Below, in pieces: positions 1 through 64,000 of a stretch of DNA of 64,000 bases; within the stretch, counting starts at the first letter, position 1, and every line of letters starts with the position of its first letter. Below the pieces are notes generated by a model, which searched no databases, was not told the DNA's origin, and worked only from the letters and a program-made list of their open reading frames with translations. The DNA lies in the NCBI GenBank assembly GCA_944388935.1, contig CALXKK010000001.1, positions 126,344 to 190,343 of the forward strand, read 5' to 3'. The stretch is from an uncultured Clostridia bacterium. Its GTDB lineage: Bacteria > Bacillota > Clostridia > TANB77 > CAG-508. The position numbers and the translations under genes were made by a program.

Positions 1-538
1 TTGTTATTCCAGAACCTACCACATCTAATAATTTATTACTTTTTAAATTTCTTATTTCATAATACCCGTCTTTGTCCATCTTTATCCTAAACTTTTGTTG
101 ACTTACTTGTATATAATCCCATATATTAACATTTGCACCATTTTCTGTTTTGCCAGCATCTATTCCTACTGCTCTATTACCTGGCAATACACTTCTAATT
201 GTATATATACCTTCCTCTAATTTTATGTCTCCAGCTTCAATACTATTTTTTAATAACTCATCATTTTGCGTAATATCCGTTTTTTCTGAATTAGATTGTT
301 CTATTTCATTCTTTTTATTATTATTTTCCAAATTTATTTCTTCATTTGTATTCTCTTCTGTTTCATCAACTATGTTTTCGTTTTCCTCTATAACTATATT
401 TTCTTCTATAAAATTATTCTCTTCTGACTTGTTATTATCTACATTTTCATCTTCGTTTTTCGTTATCACATTAGCATAACTAATCTGTGCCAAAAATAAT
501 CCTAATAATATTAAAAGTAAGCATATTATTTTTTTCAT
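1..538 (-). CDS. Secreted ricin-type lectin protein, N-terminal part only
   Basis: This gene enters from the left edge, so only the first 179 codons are visible. It starts with a signal peptide of about 22 residues (MKKIICLLLILLGLFLAQ, ending near SYA). A stretch rich in Asn, Glu and Asp follows to about residue 80. Then comes the start of a ricin B beta-trefoil, with RAVGIDAGKTENGANVNIWD, a QQKF motif and LLDVVGSG. The layout and wording match the N-termini of the three complete lectin-hydrolases nearby, so a catalytic C-terminal domain probably lies outside the window. AGGAG sits 8 bases before the ATG. The enzyme activity cannot be named from what is visible. The protein is expected to be exported and to act at the cell wall. 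Confidence 0.88.
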   Translation of the reverse strand, partial: MKKIICLLLILLGLFLAQISYANVITKNEDENVDNNKSEENNFIEENIVIEENENIVDETEENTNEEINLENNNKKNEIEQSNSEKTDITQNDELLKNSIEAGDIKLEEGIYTIRSVLPGNRAVGIDAGKTENGANVNIWDYIQVSQQKFRIKMDKDGYYEIRNLKSNKLLDVVGSGIT

Positions 539-639
539 AAAATTTCTCCTTCACTGAAAAATAAATTTAACCAATAACAAGTCAGGTATTTTATTATATA
601 TTTTCCCTAAATTTACAAAATATATTAGCTTTTTTTGCA

Positions 640-666
640 ACAAAAAAAGCTGTATAAAACAGCTTC
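640..666 (-). terminator. Intrinsic terminator after the GtrB-like gene
   Basis: On the minus strand AAGCTG (660-665) pairs with CAGCTT (647-652) around a 7-base loop, and a run of seven T follows directly. It lies a few bases past the stop of the 673-1617 gene and would end the transcript before the partial lectin gene. Confidence 0.8.
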
Positions 667-672
667 TTAAAT

Positions 673-1617
673 TTATTCATTTTCTTCTCTTTTTCCATTA
701 TATTCATTTACTAAATACAAAGGTCTATTTTTAGTTTCATTAAATATTCTTCCTAAATATTCTCCTATAATTCCAAATAATAATATTTGAATTCCTGAGA
801 AGAATAATATTAATAAAATTATTGCTTGATATGCATCAATTTTATGTGTTACTAAAATCATCTTGCAAATTACATATATAAAATATATAAATAAAGCTAA
901 AAATGTAGGTATTGCTAAATATGTAGAAATTCTTAAAGGTGATGTTGTAAAAGATGTAATTCCGTCTATTGCTAAATCTATTAATTTTTTATAATTCCAT
1001 TTTGTTTTTCCTGCTACTCTAGGGTCCCTATCATATAAAACTTCCTTTTTATTATATCCAATCCAGCTAAACATACTCTTAGAACATCTTTGAGTTTCTC
1101 TCATTTTTCTAAGTGCATTTACACATCTTTTATCTAATAATCTAAAATCTCCTGTATCTTTTTGTATTGGCACATTTGTTAATGATTGTAAAACTTTATA
1201 ATACATTTTGGATGTAAATTTTTTTAACCATGTTTCACCTGCTCTTGATTTTCTTTTAGCATAAACATCATCATATCCTTCTTCCCAATACTTAACAAGT
1301 TCAGGAATTAACTCAGGAGGATCTTGAAGATCTGCATCCATAAAAATTACACAATCTCCTGTCGCATAATCTAATCCCGCTATCATTGCAATTTCTTTTC
1401 CAAAATTTCTTGAAAAATCAACATAACAAATTCTATTATCTTTCTCCCTATATTCTTTTATTAATTGTATCGTTTTATCTTTACTGCCATCATTAACAAA
1501 TAATATTTCAAATTCATAATTTTGCATACTAGACATTAATTTTTCTAGTCTATCATAAAGCATTGGTAAAGATTCTTCTTCATTATATGCTGGTATTATT
1601 ATACTAATTTTTTTCAT
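673..1617 (-). CDS. GtrB-like polyprenyl-phosphate glycosyltransferase (GT2)
   Basis: This 314-residue protein has a GT-A fold of the DPM1/GtrB type. The N-terminus reads KISIIIPAYNEEESLP, and the catalytic DAD motif (DADLQDPPE) is at residues 94-96. Two hydrophobic helices, about 232-255 and 268-288, anchor the C-terminus. The family moves a hexose from a nucleotide sugar to undecaprenyl phosphate on the inner face of the membrane. The lipid-linked sugar is then flipped by a GtrA protein and used by a multi-pass transferase. A GtrA homologue (15357-15770) and a GtrII-like protein (5386-6855) are both in this locus, which supports that role. The sugar is not known. The gene is last in its cluster and is followed by a strong terminator. 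Confidence 0.9.
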   Translation of the reverse strand: MKKISIIIPAYNEEESLPMLYDRLEKLMSSMQNYEFEILFVNDGSKDKTIQLIKEYREKDNRICYVDFSRNFGKEIAMIAGLDYATGDCVIFMDADLQDPPELIPELVKYWEEGYDDVYAKRKSRAGETWLKKFTSKMYYKVLQSLTNVPIQKDTGDFRLLDKRCVNALRKMRETQRCSKSMFSWIGYNKKEVLYDRDPRVAGKTKWNYKKLIDLAIDGITSFTTSPLRISTYLAIPTFLALFIYFIYVICKMILVTHKIDAYQAIILLILFFSGIQILLFGIIGEYLGRIFNETKNRPLYLVNEYNGKREENE

Positions 1618-1649
1618 TTTATTATTTCCTCCTAAGATACTTACTAAAT

Positions 1650-2399
1650 TTAATAACTTGTAATAGTATCTAAAATTTCATTCTCACTTAATTTTCCCAT
1701 TTTATTTGATGTTACTTCCAAAATTATTTTATTATCTTTTTGAAATGGCTCTATTACTTGGTATGGATCCATATCTTCAAATGGATATTCAACTATTTTT
1801 CCAGAAATATAATCTCTTTGATATGCCAAACCTGTCATATTAATAATATACAATTTATCAGAATTTATCATATTAATTAATTTATTTAATAAATCACTAT
1901 TTTCAGAAACAGAATTAATTTGTAAATACCCTTCATTTGATATATTAAAATTATTTATATTATTACTTTTTAATAAATTTGAAAAAGCTTCTCTAGATTG
2001 TTCTGAAATCCAAATTCCATTATCGTTAGGTAATTTTCTAATTAAATCATTTATTTCAGTTTCTTCTGGTTTAGCATTTTTAATAATTGAAGCTAAATCC
2101 ACATCAAATTGAACATCTTGCTTTATTTGAAGATATCTTTTTCCGTTATTATCCTCTTCCACTTGATAGATATCAGTATTACCAGTTGCACTAATTGTAT
2201 TCTTTAAACTTTCTATTTCTTCTGGACTTTGTACTATAGTATTTTCATCAATTGTATTTGTCGTACCTAATACAATTCCATTAACTATATTATTAACAGA
2301 TTCATTATCTTTATTAGTAATTAATATTATTAATGCTACAAATAAAATTAGTACTATTATAACTAATCCAATTATAATACTATTCTTTTTTTTCATCAT
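1650..2399 (-). CDS. Membrane-anchored extracytoplasmic protein of unknown function
   Basis: I do not recognise this 249-residue protein. It has a short lysine-rich N-terminus, one strong transmembrane helix at about residues 9-27, and a mostly hydrophilic remainder predicted to face outward. The segment after the helix is rich in Asn, Thr and Ile. The C-terminal half mixes acidic and hydrophobic residues and shows no catalytic signature. AGGAG precedes a double ATG (MMKKK), so the start is uncertain by one codon. It lies between the lectin-amidase and the GtrB-like gene on the same strand, which suggests a surface role such as an accessory to wall decoration. That is inferred from position only. 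Confidence 0.75.
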   Translation of the reverse strand: MMKKKNSIIIGLVIIVLILFVALIILITNKDNESVNNIVNGIVLGTTNTIDENTIVQSPEEIESLKNTISATGNTDIYQVEEDNNGKRYLQIKQDVQFDVDLASIIKNAKPEETEINDLIRKLPNDNGIWISEQSREAFSNLLKSNNINNFNISNEGYLQINSVSENSDLLNKLINMINSDKLYIINMTGLAYQRDYISGKIVEYPFEDMDPYQVIEPFQKDNKIILEVTSNKMGKLSENEILDTITSY

Positions 2400-2482
2400 T
2401 TTCTCCTCTTAAAAAGAACATATAGTTCATTTTATATTTTTTCTCATATAATAACATCTTTATAACAATTATTCAACCCTTT

Positions 2483-5362
2483 TTATAATCCAAAATACTC
2501 TAAAATTGCTGAACTATCTGCATCTGCAATTCTTTGTAAATCATAATCTGAATCTAAAAATTGTGAATCTGAACTATTCATAAAACAATGTTCTACTAAG
2601 ATTGCAGGAACTCCAGTGTTTGTATTTAAATCTGGACCATAATCTAATGTATCACCTTTCATAGCACATCTAATATCTGCGTAATAATCTGCTTGTACTA
2701 CTTGTCCATCCATTAAATATTGATATCTAGGAATTGTATCGATATTACGTTTAGTTATACCACCAGAAATATTTTCTTTTATTCCTATAGATTCTAATTT
2801 GTCCTGTATTAAGTTAGCAAGTCTAGTCATATTACTATTATAATGATTAGTTCCTTCATAAAATGGTACATACATTTGACTTCCTGTAGCTGTATGTGAT
2901 CCTTCATCATTAATATGTAAACTAACATATAAGTCTGCATTGTTATTTCTTGCAATCATTGCTCTTGGAGCCAAATCCATATCATAATCCCCAGTACGTG
3001 TTAGTATAACATTTATGTCACTATATTTACTTAAATTAGCCTGTATCTTTTGTGCAATTTGCAATGTTACATTCTTTTCTACTATAGAACCATGTGCACA
3101 ACCAGTTGAACTCCCACCATGTCCTGGATTTAATACTATTGTTATTTTCGTCGTATGAATATCAAATAGTTGATTATCATTATAATCAGTTTTAGACAAT
3201 ATTAATTTAGAACCATTTTCTACATTGCCTTCTACTGTTACAGATAAAGCTGGATTTGTAAGTGATGATATAACTAGTCCGTTTTTTCCAGTATCTCTAA
3301 CTAACCATTTTTGTGAATCTAATCCTTGATAATCATATTGTACTACATCTGTACCTTCAGCAAAATTATTATCTTTTACGGTTAAACTTTTTCCAGAATG
3401 TTTTAAAGTTATTTTATAAAATCCATTTTCATATTCAAAATTCAATCTTTGAGCATCTAGATTAAAATTATCCCATATTTGTAGTCTGCCATTATTATCT
3501 GTATTACTTGCCGATGCCTCTACTACCATATTTTTGTTTAATTTTGGTAAAACTTTATATTCATCATTGGCTACTGTTTTTTCACTTTTATTTTCTATCT
3601 TTTCTAATTTAAACTCTTGCCCATTTCCTTCGCTTTTTTCATAAACTTGTATATTAGTTCCATTTTGAGTTCCCGAAGCATATGCATCCAAATATAAATT
3701 TTTCCTTTTGGATATTATGTTATAATTTCCAGAAGCACTTTCTCTTATTACCCATTTTTGATTATCATTTCCTCCATTGTTTGACCATTGGTCTACATTT
3801 GCTTCATTTGCACTGCCTGCTATATCTAATCTTTTTCCAGAATGTATTGGTATTATTTCATAATATCCATCTCCATCATAGACCAAATTAAATTGTTGTT
3901 GAGGAGTATTTAAATATTCCCATATATGTACATTTGCTCCATCGCTTGTTTTTCCGCCATCAACTGTTAAACTTTGGGTTGGTGCATTCGCTAACACTAT
4001 TTTATAGGTTCCATCTTCAACTGTTTTTTCGCCTACTATATTTTCTATTTCTATTTTTTGTAATTTGAATTCTTGACCTATTCCTCCACTTTTTTCATAT
4101 ACTTCTATATTTGTACCATCTGCTGTACCTGAACGATAAGCATCTAAATAAAGATTTTGTCTTTGAGAAATCAAATTATAATTTCCAGAAGCACTTTTTA
4201 CAATAGCCCATTTTTGATTTTCATTTCCTCCATTGTCACTCCACTGGTCTACATTTGCTTCATTTCCTCTTCCTGCAATGTCTATTCTTTTTCCAGAGTG
4301 TATTGGTATTATTGCATAATAACCATTTCCATCATATTTTAATTCAAATTGCTGTTGTGAAGTATTTGCGTATTTCCATATATGTACATTTGCTCCATCG
4401 CTTGTTTTTCCGCCATCAACTGTTAAACTTTGTGTTGGTGTATTAGCTAACACTATTTTATAGGTTCCATCTTCAACAGGTTGTTCATCACTTATAGTAC
4501 CTTTTTGTATTATCATAAACTTTTGATTATCACTTCCAGTTGCATCTGTAACACATAACAAGTCACAATTTGCACCCGTTCCATTTACTGTTAAATACAA
4601 TCCATTTAGTTTAGATATTATATTATAATATCCATCTTCAGTCTTTTCTATAATCCACTTTTGATTATCAAATCCACCGTTGTCTTTCCATTGGTCTACC
4701 CTTGTTCCACTAGTCATTCCTGAGCCTACTACATCTAATAATTTTCTAGACTTTTGATTTATTATCTCATAATATCCATCTTCATTATATTCAAATATAA
4801 ATTTTTGCTGTCTTGCATTTGCATTATCCCATAAATTTATAGATGCTCCATCCGAATTACTTCCACCATCTATTCCAACAGCTCTACCAGTTAATTTTGT
4901 TGTAATTTCATTTATAGTGTTATTTTGTATTATTCCATTACTAGTTAAATCAATCCCTTTGGCATATTGTTCCTCTATATTAGATTCAACTATTTCATTT
5001 TCATAAACACTTTGATTTGTATTAATGCTATTATCTTCGCTTTCAATTGTATTATCAATATTGTTATTATCTACTTCGTTTTCTATTACATTTTCATCAA
5101 CTTTATTTTCTATAATATTACTATCCTTATCATTACTCGTAATATCATTATTTAATTCATTACTAATTTCATTTTTTTCTTCATTTTGATTTTTATTTTT
5201 ATCTTCATCTGTCAAAACATCTTCAGTTTCAGCAGAATTTTCTACACTTTCATTTTTAATTTCTTTTATTTCATCTATTACTGCATAGCTCACATTAATA
5301 TGTGTAACAAATAAAAATATTATTATTAAAAATATGGTAAAAAATTTAATTGTCTTTTTCAT
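2483..5362 (-). CDS. N-acetylmuramoyl-L-alanine amidase with four ricin lectin domains
   Basis: This 959-residue secreted protein has a signal peptide (about 1-27), then a long Asn/Glu/Asp-rich linker to about residue 150. Four beta-trefoil lectin units follow, roughly at 150-290, 297-440, 450-590 and 600-735, with recurring QQF and QKW motifs. The C-terminal 215 residues form an Amidase_3 domain. NPGHGG carries the zinc ligand His748, IVEKN supplies Glu762, SLHIN supplies His816, and ILVEHCFMN carries the likely catalytic Glu. The family cuts the bond between MurNAc and L-Ala in peptidoglycan. The two middle lectin units share the phrase SLTVDGGKTSDGANVHIW and come from duplication. The lectin part probably tethers the enzyme to a wall glycan made by neighbouring genes. 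Confidence 0.94.
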   Translation of the reverse strand: MKKTIKFFTIFLIIIFLFVTHINVSYAVIDEIKEIKNESVENSAETEDVLTDEDKNKNQNEEKNEISNELNNDITSNDKDSNIIENKVDENVIENEVDNNNIDNTIESEDNSINTNQSVYENEIVESNIEEQYAKGIDLTSNGIIQNNTINEITTKLTGRAVGIDGGSNSDGASINLWDNANARQQKFIFEYNEDGYYEIINQKSRKLLDVVGSGMTSGTRVDQWKDNGGFDNQKWIIEKTEDGYYNIISKLNGLYLTVNGTGANCDLLCVTDATGSDNQKFMIIQKGTISDEQPVEDGTYKIVLANTPTQSLTVDGGKTSDGANVHIWKYANTSQQQFELKYDGNGYYAIIPIHSGKRIDIAGRGNEANVDQWSDNGGNENQKWAIVKSASGNYNLISQRQNLYLDAYRSGTADGTNIEVYEKSGGIGQEFKLQKIEIENIVGEKTVEDGTYKIVLANAPTQSLTVDGGKTSDGANVHIWEYLNTPQQQFNLVYDGDGYYEIIPIHSGKRLDIAGSANEANVDQWSNNGGNDNQKWVIRESASGNYNIISKRKNLYLDAYASGTQNGTNIQVYEKSEGNGQEFKLEKIENKSEKTVANDEYKVLPKLNKNMVVEASASNTDNNGRLQIWDNFNLDAQRLNFEYENGFYKITLKHSGKSLTVKDNNFAEGTDVVQYDYQGLDSQKWLVRDTGKNGLVISSLTNPALSVTVEGNVENGSKLILSKTDYNDNQLFDIHTTKITIVLNPGHGGSSTGCAHGSIVEKNVTLQIAQKIQANLSKYSDINVILTRTGDYDMDLAPRAMIARNNNADLYVSLHINDEGSHTATGSQMYVPFYEGTNHYNSNMTRLANLIQDKLESIGIKENISGGITKRNIDTIPRYQYLMDGQVVQADYYADIRCAMKGDTLDYGPDLNTNTGVPAILVEHCFMNSSDSQFLDSDYDLQRIADADSSAILEYFGL

Positions 5363-5385
5363 TAGAAGTTCCTCCTAGTTTTTAC

Positions 5386-6855
5386 CTATTTTGTACATAG
5401 GTGTAAAGTATCTCCTTCAAATATTAATTGATTTTCATTAAATTCATAATCTTCCCAGTTTTCTTCTTTAAACTTTTCTTCAATTTCTAAATCTTTATGT
5501 ACATGCTCTAATGGTCTATTTAGTGTCCTTTCCAAAATCCCTATTGAACTCCATTCAGTATAAAAAGCCCTTGTGTTAGCATCTCCTATATAACGAGTAT
5601 TTTCGTATTGAGTTTTGTCTGCATTTATATAAGTTGCAATTTTAGTAATTTTATTATTGGTTGAAGTTTCATAGTTTTCTATTAACTCAGCAATTTGATT
5701 TGCTAACTCCAAATCTTTTTTATTGGTATAATAATTATCTATAATAATATCTGAGAAATTATAATACAAGGAAACGGCTAAAACAATTTGCAATAATACA
5801 ACAATAATATTAGAAATCTTGTCCACTTTAACTTCTCTATACATAAATATTAATACTATTGGAATTAATGCACCAAAACAATATACATTTCTTGGAACAA
5901 TATACACATCTCCTGCTATTATTTGAGGAGCCATAGCTGATACAAGAACAGCTGCAATAATATAAATTAATCCCAAAATATTTAATATTATTTTACTAGC
6001 TTTTTCTTTATTTTTAATTAAACTTATTATAAATAATGCAATAATTATTATTAAAATTGTTAAATAAAAATATTTAGGAAGAATATCAAAAGTTGTTGTT
6101 AAAATATCTTGTGTTGTTTTAATAACATGAAGTAACTTTTCTTTAAGCCCAACTGAATTTTCTATTCTATCATTATTAAAAATAAATTTTACAATTAATA
6201 AATCTACAAATGCTGGTATAGCATATAGTAAGCAAACGATTATATTATTTTTTATAAACTCAATAATATTTTTAGAGTTTTTAATTATGTATATAACTCC
6301 AACTGCAACAAATAATCCTACAGTTCCCTGATAACAACAGTTTGCTAAAAACATTTCGATTAATATTGTAATCCAAGCTCGTTTATCGCCTTTTAAGGCA
6401 TTATCTAAATGTCCTATAGCTAAGACTGTTAGAAGAACTGAAAGCATCATTATTCCTTTTTCTATAAACATAAATAATTCTAATGTATCAAAATTTATTA
6501 TGACTAATACAGAAATTAAAACGGTTATAACCTCATTTTTTATATTTCTTTTTAAAATTTCATTTAATTTGTACATACTAAGCGTTGTAGTTATTATTGC
6601 TAATAGAAAAGAAACTATATACATAAAATCGACATTTATTTTGGAAAACACAAAAATAAAGGCAGCAGAAATTAACCTTCCTAATGTTGCTAATTGTTTT
6701 CCTGGTTTAGCCTCAAAATCATAACTATACGTATCAACAGTATAATTCTTTATAATAAATATCCCAAAAAATATTAATGTTATACTCAAGAAAATATATA
6801 ATCTTTTATCTTTAACTATTTCTTTAATTTTATTTATTACTTTGTCTTTTTTCAT
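5386..6855 (-). CDS. GtrII-like multi-pass membrane glucosyltransferase
   Basis: This 489-residue protein has about ten hydrophobic segments, a long extracytoplasmic loop after the first, and a soluble C-terminal tail of about 110 residues. The first loop contains DTYSYDFEAKPGKQLATLGR followed by LISA. This resembles the acidic and GR motifs of the Glucos_trans_II family, whose phage members add glucose to O-antigen from a bactoprenol carrier on the outer face of the membrane. GtrB-like and GtrA-like partners are encoded nearby. In a Gram-positive cell the acceptor would be a wall glycan or teichoic acid, which is inference. The gene sits 23 bases upstream of the lectin-amidase in the same transcription direction. 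Family assignment rests on topology and the loop motif. Confidence 0.75.
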   Translation of the reverse strand: MKKDKVINKIKEIVKDKRLYIFLSITLIFFGIFIIKNYTVDTYSYDFEAKPGKQLATLGRLISAAFIFVFSKINVDFMYIVSFLLAIITTTLSMYKLNEILKRNIKNEVITVLISVLVIINFDTLELFMFIEKGIMMLSVLLTVLAIGHLDNALKGDKRAWITILIEMFLANCCYQGTVGLFVAVGVIYIIKNSKNIIEFIKNNIIVCLLYAIPAFVDLLIVKFIFNNDRIENSVGLKEKLLHVIKTTQDILTTTFDILPKYFYLTILIIIIALFIISLIKNKEKASKIILNILGLIYIIAAVLVSAMAPQIIAGDVYIVPRNVYCFGALIPIVLIFMYREVKVDKISNIIVVLLQIVLAVSLYYNFSDIIIDNYYTNKKDLELANQIAELIENYETSTNNKITKIATYINADKTQYENTRYIGDANTRAFYTEWSSIGILERTLNRPLEHVHKDLEIEEKFKEENWEDYEFNENQLIFEGDTLHLCTK

Positions 6856-6875
6856 TTTTTCCCCTTTAACTATTT

Positions 6876-7217
6876 TTATTTATCTTTCTTCTTTTTTAAT
6901 TCTAAACCTACAAAAATTGCAACCAAAATTATAATAACAATTATTATTAATAAATATAAATATTTATTATCTTTATTTATTTGTTCTTTACTATTTTCTG
7001 AGCTTATTATATTTCCATTTGTATTTGCAGAAGTATTATTTACGCCTTGCTCATATTCTTTTTGAAGCTCAGCAGCTTCATTTTCTGTAAAGTCCGCCAT
7101 TCCATGATTATCTGGAGGCACAGGAATATCTACTAACCTTTCAGTAGCATAAACTCTTGAATATAAACTAGTTACCAATAAAATTAACATACTAAATATA
7201 AATAAAAATTTTTTCAT
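6876..7217 (-). CDS. Small secreted membrane-anchored protein, unknown function
   Basis: This 113-residue protein has an N-terminal signal segment (KKFLFIFSMLILLVTSLYS), a short outward-facing region of about 55 residues, and a C-terminal transmembrane helix (about 86-106) followed by a lysine-rich tail (ELKKKKDK). This is the topology of a small type I membrane protein. No LPxTG motif is present. A proline-rich stretch (DIPVPPDNHGMADF) follows the signal peptide. I do not recognise a family. The ATG lacks a normally placed Shine-Dalgarno sequence; the nearest AGGAG lies 43 bases upstream, beyond a hairpin, as described separately. It lies between the glucosaminidase gene and the GtrII-like gene. 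Confidence 0.7.
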   Translation of the reverse strand: MKKFLFIFSMLILLVTSLYSRVYATERLVDIPVPPDNHGMADFTENEAAELQKEYEQGVNNTSANTNGNIISSENSKEQINKDNKYLYLLIIIVIIILVAIFVGLELKKKKDK

Positions 7218-7225
7218 TATTATTC

Positions 7226-7265
7226 TTCGTATAATATAAGTATATTTTTTATACGAATTTCTCCT
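7226..7265 (-). promoter_or_regulatory. Shine-Dalgarno separated from its ATG by a hairpin
   Basis: On the minus strand AGGAG (7261-7265) is followed by a perfect 9-bp inverted repeat, TTCGTATAA (7249-7257) with TTATACGAA (7226-7234), and then the ATG at 7217. The linear gap from SD to ATG is 43 bases. If the 32-nt stem-loop folds, the effective gap is 11 bases. No other in-frame start lies near the SD. Confidence 0.5.
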
Positions 7266-7276
7266 TTCTAAAAGTA

Positions 7277-7318
7277 AAGAATGGTAAAATAATATTCTTT
7301 TATGAATTTACCATTCTT
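7277..7318 (-). terminator. Intrinsic terminator after the lectin-glucosaminidase gene
   Basis: AAGAATGGTAAA and its exact complement form a 12-bp stem with an 18-base loop, followed on the minus strand by TACTTTT. It lies 12 bases past the stop of the 7330-10917 gene. The T-tract is modest, so some readthrough into the next gene is possible. Confidence 0.65.
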
Positions 7319-7329
7319 CTTTTCATTGT

Positions 7330-10300
7330 TTAAATAACTTCTAAATAATCTGATGCTACAAATCCTATGTCACCATTATCAAATCTCACAATATCCCAAG
7401 AATGTTCTTCTGCATAGTATATTCCTTTTACAAGTCTTGTACCAGTTGCTCCATATTGTTCTCCTGCAATCTTAGTAGAATTCTTGCTAGGTTCTGCTCT
7501 TAAATTTATACCATTAGATGATGTTACTCTAACTCTTTCGCCACAAGTATTTATATCGCTAATATTTTCATTTAAATACTCTCTTGAACAATATCCTATT
7601 ATTCCATCTAAAGTTATTACTTTATCCCAACCATTATCTAATCTCGCTATTGAAAATAAGTTTGTTCCTTTATCTAGTCTTTTTATAACAGTATCATTAC
7701 CACCTTGTGTACTAGGTTCAGATCTTAAAGCTAAAGACATACTCTCTGTTGCTATTTGTACGCTTATAGGACCTATTTTTGAACTAACACTTGACCCAGT
7801 ATTTGAGCCAGTATTCGAACTAGAGTTACTAGGTTTTGGAGAGGCTTCACTAGGCATATTTTCAAACACTGGCACTATAAATTTAATAGTATTATCTAAT
7901 GCACCTGTACTTGCATAATATTCTTTTACTCTTCGTGCTTCTGTATATGCTGCAGATAAATTTTGCATATATTGGTGTGAATAAAATCCTCCTGGACTAG
8001 CTGGATTTACATCAAATTTGTTTAAGTACAAAGTATTTTGGTTAGCATCTATATAATTTTTCCTTAATATTCTTATTCCACCAGCTAATCCCTTTTGCAT
8101 TGTATCCCAACCTTCTTGCTTTGCTCTTGCAAGTGCTGTGTTAACTTCATCGCCTACTGATGCACTATAATTAAATGGGTTATAATATAACTTACCATCT
8201 CCACCATCCATATTAATCGTAGCTGAACCATTATTTCCTTGTTCTTGGATTAATCTAGAAAGTATAAAATATGGATTCGTATTTGTTTCTTGACATGCTG
8301 CCATTACATCTGAAGCATAACCTTCTAGAAAAGTTCCAGATACCATGGATGTAATTGATTCTAATGTTGCTCCACTATCTGAATAATTTGATAAATCTAA
8401 AAATTGAAATACGTCTGTATCATTTAAAAAGTTCCTTGGATCCATAAAATATGCAATTCCATCATATGATGCTAAAGCCCAATTTCCACTAACTATAGGA
8501 TTTGGTGCAATCCAATCACCTTTATAAACGCTTGTATCAACTAAATTAGCAGGTTGCCCATTAGAATCTCTATATTGATATTCTCCTTGAACAGCAGTAT
8601 TAAAATCTATTCCTGTATATAGTATTTCAAATTGCCAATTTGGATGTTGCTCAACTAATTTATCTATAGCTTCTGAAATTCCTGGATATTTACTTGTATC
8701 GATATTTACTCCTATACCAGTTTTCTTAAATACAAATTTTTGTTTATTATTGCTTTCATTATTATATAACTCAAGTATTGAGCCATTATCAATTGCTCCT
8801 AATATATCTATTGTTAGGTTGGTATTTTCAGATGGTAATATTCCAACACTTCCATCGCCATTGGCTCTTATAATCCATTTTTGACTAGACTCATTATTCC
8901 AATCATATTGTACTACTTCTGAGCCGCTTTCTATTTTTCCATCTTTCACTGTTAATGCTTTATCACAATGTGCTAAAGAGATTTTATAATAACCATCTAC
9001 ATATTCTAATTTTAATTTTTGGGCCTTCATATTTAAATTTTCCCAAATTTGTATTCGTCCATTATTATCTGTATTACTTGCAGATGCCTCTACTACTAAA
9101 TTTGTATTTGCTTTTGGAGAAATTTGATATGTTCCTTCTTCTATAGTCTTTTCACTCTTATTATCAATTTTTTCTAGTTTAAATTCTTGACCAGCTCCTC
9201 CACTTTTTTCATAAACCTCTATGTTTGTACCATTTGCTGAACTTGAGTAGCAAGCGTCTAAATATAATCCTAGCCTTTGTGAAATAATATGATAATTTCC
9301 AGAAGAATTTTTAACAAATTTCCATTTTTGATTATCATTTCCGCCATTATTTTCCCATTGATCTACATTTGAGCCACTTCCTGTTCCAGCTACATCTATT
9401 CTTTTTCCAGAATGAACAGGTATTATTTCATAATATCCTCCTCCTGCATCTACAATATTAAATTGTTGTTGAGGAGTATTTTTATATTCCCAAATATGTA
9501 CATTTGCTCCATTGTCTCTTTTTCCACCATCTACAGTTAAACTTTGAGTTGGTGCATTGGCTAATACAATTTTATATGTGCCTTCTTCCACTTGTACTTC
9601 TTGTTCATCTGGCTCTGTTGGAGTTGTAGGTTCTTCAGGTTCATCTATTTTTTCTAATTTAAATTCTTGTCCTTTCCCTCCACTTTGTTCATATACCTCT
9701 ATATTTGTACCATTTGCTGAACCTGACTGGTATGCATCTAAATATAATGAATCTCTTTTAGAAATGATATTATAATTTCCTTGTTTACTTTTTCTTATTA
9801 CCCATTTTTGATTATCATTTCCACCATTATCTTCCCATTGATCTACATTAGCTTCGTTTCCTGTACCTACTACATCTACTCTTTTACCAGAATGAACTGG
9901 TATGATTGCATAATATCCATTTCCATCATATTCTAATTTAAACTGTTGTTGTTTTGTGTTCGCATACTTCCAAATATGCACATTTGCACCATTTTCTGTT
10001 TTTCCACCATCAACTGTTAAACTTTGTGTTGGTGTATTAGCTAATACAATTTTATATGTTCCTTCTTCTACTGTTTTTTCTCCCTTTGGAGTCCCTTTTT
10101 CCACTATCTTAAATTTTTGATTGTCTCCTCCTGTACTGTCTGCAACACATAATAGATCACAATTTGCTCCATTTCCATTTACTGTTAAATACATTCCACT
10201 TAATTTTGAAATTATGTTATAATATCCATTTCCTGCATCCTGTATTATCCACTTTTGATTATCGCTTCCACCATTATCTTCCCATTGATCTACTAGTGTT

Positions 10301-10917
10301 CCACTTGTTCTTCCAGAGCCTACAACATCTAATAATTTTCCTGATTTTTCATTTACTATTTTATAATATCCTTCTTCATAATATTCAAAAATAAATCTTT
10401 GTTGACTTACCCCTGCGTCATCCCATAAATTTATATTTGCACCATTTTCAAGTTTGCCACCATCTGTTCCTACAACTCTACCTGTTAATTTAGTTGAAAT
10501 TCTGTTTGTTGTGCCATCTAATATTGTTTCTTCACCAAAAATATTCATTTTTGTTTGTATTAAATTTGTTTCTTCTTGTTTTTCTTCTATTTCTAAATTA
10601 TTATCTGTACTTCTAGAATCTTCCTCTAAATTTTCTTCTACTGCAGTATCGTCATTATTATCTACTTCATCTTCATCTTCTACTTTTCCTTCTGGGGATT
10701 CTTCATTTAAATCATCTTCATTTATTATATTAGCATCTTCTGTTATACTATTATCTTCACTTTCTAATATATTATTCTCTATTTGTTCTTTTTCATCTTT
10801 TTCTTCTATACTATTTTGAGTGTTTATATTTTCTGATTGAGCATATGAATTTAAAGGAATACAAATTTCTATTGCCAGAACCAATATAACGCATATTATT
10901 GATATTAATTTTTTCAT
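7330..10917 (-). CDS. Glucosaminidase with four ricin lectin domains and SH3 repeats
   Basis: This 1195-residue secreted wall hydrolase has a signal peptide (about 1-26), then a very acidic Asn/Glu-rich linker to about residue 130. Four ricin-type trefoils follow, spaced over about 135-735. An endo-beta-N-acetylglucosaminidase domain of the GH73/LytD kind covers about 735-1040. Its motif SRLIQEQGNNGSATI places the probable catalytic Glu at 892, and YYNPFNYSAS lies further on. Two bacterial SH3-like domains close the protein (LALRSEPSTQGGND and INLRAEPSKNSTKI). The family cuts the glycan strand of peptidoglycan after GlcNAc. The lectin half closely resembles those of the amidase and the M14 protein. 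The SH3 pair probably binds stem peptides, giving two wall-anchoring modes. Confidence 0.93.
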   Translation of the reverse strand: MKKLISIICVILVLAIEICIPLNSYAQSENINTQNSIEEKDEKEQIENNILESEDNSITEDANIINEDDLNEESPEGKVEDEDEVDNNDDTAVEENLEEDSRSTDNNLEIEEKQEETNLIQTKMNIFGEETILDGTTNRISTKLTGRVVGTDGGKLENGANINLWDDAGVSQQRFIFEYYEEGYYKIVNEKSGKLLDVVGSGRTSGTLVDQWEDNGGSDNQKWIIQDAGNGYYNIISKLSGMYLTVNGNGANCDLLCVADSTGGDNQKFKIVEKGTPKGEKTVEEGTYKIVLANTPTQSLTVDGGKTENGANVHIWKYANTKQQQFKLEYDGNGYYAIIPVHSGKRVDVVGTGNEANVDQWEDNGGNDNQKWVIRKSKQGNYNIISKRDSLYLDAYQSGSANGTNIEVYEQSGGKGQEFKLEKIDEPEEPTTPTEPDEQEVQVEEGTYKIVLANAPTQSLTVDGGKRDNGANVHIWEYKNTPQQQFNIVDAGGGYYEIIPVHSGKRIDVAGTGSGSNVDQWENNGGNDNQKWKFVKNSSGNYHIISQRLGLYLDACYSSSANGTNIEVYEKSGGAGQEFKLEKIDNKSEKTIEEGTYQISPKANTNLVVEASASNTDNNGRIQIWENLNMKAQKLKLEYVDGYYKISLAHCDKALTVKDGKIESGSEVVQYDWNNESSQKWIIRANGDGSVGILPSENTNLTIDILGAIDNGSILELYNNESNNKQKFVFKKTGIGVNIDTSKYPGISEAIDKLVEQHPNWQFEILYTGIDFNTAVQGEYQYRDSNGQPANLVDTSVYKGDWIAPNPIVSGNWALASYDGIAYFMDPRNFLNDTDVFQFLDLSNYSDSGATLESITSMVSGTFLEGYASDVMAACQETNTNPYFILSRLIQEQGNNGSATINMDGGDGKLYYNPFNYSASVGDEVNTALARAKQEGWDTMQKGLAGGIRILRKNYIDANQNTLYLNKFDVNPASPGGFYSHQYMQNLSAAYTEARRVKEYYASTGALDNTIKFIVPVFENMPSEASPKPSNSSSNTGSNTGSSVSSKIGPISVQIATESMSLALRSEPSTQGGNDTVIKRLDKGTNLFSIARLDNGWDKVITLDGIIGYCSREYLNENISDINTCGERVRVTSSNGINLRAEPSKNSTKIAGEQYGATGTRLVKGIYYAEEHSWDIVRFDNGDIGFVASDYLEVI

Positions 10918-10928
10918 TATTTTTCCTC

Positions 10929-11279
10929 CTATTTAATATTTAATAGTGTAATACCTGCTATAATTAAAAATATTCCAACTATTGCATATGTATTTATTGA
11001 CTCCTTAAATAAAAACACCCCTGCTAAAATTACTAGTACTTGTGTTATTCCTGTAATAATAGGAAATATATAACTTAAATCAAATTGTTTTATTATATAA
11101 AAAGTGTATATTAAAAAACTGGCTATATATAAAATAAAACCTAATATAGATTTAAGTCCCATAGATAAACTAAATAAACCATTCTGTAATGCAATATTTA
11201 CACTGTTAGCCTCTGATTTTAATAATACTAATCCTCCTACAGAGCACATTAAATAAATTATTATACTTATAATTTTCAT
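10929..11279 (-). CDS. EamA/SMR-like four-helix membrane protein, possible lipid-sugar flippase subunit
   Basis: This short protein of about 116 residues has four hydrophobic helices and ends in a typical EamA half-domain phrase (GVFLFKESINTYAIVGIFLIIAG). It resembles the small transporters (ArnE/ArnF-like) that move undecaprenyl-linked sugars across the membrane. The longer frame starts at 11309 inside the DUF2304 gene without a ribosome site. ATG at 11279 is preferred because AGGA lies 8 bases upstream and it begins one base after the stop of the previous gene. It follows DUF2304 and a DPM-type GT2, a combination often found together. Flipping the GT2 product is the likely role. Confidence 0.78.
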   Translation of the reverse strand: MKIISIIIYLMCSVGGLVLLKSEANSVNIALQNGLFSLSMGLKSILGFILYIASFLIYTFYIIKQFDLSYIFPIITGITQVLVILAGVFLFKESINTYAIVGIFLIIAGITLLNIK

Positions 11280-11280
11280 T

Positions 11281-11631
11281 TTATTGTCCTTTCTTTTGTT
11301 CTTCTTCATTTTCTTTTAGTGCAATATAATGATTTAAATCTTTAACCTTATCATTCAATTTAGAAATTCTAATATTATCTAAAAACACTTCAATTAATAG
11401 GAAGCCTATTGCACACATCCAAACGAAATTTACTGGTGCTTCAAATCCTAGAGCAGAAGAAATCCATGTAACAGCATCAGAAAAAGCACTCATTAGAATT
11501 AGTAAAATACTTCCAAAAAGCCATATTACAGAACTTTCTATTTTTAATTCAGATTTCTTTATTTTTCTTACGCAAAGTATAAAAGATAATACAGAGCATA
11601 TAATTAATAATATTCTTAAGGTTAATGACAT
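11281..11631 (-). CDS. DUF2304 family membrane protein
   Basis: This 116-residue protein has three hydrophobic helices followed by a charged tail predicted to form a short coiled coil (NIRISKLNDKVKDLNHYIAL). Length, topology and the RKIKKSELKIESS and WLFGSILLILMS segments match the DUF2304 family. Members of that family nearly always sit beside a DPM-type glycosyltransferase, and their role is not established. Here it lies 13 bases after such a gene and one base before an EamA-like transporter, so a GT2-DUF2304-flippase module is the natural reading. The tail may contact the transferase at the membrane surface, which is inference. Confidence 0.85.
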   Translation of the reverse strand: MSLTLRILLIICSVLSFILCVRKIKKSELKIESSVIWLFGSILLILMSAFSDAVTWISSALGFEAPVNFVWMCAIGFLLIEVFLDNIRISKLNDKVKDLNHYIALKENEEEQKKGQ

Positions 11632-11644
11632 TTTATTACCTCCA

Positions 11645-12328
11645 TTATGTATTTTTTGTAAAAGATCTAATAAATATTATTGAGCAAAACACATTAATCA
11701 TATATTTCATAGCTCTAATAGGTTTTAAATAACTTTCCCCAAGTTCTCGTTCTTTCATTTCTACTTGAACTTCTTTAATTTTCTTTTTCTTTTTTAACAT
11801 ATAAACTATAGTATCTGGTTCTGGAGAAAGTCCAGAATTATATACTAATTCTTTAATTGCATCTTTATTATATGCTCTCATTCCAGATGTAGGGTCCTTT
11901 ATAGTTTTACCTGTAGTTAATTTTGTTATAAAAGTTATTAAATTACTTCCTAACATTCTTATTGATTTAGGCTTAGATTCAGTTACAAATCTAGAGCCTA
12001 TTGCAATATCTGAACCTTTTTCTATTTCTTCTACTAATTTACTTAGTTCTTTTGCTTCATGTTGTCCATCTCCATCAAATTGTATTGCTATATCATAATT
12101 ATTTTTTAAAGCATATTTCATTCCAACTTGTATCGCACTCGTTAATCCATAATTTACTGGTAGTGATACTAAATTAAATTTATTACTTTCACAAACTTCT
12201 TTAGTTTTATCTTTAGAACCATCATTTATTACAACATAATCATATTTTGAATTGTTTATTACATCTTTAACTGTTTTTTCTATATTTAATTCTTCATTAT
12301 AAGCTGGAATGATAATTAATACTTTCAT
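11645..12328 (-). CDS. DPM1-type GT2 glycosyltransferase, soluble form
   Basis: This 227-residue GT-A domain protein begins KVLIIIPAYNEELNIEKTV, with VINDGSKDKT for nucleotide binding and QFDGDGQHEA carrying the DxD motif. It lacks the C-terminal membrane helices of the GtrB protein at 673-1617, which fits a transferase that relies on a separate membrane partner. The DUF2304 protein 13 bases downstream is a likely partner. The family makes polyprenyl-phosphate sugars from nucleotide sugars. The motif TKLTTGKTIKDPTSGMRAYN is typical of this subgroup. The sugar is unknown. It follows the lectin-M14 gene by 18 bases, so it is probably cotranscribed with it. Confidence 0.9.
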   Translation of the reverse strand: MKVLIIIPAYNEELNIEKTVKDVINNSKYDYVVINDGSKDKTKEVCESNKFNLVSLPVNYGLTSAIQVGMKYALKNNYDIAIQFDGDGQHEAKELSKLVEEIEKGSDIAIGSRFVTESKPKSIRMLGSNLITFITKLTTGKTIKDPTSGMRAYNKDAIKELVYNSGLSPEPDTIVYMLKKKKKIKEVQVEMKERELGESYLKPIRAMKYMINVFCSIIFIRSFTKNT

Positions 12329-12346
12329 TTTTATATCCTCTTTCTA

Positions 12347-15220
12347 CTAAAAATCTCTTAATATTTGCATTGTTGCATTGTTAAATTTATCTGAATATCC
12401 CCAATCAACTGTTTGAGAATGGTTCCAAACTTGTGGTAATTCTAATAACATTGATCTTGTATTTGGTAAGCTTCTTGCCCATTGTATTAAGTAACCATTG
12501 CCATATGTTCCAATATGATTAGAAATTCCAAATTGATTTCTATAATACCATCCTATTCCATCATCACCTATAGTTTCATTCATCCAACCATGTACATCTA
12601 TAACAATATTTTGTGAGCCTAAATGACCTGATATAAAATCATATAAAGATTGTGCCTCGTAAGCTTGAAGTGGTTGTGAACCAGTATAATTTCTATCTCC
12701 TGATAAAGATTTATAACCTATTGGGAAACATCTATTCATATCTATTCCTTTATGTCCTGACGCCTTGCTATATAATGTAGTACGTCCAGGTCCATTGTTT
12801 GTACTTCCATTATATTGTCCATCCGGATTGGAAACTGGTAATATATATATTGTCCACTTATTTACTAAGTCTTCTGATATATTTTTCTTTATATAACTAT
12901 AGAATTGGTCTGCAAGATAAGTAAGCTCTGCTCCATCATGGTCATATGAATCTTCAAATCCATGTATTGAAAAGTTAAGGAAAAGCCTTTTACTTCCGTT
13001 GCCTATTTTATAGTATCTAAGATCATATCCTCCATTTCCTTGTACTTTTAATCCAGATACCCCATATGTTCCTTCTTCTATGTGTTTATCGAAATAATTT
13101 AATAAACAAAATCTTTGTTTTGCGTTTTTCTCGTTGTTATATAATTCAAGTATTGAACCATTGCCAATTGCTCCAAGTATATCTATTGTTAAATCTGGAT
13201 TAACTAATGGTAAAATACCTATACTTCCATCTCCATTGTCTCTAATAATCCATTTTTGATTATCTCCACCGGTCCAGTCAAATTGAACTATTTCTGAGCC
13301 ACTTTGTATACTATTGTTTCTTACTGTTAAATATTTACCACTATGACATAAAGAAATTCTATAATATCCGTCATAATATTGAACATTAACTCTTTGTGCA
13401 GGAGCTTCACAATCCTCCCATATTTGTATTCTTCCTTCATTATCATAATTACTTGCTGATGCTTCTACTACTATATTAGTATTTGCTTGTGGTGCTAATT
13501 TATATATTTTATCAGCTACTGTTCTTTCACTTTTATCAGCAATTTTTTCTAATTTAAACTCTTGTCCAGAGCCTCCACTTTTTTCATAAACTTGTATATT
13601 ATTTCCATTTTGTGAACTAGAACCATATGCATCTAGATATAATCCTCCCTTTCTAGAAACAATATTATAGTTTCCTTGCTCACTTTTAACAAATTTCCAT
13701 TTTTGATTATTATTTCCTCCATTATTTTGCCATTGGTCTACATTTGATTCATTTCCTAATCCTACTACATCTAGTCTTTTCCCTGAATTTAATGGTATTA
13801 TTTCATAATATCCATCACCAACATCTTCCAAGTTAAACTGTTGTTGTAAACAATCTACATATCCCCATATATGCACATTTGCTCCATTTTCTATTTTTCC
13901 ACCATCAACAGTTAAACTTTGTGTAGGTGCATTGGCTAATACAATCTTATATGTTCCTTCTTCCGGATATACTTCCTCGATATTATCTACTCTTTGTAAT
14001 TTAAACTCCTGTCCTTTTCCTCCACTTTGGTCATATACTTCTATATTCGTACCATTTCCGGTTCCTGACCTATATGCATCTAAATATAGGGAATCTCTTT
14101 TAGAAACAATATTATAATTACCTTGACTACTTTTCCTTATTACCCATCTTTGATTATCATTTCCGCCATTGTCTTCCCATTGATCTACATTAGCTTCATT
14201 TCCTGTACCTACTACATCTAGTAATTTACCAGATTTTTCATTTATTATTTTATAGTATCCTTCTCCATCATATTCTAATCTGAATAATTGTTGCTTTGTA
14301 TCTGCAAATGTCCATATATGTACATTTGCTCCATTTTCTGTTTTTCCTCCATCTACAGTTAAACTTTGAGTTGGTGCATTGGCTAATACTATTTTATATA
14401 TTCCTTCTTCAACAGTTTTTTCTCCTTTAGGGGTTCCCTTTTCTAACAACTTAAATTTCTGATTTACTGTTCCAGCCTCATTTGCCACACATAACAAATC
14501 ACAATTTGCACCAGAACCATTTACTGTTAAATACATTCCATTTAATTTAGAAATTATAGAGTAATATCCATCATTTGTTTTTTTCAATATCCACTTTTGA
14601 TTGTCATGTCCACCATTATCTTCCCATTGGTCTACTAATGTACCACTTGCCATTCCTGAGCCTACTACATCCAATAATTTTCCTGACTTTACATTTACTA
14701 TAGTATAATAACCATCTTCATGATATTCAAATTTAAATCTTTGTTGTTCTACACTTTTGTCATCCCATAAATTAACATTTGCACCATTTTCTGTTTTTCC
14801 TCCATCTATACCTACAGCTCTACTACCTGGAAGAATTGTTATTATTGCATATATATCCCATCCTAATATTTCAGTATTTACTACATCAACTGATTTTGCT
14901 TTCATACTTAATTCAGGTACAAGTTTTTCTTGCAATGCTTCTTCTGAATCTTCGGGTAACATATTATCATCTTTATAGGTATTATTGCTATTTTTTGTTT
15001 CATCTACATTATTTTCATTATCTTGATTTAAACTTTCATCTGTAATATCGTTATCTGTTTTATTTTCGTTTTCCATATCATTCTTATTTTCTTCTTCAAT
15101 TGTTTGTTCATCTTTTGTATCCGTATCATTAACTTGTTCTTTTGCATAAGATACAGCTGGAACACAAAGTTCTAAAAGAATTATTAAAATTATACTTATG
15201 TTTAAAAATATTTTTTTCAT
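12347..15220 (-). CDS. M14-type zinc carboxypeptidase with four ricin lectin domains
   Basis: This secreted protein has 957 residues from the ATG at 15220. That start is preferred because it begins a normal signal peptide (MKKIFLNISIILIILLELC) and has GGGGGA 5 bases upstream; an upstream in-frame ATG at 15295 overlaps the promoter. An acidic linker and four ricin trefoils follow. The C-terminal 240 residues are an M14 metallopeptidase. SIHGFED gives zinc ligands His753 and Glu756, IDVHGW gives His877, MNRCFP supplies the substrate-binding Arg, and SMLLELP carries the likely catalytic Glu. Relatives cut gamma-D-Glu-diaminopimelate bonds or trim C-terminal residues of wall peptides. Cys in MNRCFP, where Asn is usual, is a small variation. 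It is the first gene after a consensus promoter. Confidence 0.92.
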   Translation of the reverse strand: MKKIFLNISIILIILLELCVPAVSYAKEQVNDTDTKDEQTIEEENKNDMENENKTDNDITDESLNQDNENNVDETKNSNNTYKDDNMLPEDSEEALQEKLVPELSMKAKSVDVVNTEILGWDIYAIITILPGSRAVGIDGGKTENGANVNLWDDKSVEQQRFKFEYHEDGYYTIVNVKSGKLLDVVGSGMASGTLVDQWEDNGGHDNQKWILKKTNDGYYSIISKLNGMYLTVNGSGANCDLLCVANEAGTVNQKFKLLEKGTPKGEKTVEEGIYKIVLANAPTQSLTVDGGKTENGANVHIWTFADTKQQLFRLEYDGEGYYKIINEKSGKLLDVVGTGNEANVDQWEDNGGNDNQRWVIRKSSQGNYNIVSKRDSLYLDAYRSGTGNGTNIEVYDQSGGKGQEFKLQRVDNIEEVYPEEGTYKIVLANAPTQSLTVDGGKIENGANVHIWGYVDCLQQQFNLEDVGDGYYEIIPLNSGKRLDVVGLGNESNVDQWQNNGGNNNQKWKFVKSEQGNYNIVSRKGGLYLDAYGSSSQNGNNIQVYEKSGGSGQEFKLEKIADKSERTVADKIYKLAPQANTNIVVEASASNYDNEGRIQIWEDCEAPAQRVNVQYYDGYYRISLCHSGKYLTVRNNSIQSGSEIVQFDWTGGDNQKWIIRDNGDGSIGILPLVNPDLTIDILGAIGNGSILELYNNEKNAKQRFCLLNYFDKHIEEGTYGVSGLKVQGNGGYDLRYYKIGNGSKRLFLNFSIHGFEDSYDHDGAELTYLADQFYSYIKKNISEDLVNKWTIYILPVSNPDGQYNGSTNNGPGRTTLYSKASGHKGIDMNRCFPIGYKSLSGDRNYTGSQPLQAYEAQSLYDFISGHLGSQNIVIDVHGWMNETIGDDGIGWYYRNQFGISNHIGTYGNGYLIQWARSLPNTRSMLLELPQVWNHSQTVDWGYSDKFNNATMQILRDF

Positions 15221-15260
15221 AATTTTCCCCCATATCTCTCTTATTTTATCATATACTGAA

Positions 15261-15289
15261 ATATTATCATAACAGTATTTATAAGTCAA
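15261..15289 (-). promoter_or_regulatory. Sigma-A type promoter for the lectin-M14 gene
   Basis: On the minus strand TTGACT (15284-15289) is followed by a 17-base spacer and TAATAT (15261-15266), with TG one base before the -10 box. It sits 41 bases upstream of the ATG and just past the terminator of gtrA, so it probably begins the transcript running to about 7.3 kb. Confidence 0.75.
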
Positions 15290-15312
15290 TTTCATTTTCG
15301 GCTATTTTAGTC

Positions 15313-15348
15313 AAAAAAACTAGGAAAATTTTTCATTTCCTAGTTTTT
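15313..15348 (-). terminator. Intrinsic terminator after the GtrA gene
   Basis: AAAACTAGGAAA and its exact complement (15316-15327 and 15336-15347) form a 12-bp stem with a short loop. On the minus strand it ends in a run of T, nine bases past the GtrA stop. It separates the polysaccharide locus from the lectin-hydrolase locus. Confidence 0.85.
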
Positions 15349-15356
15349 ACAATATT

Positions 15357-15770
15357 TTATTTTTCTTTACTTTTAAATGCAAAAAATTTGCTTATAAAAA
15401 AGTTTAAAATGACTACTATAACTGTTATTAATAATTTACTAATAATTTCTGGCAAAGGCGTTTTAAATAATAACATTCCTCCAAAAAATTCTATTAGCAT
15501 CGTAAAAGCTCTTCCTGCAATAAATTTTCCAAACTGCATCAATTTTTCTGAAAACGTTTTAGCTTGCGAATGAAAAACTAAATCTTTATTCGTAAAATAT
15601 GCAAATAATACTGCAAGAATAATAGCTATAAAATTTGAAAGATTTTCATTCCACTTAAGAAGGGAATTCATAACAAAAAAGCTACCTAAGTTAACAACAG
15701 TTGTTAATACCCCAAATACTACATATAGCATGACTTCTTTAGTTAAAATTTTCTTTATTAAATCCTTCAT
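15357..15770 (-). CDS. GtrA-like flippase
   Basis: This 137-residue protein has four hydrophobic helices and a clear GtrA signature (LYVVFGVLTTVVNLGSFFVM, and FFISKFFAFKSK at the end). GtrA proteins are thought to flip undecaprenyl-phosphate-linked sugars to the outer face of the membrane. GtrB-like and GtrII-like proteins are encoded 9 to 14 kb downstream, so the three classical parts are present in the window but not adjacent. The gene lies between the DUF2142 gene upstream and a strong terminator downstream. A GGAGG site precedes the ATG at usual spacing. It could serve either the GtrB-like enzyme or the soluble GT2. Confidence 0.9.
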   Translation of the reverse strand: MKDLIKKILTKEVMLYVVFGVLTTVVNLGSFFVMNSLLKWNENLSNFIAIILAVLFAYFTNKDLVFHSQAKTFSEKLMQFGKFIAGRAFTMLIEFFGGMLLFKTPLPEIISKLLITVIVVILNFFISKFFAFKSKEK

Positions 15771-15856
15771 TTTTCCTCCATTGTTTACTTCTAAATAAGA
15801 ATGTATATTATTTATTATATTTATTAAATCAATAAGCCTTGCAATTTTTTTACTTG

Positions 15857-17782
15857 CTATGCACTTAAATTAAAATCAAAATAGTTTGTCAATTGGCCAG
15901 CCCATCCATTAAGAAATACTGAGCAACCACATATAATAACAAAAAATATTAATGTTATTATCGCATATTTAATACTCTTATTCTTTATGTTACATTTTAT
16001 TTTGTCACTACTTAGCAATAAACAAAGTAGTGGAATAATTGGTAAGAAATATCTACCTTGAACTCCTTCAACATAATTTAATTGTGCCTGAGTCCAAGTT
16101 ATATACATTGCAGCAATAACTCCTAAGCTTTCTATTAAAACCATAAGAGTTAAAAGTATTTTATCTTTTTTATTAAATTTATATTTTGATGATTCTTTAT
16201 TATCCGTAAAAACAGCCAATGCTAATATCATAAAAATAAATACTACTAAAAGTGGTACCGTATTCCATCCGCCAATCATCGTATTAAAAATGTCAGAAAC
16301 TTTAAAATAGAATGTATTTGTTGCTGTTTCAACATCCCTAACTACATCTGATGCTGTAAACCAAATTTGCTCCATTGTATTTGTTCTTATTTGAACATCC
16401 CACACACCTGCTGATACTATACTATTTAAAGCAAAATATGGCACAAAGGTTATTAATAATACTATTATCCAAGCTAGTTTTCTCTTTAACTTACTTTCAA
16501 ATTTATCTTTTGGTAGCATGAAAACTAACAAGCAAATTGGGAAATATACAATTTTACATACTGTTGGTATCATACACAATAATCCCAATAATGAAATCTG
16601 TTTTAAGTTGATTTTCTCATCTTTAAATTTTAGTTTCATAGCATAAGAAATAGCCAATATAGTTGCTGAAATTATTACTGCATCTGGAGATACTGTTGCT
16701 GCTAAGTCCATACTCATAGGGAATAACGCAATTATCATTATAATTGCTTTCCACTTCTCAAATGGCATTATTTTTATAGCAATATATATTAATGCAATAT
16801 ATGAAATTAAATTAGTAAGTCTTCCTAAATATAAAATTAGTAAAGGGCTTAATTTTAATAATCTTCCTATTGTAATACCTACTAATTGTGGTATATAACT
16901 AATTGGAGTTAATGAACCACTCGCCCCAACAGATATTACTTCTTTGTCATTCTCATTTAATTCATCATTTATTTTCTCTTTTGCTGTTTCATAGCTAAAT
17001 TCCTTGTTTGGATAACTTCCATCTTCTCTCTTAAATAATTCTACTACACTTTTAGGCAAACCATTAGTTGGGTTAGAAATAATATGTCCACTCGAAATTT
17101 CATATGCCTTCCAAAAATGTGCATGTTCATCATATCTAGATTGAGGAATATTAACAATCATTAAAGCTATTCCTATAATACTTGCTAGTACCAAAAATAT
17201 TTTTTCTTTTTTAATTGATATTTCTTTTTGCTGAAGTAATTTATATAATTTAAATAATACATATATTGTTAATAAGATTATAAAAATTATTGCTAATTGA
17301 ACAAATGAGAATTTTATTTCTGGCATATATGTTATGTTATCATTTATAAGTATTTTGTCTATATTATTCATATCTATTTGTGTTTTGGGATAATTTAACT
17401 CAAATTCTTGCAAGTCAATTCCTTTTACAAAATAGACTTTGAATTTTGTAGCATTTTGATTTTCTTTAGGCATAAATTTTGCTTGGTCATTATAAATGAT
17501 TCTTAAGTACACGTCTTGGTTATCGTCTTTCATTTGTAATGTAACGTTATAAATTTTTACATTTTTTGTATTTTTTACTTTTATTATTTCATTTGCTTCA
17601 TCTTCATTAAATTCCATTTCATCTTTAGAAATTTCCATTGTTTGGTTACCTATCAAATGTAATTTTGTATATATTTTATTTATTACAACATTATAAATTA
17701 CAATTAATGCTTCTATAACAAAACTTAAAATAATAATTATTGCTAAAGCTTTTAAAATCTTTAAAACTGTTTCTTTTTTCAC
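15857..17782 (-). CDS. DUF2142 family multi-pass membrane protein (probable GT-C glycosyltransferase)
   Basis: This 641-residue protein has a first helix, an extracytoplasmic beta-rich domain of about 110 residues, and then about eleven helices. The phrase NIPQSRYDEHAHFWKAYEIS is the conserved acidic loop of DUF2142, and GRYFLPIIPLL is its second hallmark. The family resembles GT-C enzymes that use polyprenyl-linked sugars outside the membrane, with the DEH motif at the catalytic loop. It is the last gene of the polysaccharide operon, following the ABC permease by 20 bases. A likely job is to add side sugars to the exported glycan, possibly using the product of one of the GtrB-type enzymes. 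The acceptor is unknown. Confidence 0.85.
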   Translation of the reverse strand: MKKETVLKILKALAIIIILSFVIEALIVIYNVVINKIYTKLHLIGNQTMEISKDEMEFNEDEANEIIKVKNTKNVKIYNVTLQMKDDNQDVYLRIIYNDQAKFMPKENQNATKFKVYFVKGIDLQEFELNYPKTQIDMNNIDKILINDNITYMPEIKFSFVQLAIIFIILLTIYVLFKLYKLLQQKEISIKKEKIFLVLASIIGIALMIVNIPQSRYDEHAHFWKAYEISSGHIISNPTNGLPKSVVELFKREDGSYPNKEFSYETAKEKINDELNENDKEVISVGASGSLTPISYIPQLVGITIGRLLKLSPLLILYLGRLTNLISYIALIYIAIKIMPFEKWKAIIMIIALFPMSMDLAATVSPDAVIISATILAISYAMKLKFKDEKINLKQISLLGLLCMIPTVCKIVYFPICLLVFMLPKDKFESKLKRKLAWIIVLLITFVPYFALNSIVSAGVWDVQIRTNTMEQIWFTASDVVRDVETATNTFYFKVSDIFNTMIGGWNTVPLLVVFIFMILALAVFTDNKESSKYKFNKKDKILLTLMVLIESLGVIAAMYITWTQAQLNYVEGVQGRYFLPIIPLLCLLLSSDKIKCNIKNKSIKYAIITLIFFVIICGCSVFLNGWAGQLTNYFDFNLSA

Positions 17783-17802
17783 CTTTCTCCCCCTACTTAA
17801 TT

Positions 17803-18582
17803 TTATAATTGTTCTGCAAAACCTTTTTGTAATTTATTAAATATTAAATATCCTATTACTATTGCTACAATAAATACACAGATTAAAATTAATATTGCTT
17901 TTATATCTGGCATAGTTTGATTATAAAAAATGTCTCTATAACCATTTATTATATATGTCATTGGATTTAAATTTAATATCCATTTAAAATTTTCTGGTAT
18001 TGAATCTGAAGCATAAACTATAGGTGTAGCATAAAATAATAATTGCAAAAATACACCTATAAAATGCTGTAAATCTCTAATATATACACAAATACTTGAT
18101 ACTATTAATGATATAGCAATTAATAATAAATATTGTGCTATAAAAATTAAAGGATAAAATAAAATATATTTTGTTATTCCCAATCCACTAAATAAAACAA
18201 ACACAAGTATTATAATAGTTGAAATTAAAAAGTTAACTCCTTCACTTGTTACTACAGAAATAGGTAATATTTCTCTTGGAAAATAAACTTTCTTTAGAAT
18301 ATTTCCATTTTCAACCATTGTAAATGCAGATCTTGTTATGGCATTTGAAAAAAAAGTCCAAGGAATTAAACCACAACATAGAAATATTACATAATTTTCT
18401 TGTGTATTTCTTAAGATTAATGGAAAAACTATAGCATATACTGCAATCTGTAATAAAGGGTTTAAAAATGACCATAATACTCCTAAAAATGAATTTTTGT
18501 ATTTACCCCTTATTTCTTTTTTTACACTTGTTTTTAGTAATTCTCTATAATTATATAAATTTTTAAAGACATTTAGCATCAT
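17803..18582 (-). CDS. ABC-2 type polysaccharide exporter permease (Wzm/TagG-like)
   Basis: This 259-residue membrane protein has six hydrophobic helices. Its N-terminal amphipathic part reads LKTSVKKEIRGKYKNSFLGVLWSFLNPLLQ, shortened here to the tell-tale KYKNSFLGVLWSFLNP, which is characteristic of Wzm/TagG permeases. It pairs with the ATPase at 20911-21657 to export an undecaprenyl-linked glycan or teichoic acid. The fusion glycosyltransferase gene lies between the two exporter genes. Two adjacent ATG codons (18582 and 18579) follow AGGAG by 4 and 7 bases. The second has better spacing and would begin directly after the upstream stop TAA, whereas the first overlaps it by one base. Confidence 0.93.
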   Translation of the reverse strand: MMLNVFKNLYNYRELLKTSVKKEIRGKYKNSFLGVLWSFLNPLLQIAVYAIVFPLILRNTQENYVIFLCCGLIPWTFFSNAITRSAFTMVENGNILKKVYFPREILPISVVTSEGVNFLISTIIILVFVLFSGLGITKYILFYPLIFIAQYLLLIAISLIVSSICVYIRDLQHFIGVFLQLLFYATPIVYASDSIPENFKWILNLNPMTYIINGYRDIFYNQTMPDIKAILILICVFIVAIVIGYLIFNKLQKGFAEQL

Positions 18583-20894
18583 TATTCTCCTCTTTTTATT
18601 ATTTTCCTTATAAAAGGATATATGTGTAATTTCATAAGTACTACATAAATTGGATGTTTTATTTTATATTCTAAAGTATTTTCATAATAAATTTCTTTGT
18701 TTTCCTTTTTTTCTAACTTCCAATCAATATCAACATTTTTTAAATTGAATTCACGTGATAAATAAGAATACTCATCATGAGTACTTATAAAATATTTTGT
18801 GATTAATTCTTTTGTAATATCTATGTTGTTATGCATATTTTTAGCGTTTTCTACTTTAGTTTTGTTTGGACTTTCTTTTACATTTTCAAAGATTTTTTCC
18901 ATATTTTCTACCATATTATCAATAGTAAATCCATCTAAAATTCTTTTTCTTGCATTCTTTTTATAATATTCTAAATTATTTAACACTTTATTTATTCCAT
19001 CAACATATGGCACAACTTCTTTTTCTTCATAATCATAATTGAAGATTTCTTCCTCTTTCTGCAAGCAAGGTACTATCACACCAACATCTTTTGTTATTAA
19101 TTCCTTCTGTCCACCTACATCACATGAAACTACTGGAACTCCCATCGAAAGTGATTCATAAGCAGTTAGTGCTAATCCCTCCTTTATAGAACAATTAACA
19201 GTTAAATCACTGATAGCATATACATTTTCTGTATCTTTTACATTTCCTAAGAAGATCATATTATCTTCTACTTTAAATTTTTTCGCTTCTTTTTTCATTT
19301 GCCCTAATAAAGGTCCATCACCTGCTATAACAAATAAGAAATTGTCTCTTTTTTCTTTCAATTTTGCAATAATCCTTACCAATAAAAATGGCCTTTTTTG
19401 TTCAGATATTCTACATATGTAACTAATTATAAATTTTCCATTATTATTTATATTCATTTGCTCTAAAATTTTTTCTTTATTAAATTTACTTGGATCAAAA
19501 ATTTTTTCATCTACACCAATATAAACGGTTGAAACATCTTTTGGATCTCTTTTAAAATGATTTATTAAAACCTTTTCACTATTAGCATTACATACATAAG
19601 TTTTATCTATAACAGATGATACAGAACTTGAATCTCTAGAAAAGCCTCCGTTTCTATTATACCATTCTTCCATATGTACATAATCTATTATTGGAATCTC
19701 TGGATGTTTTACTTTTAAATATGGTAAAATGTTATATCCATATGTACTATTTGTATTAAATATAATATCTATATGCTCTTTTTCTATAATATAATTTACA
19801 AAGCTAGTCCAATATTTTCTATCAAGAAAAGTAGTTAAATCATATACTGTTGCTTCCTCTTCAAATAGCTGTCTCCATTCATTTTTATTAGGTTCAGTTG
19901 AAATAACTATAAAATTAAATTTGCTTTTATTACTTCTTTTTAATATATCTAAATTAAACTTGTCTGCTCCTCCCATTGTCATCCAAGGAATAATTAACAA
20001 GATATTAATTTTATTATTTTTCTCTTTTTTTGGAATAACTATATCATCAACTTTATCTACTATTTCTTCCCAATTATAATCCTCTTTAGGATATTGTATT
20101 CCTTTCTTTATTTTACTATAGCTTTTTTTTCTATCATCATCTATTTCTGAAACTATTTTGTTTACATATGACATTGCATTTTCTTTATTGTTTGCATGTG
20201 ATTGTTGTAGTTCACTCTCTTCTGCAGATTTTTTTCTGTACCAAAATCCTAGAAAATTCATCCTTACAGGAAACATCTCTGCTTTTATCATTTTTAACCA
20301 TAAGCACCAATCTTCGTATACATTCTTTTCTCTAATTTCAAATCCATTAACTTTTAAAAAAGCTTCTTTCCTAATCATAGCTGTCATTACAAGTATATTT
20401 TCTTTAATCTCTCTTTTTGGATGATACCCTTTTACCCAAGTAAATTCTTGACCATCAAAATTTATTGTATCAGCATATGCCCAAGATGCTTTTTTGTTTG
20501 TTTCCAATGTCCAATATGCACATTCTAAATATGTACTATTAATTAAGTCATCTGAATCTAAAAACACTAAATACTTACTTGTTTTACTTGTCTTTTTAGC
20601 GCCAAAATCTCTAGCTGCAGCCGGTCCTTCATTTTCTTTATGATAAACTTTAATTCTTTCATCTAATTTTTCAATATTATTTAGCTTTTCAATATCTTCT
20701 TTATTTGTCGAACCATCATCTATAATTATCCATTCAAAGTATGGGAATGTTTGATTTAATACACTATTAACTGTTGTATCTATGTATTTATTAGTATTAT
20801 AATATGGAGTTATTATACTAATAATTGGTTCTTTTTTTTCATAGTTTTCTTTTTCTTTTCTTTTTCTACCTGGGAATAAAGTATAATCTACCAT
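18582..20894 (-). CDS. Two-domain glycosyltransferase, GT2 fused to GT4
   Basis: This 770-residue protein carries two catalytic domains. The first is a GT-A domain of family 2 (about 22-280), with IISIITPYYNTNKYIDTTVN, IIDDGS and the DSDD motif (VFLDSDDLI). The second is a GT-B domain of family 4 (about 300-680), with MGGADKFNLDIL, ISEQKRP, GDGPLLGQMKK and the donor-site phrase SIKEGLALTAYESLSMGVPVV. It probably adds two successive sugars to the glycan before export. A lysine-rich tail of about 90 residues ends in a basic amphipathic stretch (LMKLHIYPFIRKIIKRGE) that may bind the membrane. It sits between the ATPase and permease genes, which supports a late step coupled to the exporter. Confidence 0.9.
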   Translation of the reverse strand: MVDYTLFPGRKRKEKENYEKKEPIISIITPYYNTNKYIDTTVNSVLNQTFPYFEWIIIDDGSTNKEDIEKLNNIEKLDERIKVYHKENEGPAAARDFGAKKTSKTSKYLVFLDSDDLINSTYLECAYWTLETNKKASWAYADTINFDGQEFTWVKGYHPKREIKENILVMTAMIRKEAFLKVNGFEIREKNVYEDWCLWLKMIKAEMFPVRMNFLGFWYRKKSAEESELQQSHANNKENAMSYVNKIVSEIDDDRKKSYSKIKKGIQYPKEDYNWEEIVDKVDDIVIPKKEKNNKINILLIIPWMTMGGADKFNLDILKRSNKSKFNFIVISTEPNKNEWRQLFEEEATVYDLTTFLDRKYWTSFVNYIIEKEHIDIIFNTNSTYGYNILPYLKVKHPEIPIIDYVHMEEWYNRNGGFSRDSSSVSSVIDKTYVCNANSEKVLINHFKRDPKDVSTVYIGVDEKIFDPSKFNKEKILEQMNINNNGKFIISYICRISEQKRPFLLVRIIAKLKEKRDNFLFVIAGDGPLLGQMKKEAKKFKVEDNMIFLGNVKDTENVYAISDLTVNCSIKEGLALTAYESLSMGVPVVSCDVGGQKELITKDVGVIVPCLQKEEEIFNYDYEEKEVVPYVDGINKVLNNLEYYKKNARKRILDGFTIDNMVENMEKIFENVKESPNKTKVENAKNMHNNIDITKELITKYFISTHDEYSYLSREFNLKNVDIDWKLEKKENKEIYYENTLEYKIKHPIYVVLMKLHIYPFIRKIIKRGE

Positions 20895-20910
20895 AATATC
20901 GTTATCCTTT

Positions 20911-21657
20911 CTACCTTGTTTCTTTTACATATTCATCTACAACTTCATTTGTATTTCCATCCATTTCTATTTTTCCATTGCGCAACCATATTGCTCTATC
21001 ACATAATCTTTTTACTGATTCCATACTATGTGATACAAAAACCATCGTTTTTCCTTCATCTTTTAATTCTTTCATTTTTTCCAAACACTTATTTTGGAAA
21101 TGTTCATCACCAACTGATAAAACCTCATCAAATAATAGAATATCTGCATCAACATTTATAGCAATAGAAAAAGCCAATCTCATATACATACCTGATGAAT
21201 ATGTCCTTACTGGATTATCTATATATGTTCCTAATTCTGAAAACTCAATTATTTGTTCCAATCTATTATCAATCTCTTTTTTAGTTAGACCAAATATAGA
21301 AGCATTAAAATATATATTTTCTCTACCTGAAAAATCAGGATGGAAACCAGCACCTAATTCCAATAAAGATGTTAATTTTCCATTAATTTTAATAGTACCT
21401 TTATTAGGATAAATTATTTTTGTCATTAATTTTAAAAGTGTTGATTTTCCACTTCCATTTGTTCCTATTAAAGCTACAACTTCACCTTCTTTAATTTTTA
21501 AGTTGATTCCTTTTAAAACTTCTCTTTTTTCTTTTCTATTTCTAGAAAATAAAAATAGAATTTTTTCTTTTAAAGTATTAGCTTTATCTAAATATACATT
21601 AAAAGTTTTATAAACATTATCTACAATTATTTTATAATCGTCTTCGTTTTCTTTCAT
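20911..21657 (-). CDS. ABC polysaccharide exporter ATPase (Wzt/TagH-like, short form)
   Basis: This 248-residue ATPase has Walker A GTNGSGKST at 65-73, the exporter-specific phrase SLLELGAGFHPDFSGRENIY, the signature YSSGM at 153-157, Walker B DILLFDE at 172-178, and the H-loop FVSHSM. It lacks the C-terminal carbohydrate-binding domain of long Wzt proteins, so chain length is probably not sensed by this subunit. It powers export of the glycan with the permease at 17803-18582. AGGAG lies 9 bases before the ATG. The fusion glycosyltransferase starts 16 bases after its stop, so translation is probably coupled along this part of the operon. Confidence 0.95.
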   Translation of the reverse strand: MKENEDDYKIIVDNVYKTFNVYLDKANTLKEKILFLFSRNRKEKREVLKGINLKIKEGEVVALIGTNGSGKSTLLKLMTKIIYPNKGTIKINGKLTSLLELGAGFHPDFSGRENIYFNASIFGLTKKEIDNRLEQIIEFSELGTYIDNPVRTYSSGMYMRLAFSIAINVDADILLFDEVLSVGDEHFQNKCLEKMKELKDEGKTMVFVSHSMESVKRLCDRAIWLRNGKIEMDGNTNEVVDEYVKETR

Positions 21658-21703
21658 ATTTGCATTCTCCTTCTCGGTAATTATAACATAAGCCTTTTAA
21701 AAA

Positions 21704-24226
21704 TCAACAATTTTTTCCTTTAATTTTATTAATCATATTACCAATTTTATTTGTATATTTCCATCTCTTACTATTATAAATTCTTTGAAGTTCATCATAA
21801 TTATTCTTACTTTCAGTCTGGACCCTTTGTAATTCTTTGTTTTTTTCTTCTATTGATATATCTCTTAAATTTATTTGTCCTTTTAAATATTTAATTTCTT
21901 CATTTTTATCTTCAATTTCCTTATTTAAATTTTCCATATTTAATGTATTTATAGTTGTATAAATTTCATTTCTTTTTATCATTTCAAAAAATTGGTCTCT
22001 TTTTTTAGTATACTTAACAGATGAAGTAAGACATAGATTTACTCTTAATATACTTTCAAATGTTGTTTCTTTATAATTTACTCTATCTTTTATTTTTTCA
22101 AATATTCTTCTACCTTTTTCAGAATTTATTATAAGTGCTGATATCCCTTTATCATCATCAAATTCTGGAAATACATTTTCTACTCCCCAATAATCTCCTA
22201 TAATAATATCTGCACTATTTTTCCTGCTAAATCTCATTTCACAATTATAGCAAGACTCTCTTAAAAAATAATTTCTTAAAAATCCTTTCATATAAGTATC
22301 TTGAGTAAATGGTATTATTTTTCTATTACCATCTTCATAGATATATTCAATTAAATAATTATGCCAACCTTTCTCTTTATTTCTAAAATTAATATGAGTT
22401 ATTTTCTTTTCATCATAATTTTGAATCTCATTTAAATATCTTTTAAATACCTCTGGACTAGGTACTCCATGACATATTATAGAAATACAAATCAAATTAT
22501 CATATTCTTTACCCAAAAATGATTTTAATCCTTCTATTTGGCAAGGTGTACCTGTAAACATCACCTTTATATCATTTTTCAAATCATCCTTTACCTTTTT
22601 GTATATATCTCCAACTTCACTTTGTACATACTTTGACCCCATTATTTTATATAAGTCTTTTTCATTATCTATTCTAATGTGCTTTGCAATTTTATCTTCT
22701 AAAGCAACTCCATATACAACTCCATTATTCTTTAATATTTCTTTAGATAATAAAGCTACCATACCTCCTGATGAGCTTTTTTCTCTATCATCTTCATTCT
22801 TACTTTTTGTAGCATAAAAACTTACATTTTCTAATTTATTCTTATATACCTTATTTACTGGACAAATTCTTTTGCACAAATTACATCTGGTACATTTTTC
22901 ATCATCAATTTCTGGATATTTAAATCCATCATATCTTTCAACTAATTTTATAGCATGGTTAGGACAAATATTCACACATGCCATACATCCTGTACATCCA
23001 TTTTTACTTGTTATATACTTCTTATCTAAAGCATCTAATTTTTTCAACATTATATTTACTAAATTTTCTGTTTCTTCTTTGTATAAAGGCATTTTATTTT
23101 TTAAGATTTCTTTTATTTTATCTTCATTATTCATTATATACTTAAATTTTTCTAACAATAATTCTGGCGTTATTTTATCTACAGGTATTACATAATTTTC
23201 ATAGTCACCAAATAAATCTTTTGCAATTCCTTTAGATTTAACACTATATCCAATAACTAATGTTGGAACAATGCTAGAATATCCTGCAATACTTGCATGA
23301 GTTCTAGCAGCAATTAAATAATCACAATTTGATATAACATATTTTAACTCTTGACAATTATATATTCTATCTTCTAAAACATATATTCTATCCTCATCCT
23401 TATATAAATCTTTAATCATTTTTAATGAATCCAAATCATTATTACCTTTTATATAAACATGTGGAATTAAACAAATATTATAATCTGTATCTTTTAAAAT
23501 TGAATCAATTAAAGCTTTAAAGCTATCTAAAATATGATTTGCATCTTCTGTATACTGAGAAATTAAAGGACTAATATTAATTCCTAAAACTTTTTTGTTT
23601 TCTTTAAATATATTTGGTAACTCTATTTTTGTTGTTTCTAAAGAAAACGCTGTATCTGGTACTAATACTAATCTTTCTTTTTCTACATATTTAGATAATG
23701 CATTATATGTTAAAGTTTCTCTAGCCATTATTAAATCATAAGATTTTAAATCTCTTATCATTTCATCAGACTCTATTTTTTCAAATAAAGAAGTACACCA
23801 AAACACATTTTTTTTGCTTTTTTCTTTTACCTCTTTGTTGATTGTATATATCCAATTAGGTTCCCCGTAGCAATAATTATCTCCACCAACATGTATGCAT
23901 ATATCTGCATTTTCAATTTCTTTTATACAATCTTTTTCATATATCTTTTCAAAATTAGTATAGTCAAAAGGTATGGTCTTATAGTATGCTAATTTTTTCT
24001 TTTCATCCTCTGTTAACTCATCTTCTTTATAATAACCTTTTACATACTTAGTAATAATATTATTATAAGATTTTTGGTCGTTCATATCATTTGTAGATAA
24101 TATAATTTCACCATCACATTTTTTTCTTATCTTTTTAATAGTTGTATTAACTATTGCTTCACAACCTTTATTTAAAAACGAACCTTCTCCATATAATAGA
24201 AAATTAATTTTTCTTTTTTCTTGCAT
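21704..24226 (-). CDS. Fusion of polysaccharide pyruvyltransferase and FrhB-type iron-sulfur flavoprotein domains
   Basis: This 840-residue protein has three parts. Residues 1 to about 390 form a polysaccharide pyruvyltransferase fold (FLLYGEGSFLNKGCEAIVN, ADICIHVGGDNYCYG, LIAARTHASIAGYSS). Residues about 405-460 carry two 4Fe-4S motifs (CTGCMACVNICP at about 408 and CTRCNLCKRICP at about 445). Residues about 470-735 match the N and C domains of coenzyme F420 hydrogenase/dehydrogenase beta, with SSSGGMVALLS, FTGTPCQIEGL and IGDYWG. The last 90 residues form a coiled coil. The two halves are often separate neighbouring genes in polysaccharide loci. The pyruvyl half would ketalate a sugar; the redox half has no settled function there. 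Both catalytic cores look intact. Confidence 0.9.
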   Translation of the reverse strand: MQEKRKINFLLYGEGSFLNKGCEAIVNTTIKKIRKKCDGEIILSTNDMNDQKSYNNIITKYVKGYYKEDELTEDEKKKLAYYKTIPFDYTNFEKIYEKDCIKEIENADICIHVGGDNYCYGEPNWIYTINKEVKEKSKKNVFWCTSLFEKIESDEMIRDLKSYDLIMARETLTYNALSKYVEKERLVLVPDTAFSLETTKIELPNIFKENKKVLGINISPLISQYTEDANHILDSFKALIDSILKDTDYNICLIPHVYIKGNNDLDSLKMIKDLYKDEDRIYVLEDRIYNCQELKYVISNCDYLIAARTHASIAGYSSIVPTLVIGYSVKSKGIAKDLFGDYENYVIPVDKITPELLLEKFKYIMNNEDKIKEILKNKMPLYKEETENLVNIMLKKLDALDKKYITSKNGCTGCMACVNICPNHAIKLVERYDGFKYPEIDDEKCTRCNLCKRICPVNKVYKNKLENVSFYATKSKNEDDREKSSSGGMVALLSKEILKNNGVVYGVALEDKIAKHIRIDNEKDLYKIMGSKYVQSEVGDIYKKVKDDLKNDIKVMFTGTPCQIEGLKSFLGKEYDNLICISIICHGVPSPEVFKRYLNEIQNYDEKKITHINFRNKEKGWHNYLIEYIYEDGNRKIIPFTQDTYMKGFLRNYFLRESCYNCEMRFSRKNSADIIIGDYWGVENVFPEFDDDKGISALIINSEKGRRIFEKIKDRVNYKETTFESILRVNLCLTSSVKYTKKRDQFFEMIKRNEIYTTINTLNMENLNKEIEDKNEEIKYLKGQINLRDISIEEKNKELQRVQTESKNNYDELQRIYNSKRWKYTNKIGNMINKIKGKNC

Positions 24227-24429
24227 AAATTCCCTCCAATATATTATTTATGTTTTAAAAACTTTCCCTTTAATCTTCATTCAAATGATATATCTAAATT
24301 TTATATAATCTTTCTCCCTTGTGTTATATCTATTTTAATTTTTTTCTTTGATATCAATAATCTTTGATGCAATATATTTTTATCTTACAAATCTGCCTTT
24401 AATAAGGTTTTAAAATGGATTATTTGCTC

Positions 24430-25317
24430 CTACCTAAACCTCTTCTTCGTCATAACAAATCCTGGCACAAATAGCACCACTATCAATATCTTATTTAGCA
24501 ATCCTTTTACATCTTTTAAAAGATCTTTCCTTTTTGTTAAAGTCGCAAACAATATATAATGTTTAATTATATATAATCTCTTTTTAAAAGGAACGCCTAC
24601 CATATCGTGTTCTGTAAGTATATCTTGAAAATACTTAAAATATCCTCTAGGATTTCTTTTAAACTGTTTTTTAATGTTTTTAGAATATCCATCTTTTTGA
24701 TATTCGCAAATCATTATAGGCTCATTATAACATTTTATTTTGTATTTTAAATCCATTTTGTGATACATGCTGGCTTCTGTTACAAAGTTCTCATTTTCTT
24801 CTAATTCATATTTGTAATGTTTTCTTTTTTCTGTAAAAAATGCAATTGCTTTTTCTCCGTCTTCCAATTCCTTAAAATACAAGTCAAACATTGTTGTTCT
24901 TTCATTTTTAAATTCTTGTCCGATGTTCTCTCCCTTTTGATCATATTTTAAAAAGCATAATCCATATAAATCCTTTTCATATTGACTTTCTTCATATGCA
25001 CTTTTTATATATAAAAAAGCATCCTCTGTAAAATAATCATCGGAATCACACTCTATTACTAAATCACCAGTAACATATTCCATTAAATGATTTATGGCTG
25101 CCATTTTGCCTTGATTTACTTGTTTTAAATATTTTATATATATTCTATTTTCGTCTCTTATTTTGCTAATTATATTTTCCGTTTCATCTTTAGAGCCATC
25201 ATCCATAATTAGCCATTCTACCTCTACACCAGAATTTAAGTTTGCTAATATGCTTTCATATAGTCTTTTTAAAAATTCTGCTCTATTAAAAGTTGCTGTT
25301 AATATCGATAGTTTCAT
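24430..25317 (-). CDS. Family 2 glycosyltransferase
   Basis: This protein of about 295 residues begins KLSILTATFNRAEFLKRLYE, has LIMDDGSKDETENII for nucleotide binding, and the acidic motif ECDSDDYF. It belongs to the GT-A, family 2 group that adds single sugars to wall polysaccharide or capsule repeats. The C-terminus is hydrophobic and basic (KILIVVLFVPGFVMTKKRFR), suggesting membrane association. An in-frame TTG at 25371 would lengthen the protein, but the ATG at 25317 fits the family start. Its ribosome site is poor: AAAAAGG abuts the ATG and AGAGG lies about 16 bases upstream, so translation may be weak. About 200 gene-free bases precede the next gene downstream. Confidence 0.88.
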   Translation of the reverse strand: MKLSILTATFNRAEFLKRLYESILANLNSGVEVEWLIMDDGSKDETENIISKIRDENRIYIKYLKQVNQGKMAAINHLMEYVTGDLVIECDSDDYFTEDAFLYIKSAYEESQYEKDLYGLCFLKYDQKGENIGQEFKNERTTMFDLYFKELEDGEKAIAFFTEKRKHYKYELEENENFVTEASMYHKMDLKYKIKCYNEPIMICEYQKDGYSKNIKKQFKRNPRGYFKYFQDILTEHDMVGVPFKKRLYIIKHYILFATLTKRKDLLKDVKGLLNKILIVVLFVPGFVMTKKRFR

Positions 25318-25402
25318 CCTTTTTGCTTCACATCCTCTATTTTTACTTATGCTGAAGTTTGCCTCAGCCAATAAATTGTATTACTGTGCGATTCCACACT
25401 TT

Positions 25403-26545
25403 CTATACATCAATAGTTTTTACTTCTTCTTCCAAAAGCTTTTCTAATCTTGTTATAATTTTGCTATTGTCATATTCTTCTTGCTTTTCAGAAAAGCCTG
25501 TCTTTTTCTTTCGAATTATTTCTTTAAGCTCATTATATATTGCTTTTTCGTTATTTTCTACAATTACTGAATTGCTATAATTCTCTACTGCTTCTCTTGC
25601 TGCGGTGTCTGTTATTATTATTGGTTTTCCTAATATTTTTGCCTCTTCTATTACCATTCCATACCCTTCAAATTCAGAAAGCAAGCAGAAGAAGTTGGCT
25701 TGTTTCATATATGGATATGGATTCTCTTTTTTGCCTAAAAGATGGAATGTTTCTTCTACTTTTGCATTTTCTATTTGTTTTTCTAAACTTTCTCTTTCTG
25801 GTCCATCTCCTATTACGTAGAATTTATGTTTAAATCCTTTGTCTATTAGTCTTTTATGTACTCTAATAATTCTATCTATTGCTTTTTGTTTTGTAAGTCT
25901 TGCAACAGTTAAAAAGCATACTGTGTCTGTATTTAGATTGTCTGATACTTGTTCTTTTGCTCCTTCTATAACGTTTTCTGGGTTTATGTAATTATATATA
26001 ACTCTTTTGTGTACCGGTTGTAAATATTCATCTCTTACATCTTTGTATATTTCGTTAAATTTATCTCTGTTATCTTTGCTTACAAATACTAAAGTTTGAT
26101 ATTTTCCATATGTTTTTTTGTCTATAGCGATTTTTATTTTTGCTTTTAAATCTTTTCCAAATACTTTTGTAATATCATTATGTATCCAAGCAATCTTTCT
26201 TGTATTAGGATTCCTTACTCCAAATAGCCTTGTTATTGGCCCTTCCAAAAAGGCTATTTCTATGTCATAATCTCCTTTAACATACTTTTTATAAAAGTGT
26301 TTTTTAAATAAAAGTAATTTTAAAGCTGTTGACTTTTTCTTAAAATTTGTCATGTCATTAAATTGGAAATCATATATAGTTTTTAGTTTTACTTTTGAAT
26401 TTAGCTTTTTTTCGAATTCTCCTTTTGCATATATTGTAAGTATTGTAACATCATATTTTTCGCTTAATTTGTTTGCTAAATCAACTAAAACTTTTTCTGC
26501 CCCTCCTAAAGTTAGGCTTGTTATTCCAAACAATATTTTTTTCAT
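25403..26545 (-). CDS. Family 4 glycosyltransferase
   Basis: This 380-residue GT-B protein has the N-terminal phrase LFGITSLTLGGAEKVLVDLAN, the linker YNYINPENV, and the donor-binding half with TVARLTKQKAIDRIIRVHKRL, GDGPERESLE and the EX7E region LLSEFEGYGMVIEEAKILGKP. It is a retaining transferase that extends the undecaprenyl-linked glycan from a nucleotide sugar in the cytoplasm. It lies between the Wzy-like membrane protein and the GT2 at 24430 in the same operon. The closest relative in the window is the 30075-31157 protein, which shares the GGAE/GGIE opening and the NPYPYM/NPYPYY phrase. Sugar specificity cannot be read from sequence. Confidence 0.92.
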   Translation of the reverse strand: MKKILFGITSLTLGGAEKVLVDLANKLSEKYDVTILTIYAKGEFEKKLNSKVKLKTIYDFQFNDMTNFKKKSTALKLLLFKKHFYKKYVKGDYDIEIAFLEGPITRLFGVRNPNTRKIAWIHNDITKVFGKDLKAKIKIAIDKKTYGKYQTLVFVSKDNRDKFNEIYKDVRDEYLQPVHKRVIYNYINPENVIEGAKEQVSDNLNTDTVCFLTVARLTKQKAIDRIIRVHKRLIDKGFKHKFYVIGDGPERESLEKQIENAKVEETFHLLGKKENPYPYMKQANFFCLLSEFEGYGMVIEEAKILGKPIIITDTAAREAVENYSNSVIVENNEKAIYNELKEIIRKKKTGFSEKQEEYDNSKIITRLEKLLEEEVKTIDV

Positions 26546-26565
26546 TTAACTCTCCCTACTTTATA

Positions 26566-26592
26566 CAGCTACCAAATCTAAGATTTGCACTG
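26566..26592 (-). repeat. Hairpin repeat spanning the stop codon of the Wzy-like gene
   Basis: On the minus strand this reads CAGTGCAAATCTTAGATTTG followed by GTAGCTG: an AAATC/GATTT stem with a TTA loop inside a CAG/CTG pair. The TAG stop of the 26578-28020 gene lies in it. A similar element occurs at 34277-34307 with different bases next to the core stem. Confidence 0.5.
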
Positions 26593-28020
26593 TTGCTTAA
26601 TATAAAAGATCTTATTAATTAATAGTGCGCATATAACTGCAATCATCGTACTTGTTGACATATTAAAGAATACATATCCTGAAAATACTGATATTGCAAA
26701 TGCTAGCCCTATACCTAAAACATACATTATGTATTCGCGGTCAATATTTTTAAATCTTTTTATTCCAAAATATAGTCCATAAATGAATATTGCCAAAAAT
26801 GGTCCAAAATATAATAAAAATCCTACTATTCCAAAGTTAAATAAAAATGCGGGTATGTCCATTTCTAAAACAAGTTCTCTAAATTGATTCATATATCCGT
26901 TTCCAAAAATTATTAATAATGGATTTGCTTGATTTTTTACTAGAAGTGTATTGTATATTAATTGTTGCATACGTTGGTCATTATTGCTTATATTCCATTT
27001 GTTTGCTATATCATATAATTCTAATACTGACTTTTTTTGTGCCTCGTTCATATAAGTATCTTCGATTTCTCCATTATCTATTTTCTGCTTAATTTCCATT
27101 AAACTTCCTGTTATGTGTGCTTGCTCATTTGTTGATGTATCTACAATGTCGCCTTCTATATCTTTTAAGTGCTTTCTTCTTTCTAATGTGTTTGAGCCTA
27201 CAACACCAACAACTGCTACAACTGCTACAATTGCAATTATTCCACAGGCTACAAATTTTTTATTTACTTTGTTATTGCTTATTAATTTTCCTACTATTTC
27301 TGCAAATACAAAAGCAACTAAAGCTATTACAAATCCAAATAGTCCTACCCTTGTTCCAATTAACATACATAGGAATATTCCCATTATAATTATTTCGCCT
27401 ATAATAATTTTTCTGTATTCTTTGTCCGTAGTACTTAGCAAAACGAAGATTGAAAGTGTTAATACTGCACTAATACTGTTACCAGATTCAAACCAACCTT
27501 TTAAACCTGTTCCTTCTATATATGTAGTTGATGATGTATTAGTTATAATTGATAATAATATTGATGCTATATATATTGAAACTGATGAGATAACAGCTCT
27601 TTGTAATTTACTTTTGTCTTTATCTTTGAACACATAAGCATATACAAATAATATTATTATCATAAATGTGTAATTCATTACATATTGCATTTCATGCACT
27701 ACATTACTATAGCTAAATCCTGTATTTGCTGTGTTAAATAATAATAAATGAGCCAAAGCATAAATTCCATAAATTAATGCTACTATAAACATTCTTAATT
27801 TGTGTTTACTTTTTATAAATAAATCTATTATAACTATTAGCGGTATTATCGGTCTTAGTATTGTAGATGGCGAAATGCTTGTATTAAAAGTATTTCTAAA
27901 AACGAAACTTATTATATCAAATACTGGACACAATATTACAAATACAACTAATAAATTTTCTGATAAATTTTCTAGATTAAGTTTTCTTTTTGGTTTTGCT
28001 TCAGTTTTTAATTTTTCCAT
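26578..28020 (-). CDS. Wzy/WaaL-like O-antigen polymerase or ligase family membrane protein
   Basis: This 480-residue protein has about twelve hydrophobic helices and one large extracytoplasmic loop (about 270-390) containing NDQRMQQLIYNTLLVKNQ, as in polymerases and ligases of the Wzy/WaaL group. The N-terminus is cytoplasmic and lysine-rich. Helical segments carry GTRVGLFGFV, a conserved Arg-containing turn of the group. Because the locus also has an ABC exporter, which needs no Wzy, this protein may instead attach the exported glycan to peptidoglycan or to another acceptor. No Wzx flippase is seen in the window. Its stop codon lies within a hairpin shared with another site. Function is assigned by topology only. 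Confidence 0.8.
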   Translation of the reverse strand: MEKLKTEAKPKRKLNLENLSENLLVVFVILCPVFDIISFVFRNTFNTSISPSTILRPIIPLIVIIDLFIKSKHKLRMFIVALIYGIYALAHLLLFNTANTGFSYSNVVHEMQYVMNYTFMIIILFVYAYVFKDKDKSKLQRAVISSVSIYIASILLSIITNTSSTTYIEGTGLKGWFESGNSISAVLTLSIFVLLSTTDKEYRKIIIGEIIIMGIFLCMLIGTRVGLFGFVIALVAFVFAEIVGKLISNNKVNKKFVACGIIAIVAVVAVVGVVGSNTLERRKHLKDIEGDIVDTSTNEQAHITGSLMEIKQKIDNGEIEDTYMNEAQKKSVLELYDIANKWNISNNDQRMQQLIYNTLLVKNQANPLLIIFGNGYMNQFRELVLEMDIPAFLFNFGIVGFLLYFGPFLAIFIYGLYFGIKRFKNIDREYIMYVLGIGLAFAISVFSGYVFFNMSTSTMIAVICALLINKIFYIKQQCKS

Positions 28021-28084
28021 AAATTCTCCTTCTATTTTTTACTTTTGCCATTTAAGATTTTGATAAAAATTTATACCTTCAATC

Positions 28085-29071
28085 TTATGCAAATCTTTCC
28101 TGAATTTTCTTACGTATAAATCTTATTCTTCCCAATTTTTCATATAATTTAAGCGTCTTGTCGTTAACACTTAACATATATTTATTTTTTAAGCTTTTCT
28201 CTTTAAAATATTTATTTTCTTTCCATTTTGGAAATGTTGTGTTTAATTTTTCCCAAGCATAATTTATTGTTTTATCTCTTTCTGCTTTATCCTCTATCAT
28301 AACCATTCTAAGCATTGAGCTACATAATAAATATCTTGCATAATTATATTCCAATTCATTTTTATAATTTTCATATATATTGTTTTCCTTATAAAAATCT
28401 ATTACATGGTCTAAGACTTGTATAATATCTGCTGTTTTACTAGTTTGTGTGTTTGATATTGAATTATCTCTCTGTACATAATGTATAAATGGTCTTTTTA
28501 CAATAGATATACTGTTTATATATGGAATTAATTTACAAAAAAACTCTACATCTTCATATCTTAGCCCTACTGGGAATTTTATTCCAGTTCTCTCTATTAA
28601 CTCTCTTTTTATTAATTTATTCCAAGCTACTACTCTCGCGTTTAATAGCATATCTTTTCTATCTTTGTAAGTTCTTCCTTTGCTTTCTATTGTTTCTTCT
28701 GGGTATTCCCATAGATAGTCACATTCTACAACATCTGCTCTATCAATTCTTGCACTTTCGTACATTTCTGCATACATTTCTTCTTCTACATAATCATCAG
28801 AATCTAAAAAAGCTATATATTCTCCTGTGGCATATGGCAAAGCATAATTTCTTGCATCTGATAGTCCTCCATTTTCTTTTTCCAAATATATTATCTTATC
28901 TGGATATCTTTTTTGGTAATCTTTTGCAATTTCTTCTGACCCATCTTTGCTTCCATCGTTTACTAGTATTATCTCTATGTCTTGTAATGATTGATTTACC
29001 AATGATTTTATACTTCTTTCTATATACTCTTCCACATTGTAGAATGGAACTATTATACTAACTTTTTTCAT
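28085..29071 (-). CDS. Family 2 glycosyltransferase
   Basis: This 328-residue GT-A protein begins KVSIIVPFYNVEEYIERSIK, has ILVNDGSKDGSEEIAKDY, the acidic motif FLDSDDYVEEEM, and KENGGLSDARNYA, all standard for family 2 enzymes of capsule and exopolysaccharide loci. The phrase GLRYEDVEFFCKLIPY places the acceptor-side Glu-Asp pair. The C-terminal third is helical and basic. It is a close paralogue of the next gene upstream (29124-30071), probably by duplication, and both likely add one sugar each to the repeat unit. It precedes the Wzy-like gene by 64 bases. The donor sugar is unknown. Confidence 0.93.
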   Translation of the reverse strand: MKKVSIIVPFYNVEEYIERSIKSLVNQSLQDIEIILVNDGSKDGSEEIAKDYQKRYPDKIIYLEKENGGLSDARNYALPYATGEYIAFLDSDDYVEEEMYAEMYESARIDRADVVECDYLWEYPEETIESKGRTYKDRKDMLLNARVVAWNKLIKRELIERTGIKFPVGLRYEDVEFFCKLIPYINSISIVKRPFIHYVQRDNSISNTQTSKTADIIQVLDHVIDFYKENNIYENYKNELEYNYARYLLCSSMLRMVMIEDKAERDKTINYAWEKLNTTFPKWKENKYFKEKSLKNKYMLSVNDKTLKLYEKLGRIRFIRKKIQERFA

Positions 29072-29123
29072 CTAATCGCCTCTTTAAACTTTATTTTAAA
29101 GTATCTAATTGCTAGTTTTTTTA

Positions 29124-30071
29124 TTATTTTATCTTTAGATATAATTTGATATCTATACATAATAAGATTTTCTTTATTAATTGTTTTAAATTTCTTATTT
29201 TAATATTTTTTGTCATTTTTCTATTTTTTATTTCTTTAATATATTTTTCTTGGTCTTCTGGTTGTAACTCTTTTGTTTTTAAAATTATTGCGTTAGTGTA
29301 ATATATTTTTACATTTTGTTTTGTTAATTTATCTAATTTTAATTTTTCTAGAAATTCCATTGCATTATCATAATGAGCTAAAGCATCATATGCTTTTTTT
29401 AGTGTTTTTTTATAATCTTCATTTCTGGTTATACTGTTATCACTTTGAACATAGTAATATCCATAAAAATTAATTGATATCATCGTTTTGGCTAAAACTA
29501 TTACAAATGGCATTAGACCAAAGTCCTCGTGCTCAGTTCCTACCTTGAATTTTAAATTGTTATTTGTGAAAATATCTTTTTTTATTAAATAAACACAAGG
29601 TGAGTCTAGCAATACATCTGTGCTATACAATTTATTAAAGCCATCTTGTCCAGAAGTGTTTTCGAAAGTAGCCCCTGGTACTAATTCTAAAAGCTTTCCT
29701 TCTCTATTTACTCTTTGTAATTTAAATTTTATTAAGTCTATATCTTGATTAATATATTTTTCTAAATTTTTAAATAAGGCTTCGTCTATATAATCATCAG
29801 AGTCTAAAAACATTATATAATCGCCTTTTGCTTTTTCTATTCCAAAATTTCTTGTATCAGCAACACCAGTATTTTCCTTGCTGTAATAACTAACTATTTC
29901 TGGATATTTATCCTTGTATTCATTTATTATTTTCTCGGAATTATCCTTGCTTCCATCATTAATAATAACCATTTCTATATTTTTATATGATTGATTAATA
30001 ACTGAATCAAAGCATTTTCTTAAATACTTTTCGGTATTGTATACAGGAATTATTATACTTATTTTTTTCAT
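29124..30071 (-). CDS. Family 2 glycosyltransferase
   Basis: This 315-residue GT-A protein begins KISIIIPVYNTEKYLRKCFD, with MVIINDGSKDNSEKI and the acidic motif FLDSDDYIDEAL, and GTEHEDFGLMPF on the acceptor side. It probably acts in the cytoplasm on an undecaprenyl-linked intermediate. The C-terminus is lysine-rich and helical (KNIKIRNLKQLIKKILLC), which suggests a peripheral membrane contact. It starts three bases after the stop of the family 4 gene upstream, so the two are very probably translated in a coupled way. It is a paralogue of the 28085-29071 protein. Which sugar it moves cannot be told. Confidence 0.93.
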   Translation of the reverse strand: MKKISIIIPVYNTEKYLRKCFDSVINQSYKNIEMVIINDGSKDNSEKIINEYKDKYPEIVSYYSKENTGVADTRNFGIEKAKGDYIMFLDSDDYIDEALFKNLEKYINQDIDLIKFKLQRVNREGKLLELVPGATFENTSGQDGFNKLYSTDVLLDSPCVYLIKKDIFTNNNLKFKVGTEHEDFGLMPFVIVLAKTMISINFYGYYYVQSDNSITRNEDYKKTLKKAYDALAHYDNAMEFLEKLKLDKLTKQNVKIYYTNAIILKTKELQPEDQEKYIKEIKNRKMTKNIKIRNLKQLIKKILLCIDIKLYLKIK

Positions 30072-30074
30072 TCC

Positions 30075-31157
30075 CTACTCCTTAATAATTTCTTTTAATG
30101 TGTTAAAAATGTTTTTATTATATTCGTTTGCATCGAATTTTTTAGTTATTGTATATCCTGTTTCTATGAAATCTTTCATTGCTTTGTATAGTTCTTTTTC
30201 CTCTTTTTTTACTACGATTCCACGACCTTCGATTTGCTCGTAGTCAGAGACATCTGTAGTGATTATCGGTTTGTTTAATATAAAAGATTCTAAAAATACT
30301 ACTGGATATCCTTCATAATCTGAAGATAATACTACACAGTCACTTATTCTATAATATGGATATGGATTTTTCTTTCTTCCTAGAAATACTATTTTGTCTT
30401 CCAAGTTTTTTTCCTTTACCATATCTTTATACATTTTGTTGTCCGGTCCATCGCCTATAAAAACTATTCTAAATTTTTTGCTGTCTTTTTTTAGTTGTTC
30501 TGCTGCATCTATAATTCTTGTTAGCTTTTTCTGTCTTTCATCATGTCTTCCAACATTTAGGAAAGTTACTACATTTTCTTTTTTTATATCTTTTATTTCC
30601 TCTTCGGATTTATTTATTATTCTTTTATCGTTTATTAAATTATTACATACTGTAACTTTGTCTTTTAGCTTTGGAAAAACTTTAATAAAACTATTTTTTC
30701 CTTCTTCTGATACAAATATAATTTTTTTAAATTTTGTTACTTTTCTTTCATTAAAAAAGTCCTTCATTTGTTTTTCATTATTATTGTATAGTATTAAATA
30801 GTCTGCATGTCCCCACAAAGCATTGTTTTTTGAGCATGTCCTTGCTACAAAGCTTGCGGGTATTGAATATGTTGCAAAACTTGCGGAGAAATCAAATTTA
30901 TTTTTGTATTGTTTTATAAATTTAAATCTTTTTATTATGTTCTTAAATTTTCTTATTAATATATTTTTATCATTTGCTGGGGCATATTCTATTATTTTGA
31001 TATTTGGTGAAATTTTATCTAGAAAAACTCCTTCCTTTTTTTCTAATACTAATGTAATATCATATCCATGTTCTAATAAATAATTGGTAAGAGTTACTAG
31101 TGAAGTTTCTATTCCTCCTAAGTCTAAATTGTATGCTGCAAATAATAATTTTTTCAT
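30075..31157 (-). CDS. Family 4 glycosyltransferase, first gene of the polysaccharide operon
   Basis: This 360-residue GT-B protein has the N-terminal phrase LFAAYNLDLGGIETSLVTLTN, a central VGRHDERQKKLTRIIDAAEQL, FIGDGPDNKMYKDM, and the donor-side SSDYEGYPVVFLESFILNKPI. It belongs to the retaining GT4 group active in capsule and wall-glycan assembly. It is the first gene downstream of a near-consensus promoter at 31196-31224 and is read with a GAGGA ribosome site. The tight spacing downstream suggests that it begins the long transcript toward 15.9 kb. A paralogue lies at 25403-26545. Substrate unknown. Confidence 0.93.
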   Translation of the reverse strand: MKKLLFAAYNLDLGGIETSLVTLTNYLLEHGYDITLVLEKKEGVFLDKISPNIKIIEYAPANDKNILIRKFKNIIKRFKFIKQYKNKFDFSASFATYSIPASFVARTCSKNNALWGHADYLILYNNNEKQMKDFFNERKVTKFKKIIFVSEEGKNSFIKVFPKLKDKVTVCNNLINDKRIINKSEEEIKDIKKENVVTFLNVGRHDERQKKLTRIIDAAEQLKKDSKKFRIVFIGDGPDNKMYKDMVKEKNLEDKIVFLGRKKNPYPYYRISDCVVLSSDYEGYPVVFLESFILNKPIITTDVSDYEQIEGRGIVVKKEEKELYKAMKDFIETGYTITKKFDANEYNKNIFNTLKEIIKE

Positions 31158-31195
31158 AAAATTTTATTCCTCATTTCTCCCATTTTTTCGTATTC

Positions 31196-31224
31196 ATTTT
31201 ATATTAAAACAGCTAATGTGTCAA
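31196..31224 (-). promoter_or_regulatory. Near-consensus sigma-A promoter of the polysaccharide operon
   Basis: On the minus strand TTGACA (31219-31224) is a perfect -35 box, followed by a 17-base spacer and TAAAAT (31196-31201). The first ATG is 39 bases downstream. It lies right after the terminator of the Alg13-like gene and appears to be the main start for the operon down to 15.9 kb. Confidence 0.85.
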
Positions 31225-31241
31225 CGGGATTTAACAAAGCA

Positions 31242-31275
31242 AAAAGCTTAGAAATTTTTATCTTTCTAAGCTTTT
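31242..31275 (-). terminator. Intrinsic terminator after the Alg13-like gene
   Basis: A 13-bp perfect stem (AAAAGCTTAGAAA with its complement, 31242-31254 and 31263-31275) with an 8-base loop lies seven bases past the Alg13-like stop. On the minus strand it is followed by T-rich sequence, TGCTTTG. It separates two transcripts on the same strand. Confidence 0.8.
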
Positions 31276-31281
31276 ACGTTT

Positions 31282-31761
31282 TTAATTTTTATCTATAAAA
31301 TCTTCTATTATTTTTATCATATTTTCTGTTTGACTTATAAATTTATTAGGCTTAAATGTCTTTGATTTTTCTATTGCTTTTTCCAATTCATCTAATTCTA
31401 CAACCCCAATTAAAAATCCTTGCTTGTCAAATGAATCAACTATTTGAATTTGATGGTCATTTACATGTTCTCCAAAACTACTTAAACGTGGTACTGCAAT
31501 AACCTTTTTTCCCATCTTAAGTGACGTAACAATTGAACCTACTCCACCATGTGTTATTATTAAATCTGCTTTTTCCATTAAATCTCTTAATTTATCCTGT
31601 GGCATTAAACTAAAAATTTCCATATCTTTTGATTCATATTTAGTTCTACCTGCCTGTACCACAACTTTTTCTTTTATTACTTTCTTATCTATTAATTCTT
31701 GAATTTTATCTAGCAGACGATGGAAGCTATTATCCTGTGTTCCTAATAATACTAATATCAA
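31282..31761 (-). CDS. Alg13/PssE-like glycosyltransferase subunit
   Basis: This subunit of about 159 residues starts at a TTG codon (31761) and reads ILVLLGTQDNSFHRLLDKIQ. AGGAGG lies 9 bases before that TTG, and the codon overlaps the stop of the Alg14-like gene by four bases, so coupled translation is likely. A longer frame from 31815 would run into the upstream gene and has no ribosome site. THGGVGSIVTSLKMGKKVIAVPR is the nucleotide-sugar binding motif of the GT28/Alg13 C-terminal fold. With the Alg14-like partner it forms a two-part enzyme of the Cps14F/Cps14G type, which adds a second sugar to a lipid-linked first sugar. GEHVNDHQ is also typical. Confidence 0.92.
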   Translation of the reverse strand: MILVLLGTQDNSFHRLLDKIQELIDKKVIKEKVVVQAGRTKYESKDMEIFSLMPQDKLRDLMEKADLIITHGGVGSIVTSLKMGKKVIAVPRLSSFGEHVNDHQIQIVDSFDKQGFLIGVVELDELEKAIEKSKTFKPNKFISQTENMIKIIEDFIDKN

Positions 31762-32234
31762 AATATTGATCCTCCTAATTTTGCTTTTGGATATAGTTTT
31801 AGCATTTCTTCCCATTGAACTATAAATAAATCTGCAAATTTGTAAATTAATTTTCCTGTTGCAGTTTTAGAGTCCCTGTTTGCAAATGTTTCTATATATA
31901 TAATTTTTCTTCTAAATATTTTTCCAAGTACACACATTGGTCCGGCAGTGTGTGTACCTGTTGTTACTATATACTGTGGTCTAATTTTTATAAAATAAAA
32001 TACGGTTAGTATACAGTTCCATAAGAATTTAAATGGATAAACAAGTGGACGTGACCTTGTTCCATATACCATATATGATATCTTTTTTCCATATTGTTTT
32101 TTAAAACCCTCTGTAAATTTATCTTTTTCTGTAATTATATGATAATCGTATTTTTCAAACATTGGCTTTAGTTGCATTAACTCATTAAAATGGCCACCTG
32201 TACTAGATATAAATAGTACTTTTTTCTTTTTCAT
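31758..32234 (-). CDS. Alg14/PssD-like glycosyltransferase membrane subunit
   Basis: This 158-residue protein opens KVLFISSTGGHFNELMQLKP, the hallmark of Alg14 and PssD/Cps14F proteins. It carries a hydrophobic segment (WNCILTVFYFIKIRPQYIVTTG) that anchors it and presents the acceptor, then GPMCVLGKIFRRKIIYIETFANR. It recruits the catalytic Alg13-like subunit, whose TTG start overlaps this gene's TGA stop. Such pairs work early in the assembly of capsule-like repeat units on undecaprenyl pyrophosphate. The initiating sugar-1-phosphate transferase is not in the window. The acyl-ligase gene lies 14 bases upstream in the same direction. Confidence 0.93.
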   Translation of the reverse strand: MKKKKVLFISSTGGHFNELMQLKPMFEKYDYHIITEKDKFTEGFKKQYGKKISYMVYGTRSRPLVYPFKFLWNCILTVFYFIKIRPQYIVTTGTHTAGPMCVLGKIFRRKIIYIETFANRDSKTATGKLIYKFADLFIVQWEEMLKLYPKAKLGGSIF

Positions 32235-32248
32235 ATTTCCTCCGAATA

Positions 32249-34156
32249 CTATTTGTTTTCATTATCTTCTTTGTCTGTATTTGCAGTTTCGCCTGCTGCT
32301 TTATCTGTATCATTTTGAAGTTCTACATATCTTTTTATTTTCATAGTTGTTGTTTTTGCAAACTCATCATGTTTTAATTCTAATTTCTTTACAGCTTTAT
32401 ATGATGTTAATTGTTTGTTTACTTCTTTTATTTTTTCCCATATTATTTTATGAATTTCTTCTTCGCTTAAATCTTTTCCATGTAATCTTTCTATTTCTTC
32501 TTTGTTAGGTATTACTCTCGCTGTAATTATTAATTCTTTTTCACCTTTTACTTCTTTTCCATATACCATACATTCTTGTATCTCTGGTATTTTTGATAAT
32601 AATAATTCTATTTCTTCTGGATAAATATTTTTACCATTTTGTGTTACTATAACATTCTTACTTCTTCCTGTAACAAATACATATCCATCTTTGTCCATAT
32701 ATCCAATATCTCCTGAGTTGAACCATCCATCATGTACAACTTCTTTTGTTGCTTCCTCATCTTCAAAATAACCTAACATTAATGTTCTACTCTTAATCCA
32801 AATTTCTCCTTCTCCGTTTTCGTTTGGATTATGTATTTTAATTTCTGCACAATTTACTGGAAGACCAACAGAGCCTATTCTTGTATCGCATTCTGGTGTA
32901 AGAGCTGCAATTGGTGCTGTTTCTGTTAATCCATATCCCTGTAAAAATTCTATACCAATATCTTGAACCCATTTTCCTATTTTCTTATCTATTGGTGCTG
33001 CTGCAGAAACTATTATTCTCAAATTTCCGCCTAAATTGTCGTAAATTTCTTTAAACACTTTTCTTTTAATATCTATTCCAACACTTTTTAATGCATTTGT
33101 TATATGTATCATAGAATTTACTAAACCTGCTTTACCGCTTTTTTCTATTGATTGATTAATCTTCTTGTATAAAGTTTCTACAAGTAATGGCACTGCAAGC
33201 ATTGCTGTAGGTTTTGCCTCTTGCATATCTGGTACAATATATCTTAAACCTGTACATATTGCAACTGAGCAACCATATGCAAATGGTAATAATGCTCCAA
33301 TTGATGATTCATAAGTATGATGTAATGGTAATACAGAGAAAAGTCTGTCCCATTGATATAATTTTACATATTTAGAAACAGCATTAACATTTTCTGCTAA
33401 GTTTCTATGGCATATCATAACTCCTTTAGCTTGTGATGTTGTACCAGATGTAAATATCAAGAATTTAAATTCTTCTGGGTCAATTTTTACATCCATATAT
33501 TCTGTATTTCCTGCATCTGTTAATTTCTTTCCTTCTGCTATTACATGTTCTATTCCAACGTGTCTACCTTGAACAGGTTCGTCACTGTTCATTTCTATAA
33601 AATATTTTACCATTGGTAAATTATCTTTAATTTTCTCTATAGATTCCTTTTTCTTCTTAGAATAAATTACTGCTGCAGCATGTGAACGTTTTATAACATT
33701 TTCTATTTCGTTGTTTGGTAGCTCCTTATCTATTGGCACAGCTGTTCCAACACCACATAGTATTGAAAAATAAGATACATACCAATAATATGTATTTTCA
33801 CCAATTATTATAATTCTTTCATTAGTTAAATTTAGGTATTTCATAAGACCTGTACCTAAATTTATAACATCATTACCAAATCTTTCGTATGTATATTCTT
33901 CAAATTTTGCTTTATGGTCATGATTAGGTCTTTCTAGAATATACACATTATCTTTGTATAATTCTATTGATCTTTTAAATATTTCTTTTACATCTTTATA
34001 GTGTGTCTCTTCATAAAATTTTTTCTTATTCTTTTTATCCTTCATTTTATCTATTTGATCATAATTTACCTGCATTTCATCTATGTTTTCCATATCGTTC
34101 ATTTTCATTTTAGGAAATTTAAAATCAGGCATTTTAAAATCTTTTAATATTCTCAT
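32249..34156 (-). CDS. AMP-forming long-chain acyl-CoA synthetase family protein
   Basis: This 635-residue adenylate-forming enzyme has the P-loop FLIFTSGTTSQAKGVMICHRN (about residue 240), the adenosine motif QGYGLTETAP, the hinge region WFNSGDIGYMDKDGYVFVTGR, and the C-terminal catalytic Lys region. It is of the FadD/long-chain type. It would activate a fatty acid with ATP to acyl-AMP and then acyl-CoA or acyl-carrier protein. Both tails are lysine-rich and charged. It is divergent from an acyl-ACP thioesterase that makes free fatty acids, so the pair may recycle or redirect acyl chains. Because it precedes the Alg14/Alg13-like pair, acylation of a glycan or lipid carrier is another possibility. 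Confidence 0.9.
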   Translation of the reverse strand: MRILKDFKMPDFKFPKMKMNDMENIDEMQVNYDQIDKMKDKKNKKKFYEETHYKDVKEIFKRSIELYKDNVYILERPNHDHKAKFEEYTYERFGNDVINLGTGLMKYLNLTNERIIIIGENTYYWYVSYFSILCGVGTAVPIDKELPNNEIENVIKRSHAAAVIYSKKKKESIEKIKDNLPMVKYFIEMNSDEPVQGRHVGIEHVIAEGKKLTDAGNTEYMDVKIDPEEFKFLIFTSGTTSQAKGVMICHRNLAENVNAVSKYVKLYQWDRLFSVLPLHHTYESSIGALLPFAYGCSVAICTGLRYIVPDMQEAKPTAMLAVPLLVETLYKKINQSIEKSGKAGLVNSMIHITNALKSVGIDIKRKVFKEIYDNLGGNLRIIVSAAAPIDKKIGKWVQDIGIEFLQGYGLTETAPIAALTPECDTRIGSVGLPVNCAEIKIHNPNENGEGEIWIKSRTLMLGYFEDEEATKEVVHDGWFNSGDIGYMDKDGYVFVTGRSKNVIVTQNGKNIYPEEIELLLSKIPEIQECMVYGKEVKGEKELIITARVIPNKEEIERLHGKDLSEEEIHKIIWEKIKEVNKQLTSYKAVKKLELKHDEFAKTTTMKIKRYVELQNDTDKAAGETANTDKEDNENK

Positions 34157-34225
34157 AACACTATCACTCCTATACGCCTATATTATTTCACAATTATTAG
34201 ATTTTGTAAACTATTTTCAGATTTA

Positions 34226-34243
34226 TATACTACTTAGTATAAT
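34226..34243 (+). promoter_or_regulatory. Palindromic operator candidate over the -10 box of the thioesterase gene
   Basis: TATACTACTTAGTATA (34226-34241) is a perfect 7-2-7 palindrome and overlaps a consensus TATAAT (34238-34243) that would serve the thioesterase gene. A repressor bound here would block that promoter. The location between two acyl-lipid genes suggests a fatty-acid regulator, but the word does not closely match FapR or FabT consensus sites as I know them. Confidence 0.45.
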
Positions 34244-34276
34244 TGTATTTTGAATTTTTTTGTGCTAGAATTAATC

Positions 34277-34356
34277 TGCAGTCGAAATCTTAGATTTCGC
34301 GTCTGCAAATATAGTTGGCAAAGCCAACAAGTCCTTTTAGGATGGTACTTAAAAGT
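34277..34356 (+). promoter_or_regulatory. Array of three hairpins in the thioesterase 5' leader
   Basis: Three hairpins follow each other in the leader. The first is TGCAG/CTGCA around CGAAATC/GATTTCG with a TTA loop (34277-34307). The second is GTTGGC/GCCAAC with an AAA loop (34314-34328). The third is AAGT/ACTT around CCT/AGG (34329-34350). They end about 20 bases before the ribosome site GGAGG. They match no riboswitch class I can name. Confidence 0.5.
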
Positions 34357-34382
34357 TCACAATTTTGGAAGGAGGAATAATA

Positions 34383-35114
34383 ATGGCTTATTTTGAACAT
34401 GATTTTGAAATTGGATTAAAAGATGTAGAGAAGCCTAATTATTTAAGCAATAAAGCTATTTTGTCATTTTTCGAGGACATTGGTTCATACCATTCAGACA
34501 GTATTAATTTTGGTTTAAATGATATACCTAACACTCATTCTTCTTGGGTTTTACTTGGTTGGAAAGTTAAGGTTTTAAAAAGACCTGTTTATGGAGATAA
34601 ATTGCATATAGTTACTTGGGCTAGAAATGTAGAAAAGTTCTCTACATATCGTGATTTTGAAGCATATAATAAAAATAATGAATTGGCTATTATTGCTACT
34701 TCTAAATGGGTTTTAGTAGACACAACTACTGGAAGATTAAGACCAATACCAGAGGATATTGTTAGCAAATATAAACCTGATACAAAAATGGTATTTCCAG
34801 AAAATGAATCTATACTTTCTAAAATTCCAGATGCGGATAAGTATGAATCAGAATCAATTTATACTGTACAACGTTCTCAAATAGATGTAAATAAACATAT
34901 GCACAATTTATATTATTTGGATATAGCATACGAAGCTTTACCAAAAGAAGTTTATGAAAACAATATATTTGATTCATTTGAGATTTGTTATAGAAAACAA
35001 ATTAAACTTCATGATACTGTAAAATGTTATTATGCTTTTGAGAATAATACTCATAAAGTTATTATTAAAAGTTTGAATGATAAAATAATTCATGCAATTA
35101 TTACGTTTAATTAA
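34383..35114 (+). CDS. Acyl-ACP thioesterase (FatA/FatB family, bacterial type)
   Basis: This 243-residue protein has two tandem hotdog folds. The first half includes the helix phrase AILSFFEDIGSYHSDSI and SSWVLLGWKVKV. The second half includes SQIDVNKHMHNLYYLDIA, with the conserved Asn-x-His catalytic core. The enzyme hydrolyses acyl-ACP to free fatty acid, setting chain length or releasing acyl groups for other uses. ATG at 34383 is chosen because GGAAGGAGG lies 7 bases upstream; an in-frame start at 34365 lies within that ribosome site. It is divergent from the acyl-CoA ligase gene and has a structured leader and palindromic operator candidate. It ends at a bidirectional terminator. Confidence 0.92.
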   Translation: MAYFEHDFEIGLKDVEKPNYLSNKAILSFFEDIGSYHSDSINFGLNDIPNTHSSWVLLGWKVKVLKRPVYGDKLHIVTWARNVEKFSTYRDFEAYNKNNELAIIATSKWVLVDTTTGRLRPIPEDIVSKYKPDTKMVFPENESILSKIPDADKYESESIYTVQRSQIDVNKHMHNLYYLDIAYEALPKEVYENNIFDSFEICYRKQIKLHDTVKCYYAFENNTHKVIIKSLNDKIIHAIITFN

Positions 35115-35123
35115 ATTTGTAAG

Positions 35124-35153
35124 AAACTCCTAAAGTCAAAACTTTAGGAGTTT
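35124..35153. terminator. Bidirectional terminator between converging genes
   Basis: AAACTCCTAAAG (35124-35135) pairs with CTTTAGGAGTTT (35142-35153) with a 6-base loop. It is followed by TTATTT on the plus strand, and AAGTTTTG-type loop sequence with a short T stretch is read on the minus strand. The stop of the deacetylase overlaps its edge. Confidence 0.85.
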
Positions 35154-36016
35154 TATTTCAACAAATCATATATATTTTCGAACACATAACCTCTGTTCTG
35201 TAATTCTTGTATTAATTGTGGCAATAATTCACAATTTTCTTTTTTTGTACCATTATCATGCATTAAAATTACAACGCTATTTTTATTTCCAATCGTACTT
35301 TCTACATAAGCTATCATATCATTAACATTTGTTAAACCTGCAGAGTCTGCAGTTAGTGCATTCCAGTCCAAATGAGCAACACCATTTTGGTTTAATAAAT
35401 TTACCGCATCTGCCTTTACTTGTGCATATTTGCCACCAACAGTTCCACCAGGGAATCTAAATAATCTGGAATTATAATTTTGGTTTCCTATTGCATTTTT
35501 TATTGCTGCTTCTGCTCTATTATATTCATCCAAAACAGTTTCTGGTGAAGAATATATATTTTGATATACATGTGTAAATCCATGATTTCCTATATAATGT
35601 CCTTCTTGATATGCCCTTTTTACAACTTCTGGATATCTTTCCACATTACTTCCTAATACAAAAAATGTTGCCTTTACATTGTATTGTTTTAATATATCCA
35701 ATATTGGAATTGTAACTGATTTTGATGGTCCATCATCAAAAGTTAAAAACACCCTTTTATAATCAGAATTATAAATATGGCTAACTTTATCCACTATTGA
35801 ATTTTTCTTTAAATCGTCTGAAAAGAATAATTCATGTGTTGGCATACTTTTAGCTGCTATTTTGTTTTCTATTAAGCTTAAATTTTTTATATGATGCTGT
35901 ATGCCAAAGAAAATAGCTGTGCATAAAAGCGCAATAATTAATACCGAAACTATAGAAATTATTACTACTTTTTTTACGTTTAATCTTGGTTTTACTTCTA
36001 TTAAATCTAGTGTCAT
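35153..36016 (-). CDS. Membrane-anchored polysaccharide deacetylase (NodB domain, CE4)
   Basis: This 287-residue protein has one N-terminal helix (about 17-40) and then an extracellular NodB domain. VFLTFDDGPSKS carries the catalytic and metal-binding Asp pair. NHGFTHVYQ supplies the two metal His residues, and RFPGG and VILMHDNG complete the set. The family removes N-acetyl or O-acetyl groups from peptidoglycan or other wall glycans, and PdaA-like members act in spore cortex formation. The gene is single, on the minus strand, facing the thioesterase gene across a shared terminator. Whether the target is peptidoglycan or the polysaccharide made nearby cannot be decided from sequence. Confidence 0.92.
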   Translation of the reverse strand: MTLDLIEVKPRLNVKKVVIISIVSVLIIALLCTAIFFGIQHHIKNLSLIENKIAAKSMPTHELFFSDDLKKNSIVDKVSHIYNSDYKRVFLTFDDGPSKSVTIPILDILKQYNVKATFFVLGSNVERYPEVVKRAYQEGHYIGNHGFTHVYQNIYSSPETVLDEYNRAEAAIKNAIGNQNYNSRLFRFPGGTVGGKYAQVKADAVNLLNQNGVAHLDWNALTADSAGLTNVNDMIAYVESTIGNKNSVVILMHDNGTKKENCELLPQLIQELQNRGYVFENIYDLLK

Positions 36017-36072
36017 TTTGAATCACCTAATAATGTTTATGTTTTTTTAATATTATATATTAATGACATAAA

Positions 36073-36117
36073 AAAAACAATAAGAAAAACATTTTGTGTG
36101 TAATTCTTATTGTTTTT
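36073..36117 (-). terminator. Intrinsic terminator of the P-type ATPase transcript
   Basis: A 13- to 14-bp stem (AAAAACAATAAGAA with its complement) and a 17-base loop are followed on the minus strand by a run of T. It lies about 80 bases past the ATPase stop, beyond a GGGACGGTCC repeat that itself resembles a terminator. Confidence 0.85.
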
Positions 36118-36171
36118 ATTTTTTCGTCTTGGTGGGCTATATGCAGAGCTAAGGTCTTGAAGTTCAAAAAA

Positions 36172-36199
36172 GGGATTTTAAGGACCGTCCCCCGATCCC
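36172..36199 (-). repeat. GGGACGGTCC palindromic repeat, copy 1
   Basis: Read on the minus strand this is GGGATCGGGGGACGGTCC followed by TTAAAATCCC and then TTTTTTG. GGGAT/ATCCC ends can pair, with a GGAC/GTCC core inside. It touches the last base of the ATPase stop codon. Copies with the same core lie at 41091-41118 and 41167-41194. Similar words are common between genes in Clostridia. Confidence 0.7.
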
Positions 36200-38991
36200 T
36201 ATACCTCATCTTTAGTTGTATTAATCTTTAATAGTTTAAATATTTCTACAATTACTAATGGTGATAATATTAATAATATTGTTTCTATTAAATTACCTAT
36301 TGGTAGAATTGGAATACTGAATATGTGTCTTAATGGTGGTACCAATAGTATTATTAACATTAATGCTGCTGATGCTCCAACTGCAAGCCATAGCATCTTA
36401 TTATTGAATGGATGTGTTTTGAATACAGATTTTTTGTTGTTTCTTATGTTAAACACATGTACTAGTTCTGAAAATGCTAATGTCATAAATGCCATTGTTT
36501 GACCAATTTCTACTTTTACTTCTTGTGGTTCTACGTATTCTGCTCCATTTGCTAATGCTTTATCTAAGTTATCTACTTCTTCTGCACTATAAATTTCTCC
36601 GTCCATTCTTACCATTGTTGGTAAATTTTCTTCCGGTGTTGCAAGACCTATTATGAATGCTGCAAGTGTTATTAAACCAATCATTATTCCTTGATATATT
36701 ACTCTGAAAGACATTCCTTTTGTAAATATACCCTTTTGTTTCTTTGGTTTTCTTTTCATTACATCATCTTCTGCTGGGTCCACTGCTAAAGCTAATGCAG
36801 GAAGTGAGTCTGTTACTAAGTTAATCCATAATATATGAATTGGAAGTAATACTTCTATTAAATTAATATCTATTCCAAATGTGCTACCAAGCCATGGTGT
36901 AATTAATATTGCTAAGAATAATACTATTATTTCACCAACATTACTAGAAAGTAAGAATTGAATTGCTTTTAAGATATTATCATATATACGTCTTCCTTCT
37001 TCTACAGAAGAAACAATAGTTGCGAAATTATCATCTGTTAATATTACATCTGCTGCTTCTTTTGATACATCTGTACCTACAATACCCATTGCACAACCAA
37101 TATCTGCAGTCTTTAATGCTGGGGCATCATTTACACCATCACCAGTCATGGCAACAATTTCTCCATTTGCTTGCCAAGCTTTTACTATTCTTACCTTGTG
37201 CTCTGGTGAAACCCTTGCATAAACAGAATATTTTCTGATATTTTTAGTTAAATCTTCATCTGACATTTCTTCTAGTTCGCTACCAGTAATAGCTTCGTCT
37301 TCGTTTTCTAATATTCCAAGTGCTTTTGCTATTGCTACTGCTGTTATTTTGTGGTCACCAGTAATCATTACAGTTTTTATTCCTGCTGTTTTACATTTTT
37401 CTACAGCTGCTTTAACTTCTTCTCTAGGTGGGTCTATCATTCCAACCATACCAACATAAATTAAATCTTGCTCCATATTTTTCATTTCTTCATCTGTTGG
37501 TTCATGGTCTATTTCTTTGTATGCCATTGCTAAAACTCTTAATGCGTCTTTTGCCATATCTACATTGTTCTTAGATATTTCTTGTTTATAAGACTCTAAA
37601 TCTGTTTTTATTTCACCATTTATTATATAAGAATTACATCTTGCAAGTAATTCGTCTATTCCACCTTTTGTACATACTAAATATTTGTCTCCAACTTTAT
37701 TTACTGTTGTCATTAATTTTCTGTCTGAATCAAATGGTATTTCTTTAACTCTTTTTAATTTTAATGTTTCTTTTAGATTAAAACTAATATTAAAACCTAA
37801 GTCTATTAATGCGGTTTCTGTTGGATCTCCAGTTAGTTTATTATTTTCTCCAATTTTAGTATCATTACATAATGTACATACTTGCATTAATCTATCTAAC
37901 TCGCCATTAATATCTTTAATATTTGTAACATCTTCTATTTTGTTATCTACAAACACTTTTTGAACTGTCATTTTGTTTTGAGTTAATGTTCCTGTTTTAT
38001 CTGAACATATAACTGTTGCACTACCTAAAGTTTCAACTGCAGGTAATTTCTTTACAATGGCATTTTTCTTTACCATTCTTTGAACACCTATTGCTAAAAC
38101 AATTGTAGACACTGCTGCTAATCCTTCTGGAATTGCTGCAACAGCTAAACTTACAGCTGTCATAAACATTTCTATTATGTCCTTACCATAAGCAATTCCT
38201 ATTGCAAATATTACAACACATATAGCAAGTGCTGCTATTCCTAATGTTTTTCCTAATTTATTTAATTTGATTTGAAGTGGTGTTTCTGTTCCTTCTGTAT
38301 CGTTAATTATTTCTGCTATCTTACCAACTTCTGTGTTCATTCCTGTTTCTACTACAATACCTTTTCCTCTTCCATAAGTTATAAGAGAAGAAGAGAAAAG
38401 CATATTTGTTCTATCTCCAAGACTTACTTTTTCATCTTTTATTGTATCTGCATTTTTGTCTACTGGTACAGATTCACCTGTTAAAGATGCCTCTTGTGAT
38501 TTTAAGTTTGCGCTTTCTACTATTCTTAAATCTGCTGGCACATAGTCACCTGTGTCTAAAACTACTACATCACCTGGAACTAGTTCTCTTGATTGTACTA
38601 CAATGACTTTTCCATTACGAATTACTTTAGATGCGTGTGCACTTAATTTTTGTAATGCTTCTAGTGATTTTTCTGCTTTACTTTCTTGAACTACACCTAT
38701 TATTGCATTAAGTACTACAACTATTAAAATTATAATTGTATCTGTTATTCCTTCTCCTTCTGCAATTCCTACCGCACCAGATACCACTGCTGCAACAATT
38801 AAAACAATTATCATGAAATCTTTAAATTGTTCTAAGAATTTTACAAATAAAGATTTTTTCTTTTTTTGTTTTAATTCGTTCATTCCATACTTTTCGTATT
38901 TTGCTTTTACTTGCTCATCTGTTAAGCCTTCTTTTACATTGGTTTGTAATTCTTCTTCGACTTCACTTATTCCTTTGTTAAACCAATTCAA
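36199..38991 (-). CDS. P-type cation ATPase (SERCA/PMCA-like, P2 type), probable Mn2+/Ca2+ exporter
   Basis: This 930-residue pump has the N-terminal cation-ATPase domain, phosphorylation site CSDKTGTLTQNKM, nucleotide site motif KGGIDELLARC, hinge MTGDGVNDAPALKTADIG, and ten predicted helices. In M4 it reads AAIPEGLAAVST and in M6 NLVTDSLPALAL, the ion-binding signatures of Ca2+/Mn2+ pumps. PEGLAA instead of the usual PEGLPA is a small difference. Translation starts at TTG (38991), with AGGAG 9 bases upstream. A yybP-ykoY manganese riboswitch precedes it, so Mn2+ export is the better guess than Ca2+ export alone. The pump sits in the plasma membrane and drives cation efflux with ATP. Confidence 0.93.
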   Translation of the reverse strand: MNWFNKGISEVEEELQTNVKEGLTDEQVKAKYEKYGMNELKQKKKKSLFVKFLEQFKDFMIIVLIVAAVVSGAVGIAEGEGITDTIIILIVVVLNAIIGVVQESKAEKSLEALQKLSAHASKVIRNGKVIVVQSRELVPGDVVVLDTGDYVPADLRIVESANLKSQEASLTGESVPVDKNADTIKDEKVSLGDRTNMLFSSSLITYGRGKGIVVETGMNTEVGKIAEIINDTEGTETPLQIKLNKLGKTLGIAALAICVVIFAIGIAYGKDIIEMFMTAVSLAVAAIPEGLAAVSTIVLAIGVQRMVKKNAIVKKLPAVETLGSATVICSDKTGTLTQNKMTVQKVFVDNKIEDVTNIKDINGELDRLMQVCTLCNDTKIGENNKLTGDPTETALIDLGFNISFNLKETLKLKRVKEIPFDSDRKLMTTVNKVGDKYLVCTKGGIDELLARCNSYIINGEIKTDLESYKQEISKNNVDMAKDALRVLAMAYKEIDHEPTDEEMKNMEQDLIYVGMVGMIDPPREEVKAAVEKCKTAGIKTVMITGDHKITAVAIAKALGILENEDEAITGSELEEMSDEDLTKNIRKYSVYARVSPEHKVRIVKAWQANGEIVAMTGDGVNDAPALKTADIGCAMGIVGTDVSKEAADVILTDDNFATIVSSVEEGRRIYDNILKAIQFLLSSNVGEIIVLFLAILITPWLGSTFGIDINLIEVLLPIHILWINLVTDSLPALALAVDPAEDDVMKRKPKKQKGIFTKGMSFRVIYQGIMIGLITLAAFIIGLATPEENLPTMVRMDGEIYSAEEVDNLDKALANGAEYVEPQEVKVEIGQTMAFMTLAFSELVHVFNIRNNKKSVFKTHPFNNKMLWLAVGASAALMLIILLVPPLRHIFSIPILPIGNLIETILLILSPLVIVEIFKLLKINTTKDEV

Positions 38992-39023
38992 AATTTATCT
39001 CTCCTTTTTTTATTTATTATACA

Positions 39024-39146
39024 CAAAAAGCAAGACTTTAAAAAACTTTTTGTGTTTTTTAAAAGTCTTGCTTACCTAAATTAGGTTACTAACCAGAATA
39101 CTTCGCGATTGTTGATTAGTAGTTTATAAGCTACTCCCTTTTAAAG
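39024..39146 (-). promoter_or_regulatory. yybP-ykoY (Mn2+) riboswitch with expression-platform terminator
   Basis: On the minus strand the leader begins AAAAGGGAGTAGC and closes with GTAAGCAAGACTTTT. These are the two conserved strands of the yybP-ykoY fold, with a hairpin between. AAAAG and CTTTT form the closing helix. The 3' strand CAAGACTTT can instead pair with AAAGTCTTG downstream (39031-39070) to make a terminator followed by CTTTTTG. Ligand binding should favour the closing helix and let transcription continue. Known members sense Mn2+ and control Mn2+ exporters. Confidence 0.85.
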
Positions 39147-39153
39147 TATTTGT

Positions 39154-39182
39154 ATTTTATCACTTTGGAATAATTTTTTCAA
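39154..39182 (-). promoter_or_regulatory. Sigma-A promoter of the riboswitch-ATPase transcript
   Basis: TTGAAA (39177-39182), a 17-base spacer and TAAAAT (39154-39159) are read on the minus strand. The predicted start lies a few bases before the first conserved riboswitch strand, as expected for an aptamer at the 5' end of its RNA. Confidence 0.8.
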
Positions 39183-39206
39183 TATTTTTGTATAAAAATT
39201 TCAAAT

Positions 39207-39890
39207 TTATTTTGCATATATAATTAATCTTGCAGAACCATTTCTTGAACAAGTTGCAAGAGTTATCTCTGGTACTCCTCCAGTATCTCTGAATATATAA
39301 CTTGTATCTTGTGGAGATGTTTCGAATTTATTATATATTGTATATTCAACTGTTACACCATATAAGTCTGTAATATATACTTTATCACCTATATTTAAAT
39401 TTTTATTTTTAGAAAAGAATAATCTATTTAAATAATTATGACCTGCTATAACTGTATTTCCAGGTTCATTTGGTCCTGGTCCATATTCGACACATACACC
39501 CTTCTCAAGAGCTTGTTTAGAAAGTGTAGATATAATTGGATATCTTATTGCCGTTTTTGGAATTCTAATATATCCACAAATGTCAAAACCATAATATTTA
39601 TTAGCTGATTTTTTGCTTGTTGATGATCTTGCAGATTTTACTTTGCTAGCCTTTGAACTTCTGGCTGAATCTGTATCACTATCTGTTTGTGTTGTTTCAT
39701 CAGTTATTATATTTCCTTCTGTGTCACCTATTTCGTTAGTAAATTCCGAAATAAACTCATCGGAATTGTTGTTTATAATTTTAGCTGAAATAAATTTATA
39801 AACAACATATATGGCGATTCCTATTAAGATTATTAATAATATTATAAAAAAAGTATCTAAAACTTTTTTATAAGCTGTCTCTGCTGACAT
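39207..39890 (-). CDS. Sortase, second of a tandem pair
   Basis: This 227-residue sortase has one N-terminal helix (about 13-33), a Ser/Thr/Lys-rich linker (SARSSKASKVKSARSSTSKK), and a C-terminal catalytic domain. NTVIAGHNYLNRLFF carries the catalytic His, ITLATCSRNG the catalytic Cys, and ARLIIYAK the Arg. Sortases link secreted proteins with an LPxTG-like motif to the wall or to each other. ATG at 39890 follows GGAGG by 6 bases; a longer frame from 39956 begins inside the hairpin between the two sortase genes. It is a paralogue of the next gene upstream. GHNY rather than GHR hints at an uncommon class; the class is not decided here. No sorting substrate is adjacent. Confidence 0.93.
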   Translation of the reverse strand: MSAETAYKKVLDTFFIILLIILIGIAIYVVYKFISAKIINNNSDEFISEFTNEIGDTEGNIITDETTQTDSDTDSARSSKASKVKSARSSTSKKSANKYYGFDICGYIRIPKTAIRYPIISTLSKQALEKGVCVEYGPGPNEPGNTVIAGHNYLNRLFFSKNKNLNIGDKVYITDLYGVTVEYTIYNKFETSPQDTSYIFRDTGGVPEITLATCSRNGSARLIIYAK

Positions 39891-39930
39891 TTTTACCTCC
39901 ATTAAATTTTTATATTTAACATTACCAAAA

Positions 39931-39957
39931 GGTGAATTGTACAAATTACAATTCACC
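39931..39957 (-). terminator. Hairpin between the two sortase genes
   Basis: GGTGAATTGTA (39931-39941) and its exact complement (39947-39957) form an 11-bp stem with a 5-base loop, followed on the minus strand by TTTTGG. The short T-tract suggests partial termination or a stabilising 3' end, so the second sortase may be made at a lower level. Confidence 0.6.
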
Positions 39958-39979
39958 CATTAGTCTAAATTAATATATA

Positions 39980-40642
39980 TTATTCAGCAAGTTTTGCCCA
40001 AATTATAATTCTACCTTTACTATCATCTGTACATGTTGTTAGTGATATTTCTGGTTTTCCTCCTGTATCTCTGTCAAAATAATCTGCATCATTTTCACTT
40101 GTTTCGTATTTATTATAAATTGTATATTGCAATCTTGTTCCAGAATTATCTGTAATATAAATTGTATCACCATTCTCTAGTTTGTAGTTATTTGAAAAGA
40201 ATTGGCCATTTCTGTAATTATGTCCAGCAATTACTGTGTTTCCAACTTGATTTGGTCCAGGTCCATATTGCATTACTACAGCTGTATTCATTGCTTTTGG
40301 TCCCATTTGTTTTAATATTGGAAGATTTACATTTGTTTTTGGAATTTCTATTGCACCTACAACATCGAATCCTTTAAATTTTTTTGATGTATCTCCAGCT
40401 GTTCCTGACCCAATTGAATTTACATCTATTAATGCATTTAAGTCTCCTGTAAGTCCATTATCGTCTACTGATGTTATATTATTGGCATTAAATGCAGTAT
40501 CCATAAACTCTGCTGTATCCTTATCTAGGAAATATTTTGTATAAATCTCATAGCCTAGGAAACCTAATAGCCCAACAATTCCAATAATTACAACAATTAA
40601 TAAAACAGTTAATACTTTACTATATTTACTATCAACAAACAT
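39980..40642 (-). CDS. Sortase, first of a tandem pair
   Basis: This 220-residue sortase has one N-terminal helix (about 11-33) and a short acidic linker. Its catalytic domain has NTVIAGHNYRNGQFF (His), ISLTTCTDDS (Cys) and GRIIIWAKL (Arg). It shares PKTNVNLPILKQ- and QYGPGPNQVG-type phrases with the downstream sortase (PKTAIRYPIIST and EYGPGPNEPG), showing duplication. It probably acts on the outer membrane face to anchor surface proteins or build pili. The linker is acidic here and basic in its partner, which suggests different targets. GGAGG lies 7 bases before the ATG. No LPxTG protein was seen in the window; the lectin-hydrolases lack such an end. Confidence 0.93.
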   Translation of the reverse strand: MFVDSKYSKVLTVLLIVVIIGIVGLLGFLGYEIYTKYFLDKDTAEFMDTAFNANNITSVDDNGLTGDLNALIDVNSIGSGTAGDTSKKFKGFDVVGAIEIPKTNVNLPILKQMGPKAMNTAVVMQYGPGPNQVGNTVIAGHNYRNGQFFSNNYKLENGDTIYITDNSGTRLQYTIYNKYETSENDADYFDRDTGGKPEISLTTCTDDSKGRIIIWAKLAE

Positions 40643-40729
40643 AATTTTACCTCCAATTACCTATCTAAAGTATATTATACCATATTTTTTTATGTTTTCA
40701 TATACTTTATGTAAATTTTTTCTTTTGTT

Positions 40730-41074
40730 TTAACACATTTTTGTTCCTAATTTTTTACCACCTAATAGGTGAAAATGCAAATGTTTTACTGTCTGCCCTG
40801 CTTCTTCTTTGCAGTTATTTATAATTCTATATCCTTTATCTGCAATTCCTTGCTCTTTTGCTATTTTATTTATTACTAAATGTATTTTTGCTATAATATC
40901 AGCATTTTCTTCTGTTATTTCGCTTATATCATTATAATGTTTTTTTGGTATTACTATTATATGAACTGGTGCCATTGGGTTAATATCTTTAAATGCTAAT
41001 ATTTCGTCATCTTCGTATACTTTTGTAGAAGGTACTTCTCCTTTTACTATTTTACAAAATAAACAATCTTCCAT
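40730..41074 (-). CDS. HIT family nucleotide hydrolase (Hint-like)
   Basis: This 114-residue protein has the histidine triad HLHFHLLGG at the C-terminal end, the zinc-binding CLFCKIVKGE start, and the nucleotide-contact phrase AFKDINPMAPVHIIVIPKKHY. Hint-group proteins hydrolyse adenosine phosphoramidates such as aminoacyl-AMP made by tRNA synthetases. That fits its place directly after a short alanyl-tRNA synthetase on the same strand. ATG at 41074 is preferred over the in-frame start at 41089 because GGAGGT ends 7 bases upstream of it. A pair of inverted GGGACGGTCC repeats separates it from alaS. The usual length for the family is about 110-120. Confidence 0.94.
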   Translation of the reverse strand: MEDCLFCKIVKGEVPSTKVYEDDEILAFKDINPMAPVHIIVIPKKHYNDISEITEENADIIAKIHLVINKIAKEQGIADKGYRIINNCKEEAGQTVKHLHFHLLGGKKLGTKMC

Positions 41075-41090
41075 TTTAATTACCTCCATA

Positions 41091-41194
41091 GGGAATAAGG
41101 GACGGTCCTTTTTTCCCTCTTTTCAAACTTTATAACATTACTATATATACTTATTTTTTAATAATCGGGATTTTAAGGACCGTCCCCAAATCCC
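41091..41194. repeat. Two inverted GGGACGGTCC repeats between alaS and the HIT gene
   Basis: One copy (41091-41118) reads GGGAATAAGGGACGGTCC with TTTTTTCCCT, and a second (41167-41194) reads GGGATTTTAAGGACCGTCCC with CAAATCCC. They face each other, so AAGGACCGTCCC and GGGACGGTCCTT (12 bp) could pair across a 60-base gap. The second copy is nearly identical to that at 36172-36199. Confidence 0.75.
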
Positions 41195-41196
41195 TT

Positions 41197-42948
41197 TTAT
41201 TTTATTAATACAGCTTTTATTCTTCTTACTCCAGATGAACTAGATTCTTCTTTTTTAATCTTAAATGTTCCTAGCTCTCCTGTATGTTTTACATGAGGCC
41301 CTCCACAAATTTCTTTGCTAAAATCTCCTATTGTATAAACTTTTACTCTATCACCATATTTATTTGTGAATAATCCTATTGCTCCGGATTTTTTTGCATC
41401 TTCATAACTCATTTCTTCGCAAGTTACTGGTAAGTCTTCTTTTATTTTTTCATTTACTAAATCCTCTACTTGTTGAATTTCTTCCTTTGTCATTTTTTGA
41501 GGATGTGTAAAGTCAAATCTTAATCTTTCTGTTGTTATATTAGAACCACTTTGTTTTACATGATCTCCTAAAACTTGTCTTAGTGCTGCATGCAATAGAT
41601 GTGTTGCTGTATGATAAGCTATTGTTTGTTCATTTTGTTCTGCTAAACCACCTTTAAATTTATGCTCACTACCTTGTCTAGATTTTTCTTGATGCTCTTT
41701 AAATAATTTATTAAATCCTTCCATATCAACTTTTATATCATTTTCTTTTGCTAATTCCTCAGTTACTTCTGGAGGGAATCCATATGTATCATATAATTTG
41801 AATACAGTTTCTGTATCTATAACATCTTTTCCTTCTGCTTTTGCTTTGTTTGCAGCTTTCATAAATTCTTTTTCTCCATGTGCTAGAGTCTTTACAAATT
41901 TATTTTGCTCTTCTATTATAACTTGTTTAATTGTTTCTTTATTTTCTTCTAGTTCTGGATACATTTCTTTTAAGTTTTCTACATTTAAGTCTATTAAATT
42001 TTCAGTTTCTTTTAAGTCTATTTGTAATTTATTTAAATGTCTTGTCATTCTTCTTATTAGTCTTCTTAATATGTATCCTCTGTCTATATTACTTGGTCTA
42101 CCACCATCTGCAATTACCATCATACTTGCTCTTAAATGTTCTGCTACAATTCTTCTGCTTTGGATATTATCTACTTTTTGTAATTCCTCTAACTTGTCCA
42201 TAATTGGTGCAAATAATTCTGTTTCAAAAGGAGTTTCTTTTCCTTGTAATAGCATTGTCATTCTTTCTAGTCCAAGTCCAGTATCTACATTATGTTGTTT
42301 TAGTTCTGTTAAGCTTCCGTCTTTATGTTTAAAATATTTCATAAATACATTATTCCATATTTCTACATATTTACCACAGTCACAGTCTGGATTACATCCT
42401 TCTGAGCACTTTGGTTTACCTGTATCGTAGAACATTTCTGTATCTGGTCCACATGGTCCTTCTTCTCCTGCTATCCACCAATTATCTTTTAAGAAATATA
42501 TTCTTTCTTTTGGTATTCCTGCTTCTTCCCAATATTTCGCAGCTTCTTCATCTTTTGGTGCTTCGTCATTTCCTGCAAAACATGTTACTGAGATTTTCTC
42601 TACTGGAATATTTAATACTTTTGTTAAAAATTCAAAACTCATTTTTATAGATTCTTCTTTAAAATATGCTCCTAAAGACCAATTTCCAAGCATTTCGAAA
42701 TATGTTAAATGTCTATTGTCTCCTACTTCATCTATATCATTTGTTCTTAAACATTTTTGATAATCTGTTAATTTATTACCTTCTGGATGTTTTTCTCCTA
42801 ACAAATATGGTACCAATTGTTGCATTCCAGCTGTTGTAAATAAAACAGATGGATCATTAATTGGAATTAATGGTGCACTTGGTATTACTTTATGTCCATG
42901 TTCTTCAAAAAATTTTAAATATTTGTTTCTTATTTCTATTGCCTTCAT
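41197..42948 (-). CDS. alaS: Alanyl-tRNA synthetase, short form lacking the C-terminal domain
   Basis: This protein of about 583 residues has the class II core (IRNKYLKFFEEHGHKVIPSA, TTAGMQQLVPYLLG, RTNDIDEVGDNRHLTYFEMLGNWS, GLGLERMTM) and the tRNA-recognition helices. It also has an editing domain with HTATHLLH and ICGGPHVKHTGELG supplying zinc ligands. It stops after GVRRIKAVLIK, so it lacks the DHHA1/C-Ala part of full-length AlaRS (about 870 residues). Such short forms are known in some bacteria. It would charge tRNA-Ala and clear Ser or Gly errors, or it may be a second copy beside a full-length gene elsewhere. ATG at 42948 has AGGAG 7 bases upstream; an in-frame TTG lies two codons earlier. 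Confidence 0.92.
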   Translation of the reverse strand: MKAIEIRNKYLKFFEEHGHKVIPSAPLIPINDPSVLFTTAGMQQLVPYLLGEKHPEGNKLTDYQKCLRTNDIDEVGDNRHLTYFEMLGNWSLGAYFKEESIKMSFEFLTKVLNIPVEKISVTCFAGNDEAPKDEEAAKYWEEAGIPKERIYFLKDNWWIAGEEGPCGPDTEMFYDTGKPKCSEGCNPDCDCGKYVEIWNNVFMKYFKHKDGSLTELKQHNVDTGLGLERMTMLLQGKETPFETELFAPIMDKLEELQKVDNIQSRRIVAEHLRASMMVIADGGRPSNIDRGYILRRLIRRMTRHLNKLQIDLKETENLIDLNVENLKEMYPELEENKETIKQVIIEEQNKFVKTLAHGEKEFMKAANKAKAEGKDVIDTETVFKLYDTYGFPPEVTEELAKENDIKVDMEGFNKLFKEHQEKSRQGSEHKFKGGLAEQNEQTIAYHTATHLLHAALRQVLGDHVKQSGSNITTERLRFDFTHPQKMTKEEIQQVEDLVNEKIKEDLPVTCEEMSYEDAKKSGAIGLFTNKYGDRVKVYTIGDFSKEICGGPHVKHTGELGTFKIKKEESSSSGVRRIKAVLIK

Positions 42949-43115
42949 TTTCAATCTCCTTTTTATTGTTTAAGCTATCTACACGTTTTAATTTTTGCAT
43001 TTAAATTATATTATATATTACCATAAATTGCAAGATTTTCGTTTTTTACTTTTTATGTATAATTTAATTTTTTCTAGAAATACTAATTTTAGACAAAATA
43101 AAAAGGAGGAAAATT

Positions 43116-43670
43116 ATGAAAGCAACTGGAGTAGTAAGAAGAATTGATGATTTAGGTAGAGTTGTTATTCCAAAAGAAATACGAAAAACTTTAAGAATAA
43201 AAGAAGGTGATCCTTTAGAAATATTTACTGATAAAGAAGGAGAAGTTATTTTAAAGAAATATTCCCCTATTGGTGAATTGTCTGAATTTGCAATTGGATA
43301 TGCAGAAACACTTGCAAAAACTACAGGTCACATAGCTTGTATTACAGATAAAGATACAGTAATCGCTGTTGCTGGTGGTTCTAAAAAAGATTACTTAGAA
43401 CAAGGTTTGAGTGAAGAAATCGAACAAATTATGGAAGATAAAGAAGTCTATAAAAGTGATAAAAATAATAACATGTCAGTTCCTATTGTAAAAAATGATA
43501 AAAAAGACAAAATATATAATTCTCAAATAGTTTATCCAATTATTTCTAATGGAGATTCTATCGGAACTGTTATTTTACTTTCTAAAGAACCAACAACTAA
43601 AATGACTGATGTTGAAACAAAAGTTGCTCAGTCAGCTGCTAGTTTCTTAGGAAGCCAAATGGAAATTTAA
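43116..43670 (+). CDS. spoVT: Stage V sporulation regulator SpoVT
   Basis: This 184-residue protein has an N-terminal AbrB/SpoVT DNA-binding domain (MKATGVVRRIDDLGRVVIPK, then EIRKTLRIKEGDPLEIFTD) and a C-terminal GAF-like domain (about 57-180). The length and both halves match SpoVT, the forespore regulator that tunes late sporulation genes. This is good evidence that the organism can make spores or comes from spore formers. AAAAGGAGG precedes the ATG. A TATAAT (43058-43063) lies about 55 bases upstream, without a convincing -35 box. In Bacillus the gene is under sigma-G. The gene stands alone on the plus strand, divergent from alaS. Confidence 0.96.
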   Translation: MKATGVVRRIDDLGRVVIPKEIRKTLRIKEGDPLEIFTDKEGEVILKKYSPIGELSEFAIGYAETLAKTTGHIACITDKDTVIAVAGGSKKDYLEQGLSEEIEQIMEDKEVYKSDKNNNMSVPIVKNDKKDKIYNSQIVYPIISNGDSIGTVILLSKEPTTKMTDVETKVAQSAASFLGSQMEI

Positions 43671-43674
43671 TTTA

Positions 43675-43700
43675 AAAATGCCTCGCAAAAGAGGTATTTT
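43675..43700. terminator. Bidirectional terminator between spoVT and comF
   Basis: AAAATGCCTC (43675-43684) pairs with GAGGTATTTT (43691-43700), with one G-U pair and a 6-base loop. T-rich sequence is present in both directions. It lies between two converging genes. Confidence 0.85.
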
Positions 43701-43706
43701 ACATAT

Positions 43707-44366
43707 TTAGTCTTTTGCAATCGTTAACACTCCAACTTTTTTGGCTCCATTTTCTTTAAGTAATCGACTACATTCATTTGTAGTACTTCCTGTTGTAAAA
43801 ACATCATCAAATAATAAAATTTTTTTGTCTTTTATTTTTTCTATATTTTTAACGCTATATGCATTTTTTATGTTCATTTTTCTTTGTATTTCGTTCAATG
43901 TGCTTTGGGGTTTTATATTTTTGTCTTTATATAATATATCTATTTCTATTTTTATATGATTTTCTCTTTTTTTCAGCTCTTCTAATATTAAATATGTTTG
44001 ATTATATCCTCTTAGTCTTTTTCTTATTTTATTTAATGGAATTGGAATTAAATAATCATATGAAAATATATATTTCATTACTTTTTTATTAGCATATATA
44101 AATTCTGCAAACAATTTACTTAAATATGCTTTGTCTTTAAATTTATATTGAACAATTTTTTCCTTTATTATTCCTGTATATTTAAAAATATGCATATGTT
44201 CATCATAATAAATTCCTTTTAATTCCAAAAAGCATTTTCTATTTGGAAAAATTATTTTGTCTATTTTCTTTTTACATCTATTACAAATTGCGTCATCGCA
44301 AATTTTTTCGCATATCCCACATGTTTGTGGGAATAAAAAATTGAGAGCTTTATTAATAAGTTCCAT
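43707..44366 (-). CDS. comF: ComF family phosphoribosyltransferase-like protein
   Basis: This 219-residue protein has an N-terminal zinc-finger-like cluster (CGICEKICDDAICNRCKKK), a middle region with YLIPIPLNKIRKRLRGYNQT, and a C-terminal phosphoribosyltransferase domain with the PRPP loop ILLFDDVFTTGST. ComF proteins are needed for DNA uptake during natural transformation, where they bind single-stranded DNA inside the cell; related proteins occur in bacteria not known to be competent. It starts 32 bases after the stop of recD2, so the two DNA-processing genes are likely cotranscribed. No other competence gene is in the window except perhaps the YlbF-family gene. Confidence 0.94.
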   Translation of the reverse strand: MELINKALNFLFPQTCGICEKICDDAICNRCKKKIDKIIFPNRKCFLELKGIYYDEHMHIFKYTGIIKEKIVQYKFKDKAYLSKLFAEFIYANKKVMKYIFSYDYLIPIPLNKIRKRLRGYNQTYLILEELKKRENHIKIEIDILYKDKNIKPQSTLNEIQRKMNIKNAYSVKNIEKIKDKKILLFDDVFTTGSTTNECSRLLKENGAKKVGVLTIAKD

Positions 44367-44398
44367 ATTCCTCCTTATTATTTGCCCCCAATTCTAAT

Positions 44399-46621
44399 TT
44401 AAGATATCATTCTTAATTTATATTCTAAACCTGTGTTACGAATCTTTGTATCTGCATTTTGTATCATAAATCTTACCACATTATCGTTTCCAATTAATAT
44501 TAATAGTTTTTTAGCTCTTGTTAATCCTGTATATAATAAATTCCTTGTAAGAAGCATAGGAGATGACCCAGTAACTACCATTATTACAACATCAAATTCA
44601 CTACCTTGTGCCTTATGTACTGTTATTGCATATGCATGTTCTATTTGGTCCATATCGGAGAAAGCATACCACGCTTCTTTTTCGTCATCAAAGAAAATTT
44701 TTATTTGTTTGTTTATAAAATCTATTTTCTCTACCTTTCCAAGTTCTCCATTAAATATTCCTGTTCCGTTTTCATACTTTGCTGTTATGCCATTTCCTTT
44801 TTCCCAATAAATATCGTAATTATTTTTCACTTGCATAACTCTGTCGCCTTCTCTAAATACAACCTCTCCTACTTTTTTCTCGTTTTTCTTGCTATCTTCA
44901 GGATTTAATTCTTTCTGCAATCTTTTATTTAATTCTTTGGTTCCAAGCAATCCCTTTTTAGTTGGTGATAGAATTTGTATATTTTCGAAAAAGTCATAAT
45001 CTCCGAAATTCTTTAATTTTCCTTTACATAATGAAATTATTTGGTCCAACATAATGTCTTGACTTTTTTCTTTTATATAAAAGAAATCATCTTTTAAACC
45101 TTCTTGCTCTTCTTTACTTAAAAAGTATTCGCCATCATTTACCCTATGTGAATTAACAATAATCTTACTTTCTGCAGCTTGTCTAAAAATTTCATCCAAA
45201 AATATTGTTTTTATTCTTTTTGAATTTATTATATCTTTTAATACACTTCCTGGTCCAACAGATGGTAATTGGTCGGTATCTCCTACTAATACAAGCTTTG
45301 TACCTTGATATATTCCATTTAACAAATAGTTCATTAAATATATATCTACCATTGATGCTTCATCTACAATTATTACATCTGCATCTATTGGAGCTACATC
45401 ATAATTCATAATTGTAAATTCATTATCTTTTTCTATCTTTCCTATTTCTAGAAGCCTATGTAATGTTTTAGCTTCTTCCCCTGTCATTTCTGTCATTCTT
45501 TTTGCAGCTCGTCCTGTAGGTGCACATAATACAACTTTTCTTCCATGAGTTTTATAAATATCTATAACATTTTTTATAATTGTAGTTTTTCCTGTACCTG
45601 GTCCACCAGTGATTACCACTACATTGTTTGAATTTATTGCTTGTATTGCTTCTTTTTGCTTTTTAGATAAATTTATATTTCCTACTTTTTCTATCTTCTC
45701 TAGCTCTTTATTAAATCCATCTATTTTCTTTATATTTCGTGCTGAATCTAGCAATATAAGTTTACTTGCAATATTTGCTTCTGCCTCATATAATTCTTTG
45801 CTATAAACCCAATTTTCATCTTCTCTTTTTTCTATTACAATTTCTTCTTTTACATTTAAATCTATTAAACAATGCTCTATATCGTCTTCTTCCACTTTTA
45901 ATAGTTCTTTTACATATTTTATTAGATTTTCCTCTAGAGTACAGCAATGACCATTATATGATATTTTTATAAGTCCATATTTTATTCCACATTTAATTCT
46001 CTTATAATTATTTATTTCGAAACCATTTTCCAATGCATATTTATCTAATTTAGCAAAATCTATACCTTTTACTAAATCTATTAAAATATATGGATTAGAT
46101 TCTATTTCATCTATTGTTTGTGGTCCTAATTTTTTATAAATATTTTTTGCATTTGCAGGACTTATTCCAAAATTTCCTAAATATCCAACAATTTGCCAAA
46201 GGTCCCAATTTTCCACAAAAGATTCTGCCATTTCTATGGCTTTTTCTTTTGTAATTCCTTTTATTTGTGCTAATTTTTCTGGTTCAAATTTAAATACATT
46301 TATTGTATCTTCCCCAAAAGTCTTTACTATTTTTTTAGCTGTTGCAGGGCCAATACCTTTTATTGTACCATTTGATAAGTATTTTTCTAAAGAATCTAGG
46401 GTCTTAGGCATTATTTTTTCGAATGTTTCTACTTTAAATTGTCTTCCGTATTCTTTATGTGTTACAAAATTTCCTATTACTTTAATGTAATCTCCTTCTA
46501 TTAAAAAAGGCATATATCCTACAATTGTAATTGAATCTTCTTCATTTTCTAATATTCCAATTAAATAACTATTAACTTCATTTTGATATATAATTTCTGT
46601 TAGTTGTCCTGTTAATTCCAC
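44399..46621 (-). CDS. recD2: RecD2-type ATP-dependent DNA helicase
   Basis: This 740-residue helicase has an N-terminal OB-like segment, helix-hairpin-helix repeats (TIKGIGPATAKKIVKTFG, YLGNFGISPANAKNIYKKLG), Walker A GGPGTGKTT (about residue 340), Walker B VDEASMVD, motif III VGDTDQLPSVGPGSVL, and motif VI TVHKAQGSEFD with YTGLTRAKKLLIL. RecD2 proteins are 5'-3' superfamily 1B helicases found in bacteria without RecBC. They help repair and fork maintenance. The length is normal. It sits upstream of comF in the same direction. Nothing unusual was seen in the catalytic motifs. Confidence 0.95.
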   Translation of the reverse strand: MELTGQLTEIIYQNEVNSYLIGILENEEDSITIVGYMPFLIEGDYIKVIGNFVTHKEYGRQFKVETFEKIMPKTLDSLEKYLSNGTIKGIGPATAKKIVKTFGEDTINVFKFEPEKLAQIKGITKEKAIEMAESFVENWDLWQIVGYLGNFGISPANAKNIYKKLGPQTIDEIESNPYILIDLVKGIDFAKLDKYALENGFEINNYKRIKCGIKYGLIKISYNGHCCTLEENLIKYVKELLKVEEDDIEHCLIDLNVKEEIVIEKREDENWVYSKELYEAEANIASKLILLDSARNIKKIDGFNKELEKIEKVGNINLSKKQKEAIQAINSNNVVVITGGPGTGKTTIIKNVIDIYKTHGRKVVLCAPTGRAAKRMTEMTGEEAKTLHRLLEIGKIEKDNEFTIMNYDVAPIDADVIIVDEASMVDIYLMNYLLNGIYQGTKLVLVGDTDQLPSVGPGSVLKDIINSKRIKTIFLDEIFRQAAESKIIVNSHRVNDGEYFLSKEEQEGLKDDFFYIKEKSQDIMLDQIISLCKGKLKNFGDYDFFENIQILSPTKKGLLGTKELNKRLQKELNPEDSKKNEKKVGEVVFREGDRVMQVKNNYDIYWEKGNGITAKYENGTGIFNGELGKVEKIDFINKQIKIFFDDEKEAWYAFSDMDQIEHAYAITVHKAQGSEFDVVIMVVTGSSPMLLTRNLLYTGLTRAKKLLILIGNDNVVRFMIQNADTKIRNTGLEYKLRMIS

Positions 46622-46681
46622 TTTTTACCTCTTTTCCACACATTACAATAATTTTATCATATTAGTTAAATATTAACAATT

Positions 46682-47032
46682 TTATTTTGAAATTTCGTCC
46701 ATTATTTCCTTACATTCGTTCCAATCAGAAGCTTTTATAAAATTATAATCCTTTGATAATTTCGAAATTATTTTATATGTATCATCGCTAGAATCCAAAT
46801 CCACCATAATTATTCCTTTGGTTAATTCCTCTTTATTATGTAATAGTTTACAAATTATATTTCTAGTAAAACATTCTATTCTATCCTCTTGATTTTTAGC
46901 TGCTATTATTACATATATTCCATCTTGTTTAAATTTTGTACATGCAAAATAATATCTAATTGTTTTTGCAATTTCTATTAAACCATATAAGGCAAGTGTC
47001 CATAATATAGCATTTGGTATAAAATCTTGCAT
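46682..47032 (-). CDS. Small membrane-anchored protein with a partial GT-A-like fold
   Basis: This 116-residue protein has one N-terminal helix (about 8-30) and a soluble part that begins IYVIIAAKNQEDRIECFTR and contains IIMVDLDSSDDTYKIISKL. These resemble the first two strands of a family 2 glycosyltransferase, including a DLDSSDDT stretch similar to the DGSxDxT nucleotide loop. The protein ends before a catalytic DxD could occur, so it is probably not an active transferase. The ORF begins cleanly and shows no frameshift. It lies between recD2 and mreB. I do not know its function. Confidence 0.7.
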   Translation of the reverse strand: MQDFIPNAILWTLALYGLIEIAKTIRYYFACTKFKQDGIYVIIAAKNQEDRIECFTRNIICKLLHNKEELTKGIIMVDLDSSDDTYKIISKLSKDYNFIKASDWNECKEIMDEISK

Positions 47033-47111
47033 ATTATCACCTTCTTATATAGTATATGTTTTTCTTTATAAAGTGTTAAAATAATGCAAAATTTGTTTAA
47101 ACTTAGCACAA

Positions 47112-47145
47112 AAAGAAAAAACACTTTGCTTTTAAACAAAGTGTT
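47112..47145 (-). terminator. Intrinsic terminator after mreB
   Basis: AACACTTTG and CAAAGTGTT (47120-47128 and 47137-47145) form a 9-bp stem with an 8-base loop, followed on the minus strand by TTTTCTTTTT. It lies about 38 bases past the mreB stop. Confidence 0.85.
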
Positions 47146-47182
47146 GGTATATATAAACGAAGAGGGCTATTCTTCATTGATA

Positions 47183-48187
47183 TTATTTTCTTGTTTTTCC
47201 GTCAAGTGCATCAAGATTGTCCAATGCTTTTCCTGTTCCTAATGCTACACAAGAAATTGCATCTTCTGCTATCATGACATTTATTCCTGTTTTTTCTTGT
47301 AATAATTTGTCTAATCCATCTACTAAGCAACCTCCACCTGTCATATAGATTCCTCTATCACTTATGTCTGATGAAAGTTCTGGTGGAGTTTTTTCTAATA
47401 CAGAATGAACTGCATCTACAATCATCATTGCTGGTTCTATTAAAGCTTCTAACATTTCGCTAGAATATACTGTTATTGTTTTTGGTAAACCAGTTGATAA
47501 ATCTCTTCCTCTAATATCCATTTCTACATCTTGAATTTTTGGATAAACACAACCAATATTTATTTTTAAATCTTCTGCTGTTCTTTCACCTATCATTATA
47601 TTGTGTTTTCTTTTTATGTATTTTACTATTGCTTCATCTAGTTTATCTCCTGCAACTTTTAGGGATGTGCTTACAACAGATCCACCTAAAGATATTACAG
47701 CAATATCTGTAGTTCCACCACCAATATCTACAATCATATTTCCACATGGTTTTGATATATCTATTCCAGCTCCTATTGCTGCGGCTATTGGTTCTTCTAT
47801 TAAATATACTTTACGAGCTCCTGCTTGTGATGCTGCATCTATTACTGCTCTTTTTTCTACTTCTGTTACTTGAGAAGGTATACATATCATAATTCTTGGT
47901 GCAAATATAAATTTTCCACACACTTTATTTATAAAATATTTTAACATCTTTTCTGTTACAGTATAATCTGATATAACCCCATCTCTTAATGGTCTTGTAG
48001 CTATGATATTTCCCGGTGTTCTTCCTAACATTCTTCTAGCTTCCTGTCCAACAGCAAGAACGTCTCCAGAATTTTTATCCACAGCAACAACAGAAGGTTC
48101 TCTTAAAACAATACCTTTCCCTTTAACATATGCAATTACTGTCGCTGTACCTAAATCTATTCCTATATCTTGACCAAAACCAAACAT
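47183..48187 (-). CDS. mreB: MreB/Mbl-type rod shape-determining actin homologue
   Basis: This 334-residue protein has the actin-fold motifs of MreB: IGIDLGTATVIAYVKGKGIV, PSVVAVDK, TRPLRDGVISDY, IEEPIAAAIGAGIDI, GNMIVDIGGGTTDIAVIS, and YMTGGGCLVDGLDKLL. It forms membrane-associated filaments that guide side-wall synthesis in rod-shaped cells. The usual mreC and mreD partners are not adjacent. Position alone and the FGFGQDIGIDLG start suggest a Mbl- or MreBH-like extra copy rather than the gene of a classical mreBCD operon. GGAG lies before the ATG. A terminator follows. Confidence 0.95.
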   Translation of the reverse strand: MFGFGQDIGIDLGTATVIAYVKGKGIVLREPSVVAVDKNSGDVLAVGQEARRMLGRTPGNIIATRPLRDGVISDYTVTEKMLKYFINKVCGKFIFAPRIMICIPSQVTEVEKRAVIDAASQAGARKVYLIEEPIAAAIGAGIDISKPCGNMIVDIGGGTTDIAVISLGGSVVSTSLKVAGDKLDEAIVKYIKRKHNIMIGERTAEDLKINIGCVYPKIQDVEMDIRGRDLSTGLPKTITVYSSEMLEALIEPAMMIVDAVHSVLEKTPPELSSDISDRGIYMTGGGCLVDGLDKLLQEKTGINVMIAEDAISCVALGTGKALDNLDALDGKTRK

Positions 48188-48251
48188 TAATATTCTCCTT
48201 TTCTTTCATTATTACAAGTCTGTTACAATTATATTACAAAAATTTTAAAAT

Positions 48252-48292
48252 AGCAATAAAAATATTTATATATTTTATATATTTTTATTGCT
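48252..48292 (-). terminator. Intrinsic terminator of the unknown operon
   Basis: AGCAATAAAAATAT (48252-48265) and its exact complement (48279-48292) make a 14-bp AT-rich stem, followed by TTTTAAAATTTTTG on the minus strand. It lies about 80 bases past the stop of the 48371-48883 gene. Confidence 0.7.
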
Positions 48293-48370
48293 ACTTAAAT
48301 ATATTACAATGATATTTATAAAATTTCAAGTATTTTCACAAGTTTAATTTATTTTATCGATTAAAAATTA

Positions 48371-48883
48371 CTAGAATGGGAAAAGACCAAATAAGTATCC
48401 TACTGGCATATAATAAATTACTATTAGACCTCCTACAAATAAAGCCATTTTTTGAGTCTTCGTAAGTTCTATATCTATTGGATTTAGTAAATAATCTGGT
48501 GCAGTATCTGACATTGAAATTTCTACTCTTTCCGTTCCTTCACATTTATATCTTATAGTAAAATACTGACTTTCATTAGGCTCCAATTTAAAAATTTGAG
48601 CATATCCAGTATTTATGTTATTCCCATATTCAGAATAACAGTCTAATTTTATGTATTTATTTTCTATCGTACTTCCAGTATTATTAGTTATACATCCATA
48701 AATATATCCATTTGCATTTGTAGCTTTTGAATCTATTATTTCTATTTGTGGACTTTCAAATAACACATCACAATTCTTTGGTTTGTACATTGATAATATT
48801 ATTAATTTAGACATTACTGTAACAAATATAAATAATGCAACCACTAATAATATATACTTTAAATATTGTTTAAACTTATCCAT
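48371..48883 (-). CDS. Membrane protein with an extracytoplasmic beta-rich domain, unknown
   Basis: This 170-residue protein has an N-terminal helix (about 8-30), a beta-rich extracytoplasmic domain of about 100 residues, and a C-terminal helix ending in VGYLFGLFPF. The middle part (ATNANGYIYGCITNNTGSTI, LDCYSEYGNNINTGYAQIFKL, EPNESQYFTIRY) resembles FxLYD-type domains in Gram-positive surface proteins, which are built on similar TGxVxN and F-x-L-x-P phrases. Two Cys residues in that part could form a disulfide. It is the last gene of the four-gene operon between mreB and pyk. Its function is unknown. Confidence 0.7.
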   Translation of the reverse strand: MDKFKQYLKYILLVVALFIFVTVMSKLIILSMYKPKNCDVLFESPQIEIIDSKATNANGYIYGCITNNTGSTIENKYIKLDCYSEYGNNINTGYAQIFKLEPNESQYFTIRYKCEGTERVEISMSDTAPDYLLNPIDIELTKTQKMALFVGGLIVIYYMPVGYLFGLFPF

Positions 48884-48896
48884 TTTTTTACTCCTT

Positions 48897-49274
48897 TTAT
48901 TTCTTTATAAATTCTCCCACTTTATCTACCATATATTTATACATAAAATCGATAGTACCTGCTAAATACTCTAAGTCCTCTATTTTTACATCACTCATAT
49001 TTACGTCATTATATTCTGCATTTATTACTTGCATATTATTTTCTAAAAATTTATCTCTATCTATATATGTTTCTAATATATTTATTACTGATGAATCTGG
49101 CATATCCATATTATATTTGGTTTTTATATACTTTATATTAATATATTCCAACATTGCTGCTAATTTATAATAAGCTTCTCTATAGTCTTCTTTTTCTATT
49201 AAATTTTCTATTACTGATAATTTCTCTTTAAGATAATCGTTTTTTTCTAAATTTTCTATAATCTCTTTATCCAT
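48897..49274 (-). CDS. Small acidic helical protein, unknown function
   Basis: This 125-residue protein is predicted to be almost all alpha-helix and is rich in Glu, Asp, Lys and Ile. It has no signal peptide, no membrane segment and no Cys pair. YREAYYKLAAMLEYINIKYI suggests a four-helix or HEPN-like bundle, although the catalytic R-x4-H motif of HEPN RNases is absent. Its start overlaps the stop of the 346-residue gene by one base, so the two are probably translated in a coupled way and may act together. Upstream residues give no family I recognise. Confidence 0.72.
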   Translation of the reverse strand: MDKEIIENLEKNDYLKEKLSVIENLIEKEDYREAYYKLAAMLEYINIKYIKTKYNMDMPDSSVINILETYIDRDKFLENNMQVINAEYNDVNMSDVKIEDLEYLAGTIDFMYKYMVDKVGEFIKK

Positions 49275-50314
49275 TATCTTGCATCCCCCTTTGTGCCTTC
49301 ATTCTTACTATAAAGTTCTGCAATTTCATCTTTTGTTAATCCTGCTTTTACAGCTATCTCGTGTGCGTCTTGACGATTTTTTAATCCTCTTAAAGCCTCT
49401 ACTAAATTGTTAGCATTTACATACATAAAATATTCTTGATATTCTGATGTTCCATCCATTAGTAAAACATTATCCTTTTGATAAATTGGATATCTATATT
49501 TATGGTCTGATAATTCTGAAACAAGCCTTGAATCAAAAATATGTACAGACATTTGACCAAAGCAAGGTACATCCATAACAAATAAAGTATTTTTACTACC
49601 ATCCTTATCTTTTGTTCTTTTGATTCCATAAGATTGTGTATCATCTTGCTTTAACATATCTATTTCTTCTGCTATTGCTCTATCTTTTATACTCATACAA
49701 TTGATATAAGCTTTACTTAGCACATCATATCCACTTTTTCTTAGCGTTTCTATTTCATCAATGCTTATACCTAACTTTCCCAAGCTCCTTTGAATTATTT
49801 GCATACCTTTAGTATTACCACTTTCTTCTGCAACAAAATATCTATGTGCATTTAATACTATTCTATTTATTTTATCTTTATTTCTTAAATTATGCATTAG
49901 TGATGGATAAGCTTCGTTTCGTTTATTGGCATCACTAATCATATCATATACTAACCTTTTTTGAGCATCCCTACATATATGTGCCAAACGATTAGAATAA
50001 AATATTTCTAAAGCTTTTTCTGTTGTTTCTATACCTATAGCTGATTCTACCATATCGGGCAAATTAAAATCGCTTGGTAATCTAACCTGTCTATCTAATG
50101 GCTTTCTTCCTTCTAATTTATTAAACTGTGCTTTATAAGTTGGATATATATCTTCTATAGTTTTTGCAATAAATTCTAACCTAGAGATATCATCTAATTT
50201 ATCATATTTTTCTAAATCAAATTCATCTCCATGTCTTGTAAAGAAACCAACTATTTTATTAGTTCTAGCTCTTCTCATTGCTCTATCTAAATTAGAAAAA
50301 TTCATATCCTTCAT
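49274..50314 (-). CDS. Cytoplasmic protein of unknown function, 346 residues
   Basis: The protein is soluble and mostly helical in its N-terminal two-thirds, with many Arg and Asp residues (SNLDRAMRRARTNKIVGFFT, IEDIYPTYKAQFNKLEGRKP). The C-terminal third contains a beta-rich section (NTLFVMDVPCFGQMSVHIFD, KYRYPIYQKDNVLLMDGTSE) and ends in a helical tail (DAHEIAVKAGLTKDEIAELY) that looks like a small degenerate helix-turn-helix. I do not recognise the family. It overlaps the next gene by one base. It follows a GC-richer small gene and a GC-rich hairpin. Possible origins include a phage or conjugative element, but no other mobile gene is near. Confidence 0.75.
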   Translation of the reverse strand: MKDMNFSNLDRAMRRARTNKIVGFFTRHGDEFDLEKYDKLDDISRLEFIAKTIEDIYPTYKAQFNKLEGRKPLDRQVRLPSDFNLPDMVESAIGIETTEKALEIFYSNRLAHICRDAQKRLVYDMISDANKRNEAYPSLMHNLRNKDKINRIVLNAHRYFVAEESGNTKGMQIIQRSLGKLGISIDEIETLRKSGYDVLSKAYINCMSIKDRAIAEEIDMLKQDDTQSYGIKRTKDKDGSKNTLFVMDVPCFGQMSVHIFDSRLVSELSDHKYRYPIYQKDNVLLMDGTSEYQEYFMYVNANNLVEALRGLKNRQDAHEIAVKAGLTKDEIAELYSKNEGTKGDAR

Positions 50315-50335
50315 AACACCACCTTTTTATAAAGA

Positions 50336-50358
50336 GGGGGCGGAACAATGCCCGCCCG
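50336..50358 (-). terminator. GC-rich hairpin between the 87- and 346-residue genes
   Basis: GGGCGG (50338-50343) and CCGCCC (50352-50357) form a 6-bp all-GC stem with an 8-base loop, followed on the minus strand by CCTCTTTATAAAAAGG. The tail is poor in T, so it may only attenuate transcription or protect an mRNA end. Confidence 0.5.
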
Positions 50359-50362
50359 TGTT

Positions 50363-50626
50363 TTAGCGCGTTAGCGACTTGACCTGCTCAAGATAAGACT
50401 TAAGCAAGTCTATGTCCTCTTGTGTTATGCCTTCGCATGACAACTCTATGTCGCGCATAACATCATCGGCTGCTTTTTGGAGATCTAACAGCTTGTACAA
50501 CAAGTTACGTCTCCTAATAGCAATTTTTTCATCGCTAACAGCTTCCTTTGGAGTTTTTTCCTTGAATTCTTTAATAATAGAATCCAACTCCGAAACAATT
50601 GCTGTCGCTTCCTGTTGCCTATCCAT
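50363..50626 (-). CDS. Small coiled-coil protein, GC-richer than its surroundings
   Basis: This 87-residue protein is predicted to be two long helices forming an antiparallel coiled coil (TAIVSELDSIIKEFKEKTPK, RRNLLYKLLDLQKAADDVMR). It has a charged surface and no membrane segment. The DNA from about 50336 to 50630 is clearly richer in G and C than the rest of the window, with codons such as CGC and GCC otherwise rare here, which suggests foreign origin or special selection. GAGGAGG precedes the ATG. It is the first gene after a strong promoter at 50669-50697 and lies upstream of three unknown genes. No family recognised. Confidence 0.75.
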   Translation of the reverse strand: MDRQQEATAIVSELDSIIKEFKEKTPKEAVSDEKIAIRRRNLLYKLLDLQKAADDVMRDIELSCEGITQEDIDLLKSYLEQVKSLTR

Positions 50627-50668
50627 GTTTCAACCTCCTCTACTATACTATGCTGTATTACCGTTTTA

Positions 50669-50697
50669 ATTATAGCATATTTTTCTATTTATGTAAA
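50669..50697 (-). promoter_or_regulatory. Strong extended -10 promoter of the unknown operon
   Basis: On the minus strand TTTACA (50692-50697), a 17-base spacer and a perfect TATAAT (50669-50674), with TG one base before the -10 box. It sits about 40 bases ahead of the 87-residue gene and directly after the pyk terminator. Confidence 0.8.
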
Positions 50698-50720
50698 TTA
50701 TTTGTTTATTTTAAGAAAAG

Positions 50721-50762
50721 AAAAAAAGAAACTATTAAGTATAATACTTAATAATTTCTTTT
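50721..50762 (-). terminator. Intrinsic terminator after pyk
   Basis: AAGAAA...TTTCTT and TATTAAGTAT...ATACTTAATA arms form a long imperfect AT-rich stem, followed on the minus strand by seven T. It lies 16 bases past the pyruvate kinase stop. Confidence 0.8.
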
Positions 50763-50777
50763 TATTTGCATTACTAA

Positions 50778-52235
50778 TTAGATTTTTAAGATTCCACCAA
50801 CTGTTTTGTTAACAGCATATTTTGATTTCTCTTTGCTTACTATTTGTGGTCCTCCACATAATGCAGCTTTGTCTCCAATTTGTAAATATCCTCTTTTTAT
50901 AATTTGCTCTAGACCTTTTTCTATTGTATCATCTATGTCTTCTCCGTCTCTAACTAATATTGGGCAAACATTCCATAATGGTCCTAATTGATTATATACT
51001 TTTTCTGAATCTGTTATAGCAAATATTGGGCAAGCTGGTCCATAACCTGCTAATCTTCTTGCTGAATTTCCTGTATGTGTATAATCTATTATAGCATCTG
51101 CATTAATATCTCTTGCTGTTACACAAGTTGTGTAAGCTGCATGTGATTCTATATCAGCATTTTGTATATTCCAATCTTTTCTAGTAAATCTCTTCCAATA
51201 ATTGATTGTAGGTTCTACACTTTTTGCTATTTTAACCATTGCTTGTACACAATCTATTGGATAAGAACCCATAGCTGTTTCTCCAGAAAGCATTACGCAT
51301 CCTGTACGATCGTATATAGCGTTTGCAACGTCACTTACTTCTGCTCTTGTAGGTAATGGGTTATTTGTCATACTCTCTAACATTTGTGTAGCTGTTATAA
51401 CTAATTTTCCTTCTTCGTTACATCTCTTAATGAATCTCTTTTGAACAACTGGTACTTCTTCGAATGGAACTTCTACAGCCATATCACCACGAGCTACCAT
51501 TATACCATCACAAGCTGCTAATATTTCTTCGAAATTATCTATACCTTCTTGGTTTTCTATTTTAGCTAAGATTTTTACATCTTTTCCACCGTTGTCATCT
51601 AATACTTTACGCATTTCTGCAATATCTTCTTTGTTTCTAACAAATGAAGCTGAAACATAATCAAATCCTGCTCTTGCACCATTTGCTAAGTCATTGATAT
51701 CTTTAGGGCTTAAGAATGGTATTTTTACAGAAACTCCAGGAACATTTATACTTTTTCTTGATCCTGCTCCTCCGCCAACTACTACTGTTCCAACGATATC
51801 TTGTCCTTTTATTTCATCAACTTTTACTTGAATTTTTCCATCATCTATTAATATTAGATTTCCAGGTTTTACATCTTTGTATAGGTCTTTGTAAGAAACT
51901 GATGTTCCTTCTTCATCTCCTAATCTGTCATCATTGAAGAATGTATATTTTTGTCCTGCTTTTAATTGAACTTTAACATCTCTTCCTGCTTTGTTTAATG
52001 CTGTTCTAATTTCTGGTCCTTTTGTATCTAGCATTATAGAAACTGGCAAACCTAATTTCTTTCTAATCTCGAAAAATCTTTCGATTTTGTCTTTTTGTTC
52101 ATCATAATCTCCATGAGAGAAATTAATTCTTGCAATAGACATTCCAGCTTTCATTAATTCTTCCATTCTATTTTCTGAAGCTGGTCCTATTGTACATACA
52201 ATATTTGTTTTTCTAAAATACTTTCTTTCTTTCAC
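50778..52235 (-). CDS. pyk: Pyruvate kinase
   Basis: This 485-residue enzyme has all catalytic signatures: TNIVCTIGPASENRMEELMK, ARINFSHGDYDEQ, MLDTKGPEIRT, the metal and phosphate motif AKIENQEGIDNFEEILAACD with GIMVARGDMAVEV, and MLSGETAMGSYP. It converts phosphoenolpyruvate and ADP to pyruvate and ATP, the last step of glycolysis. The protein ends at GGILKI and lacks the C-terminal PEP-utiliser extension seen in some Gram-positive pyruvate kinases. It has its own promoter and terminator, so it is a single-gene unit. GGAGGTAA precedes the ATG. Confidence 0.98.
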   Translation of the reverse strand: MKERKYFRKTNIVCTIGPASENRMEELMKAGMSIARINFSHGDYDEQKDKIERFFEIRKKLGLPVSIMLDTKGPEIRTALNKAGRDVKVQLKAGQKYTFFNDDRLGDEEGTSVSYKDLYKDVKPGNLILIDDGKIQVKVDEIKGQDIVGTVVVGGGAGSRKSINVPGVSVKIPFLSPKDINDLANGARAGFDYVSASFVRNKEDIAEMRKVLDDNGGKDVKILAKIENQEGIDNFEEILAACDGIMVARGDMAVEVPFEEVPVVQKRFIKRCNEEGKLVITATQMLESMTNNPLPTRAEVSDVANAIYDRTGCVMLSGETAMGSYPIDCVQAMVKIAKSVEPTINYWKRFTRKDWNIQNADIESHAAYTTCVTARDINADAIIDYTHTGNSARRLAGYGPACPIFAITDSEKVYNQLGPLWNVCPILVRDGEDIDDTIEKGLEQIIKRGYLQIGDKAALCGGPQIVSKEKSKYAVNKTVGGILKI

Positions 52236-52269
52236 AATAATTACCTCCTAGAATTTGACACTAGAAGGT

Positions 52270-52298
52270 ATTATATCATAAAAGATTTTCGTTCACAA
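52270..52298 (-). promoter_or_regulatory. Promoter of pyk
   Basis: On the minus strand TTGTGA (52293-52298), a 17-base spacer and TATAAT (52270-52275) with an upstream TG. It lies about 35 bases ahead of the pyruvate kinase ATG. Confidence 0.7.
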
Positions 52299-52318
52299 TA
52301 CATTTTTCAACATTTTTT

Positions 52319-53431
52319 TCATTTATTTATTGCTTCGTCCATTACTTTGCTTAAATACTTCATACTGTTTAAGCATTGTTCCATAGTATTTCCTGTTGCT
52401 CCTATCTCCATTATTGTTGCAGCTTTTGCTACATGTTGATTATATCTAGAATTTCTTACCATTATTGGTTTAAATAATCCTGGATATAACTCATTACCCT
52501 TTTCTGCAATTTTTATTGCATATTTTAAATTTTGAACCCAATTAGGATGTGTAAGACCACCACCATCTGTTCCTATTACAAACATTATTTGAGCTACATA
52601 ATCATCACCAATTTTTACTGTAGGTGCATACGTACCACTTGCTCCTACCGCATCTCTATGTAAATCTATAACAATTTGAGTGTTTGGATTTGCTACTAAA
52701 TCATTTTTTATACTAGTAAGTGATCTGTTATATGAACCACTATATGCTGGATAATCATGATATGTTTCATCATGAATTACGTTAAATCCATAATTTGTTA
52801 ATCTATCTTTTAGCTCTCTTCCTACTCTTACAACAGAAAAATTCAAATCAGTTGTTCTAAAGTTTCCAGTCTGTGTATATTCATAGCCAGGGCTTGGCGT
52901 ATAGCTCTCACAAGTATGTGTATGATAAATTATAACATCTTTTTTATCTTCTAGCTCTATATTTGGTACTAGCATATCTTCTGTTAATTCGTATTTTGAT
53001 TCATTCTTTATTTTTACTCCATTATACTCATTTGTATATTTATTATTTATATTACTAGTATCTACAACTTCTGTAGTTAAACCTGTTTTGGCTTCTTCTA
53101 AAGTACTATCTGTTTGTGTATTGTCATTTGTTTGGTTCTGCTCATTATTTGCTACTTCCATATTTTCGCTAGTATTGGATTTTATATATTGACTCATCTT
53201 AAGTTCTGAATTTAATATTTCTTCTGTGTTATCTCTATCTATACTTTTTAACTCTTTTAACGAATTGCCATTAGTAGCGATTATAGTATCTTCTATAACA
53301 GGAAGAAATGATACATTCTTTATTTTGTCTTTTCCTACTAATATCATTTTAATTATTATCATTAGCAAAAATGCTATTATAACTAAAGTCATAATAGCAT
53401 TTTTTGCTTTTATCACCTTCATATTTACCAT
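52319..53431 (-). CDS. spoIIP: Stage II sporulation protein P (SpoIIP)
   Basis: This protein of about 370 residues has an N-terminal helix (about 13-32), a Thr/Asn-rich linker, and the SpoIIP amidase/endopeptidase domain. DVIIYHTHTCESYTP and TQIVIDLHRDAVG carry the metal-binding His residues, and KAATIMEIGATGNT the catalytic Glu. It degrades septal peptidoglycan during forespore engulfment with SpoIID and SpoIIM, which are not in the window. ATG at 53431 is chosen because AAGGGTG lies 9 bases upstream; a longer frame from 53476 has no ribosome site. With spoVT it shows sporulation ability. Expected to be sigma-E dependent. Confidence 0.95.
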   Translation of the reverse strand: MVNMKVIKAKNAIMTLVIIAFLLMIIIKMILVGKDKIKNVSFLPVIEDTIIATNGNSLKELKSIDRDNTEEILNSELKMSQYIKSNTSENMEVANNEQNQTNDNTQTDSTLEEAKTGLTTEVVDTSNINNKYTNEYNGVKIKNESKYELTEDMLVPNIELEDKKDVIIYHTHTCESYTPSPGYEYTQTGNFRTTDLNFSVVRVGRELKDRLTNYGFNVIHDETYHDYPAYSGSYNRSLTSIKNDLVANPNTQIVIDLHRDAVGASGTYAPTVKIGDDYVAQIMFVIGTDGGGLTHPNWVQNLKYAIKIAEKGNELYPGLFKPIMVRNSRYNQHVAKAATIMEIGATGNTMEQCLNSMKYLSKVMDEAINK

Positions 53432-53502
53432 AAAATTTTCACCCTTGTACAAATACTTAATATTATATATATTCAATTTTTATGAAAATATGACAAGTAT
53501 TA

Positions 53503-53555
53503 AAAAAATAAGGACATGAATTTTTTTAATCCACGCCCTAATTTCCTTATTTTTT
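53503..53555 (-). terminator. Long-loop terminator after hisS
   Basis: AAAAAATAAGGA (53503-53514) pairs with TCCTTATTTTTT (53544-53555) around a 29-base loop, with a run of T after the stem on the minus strand. The hisS stop codon lies within the stem. Confidence 0.65.
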
Positions 53556-54866
53556 AATATTGTTTGCAATTTCTTCTGCATCCATATTAATTTCCTTTTC
53601 TTCTCCTGATTTCATATCTTTTAGTTTTATCTTTTTATCTTTTATTTCATCATCACCAATAACTATTACATAAGGTATTTCCAATTTGTCAGCATATTTA
53701 AATTTTGCTTTTAATTTTTTATTGTTTAAATATACTTCTGTATTTATTCCTGTTTTTCTTAATTCTGTAGCTAATTTTATTGGTTCTTTTAAATCTTCTG
53801 CTATAGGAATAATTAAAATATCTGAAATAGATTTTTTCTCTGCTTTTATTATGTTTAATTCATTAAGCTTATAGAAAAGCCTTGTAAGTCCAATTGAAAT
53901 TCCAACTCCTGGTAAGCTCTTGTCTGTATAATATTCTGCTAAATTTTCGTATCTTCCTCCAGAGCATACGCTACCAAGTTCTCTATAATTATTTAAAAAT
54001 GTCTCGTAAACTGTTCCAGTATAATAATCTAATCCTCTTGCAATTGTTAAATCTACTTGGAAGTTTTCTTCAGGTACTCCAAATAATCTAACATTATTTA
54101 TAACAGATTTTAATTCTTCTACACCTTTTTTATATGTTTCGTTATCTATTCCTAAATTTTCTAATTTTTCTAGTTTTTCGTCAGAAGTTCCTTCTATTTC
54201 TATAAAATTCATAATAGATTTTATTTGCTCTTCTTTAACATCTAATTTTCTTAATTCTTCTATTACTGCATCTTTTCCTATTTTCTCAATTTTATCTATT
54301 ATTCTTAATATCTCTGTAGAATTTTCTTTTTGATTTACTCCTTCGAATAAACCGTTTAGTATTTTTCTGTTATTTATTTTTATTGTAAAATCGTTAAATC
54401 CTAACTCTTTAAATAATGAATAAATAATACTAGGCATTTCTGCATCATTTATTAAGTCTAATTCTCCATCACCAATAACATCTATGTCACATTGGTAGAA
54501 CTCTCTATATCTTCCTTTTTGAGCACGTTCTCCTCTATATACTTTTCCAATTTGATATCTTCTAAATGGAAAACTTAAATTTCCATAATTTTTAGCTACA
54601 TATTTTGCAAGTGGCACAGTTAGGTCAAATCTTAACGCTAAATCGCTATCTCCCTTTTGGAATCTATATATTTGTTTTTCTGTTTCTCCACCAGCTTTTG
54701 CAAGTAAAACTTCTGCTGATTCAATTATTGGCGTATCTAAAGGTAAAAATCCAAATTTTTCATAAGTCTTTTGTATTGTTTCTTTCATTTGATTAAATAA
54801 TATTTGTTCATTTGGTAATAATTCCATAAAACCTGATAATGTTCTTGGTTCTACTTTTGTTTTCAT
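53547..54866 (-). CDS. hisS: Histidyl-tRNA synthetase
   Basis: This 439-residue class II synthetase has LSGFMELLPNEQILFNQM at the start, motif 2 FRRYQIGKVYRGERAQKGRY, the histidine-specific loops LTIARGLDYYTGTVYE and SVCSGGRYENL, and motif 3 GVGISIGLTRLF. A C-terminal anticodon-binding domain covers about 345-439. It charges tRNA-His. Instead of the T-box that controls many synthetase genes in Firmicutes, the 280-base leader carries a short histidine-rich ORF and a terminator, described separately. GGAGAGG precedes the ATG by 7 bases. It lies downstream of the metallohydrolase/rel/recJ genes but has its own promoter. Confidence 0.97.
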   Translation of the reverse strand: MKTKVEPRTLSGFMELLPNEQILFNQMKETIQKTYEKFGFLPLDTPIIESAEVLLAKAGGETEKQIYRFQKGDSDLALRFDLTVPLAKYVAKNYGNLSFPFRRYQIGKVYRGERAQKGRYREFYQCDIDVIGDGELDLINDAEMPSIIYSLFKELGFNDFTIKINNRKILNGLFEGVNQKENSTEILRIIDKIEKIGKDAVIEELRKLDVKEEQIKSIMNFIEIEGTSDEKLEKLENLGIDNETYKKGVEELKSVINNVRLFGVPEENFQVDLTIARGLDYYTGTVYETFLNNYRELGSVCSGGRYENLAEYYTDKSLPGVGISIGLTRLFYKLNELNIIKAEKKSISDILIIPIAEDLKEPIKLATELRKTGINTEVYLNNKKLKAKFKYADKLEIPYVIVIGDDEIKDKKIKLKDMKSGEEKEINMDAEEIANNIKK

Positions 54867-54894
54867 AATTATCCTCTCCTTTTATTTAATTTTT

Positions 54895-54930
54895 CAAGAA
54901 AAAAATGTAGGTAATTTAGTACCTACATTG
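54895..54930 (-). terminator. Attenuator terminator in the hisS leader
   Basis: AATGTAGGTA (54920-54929 on the minus strand) and TACCTACATT (54904-54913) form a 10-bp perfect stem with a 6-base loop, followed by six T. It sits 29 bases before hisS, so it would stop transcription ahead of the gene unless an alternative fold prevents it. Confidence 0.85.
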
Positions 54931-54956
54931 TTCGTTCTTTATATTTATATTAACAA

Positions 54957-55021
54957 CAATACAGGTACACATGCTTTTAACACCTATACCTGCATAATTT
55001 TTTATTATGAGATATAAGTGT
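54957..55021 (-). promoter_or_regulatory. Alternative antiterminator pairings in the hisS leader
   Basis: Read on the minus strand, segment A (ACACTTATA, 55013-55021) can pair with TATAGGTGT (54980-54988). Segment 1 (ATGCAGGTA, 54987-54995) can pair with TACCTGTAT in segment 2 (54957-54967). Segment 2 (TACCTGTATTG) can instead pair over 11 bases with CAATGTAGGTA (54920-54930), the 5' arm of the terminator. These pairings exclude one another in the order expected of an attenuator. Confidence 0.65.
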
Positions 55022-55073
55022 GAATAAAATGATGATGTAATTGTATTGTTTTATTATCTTTTAAATTATACAT
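55005..55073 (-). CDS. Histidine leader peptide of hisS, 22 residues
   Basis: A 22-codon ORF begins at ATG 55073 and ends at TAA 55005-55007. AAAGGGTG lies 6 bases upstream. Codons 12-18 encode LHHHFIH, so four of six consecutive residues are His, far above chance in this AT-rich sequence. It lies between a consensus promoter and a terminator hairpin just ahead of hisS. By analogy with the his and trp leaders, ribosome stalling at these codons when charged tRNA-His is scarce would switch the downstream RNA fold. The peptide itself probably has no other role. The ORF and its position are seen directly; the mechanism is inferred. Confidence 0.75.
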   Translation of the reverse strand: MYNLKDNKTIQLHHHFIHTYIS

Positions 55074-55104
55074 TTTTTTCACCCTTTAATTATTTTATAC
55101 AAAT

Positions 55105-55133
55105 ACTATATTATATTTTCCTAAAAATGTCAA
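55105..55133 (-). promoter_or_regulatory. Consensus promoter of the hisS leader transcript
   Basis: TTGACA (55128-55133), a 17-base spacer and TATAGT (55105-55110) are read on the minus strand. It starts RNA about 25 bases before the leader-peptide ATG and lies after the metallohydrolase gene's stop. Confidence 0.85.
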
Positions 55134-55150
55134 TGGAAGCTAAGAACTTT

Positions 55151-55798
55151 TTAATCTTTCTTTGGTTTTGCTTCTAGATATATTGGCTTTTCATCACCAA
55201 TTCTAGTTGGATCTCCATGTCCTGGATACACTATTGTATCCTCCGGTAATATCAAAAGTTTATTAATAATAGAATTCATAATATCTTGAAAACTACTAGT
55301 TGGTAAATCTACTCTTCCCCATGCACCTTTAAATAATGTATCTCCAGAAAACAACATTTCCTCTTCTTCGCAATACAAAGAAGTTCCATCATTTGTATGT
55401 CCCGGTGTAAAAATAACTCTTAATTCTATTTTTCCAACATGTAATTTATCTTCGTCATCAACAATGCTGTCTTCTTTTACAGTTATTGGAGGAAGTCCTA
55501 TATATTCATCTAAAACGGTAATTCTATTTGCTAAATTTTCTCTTCCGTTTCTATGAATTAGAACTTTACCTCCTTTAGCTTTCTTTAATTCGTTTACACC
55601 ATTTATATGGTCTGCATGGCAATGTGTTAAATATATATATTCTAATTCTGCATCTAAATTAATTAAAATTTCTACTATTTCTTCTACTTTTCCAGCGGGG
55701 TCTATTACCATTGCTTTTTTCTGAATTTCATCTATTATTATGTAGCAATTTGTTTCTCCCACAAATTCTATAGGTACCTTTATTCTTTTTAGTATCAT
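55151..55798 (-). CDS. Metallo-beta-lactamase-fold hydrolase (glyoxalase II-like)
   Basis: This 215-residue protein has the zinc motif THCHADHINGV (residues about 58-68), a second site GHTNDGTSLY, FSGDTLFKGAWGR with the bridging Asp, and VYPGHGDPTRIG with the last His. It resembles the glyoxalase II/YcbL group that hydrolyses thioesters such as S-lactoylglutathione, although the true substrate in Clostridia is usually unknown. It starts 11 bases after rel on the same strand and is probably cotranscribed with it. Its stop lies close to the hisS promoter, so transcripts from this operon may run into the hisS leader. Confidence 0.93.
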   Translation of the reverse strand: MILKRIKVPIEFVGETNCYIIIDEIQKKAMVIDPAGKVEEIVEILINLDAELEYIYLTHCHADHINGVNELKKAKGGKVLIHRNGRENLANRITVLDEYIGLPPITVKEDSIVDDEDKLHVGKIELRVIFTPGHTNDGTSLYCEEEEMLFSGDTLFKGAWGRVDLPTSSFQDIMNSIINKLLILPEDTIVYPGHGDPTRIGDEKPIYLEAKPKKD

Positions 55799-55809
55799 TT
55801 TAAACTCCT

Positions 55810-58008
55810 TTAATTCTTTCTAGTTACCTCGTATACACTATCTACTTTACGTAATGCTCTTAATACTTTATTTAATTCTTCTACATTTTCTACTTCTATC
55901 GTTATTTCTATTGTAGCAATATGTTCCTTAGTAGCTTTAGAGTTCAATCCCATAAGTTTCGTTTTTAGATTACTTAATACTTGAATTATATCTGCCAATA
56001 AACCAGATCTATCATTTGCAAATATACTGATATCAACATTATATGCTGCAGCCTTTTCTGTATACCAGTATACATCGATGATTCTGTCCTCATCTTTTAA
56101 TAAATCTTTTACGTTTACACAGTCTGTTCTATGTACAGAAACTCCTCTTCCTTTTGTTATATATCCTATAATATCGTCACCTGGAACAGGATTACAACAT
56201 TTAGAAAGTTTAACTAAGCAATTATCTATTCCTTTTACAACAACACCTGAGCTAGATGGTTTAATATTTTTCCTTTTACTTGTTAATTCTTCTATTTTTT
56301 GCTCTATATCTTCTTCTTTGTGGCTCTTTCTGTATTCCTCTAGCATTCTTGATATAATCTTTACTTGTGAAATTGCCCCAAATCCTACACTTGCATACAT
56401 ATCATCTAAATTTTTAAACTTATATCTATCCAATGCTGCATTTATGTATTCTTGTTTAAATAACTCATCATGGGTAAATCCTAATCTTTTTATTTCTTTG
56501 TCTATTAATTCTTTACCTTTTTCTATATTTTCTGTTCTTTGTGCTTTTTTAAACCATGATTGTATCTTACTTTTTGCTTTTGTTGTTTTTATAAATTTAA
56601 GCCAATCTCTACTAGGTCCTTTTTGCGAATCTGAAGTCATAATATCTACAATATCGCCATTTTTTAATTTTGTAATTATTGGCATCATTTTGCTATTTAT
56701 TTTACAACCTACCATGTGATTTCCGATTTCTTCGTGTATACTATATGCAAAGTCAATTGGTGTTGCATCTCTTGGAAGTACAATTATCTTTCCTTTTGGA
56801 GTAAATACATATACTTCATCTTCGAATAATTCTGTTTTTAATGTATTTAAAAATTCCTGAGGGTCTTTCATGTCTTTTTGCCACTCTAATGTTTCTCTTA
56901 GCCAATCTAACTTATCAGTTTTGGCAGAAACTACTTGTTTTCCCTTTTTGCTGTAATTTGCCTCTTTGTATGCCCAGTGGGCAGCAATACCAAATTCAGC
57001 AACTCTATGCATTTCCCAAGTACGAATTTGCACTTCGAACGGAGTTCCTTTCTCTCCTAATAATGTTGTATGAATAGATTGATACATATTAGGTTTTGGA
57101 ACTGCAATATAATCTTTAAATCTTCCTGGCATTGGACTATACATTTCATGGACTACACCTAATGCTGCATAGCAATCTTTAACAGAGTTAACTAAAATTC
57201 TAAGCGCAAATAAATCATAAATTTGGTCTAATGTTTTGTTATCTCTTTTCATTTTTCTATATATTGAATATAAATGTTTTGCTCTTCCTGTAACTTCTGC
57301 ATCTATTTTTTGTTTCTTTAATGCGACCCTAATATCAGCCATAATTTTTTCTATGAACTGCAATCTTTCTTCTCTTTTTTTGTTAATTCCTTCTACTAGC
57401 TCTCTATATTCTTCTGGATATAAATACTTAAATGCCAAGTCTTCTAGTTCCCATTTTAAAGAATATATACCTAAACGATTAGCAAGTGGAGCATATAATT
57501 CCATAGTTTCTTTTGCATTTGCAATTTGTCTATCTCTTCTTAAATATTTCAAAGTACGTAAGTTATGCAATCTATCTGCTAATTTTATTATTATTACTCT
57601 AATATCTTTACCCATTGCAAGGAACATTTTTCTATAATTTTCTACTTGACGTTCCTCTGTACTTACAGGATATTTTAACTCTCCAAGTTTTGTAACTCCT
57701 GCAACCATTTCGGCTATTTCTTCTCCAAAAACTCTTACTAAATCCTCGTGAGTTGTATCTGTATCCTCAACAACATCATGTAATAAGGCTGCACAAATTG
57801 TAGCTTCGTCCAAGCCTATATCTGCCAAAATATATGCTACCTGAACAGGATGAATGATGTATGGTTCCCCAGATTTTCTAAGTTGATCCCCATGTTTCTC
57901 TTTCGCATAATTATATGCTTTCATTATTAATTTTGTATCTGCAAATCTTTTTTTCTGCTTTACCAAACTAATTATATCTTCTATTGTTTTATTTTTTACC
58001 TCTGACAT
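55810..58008 (-). CDS. relA: Bifunctional (p)ppGpp synthetase/hydrolase (Rel/SpoT homologue)
   Basis: This protein of about 732 residues has an HD hydrolase domain (ALLHDVVEDTDTTHEDLVRV), a synthetase domain (TGRAKHLYSIYRKMKRDNKT, then AVPKPNMYQSIHTTLLG), a TGS domain (VYVFTPKGKIIVLPRDATPI), a conserved-Cys zinc-finger region (KLSKCCNPVPGDDIIGYITK), and a C-terminal ACT domain. It makes and degrades (p)ppGpp in response to amino-acid starvation on ribosomes. Both catalytic motifs look intact. ATG at 58008 is preferred because AGGGGGA lies 7 bases upstream; the ATG two codons earlier is too close. It follows recJ by 8 to 14 bases. Confidence 0.97.
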   Translation of the reverse strand: MSEVKNKTIEDIISLVKQKKRFADTKLIMKAYNYAKEKHGDQLRKSGEPYIIHPVQVAYILADIGLDEATICAALLHDVVEDTDTTHEDLVRVFGEEIAEMVAGVTKLGELKYPVSTEERQVENYRKMFLAMGKDIRVIIIKLADRLHNLRTLKYLRRDRQIANAKETMELYAPLANRLGIYSLKWELEDLAFKYLYPEEYRELVEGINKKREERLQFIEKIMADIRVALKKQKIDAEVTGRAKHLYSIYRKMKRDNKTLDQIYDLFALRILVNSVKDCYAALGVVHEMYSPMPGRFKDYIAVPKPNMYQSIHTTLLGEKGTPFEVQIRTWEMHRVAEFGIAAHWAYKEANYSKKGKQVVSAKTDKLDWLRETLEWQKDMKDPQEFLNTLKTELFEDEVYVFTPKGKIIVLPRDATPIDFAYSIHEEIGNHMVGCKINSKMMPIITKLKNGDIVDIMTSDSQKGPSRDWLKFIKTTKAKSKIQSWFKKAQRTENIEKGKELIDKEIKRLGFTHDELFKQEYINAALDRYKFKNLDDMYASVGFGAISQVKIISRMLEEYRKSHKEEDIEQKIEELTSKRKNIKPSSSGVVVKGIDNCLVKLSKCCNPVPGDDIIGYITKGRGVSVHRTDCVNVKDLLKDEDRIIDVYWYTEKAAAYNVDISIFANDRSGLLADIIQVLSNLKTKLMGLNSKATKEHIATIEITIEVENVEELNKVLRALRKVDSVYEVTRKN

Positions 58009-58022
58009 ACACATTCCCCCTT

Positions 58023-59711
58023 TTAATAGCTTTTCCTAACATCTTTTATATTTATTTGTATAGAACTAAATCCGTTAAAGCTATTAATTTCTAAAGTTCC
58101 TACAACATCTATTTTATCTCCAATTCTATATTCTTCTGCTAAATACCCAATCTCGAAACCTATTGCATTTATTACAAAGTTTTCATCTCTTAAACTAAGC
58201 TTTAAGTGTCGTCCCTCTGAAAGAGCTCTTATAGAATCTATTTTTAAATTTTTTATTAAAAATAATGGCACTTTATTTGCTTCTCCAAAAGGTTCTAACA
58301 TACTTAAGCTTTTTACTAAGTCCATATTTATATCTTTTAATTTTAATTCTTCATCTATATAAATTACAGGTACTAGCTCTTTAATATTCTTTTCTTTTGC
58401 AATTTGTTCAAATCTTTCTTTGAATTTATCAAAGTTTTCTTTTTTTAATGTAAGTCCAACCGCCATTGCGTGGCCACCATATTTTTCTAATAAGTCATCA
58501 CATTTAGTTAATGCTTCATGTAAATCGAATCCTTGTATACTTCTTCCTGAACCTATTGCAAGATCGTCTTCAAAACTTAACAATATGCTTGGTTTATAAT
58601 ACTTGTCTGTTACTTTAGAAGATACTATTCCTATAACTCCATGATGCCAATTTTCTCCCCCTAAAACAATAGAATTATTATCTTCTAAATGATTTTCTTC
58701 TATTTTTTGTATTGCCTCTTCATAAATTGCCTTTTCTGTAGTTTGTCTTAATGTATTATATTCATTTAATTTTTTGGTAATCTGTGTTGCACTTTCTATA
58801 TCTTCTGATAAAAATAAGTTTAATGCTTCTTCTTCATGTCCCATTCTACCACAAGCATTTATTCTTGGTGCAACTCCAAATGAAATTGTATTTGAATCTA
58901 TCTCTTTATATCCAGAGCTTTTTATTAATTCTCGTAATCCTAAATTTCTGGTAACTTTTATTAGCATTAATCCTAATTTTGCAATTGTTCTATTTTCGCC
59001 TTCTAATGGTACTATATCTGATATTGTACCAACACATACTAAATCTAAATATTTTAAATATTCTTCTGGTTTTATTCCTAATTTTATAGAAATTGCTTGA
59101 ATTAATTTAAATACTACACCAACACCTGCAAGTGATTGAAATGGATATGTGTTATCCTTCCTTTTTGCATCTATAACTGCTAAAGCATTTGGTAATGTTT
59201 CTCCAACTTCATGATGGTCTGTAACTAATACATCCATTCCTAAGCTTATTGCGTAATCTATTTCTTCTATTGCAGATATACCACAATCAACAGTTATAAT
59301 TAAGTTTGTTCCTTTTTCTTTTATTATATCTATAGCATTTTTGTTTAGTCCATACCCTTCGGTTAATCTGTTTGGTATATATGTTTCTACACTTACTCCT
59401 CTATCATGAAAAAATCTTTTTAATACAGTAGTACTTGTTATACCATCTACATCATAATCACCATATATTAAAATTTTCTCGTTGTTATTAATTGCCTGTA
59501 ATATTCTATCCACAGCAATATCCATTCCTTTAAATAAGAATGGATCGTGAAAATCATCTCTCGTAGGAGTTATAAATATTCTTACATCTTCATCTTTTAC
59601 TACATTTCTGTTTACTATTATTCTTCCTACTACTTTATTTAGATTATATTTTTGGCATATTCCATCTACTAAACTTTCGTCAGCATTATAAAATTCCCAT
59701 TTTTTTATCAT
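58023..59711 (-). CDS. recJ: Single-stranded-DNA-specific exonuclease RecJ
   Basis: This 562-residue protein has the DHH domain motifs: ILIYGDYDVDGITSTTVLKR (motif I), LIITVDCGISAIEEI (motif II), VLVTDHHEVGETLP (motif III), and NACGRMGHEEEALNLF. It also has a DHHA1 region with GIVSSKVTDKYYKPS and GGHAMAVGLTLKKENF, and a C-terminal OB fold. It degrades single-stranded DNA from 5' to 3' in recombination and repair. The protein is near the usual 560-580 length. AGGAG precedes the ATG. It leads the recJ-rel-hydrolase cluster. A long palindromic element lies about 115 bases upstream. Confidence 0.96.
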   Translation of the reverse strand: MIKKWEFYNADESLVDGICQKYNLNKVVGRIIVNRNVVKDEDVRIFITPTRDDFHDPFLFKGMDIAVDRILQAINNNEKILIYGDYDVDGITSTTVLKRFFHDRGVSVETYIPNRLTEGYGLNKNAIDIIKEKGTNLIITVDCGISAIEEIDYAISLGMDVLVTDHHEVGETLPNALAVIDAKRKDNTYPFQSLAGVGVVFKLIQAISIKLGIKPEEYLKYLDLVCVGTISDIVPLEGENRTIAKLGLMLIKVTRNLGLRELIKSSGYKEIDSNTISFGVAPRINACGRMGHEEEALNLFLSEDIESATQITKKLNEYNTLRQTTEKAIYEEAIQKIEENHLEDNNSIVLGGENWHHGVIGIVSSKVTDKYYKPSILLSFEDDLAIGSGRSIQGFDLHEALTKCDDLLEKYGGHAMAVGLTLKKENFDKFKERFEQIAKEKNIKELVPVIYIDEELKLKDINMDLVKSLSMLEPFGEANKVPLFLIKNLKIDSIRALSEGRHLKLSLRDENFVINAIGFEIGYLAEEYRIGDKIDVVGTLEINSFNGFSSIQINIKDVRKSY

Positions 59712-59826
59712 TCACTTTCTCCTCATATTATACAATTTGTACAACATTATATAACATTTTCGATTTTTTTAAAATAGGTTTACTTAATATTTTTAAAATA
59801 TTAGTAATAAACTATGAAACTTTTTG

Positions 59827-59912
59827 AAAATTGCAAATTGAATGAGAAAAATTGGGGGATGGGCCTTGACGCATGTCAAGGGGGACCAATTTTTCGAATC
59901 AATTGCAATTTT
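59827..59912. repeat. 86-nt nested palindromic element with a GC-rich centre
   Basis: Three nested stems make one long imperfect hairpin: AAAATTGCAA/TTGCAATTTT outside (59827-59836 and 59903-59912), GAAAAATTGG/CCAATTTTTC in the middle (59845-59854 and 59886-59895), and CCTTGAC/GTCAAGG with a GCAT loop inside. Internal loops are GGGATGGG-like and GGGA, purine-rich on the plus strand. It is far more GC-rich at its centre than its surroundings. Confidence 0.7.
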
Positions 59913-59928
59913 TAAATTGGCATTTTCT

Positions 59929-60618
59929 CTATTTTATCAAGCTTAATGCAAAAGAAACTATAACATATATTAAAAGCAAAACTAATTTTGATGATATTAA
60001 ATTATAACAAGTATATTTTATTCCTACATCATTTAATTTTTCGTATTCTTCTACAATTTCATTTGTTTCTTCTATGTGTTGTTCTTCTAAATATTCTTTT
60101 GCTACATATTTTGCTTTTGTCATTGCTTCTATTTCTAAATAGCTTCTAATTACATAAAAAACAATAATCATAAGTAGTGTGATTGCTGTAAATAGCATAT
60201 AATTTTTTATTACTCCTACTACTGTTAAAATTGTTATTACTAGCCAAAATAAATTTAGGAAATTTGCAAAGATATAATTAAACCATAATATATTTTTATT
60301 TTGAATAGAATGAATGCACTCGTGCGCAATCGTTTGTACTCTTGTAAAATATTTGCTATCTTTGTTTAAGATAATTTTATTTGTTGCTATAAAATAAAAA
60401 CAATTTGTATTTTCTTCTTCCTCTATTTTTACATTTTCATTTTTTAGCTTTTTTAAAATATCTTTACAAATGCTAATATTGTCCGGCAATTTTTGAACTA
60501 TTTTATTTAATTTATCATTCTCTGCAATTTTCAAAATCTGTTTTTTATTAATTTTTAAAACAACTTTTAATCCAATTATTACAATAACTATTAATATAAA
60601 AATAACTAAACTATCCAT
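59929..60618 (-). CDS. Membrane protein with an HExxH zinc-metallopeptidase motif
   Basis: This 229-residue protein has a helix at the N-terminus, a cytoplasmic or periplasmic segment, then VQTIAHECIHSIQNKNILWF with HECIH as an HExxH zinc site. Two or three hydrophobic helices and a C-terminal helix follow. The motif followed by membrane helices recalls the small zinc peptidases of the YugP/Zn_peptidase_2 group, although it is not close enough to name. The ATG has no nearby ribosome site. AAGGAGG lies 39 bases upstream on the far side of a hairpin. It follows a YlbF-family gene on the same strand. Confidence 0.7.
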   Translation of the reverse strand: MDSLVIFILIVIVIIGLKVVLKINKKQILKIAENDKLNKIVQKLPDNISICKDILKKLKNENVKIEEEENTNCFYFIATNKIILNKDSKYFTRVQTIAHECIHSIQNKNILWFNYIFANFLNLFWLVITILTVVGVIKNYMLFTAITLLMIIVFYVIRSYLEIEAMTKAKYVAKEYLEEQHIEETNEIVEEYEKLNDVGIKYTCYNLISSKLVLLLIYVIVSFALSLIK

Positions 60619-60629
60619 AAAACTAAAAC

Positions 60630-60664
60630 AAGGATATACCCATAAGATATATCCTTTCCTCCTT
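60630..60664 (-). promoter_or_regulatory. Shine-Dalgarno separated from its ATG by a hairpin, second case
   Basis: AAGGAGG (60658-60664) follows the YlbF-family stop codon, then AAGGATATA (60648-60656) and TATATCCTT (60630-60638) form a 9-bp perfect stem, then the ATG at 60618. The linear gap is 39 bases; with the stem folded it is 12. The hairpin could also act as a weak terminator of the upstream gene, since TTGTTTTAG follows. Confidence 0.5.
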
Positions 60665-60998
60665 ATTCTATTACATCTTTAATGGCTTCACTTATAATTT
60701 TATTTATATCTGTTACCATTACACTAAATCTCATTTCTGATTCTAAATAATTCTTAGCTGTTTCGTTTTGATATAATTCTGTGTATAAATTTTGCAATTT
60801 TACACTTAATTCATTTGAAGTTGATTCTCCTTTTAGCATTGCTTTTTGAGTATCTACTCTTAATTTATCGAATTCTTGAATCTTATTTTTTATTTCCAAA
60901 TTAGAATCCAATTTTTGTTTTGCATCTTTATATGTCTTATATTCATCTGTTTCTTTTATTTCTGATGCTAATCTATTTGCTGTGTCGTATATATTCAT
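60663..60998 (-). CDS. YlbF/YmcA family protein
   Basis: This 111-residue, all-helical protein matches the YlbF/YmcA (Com_YlbF) family: NIYDTANRLASEIKETDEYK, YKDAKQKLDSN, IKNKIQEFDKLR, and a conserved C-terminal helix (SEMRFSVMVTDINKIISEAI). In Bacillus relatives the Y-complex (YlbF-YmcA-YaaT) helps RNase Y processing and is needed for competence, biofilm and sporulation. Here only one family member is seen. GGAGG precedes the ATG. It follows the GT4 gene by 18 bases and shares its stop with the ribosome-site region of the next gene. Confidence 0.9.
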   Translation of the reverse strand: MNIYDTANRLASEIKETDEYKTYKDAKQKLDSNLEIKNKIQEFDKLRVDTQKAMLKGESTSNELSVKLQNLYTELYQNETAKNYLESEMRFSVMVTDINKIISEAIKDVIE

Positions 60999-61016
60999 TT
61001 TTAGCCTCCTAAGCGC

Positions 61017-62309
61017 TTAAGCATATGCATGTCTTTTCTTGAAACTTAATAGGTTTGAAATTTCTCCTTGTGTATTTTTTGCTTTCTTTGTTTTCTTTGC
61101 TTTCTCTTGTTCTAATTCTCTTCTTTGTTTTTCTGCCATTGTTTGACATATTGCTTTTTGATATATAAAATGTGTGTCTTGAGCTATCTTGTTCCAATTG
61201 TATTGTGATTTAACTTTTGCTTTAGCATTTTTAGATATTTCTGCACATAATCCAGGATTATATAATAACTCTAATATTGAATCTGCAATTGAGTTTGGAT
61301 TACCTGCATAACTCTTCATTCCATTTACTCTATGATCTACTATTTCGTTTAATCCTCCTACATCTGAAACTACTACTGGTGTTCCAGATAACATTCCCTC
61401 TAGTGCAACTACACCAAATGGTTCATATGTACTTGGGAATACTGCTACATCTGCACATTTATACATTTTAGTTACTTTATCTAAACTTAAATAACCTGTA
61501 AAATATACTTTGTTATCTATTCCTAATCTTCTAACTTCGTCTCTTAATTCGTCTATCATTCCGCCTCTTCCAGCTATTATTAATTTTGAATCATGATATC
61601 CATTTAATATCTTAGGCATTGCAGCAATTAGGTTTTGTATACCTTTTTCATAAACTAATCTACCAACATATAATATTATTTTTTCATTATCTGCAGCATA
61701 TTGTCTTCTAAAGTTGTAATCTTTTTCTACTCCGTTATATAGATTTAAATTTACTCCATTTGGTACTACGTTTATTTTTTCATATGGTAAACCAAATAAT
61801 CTTTGTAATTCGTTCTTCATATAGTTACTATTTACTATTACTTCAGTAGCTTCATAAGTAAGTAACCATTCGGAATCATTTATGTATCTTTGTGTTTCAT
61901 CATGAATTCCAGAATTTCTTCCAGACTCTGTTGCATGTATTGTTGCTATGATTGGTATTTTAAAAGCATCCTTTAAAGTTTTAGCTGCATAAGTAACTAG
62001 CCAATCATGAGCATGAATCACATCAAATGGGCCTTTTTTATTTATAATCTCTGTAGCTTTAGATATAAGGTTAAAGTTTAATTGCATTATCCAATCTATA
62101 AAATTGTTTGGATTTATCATATAGTTATTTACTCTATATACTTTAACTCCTCCATCATTTTCGAAGTCTTCTACATTTCCTTCTTTGTATGTAACTACTG
62201 TTACTTCATGACCATCTTTTATTAACCTATGAGACAAGTCATGCACTACTCTAGAAATGCCTCCTACAACTCTTGGTGGATATTCCCATGTTAGCATTAA
62301 TATTCTCAT
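61017..62309 (-). CDS. Family 4 glycosyltransferase, glycogen synthase-like
   Basis: This 430-residue GT-B protein begins RILMLTWEYPPRVVGGISRV, a phrase typical of the starch/glycogen synthase-like branch of GT4, with VVPNGVNLNLYNG in the linker, VGRLVYEKGIQNLIAAMPKI, IAGRGGMIDELRD, and the donor motif FPSTYEPFGVVALEGMLSGT. It moves a sugar, possibly glucose, from a nucleotide donor to an acceptor, which may be cytoplasmic glycan or a surface polymer. The C-terminal tail is very rich in Lys (QEKAKKTKKAKNTQGEIS). GGGG lies 10 bases ahead of the ATG. It is divergent from asnB. Confidence 0.92.
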   Translation of the reverse strand: MRILMLTWEYPPRVVGGISRVVHDLSHRLIKDGHEVTVVTYKEGNVEDFENDGGVKVYRVNNYMINPNNFIDWIMQLNFNLISKATEIINKKGPFDVIHAHDWLVTYAAKTLKDAFKIPIIATIHATESGRNSGIHDETQRYINDSEWLLTYEATEVIVNSNYMKNELQRLFGLPYEKINVVPNGVNLNLYNGVEKDYNFRRQYAADNEKIILYVGRLVYEKGIQNLIAAMPKILNGYHDSKLIIAGRGGMIDELRDEVRRLGIDNKVYFTGYLSLDKVTKMYKCADVAVFPSTYEPFGVVALEGMLSGTPVVVSDVGGLNEIVDHRVNGMKSYAGNPNSIADSILELLYNPGLCAEISKNAKAKVKSQYNWNKIAQDTHFIYQKAICQTMAEKQRRELEQEKAKKTKKAKNTQGEISNLLSFKKRHAYA

Positions 62310-62557
62310 TTACATAAGCCCCTTTCGATATACATTTTCTTTAGTATTTTTATGTTTCCGTATTAATTTATATTGTATATAAAATTCTATTAATTGTAAA
62401 TAACTTTTTTGTAAAATATTTAATTTTTTTGTAGATTTTTTTCTAATTTATTCCAGCACATTTTTATTATTTTTAGAATATAATTTATAGAATAATTTTT
62501 TTATAAATAATAAGTTTAAAAGTACGCTAATTTGTGCCTGTTTTAAAGTACTCGTGC

Positions 62558-62595
62558 ACATAAAGTTGCTTCGCTTATTTATGTAAATTTTTTTT
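62558..62595 (+). terminator. Terminator-like hairpin just before asnB
   Basis: ACATAAA (62558-62564) and TTTATGT (62578-62584) form a 7-bp stem with a 13-base loop, followed by AAA and eight T. GGAGG of asnB begins right after. It may be an attenuator in the asnB leader; upstream, two related words (TTTAAAAGTAC at 62515 and TTTTAAAGTAC at 62541) lie close together. Confidence 0.4.
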
Positions 62596-62607
62596 GGAGG
62601 TGTTTTT

Positions 62608-64000
62608 ATGTGTGGAATTGTTGGATTTGTAAATTACAAAAAAGATATTAAAAATCCAATTTCTGTTTTGAATAAAATGAATGAAACTCTTACAAATAGA
62701 GGTCCAGATGAAGAAGGAAAATATGTATCTTCACCTGCATATTTAGCTCATAGAAGATTAATTGTAATAGATCCCGTTGGTGGTAAGCAACCTATGGTTT
62801 CTACATATGATGATAATGAATATTCAATTGTTTATAATGGTCAAATATATAATGTTCCAGAACTAAAAAGTGTTTTAATTGATAATGGCTTTACATTTAA
62901 CTCTACTTCTGATACAGAAGTTTTATTAAAAGCTTTTATTTTTTATGGTTATGATGTAGTTAAACATCTTAATGGTATTTTTGCATTTGCAATTTGGAAT
63001 AAGAAAAAAGAAGAATTATTTTTGGCAAGAGACCATTTTGGAATAAAACCTTTATTTTATACTATAAATAATGATAATTTAATTTTCGCTTCAGAGATAA
63101 AAGCTCTTTTTGAATTTCCAGGAGTAGAAAAAATTGTAGACAGAAATGGCATATGCGAGCTTTTCGGAATCGGTCCTGCTCATACTGCAGGTACAACAGT
63201 TTTTAAAAATATATATGAATTAAAACCTGCACATTTTGCTATATTTAATAAATACGGATTTCATATCCATCAATATTGGAAATTTATAAGTAAACCACAT
63301 GTGGATTCTTTTGATGAAACATGTAATAAAATAAAATTTTTATTGGAAGATAGCATAAAAAGGCAATTGGTTTCTGATGTTCCACTTTGTGTTCTTTTAT
63401 CTGGAGGTTTGGATTCTAGTATAATTGCTGCATATGCAAGTGACTATTGCAGAAAAAATGGGCTACCACCACTAAATACTTTTTCTGTGGATTATGTAGA
63501 TAATGATAAAAACTTTGTAAAGAGTGATTTTCAACCTAATTCTGATAATTATTATATAAATTTAATGGTTGAAAAATATAAAACAAATCATGTAAACATC
63601 GTTTTAGATACTCCGGATTTAGCCAAACATCTAGAAGACGCAATGATTGCAAGGGATGTACCGGGAATGGCAGATGTAGATTCTTCTATGTTATTGCTTT
63701 GTAAAAATGTAAAAAAATATGCTACAGTTTCTTTAAGTGGTGAATGTTCAGACGAAATATTTGGTGGATATCCTTGGTTCTTTAGAGAGGATGCTTTAAA
63801 CAGTAACACCTTCCCTTGGTCCATTGCAATTTCCGAAAGACAACATCTTTTGAATCCAAGTATCGCATCTCAAGTTCATTTAAAAGATTATATAGATTTT
63901 AGATATAACGAAAGTTTATCCGAAGTGGAAATTTTGGATATTGATTCTAAAGAAACAGCTGAAAAGAGAAAAATATCTCATTTAACTTTAAATTGGTTTA
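62608..64000 (+). CDS. asnB: Asparagine synthetase B (glutamine-hydrolysing), 5' part only
   Basis: The gene runs off the right edge; 464 codons are seen. It begins MCGIVGFVNYKKDIKN, with catalytic Cys2 of the class II glutamine amidotransferase domain, and continues with NRGPDEEGKY, AHRRLIVIDPVGGKQPM and YNGQIYN. The synthetase domain has the PP-loop LLSGGLDSSIIAAY (about residue 263) and ECSDEIFGGYPWFF. It makes asparagine from aspartate, ATP and glutamine. The usual length is near 500-630, so only the end is missing. TTGGAGG lies 7 bases upstream of the ATG. The 300-base region between it and the divergent GT4 gene is very AT-rich and has a terminator-like hairpin next to the ribosome site. 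Confidence 0.95.
   Translation, partial: MCGIVGFVNYKKDIKNPISVLNKMNETLTNRGPDEEGKYVSSPAYLAHRRLIVIDPVGGKQPMVSTYDDNEYSIVYNGQIYNVPELKSVLIDNGFTFNSTSDTEVLLKAFIFYGYDVVKHLNGIFAFAIWNKKKEELFLARDHFGIKPLFYTINNDNLIFASEIKALFEFPGVEKIVDRNGICELFGIGPAHTAGTTVFKNIYELKPAHFAIFNKYGFHIHQYWKFISKPHVDSFDETCNKIKFLLEDSIKRQLVSDVPLCVLLSGGLDSSIIAAYASDYCRKNGLPPLNTFSVDYVDNDKNFVKSDFQPNSDNYYINLMVEKYKTNHVNIVLDTPDLAKHLEDAMIARDVPGMADVDSSMLLLCKNVKKYATVSLSGECSDEIFGGYPWFFREDALNSNTFPWSIAISERQHLLNPSIASQVHLKDYIDFRYNESLSEVEILDIDSKETAEKRKISHLTLNWF

Follow-up and report, generated by a model that had tools for sequence, protein, structure and literature searches.

The Firmicutes are regarded as T-box bacteria, and Bacillus subtilis has an RNA polymerase that is reported to outrun the ribosomes, transcription proceeding ahead of translation; together, these two points lead to the expectation that attenuators read by a ribosome should be rare in this phylum. 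Naville and Gautheret predicted His leader peptides before hisS* and hisZ in Bacillus (PMC2965389; 2010), and His attenuators have since been predicted before the his operons of the B. cereus group, of C. difficile and its relatives (Peptostreptococcaceae/Lutispora) and of the Erysipelotrichales (PMC9413887; 2022). The kind of element described here was therefore already known, and the opinion of the first-pass annotation of this DNA, that a peptide attenuator is unusual in Firmicutes, was too strong (PMC2965389, PMC9413887). The published elements share with ours a short ORF with a His run, an antiterminator and a terminator, and their location before a hisS paralogue or his genes; a regulon of uncultured Clostridia, racemase, dipeptidase and transporter targets, tandem copies and codon-swapped members are not described in the parts consulted of these two sources (PMC2965389, PMC9413887).

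The enterobacterial his attenuator (RF00514) resembles the present element by its chain of alternative hairpins and by the formation of an antiterminator upon stalling at His codons. The segments that we call A, B/1, 2, 3 and 4 correspond to its segments B, C, D, E and F. The two differ in that no similarity of sequence or to the Rfam model was detected, and our leaders usually contain only three or four His codons, with the switch arm lying just downstream of them. The T-box (RF00230), present in the same genomes, likewise senses whether one particular tRNA is charged, acts on genes for synthetases, biosynthesis and transporters, and changes its specificity on a single scaffold, but it reads the tRNA via a specifier loop, whereas the element studied here reads codons via the translating ribosome.

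The window, by which we mean the whole stretch of 64,000 nucleotides analysed, carries hisS on its minus strand, and inspection of that strand revealed all the elements earlier described upstream of the gene: promoter, RBS, leader ORF, pairing segments and terminator (Table 1). The consensus promoter, the 22-codon ORF with its LHHHFIH motif and the strong terminator before hisS were indeed recovered as the first-pass annotation had claimed, as were the two alternative partners of segment 2, namely segment 1 and the 5' arm of the terminator; the pairing of segment A with a site overlapping segment 1 is also observed and is longer than first seen, comprising 18 pairs with one bulge in the fold of the window leader. 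The 2:3 helix consists of 14 consecutive pairs (duplex energy -18.1 kcal/mol). The leader as a whole folds at -48 kcal/mol versus -25.7 ± 3.3 kcal/mol in 200 dinucleotide shuffles (z -6.8), none of which folds as well. Two exclusive sets of pairings emerge, A:B with 2:3 (antiterminator) or 1:2 with 3:4 (terminator), and in the absence of a ribosome segment 0 can pair with the 3' part of segment 2, weakly so in the window member (MFE fold). Three criteria for an attenuator are met by the locus itself: a short ORF, inferred to be translated, has an RBS and a run of the regulatory codon (HHH), the terminator, which ends about 32 nt upstream of the hisS ATG (54866), lies between the leader ORF and the structural gene, and the regulatory codon, His, agrees with the amino acid of the downstream gene.

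Table 1. Elements of the hisS leader locus in the window, followed by codon-swapped members of the same scaffold found elsewhere with covariance model R3
Feature	Position or locus	Strand	Basis or remark
MBL-fold hydrolase gene	55798..55151	-	upstream neighbour of the leader
Sigma-70-type promoter: TTGACA (55133-55128), 17-nt spacer, TATAGT (55110-55105)	55105..55133	-	11/12 consensus matches
RBS of the leader ORF, AAAGGGTG	55080..55087	-	sequence
Leader peptide ORF, MYNLKDNKTIQLHHHFIHTYIS then stop, 22 codons, with LHHHFIH	55005..55073	-	sequence; 98 distinct relatives have a His-run leader in the corresponding position; translation inferred
Sensor codons CAT CAT CAT (HHH)	55029..55037	-	kept relative to the RNA scaffold even with a search model without His codons
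Segment 0, ACAATAC region before the His codons	55041..55050	-	MFE fold
Segment A, overlaps the last leader codons and the stop codon, pairs with B	55004..55021	-	fold, self-versus-cross pairing, covariation
Segment B, contains segment 1, pairs with A	54980..54998	-	fold, self-versus-cross pairing, covariation
Segment 1 (GCAGGTATA), pairs with segment 2 once A is covered	54985..54993	-	covariation, masked-ribosome folding
Segment 2 (TGTACCTGTATTGTT), partner 1 or 3	54955..54969	-	self-versus-cross pairing, covariation, masked folding
Segment 3 (AACAATGTAGGTAC), antiterminator arm with segment 2 and 5' arm of the terminator	54919..54932	-	duplex energy, self-versus-cross pairing
Intrinsic terminator (3:4), 10-pair stem, 6-nt loop, U-run	54899..54929	-	fold, -10.9 kcal/mol
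hisS, histidyl-tRNA synthetase, regulated gene	53547..54866	-	sequence
NCCC-type leaders before cysS	L275, L281, L283, L285, L286, L289		R3, order
NCCPIS and NCCCCMK leaders before cysE-cysK	L280, L282		R3, order
NCCRC leader before cysK	L290		R3, order
LKLVGLLLI or LKLVGLLLR leaders before ilvB	L268, L269, L270, L272		R3, order
RRRRH leader before N-acetyltransferase-acetylglutamate kinase fusion (argA-argB)	L277		R3, order
NKHKK leader before lysS	L284		R3, order
LNNGYNI leader before aspS, three congeneric genomes from a different family of the class	L222 (G740), L226 (G583), L228 (G622)		R3, class

The model we propose is that of a ribosome-mediated (leader-peptide) transcription attenuator adjusting hisS to the supply of charged tRNA-His, a reading that we hold with high confidence, the evidence being entirely computational. 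The RNA polymerase would start at the internal promoter and a ribosome would translate the leader of 22 codons. With little charged tRNA-His available, this ribosome would stall at the HHH codons with its footprint ending just before segment A, thereby allowing A:B to form; segment 1 would then be locked, 2:3 would form and hisS would be transcribed. When tRNA-His is charged, the ribosome would reach the stop codon and cover A, 1:2 would form together with the 3:4 terminator, and transcription would stop. The element belongs to a wider family of RNAs built on one scaffold, whose sensor codons are matched to the downstream gene. The elements of the leader, with their conservation, covariation and spacing, and the agreement of codon and gene are demonstrated here; the stall itself, the efficiency of termination and the response to histidine are inferences. 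Should the RNA polymerase outrun the ribosomes in these bacteria too, the mechanism would be disfavoured.

The geometry of the leaders agrees with this model. In all 46 representatives retained (less than 86% alike), those of the Bacilli included, segment A is observed to start 12-17 nt downstream of the first His codon, counted from its first nucleotide (median 15), and the stop codons lie at or near segment A. We cut the transcripts after segment 3 and folded them with a mask over the ribosome footprint, for which we assumed -17 to +12 relative to the ribosomal A site. With the ribosome stalled at the first His codon, 2:3 prevails over 1:2 in 46/46 leaders; with the ribosome at the stop codon, 1:2 prevails over 2:3 in 41/46. 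For the window leader, the expected numbers of pairs are 16.9 (A:B), 0.0 (1:2) and 13.8 (2:3) in the stalled state, and 0.0, 9.7 and 3.9, respectively, in the stop state. Without any ribosome, 2:3 is still favoured in the window leader, which makes its basal off state less clear than that of other members.

The family on which these comparisons rest comprises 98 distinct homologous His leaders, mostly from uncultured gut Clostridia. A blastn search with the leader DNA in 385 genomes yielded two clear homologues, the rest being mostly AT-rich noise, among which three weak matches (L037, L053 and L054) turned out to be real. A covariance model constructed from six leaders with their His codons (R1) matched 46/385 genomes of the order, and a His-containing leader ORF was present in each of the 26 new matches inspected, a result partly due to construction because the model contains those codons. 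A second model built without the His codons (R3), which does not presuppose histidine, matched 81/385 genomes of the order, and nearly all its strong matches there carry HHH leaders. The E-values of these models are only rough; six matches in the class (L227, L230-L234) and one in the order (L288) were rejected as chance. A pattern scan of 84,980 species genomes returned 96 stretches, most of them from uncultured Clostridia of the gut. Among these is Candidatus Merdicola faecigallinarum, the contig of which matches a genome from the same genus as the window; outside Clostridia the scan reached Paenibacillus, Ectobacillus, Fictibacillus gelatini and Bacillus sp. 165. The phylum-wide scan with R3 gave only the genome of the window and three chance-like matches. 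The scaffold is thus rare outside Clostridia in the phylum sample, although the pattern scan shows some Bacilli. The leaders of Ectobacillus, Fictibacillus and Bacillus sp. 165 share the scaffold, and at least the published His attenuators of Bacillus may therefore be built on it as well; no direct comparison of alignments was made. A promoter of the form TTGACN-15..19-TANNNT lies upstream of 78/97 related leaders, versus 1.7 in shuffles, and a terminator is recognisable in 94 of the 98. Homologues, promoters and terminators thus recur, and the window leader is not a product of chance. In the two clear blastn homologues (L032, 1501-1850; L033, 1501-1830), two His attenuators stand in tandem before hisG, recalling tandem T-boxes.

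The four helices were examined in the 46 representatives by comparing the duplex energies of each leader's own arms with those obtained with the arms of other leaders. All four prefer their own partner, with z values of -11.7 for A:B, -9.4 for 1:2 (unoptimised regions), -6.8 for 2:3 and -18.3 for 3:4, the last being an overestimate, since the terminator's own fold had served to locate it; the non-predicted pairing 1:4, taken as negative control, gave -1.0. Covariation was then observed in a MAFFT alignment of 23 His and codon-swapped leaders. For A:B, 88.9% of the cells are paired, changes on both sides occur at 7/9 pairs (31 cells), and the covariation score is 0.488 versus 0.250 in shuffled alignments, 0/500 of which scored as high; for 1:2, 93.2% of the cells are paired and changes on both sides occur at 6/11 pairs (26 cells; 0/500 shuffles). 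For both helices, the paired cells, the doubly changed cells and the covariation score exceed those of all 500 shuffles and of all slid versions. B and segment 1 share columns, several of which covary with two partners each, a requirement for helices that exclude one another. The spacer being too variable to align, the self-versus-cross energies were used for 2:3 and 3:4 in place of column-wise covariation. A further criterion for an attenuator, that mutually exclusive antiterminator and protector hairpins be kept by covariation, is thus met.

The first-pass annotation had suggested folding the RNA with constrained ribosome positions and searching relatives for a His-rich ORF and covarying arms, and had held that a lack of conservation would refute its idea of a stall at HHH leaving A free. 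The folding reproduced the switch, with 2:3 on stalling and 1:2 at the stop codon, and the relatives possess both the ORF and the arms; that logic is supported by the self-preference of all helices, the covariation of A:B and 1:2, the fixed spacing between A and the His codons and the agreement of the masked folding. The same data bear on the possibility that the leader works through another step, the stalled ribosome altering mRNA stability, Rho access or reinitiation at hisS and not intrinsic termination. Translated leaders can have such effects, and the sequence does not exclude them; we nevertheless consider this improbable, since 94 of the 98 leaders carry a strong intrinsic terminator whose 5' arm is the partner in the antiterminator, and 2:3 and 3:4 are both self-preferring.

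The genes located behind the His leaders are observed to fit the sensor codons, 93 of the 98 leaders preceding assigned, His-related genes. Aminoacylation accounts for 22 HisS-like proteins or HisRS-racemase fusions and 7 canonical hisS, and biosynthesis for 8 hisZ, 8 hisD, 5 hisG, 2 hisIE and 1 hisC. The remainder consists of 16 GNAT proteins (mostly followed by an M20 peptidase among those inspected), 10 histidine racemase-like proteins, 2 aminoacyl-His dipeptidases, 9 amino-acid ABC binding proteins, 2 amino-acid permeases, 1 phosphoribosyltransferase-like protein and 5 genes without assignment. The aminoacyl-His dipeptidase was named by NCBIfam above its cut-off; the racemases have CntK and the Fusobacterium histidine racemase as best matches, but remain below the equivalog cut-off. 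Behind one HHH leader (L029, 685-2757, minus strand), a 691-aa protein fuses a histidyl-tRNA synthetase (residues 1-415) to a CntK-like histidine racemase (433-687). For the CntK-like racemases, GNAT proteins and M20 peptidases, roles in histidine supply are predicted, perhaps in the use of D-histidine or of His peptides.

Eight other HisS-like ORFs (L139, L150, L151, L161, L179, L186, L190 and L195) are near the fusion in length. CntK-like histidine racemases are found behind His leaders at L111 (576-1391, minus strand) and L267 (302-1054, minus strand), and GNAT-M20 peptidase pairs at L053, L105, L110 and L121. In three genomes of the window's genus (L274, L278 and L279 in G006, G008 and G011), the leader MRNILNNKGLNHHHR precedes the binding protein of an amino-acid ABC transporter, which is likely to be part of a histidine importer in these close relatives.

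In the order, the shorter R3 matches contain runs of other codons (Cys, Leu, Arg and Lys), each in keeping with the downstream gene, and in the wider class R3 found Asn codons before aspS (Table 1). Of these cases, lysS is the least convincing, AAA being a frequent codon in the genomes concerned. The Asn codons before aspS suggest an AspRS controlled by charged tRNA-Asn, which would make sense if that enzyme also charges tRNA-Asn. Masked folding of the codon-swapped members gave the same switch, with the single exception of L275 in the stop state, and several versions can occur in one genome: G058 has His, Leu and Cys versions, and G100 a His-type match with Cys and Arg versions. We find it probable that copies of one scaffold (A, B/1, 2, 3, 4) have arisen within genomes and been given new specificities through the swap of their sensor codons, the His, Cys, Leu, Arg, Lys and Asn versions controlling synthetase, biosynthesis, transport and scavenging genes as a ribosome-read analogue of the T-box.

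No description of a single scaffold reused with swapped codons was found in the open-access literature searched. Like our Cys members, the uORFC-8-2 motif has a leader ORF with Cys codons in tandem, followed by a terminator, in front of cysS (PMC8632094), but it is described only from Rhodobacterales, whereas our Cys members occur in Clostridia and share the His scaffold; the models were not compared. In the Firmicute Staphylococcus aureus, a leader peptide, the Leu-rich attenuator peptide before branched-chain amino acid genes, is described as controlling the synthesis of these amino acids (PMC5794164), as proposed for our Leu members; the latter differ in sharing the His scaffold, the RNAs themselves not having been compared.

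At the locus of the window, the leader has a narrower history. In the nine nearest relatives that possess the same MBL neighbour gene and a readable junction, with a HisS 83-94% identical, the leader is absent and hisS directly follows the MBL gene; the leader of the window is thus either a lineage-specific gain or was repeatedly lost in the relatives, and conservation belongs to the family and not to this locus. This absence, and the fact that a terminator alone is a common feature, would suit a terminator that merely ends the MBL-fold hydrolase gene, with a promoter driving hisS constitutively and an incidental short His ORF. We judge this account still less probable than an action through another step: the promoter lies upstream of the terminator, so that its hisS transcripts must pass it, the His runs and the A:B, 1:2 and 2:3 helices are conserved and covary in 98 leaders before many genes, and the codon swaps agree with the downstream gene.

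The T-box model gave eight matches elsewhere in the genome of the window, preceding serS, argG, glyS, tyrS and valS among others (L306-L310; genes named by sequence). RF00230 has no match at the site and HisS is absent from all T-box loci examined, so T-box control of hisS was rejected; with other genes under T-boxes in this genome, hisS acquired a different kind of control. More generally, a T-box or another tRNA- or metabolite-binding riboswitch with an irrelevant ORF is the least credible reading, even though this genome and related ones commonly have T-boxes, here also before other aminoacyl-tRNA synthetase genes, since Rfam searches of the window and 11 related loci, at gathering thresholds and at E up to 10, gave only chance matches and no known family (RF00514 His_leader included, by covariance model), and the conserved core is made of exclusive helices right after the codons, not of an aptamer, with a codon identity that tracks the gene.

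Taken by itself as an attenuator, the hisS leader of the window is of less interest than the family that it reveals. A whole histidine regulon in uncultured gut Clostridia appears to use a ribosome-read attenuator, while T-boxes serve other amino acids within one and the same genome. The scaffold, which codon swaps appear to have directed to further amino acids, resembles a T-box in being programmable. It offers a direct test of the coupling of transcription and translation in Clostridia, provides synthetic biology with a natural sensor that can be programmed, and gives functional clues to unknown genes such as the CntK-like racemases, GNAT proteins and M20 peptidases found behind HHH leaders.

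Several minor observations may be added. The gene hisG was looked for in the genome of the window and is absent, and it was found in only 3/57 relatives searched; histidine synthesis is thus probably impossible in the former, and T-boxes and peptide attenuation coexist in one small genome devoid of hisG. Further copies of the scaffold in that genome were rejected, the remaining matches (E at least 0.39) being noise-like and without matching leader and terminator. Upstream of another hisS (L022, genome G034), a different His leader, MNFQFVNNNKIVVVKAHHHVGYLSC, is followed by its own terminator (AAGCATGTTTAGGTGATATAAACATGCTTTTTT); the scaffold model has no match at this gene, and the leader may therefore be an independent invention. 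Upstream of the hisS of genome G007 (L017), no His leader was seen in a G-rich, repeat-containing stretch (AGTAACAGTCGGGGGGACCAGCAAGTTAC...), which is possibly another regulatory RNA. Finally, a Clostridia-type His leader precedes hisZ in a record named 'Calditrichales bacterium MX18-03' (L135, JAJGRE010000002.1); this name is probably a misclassification, and the record appears to match genome G539 of the window's class.
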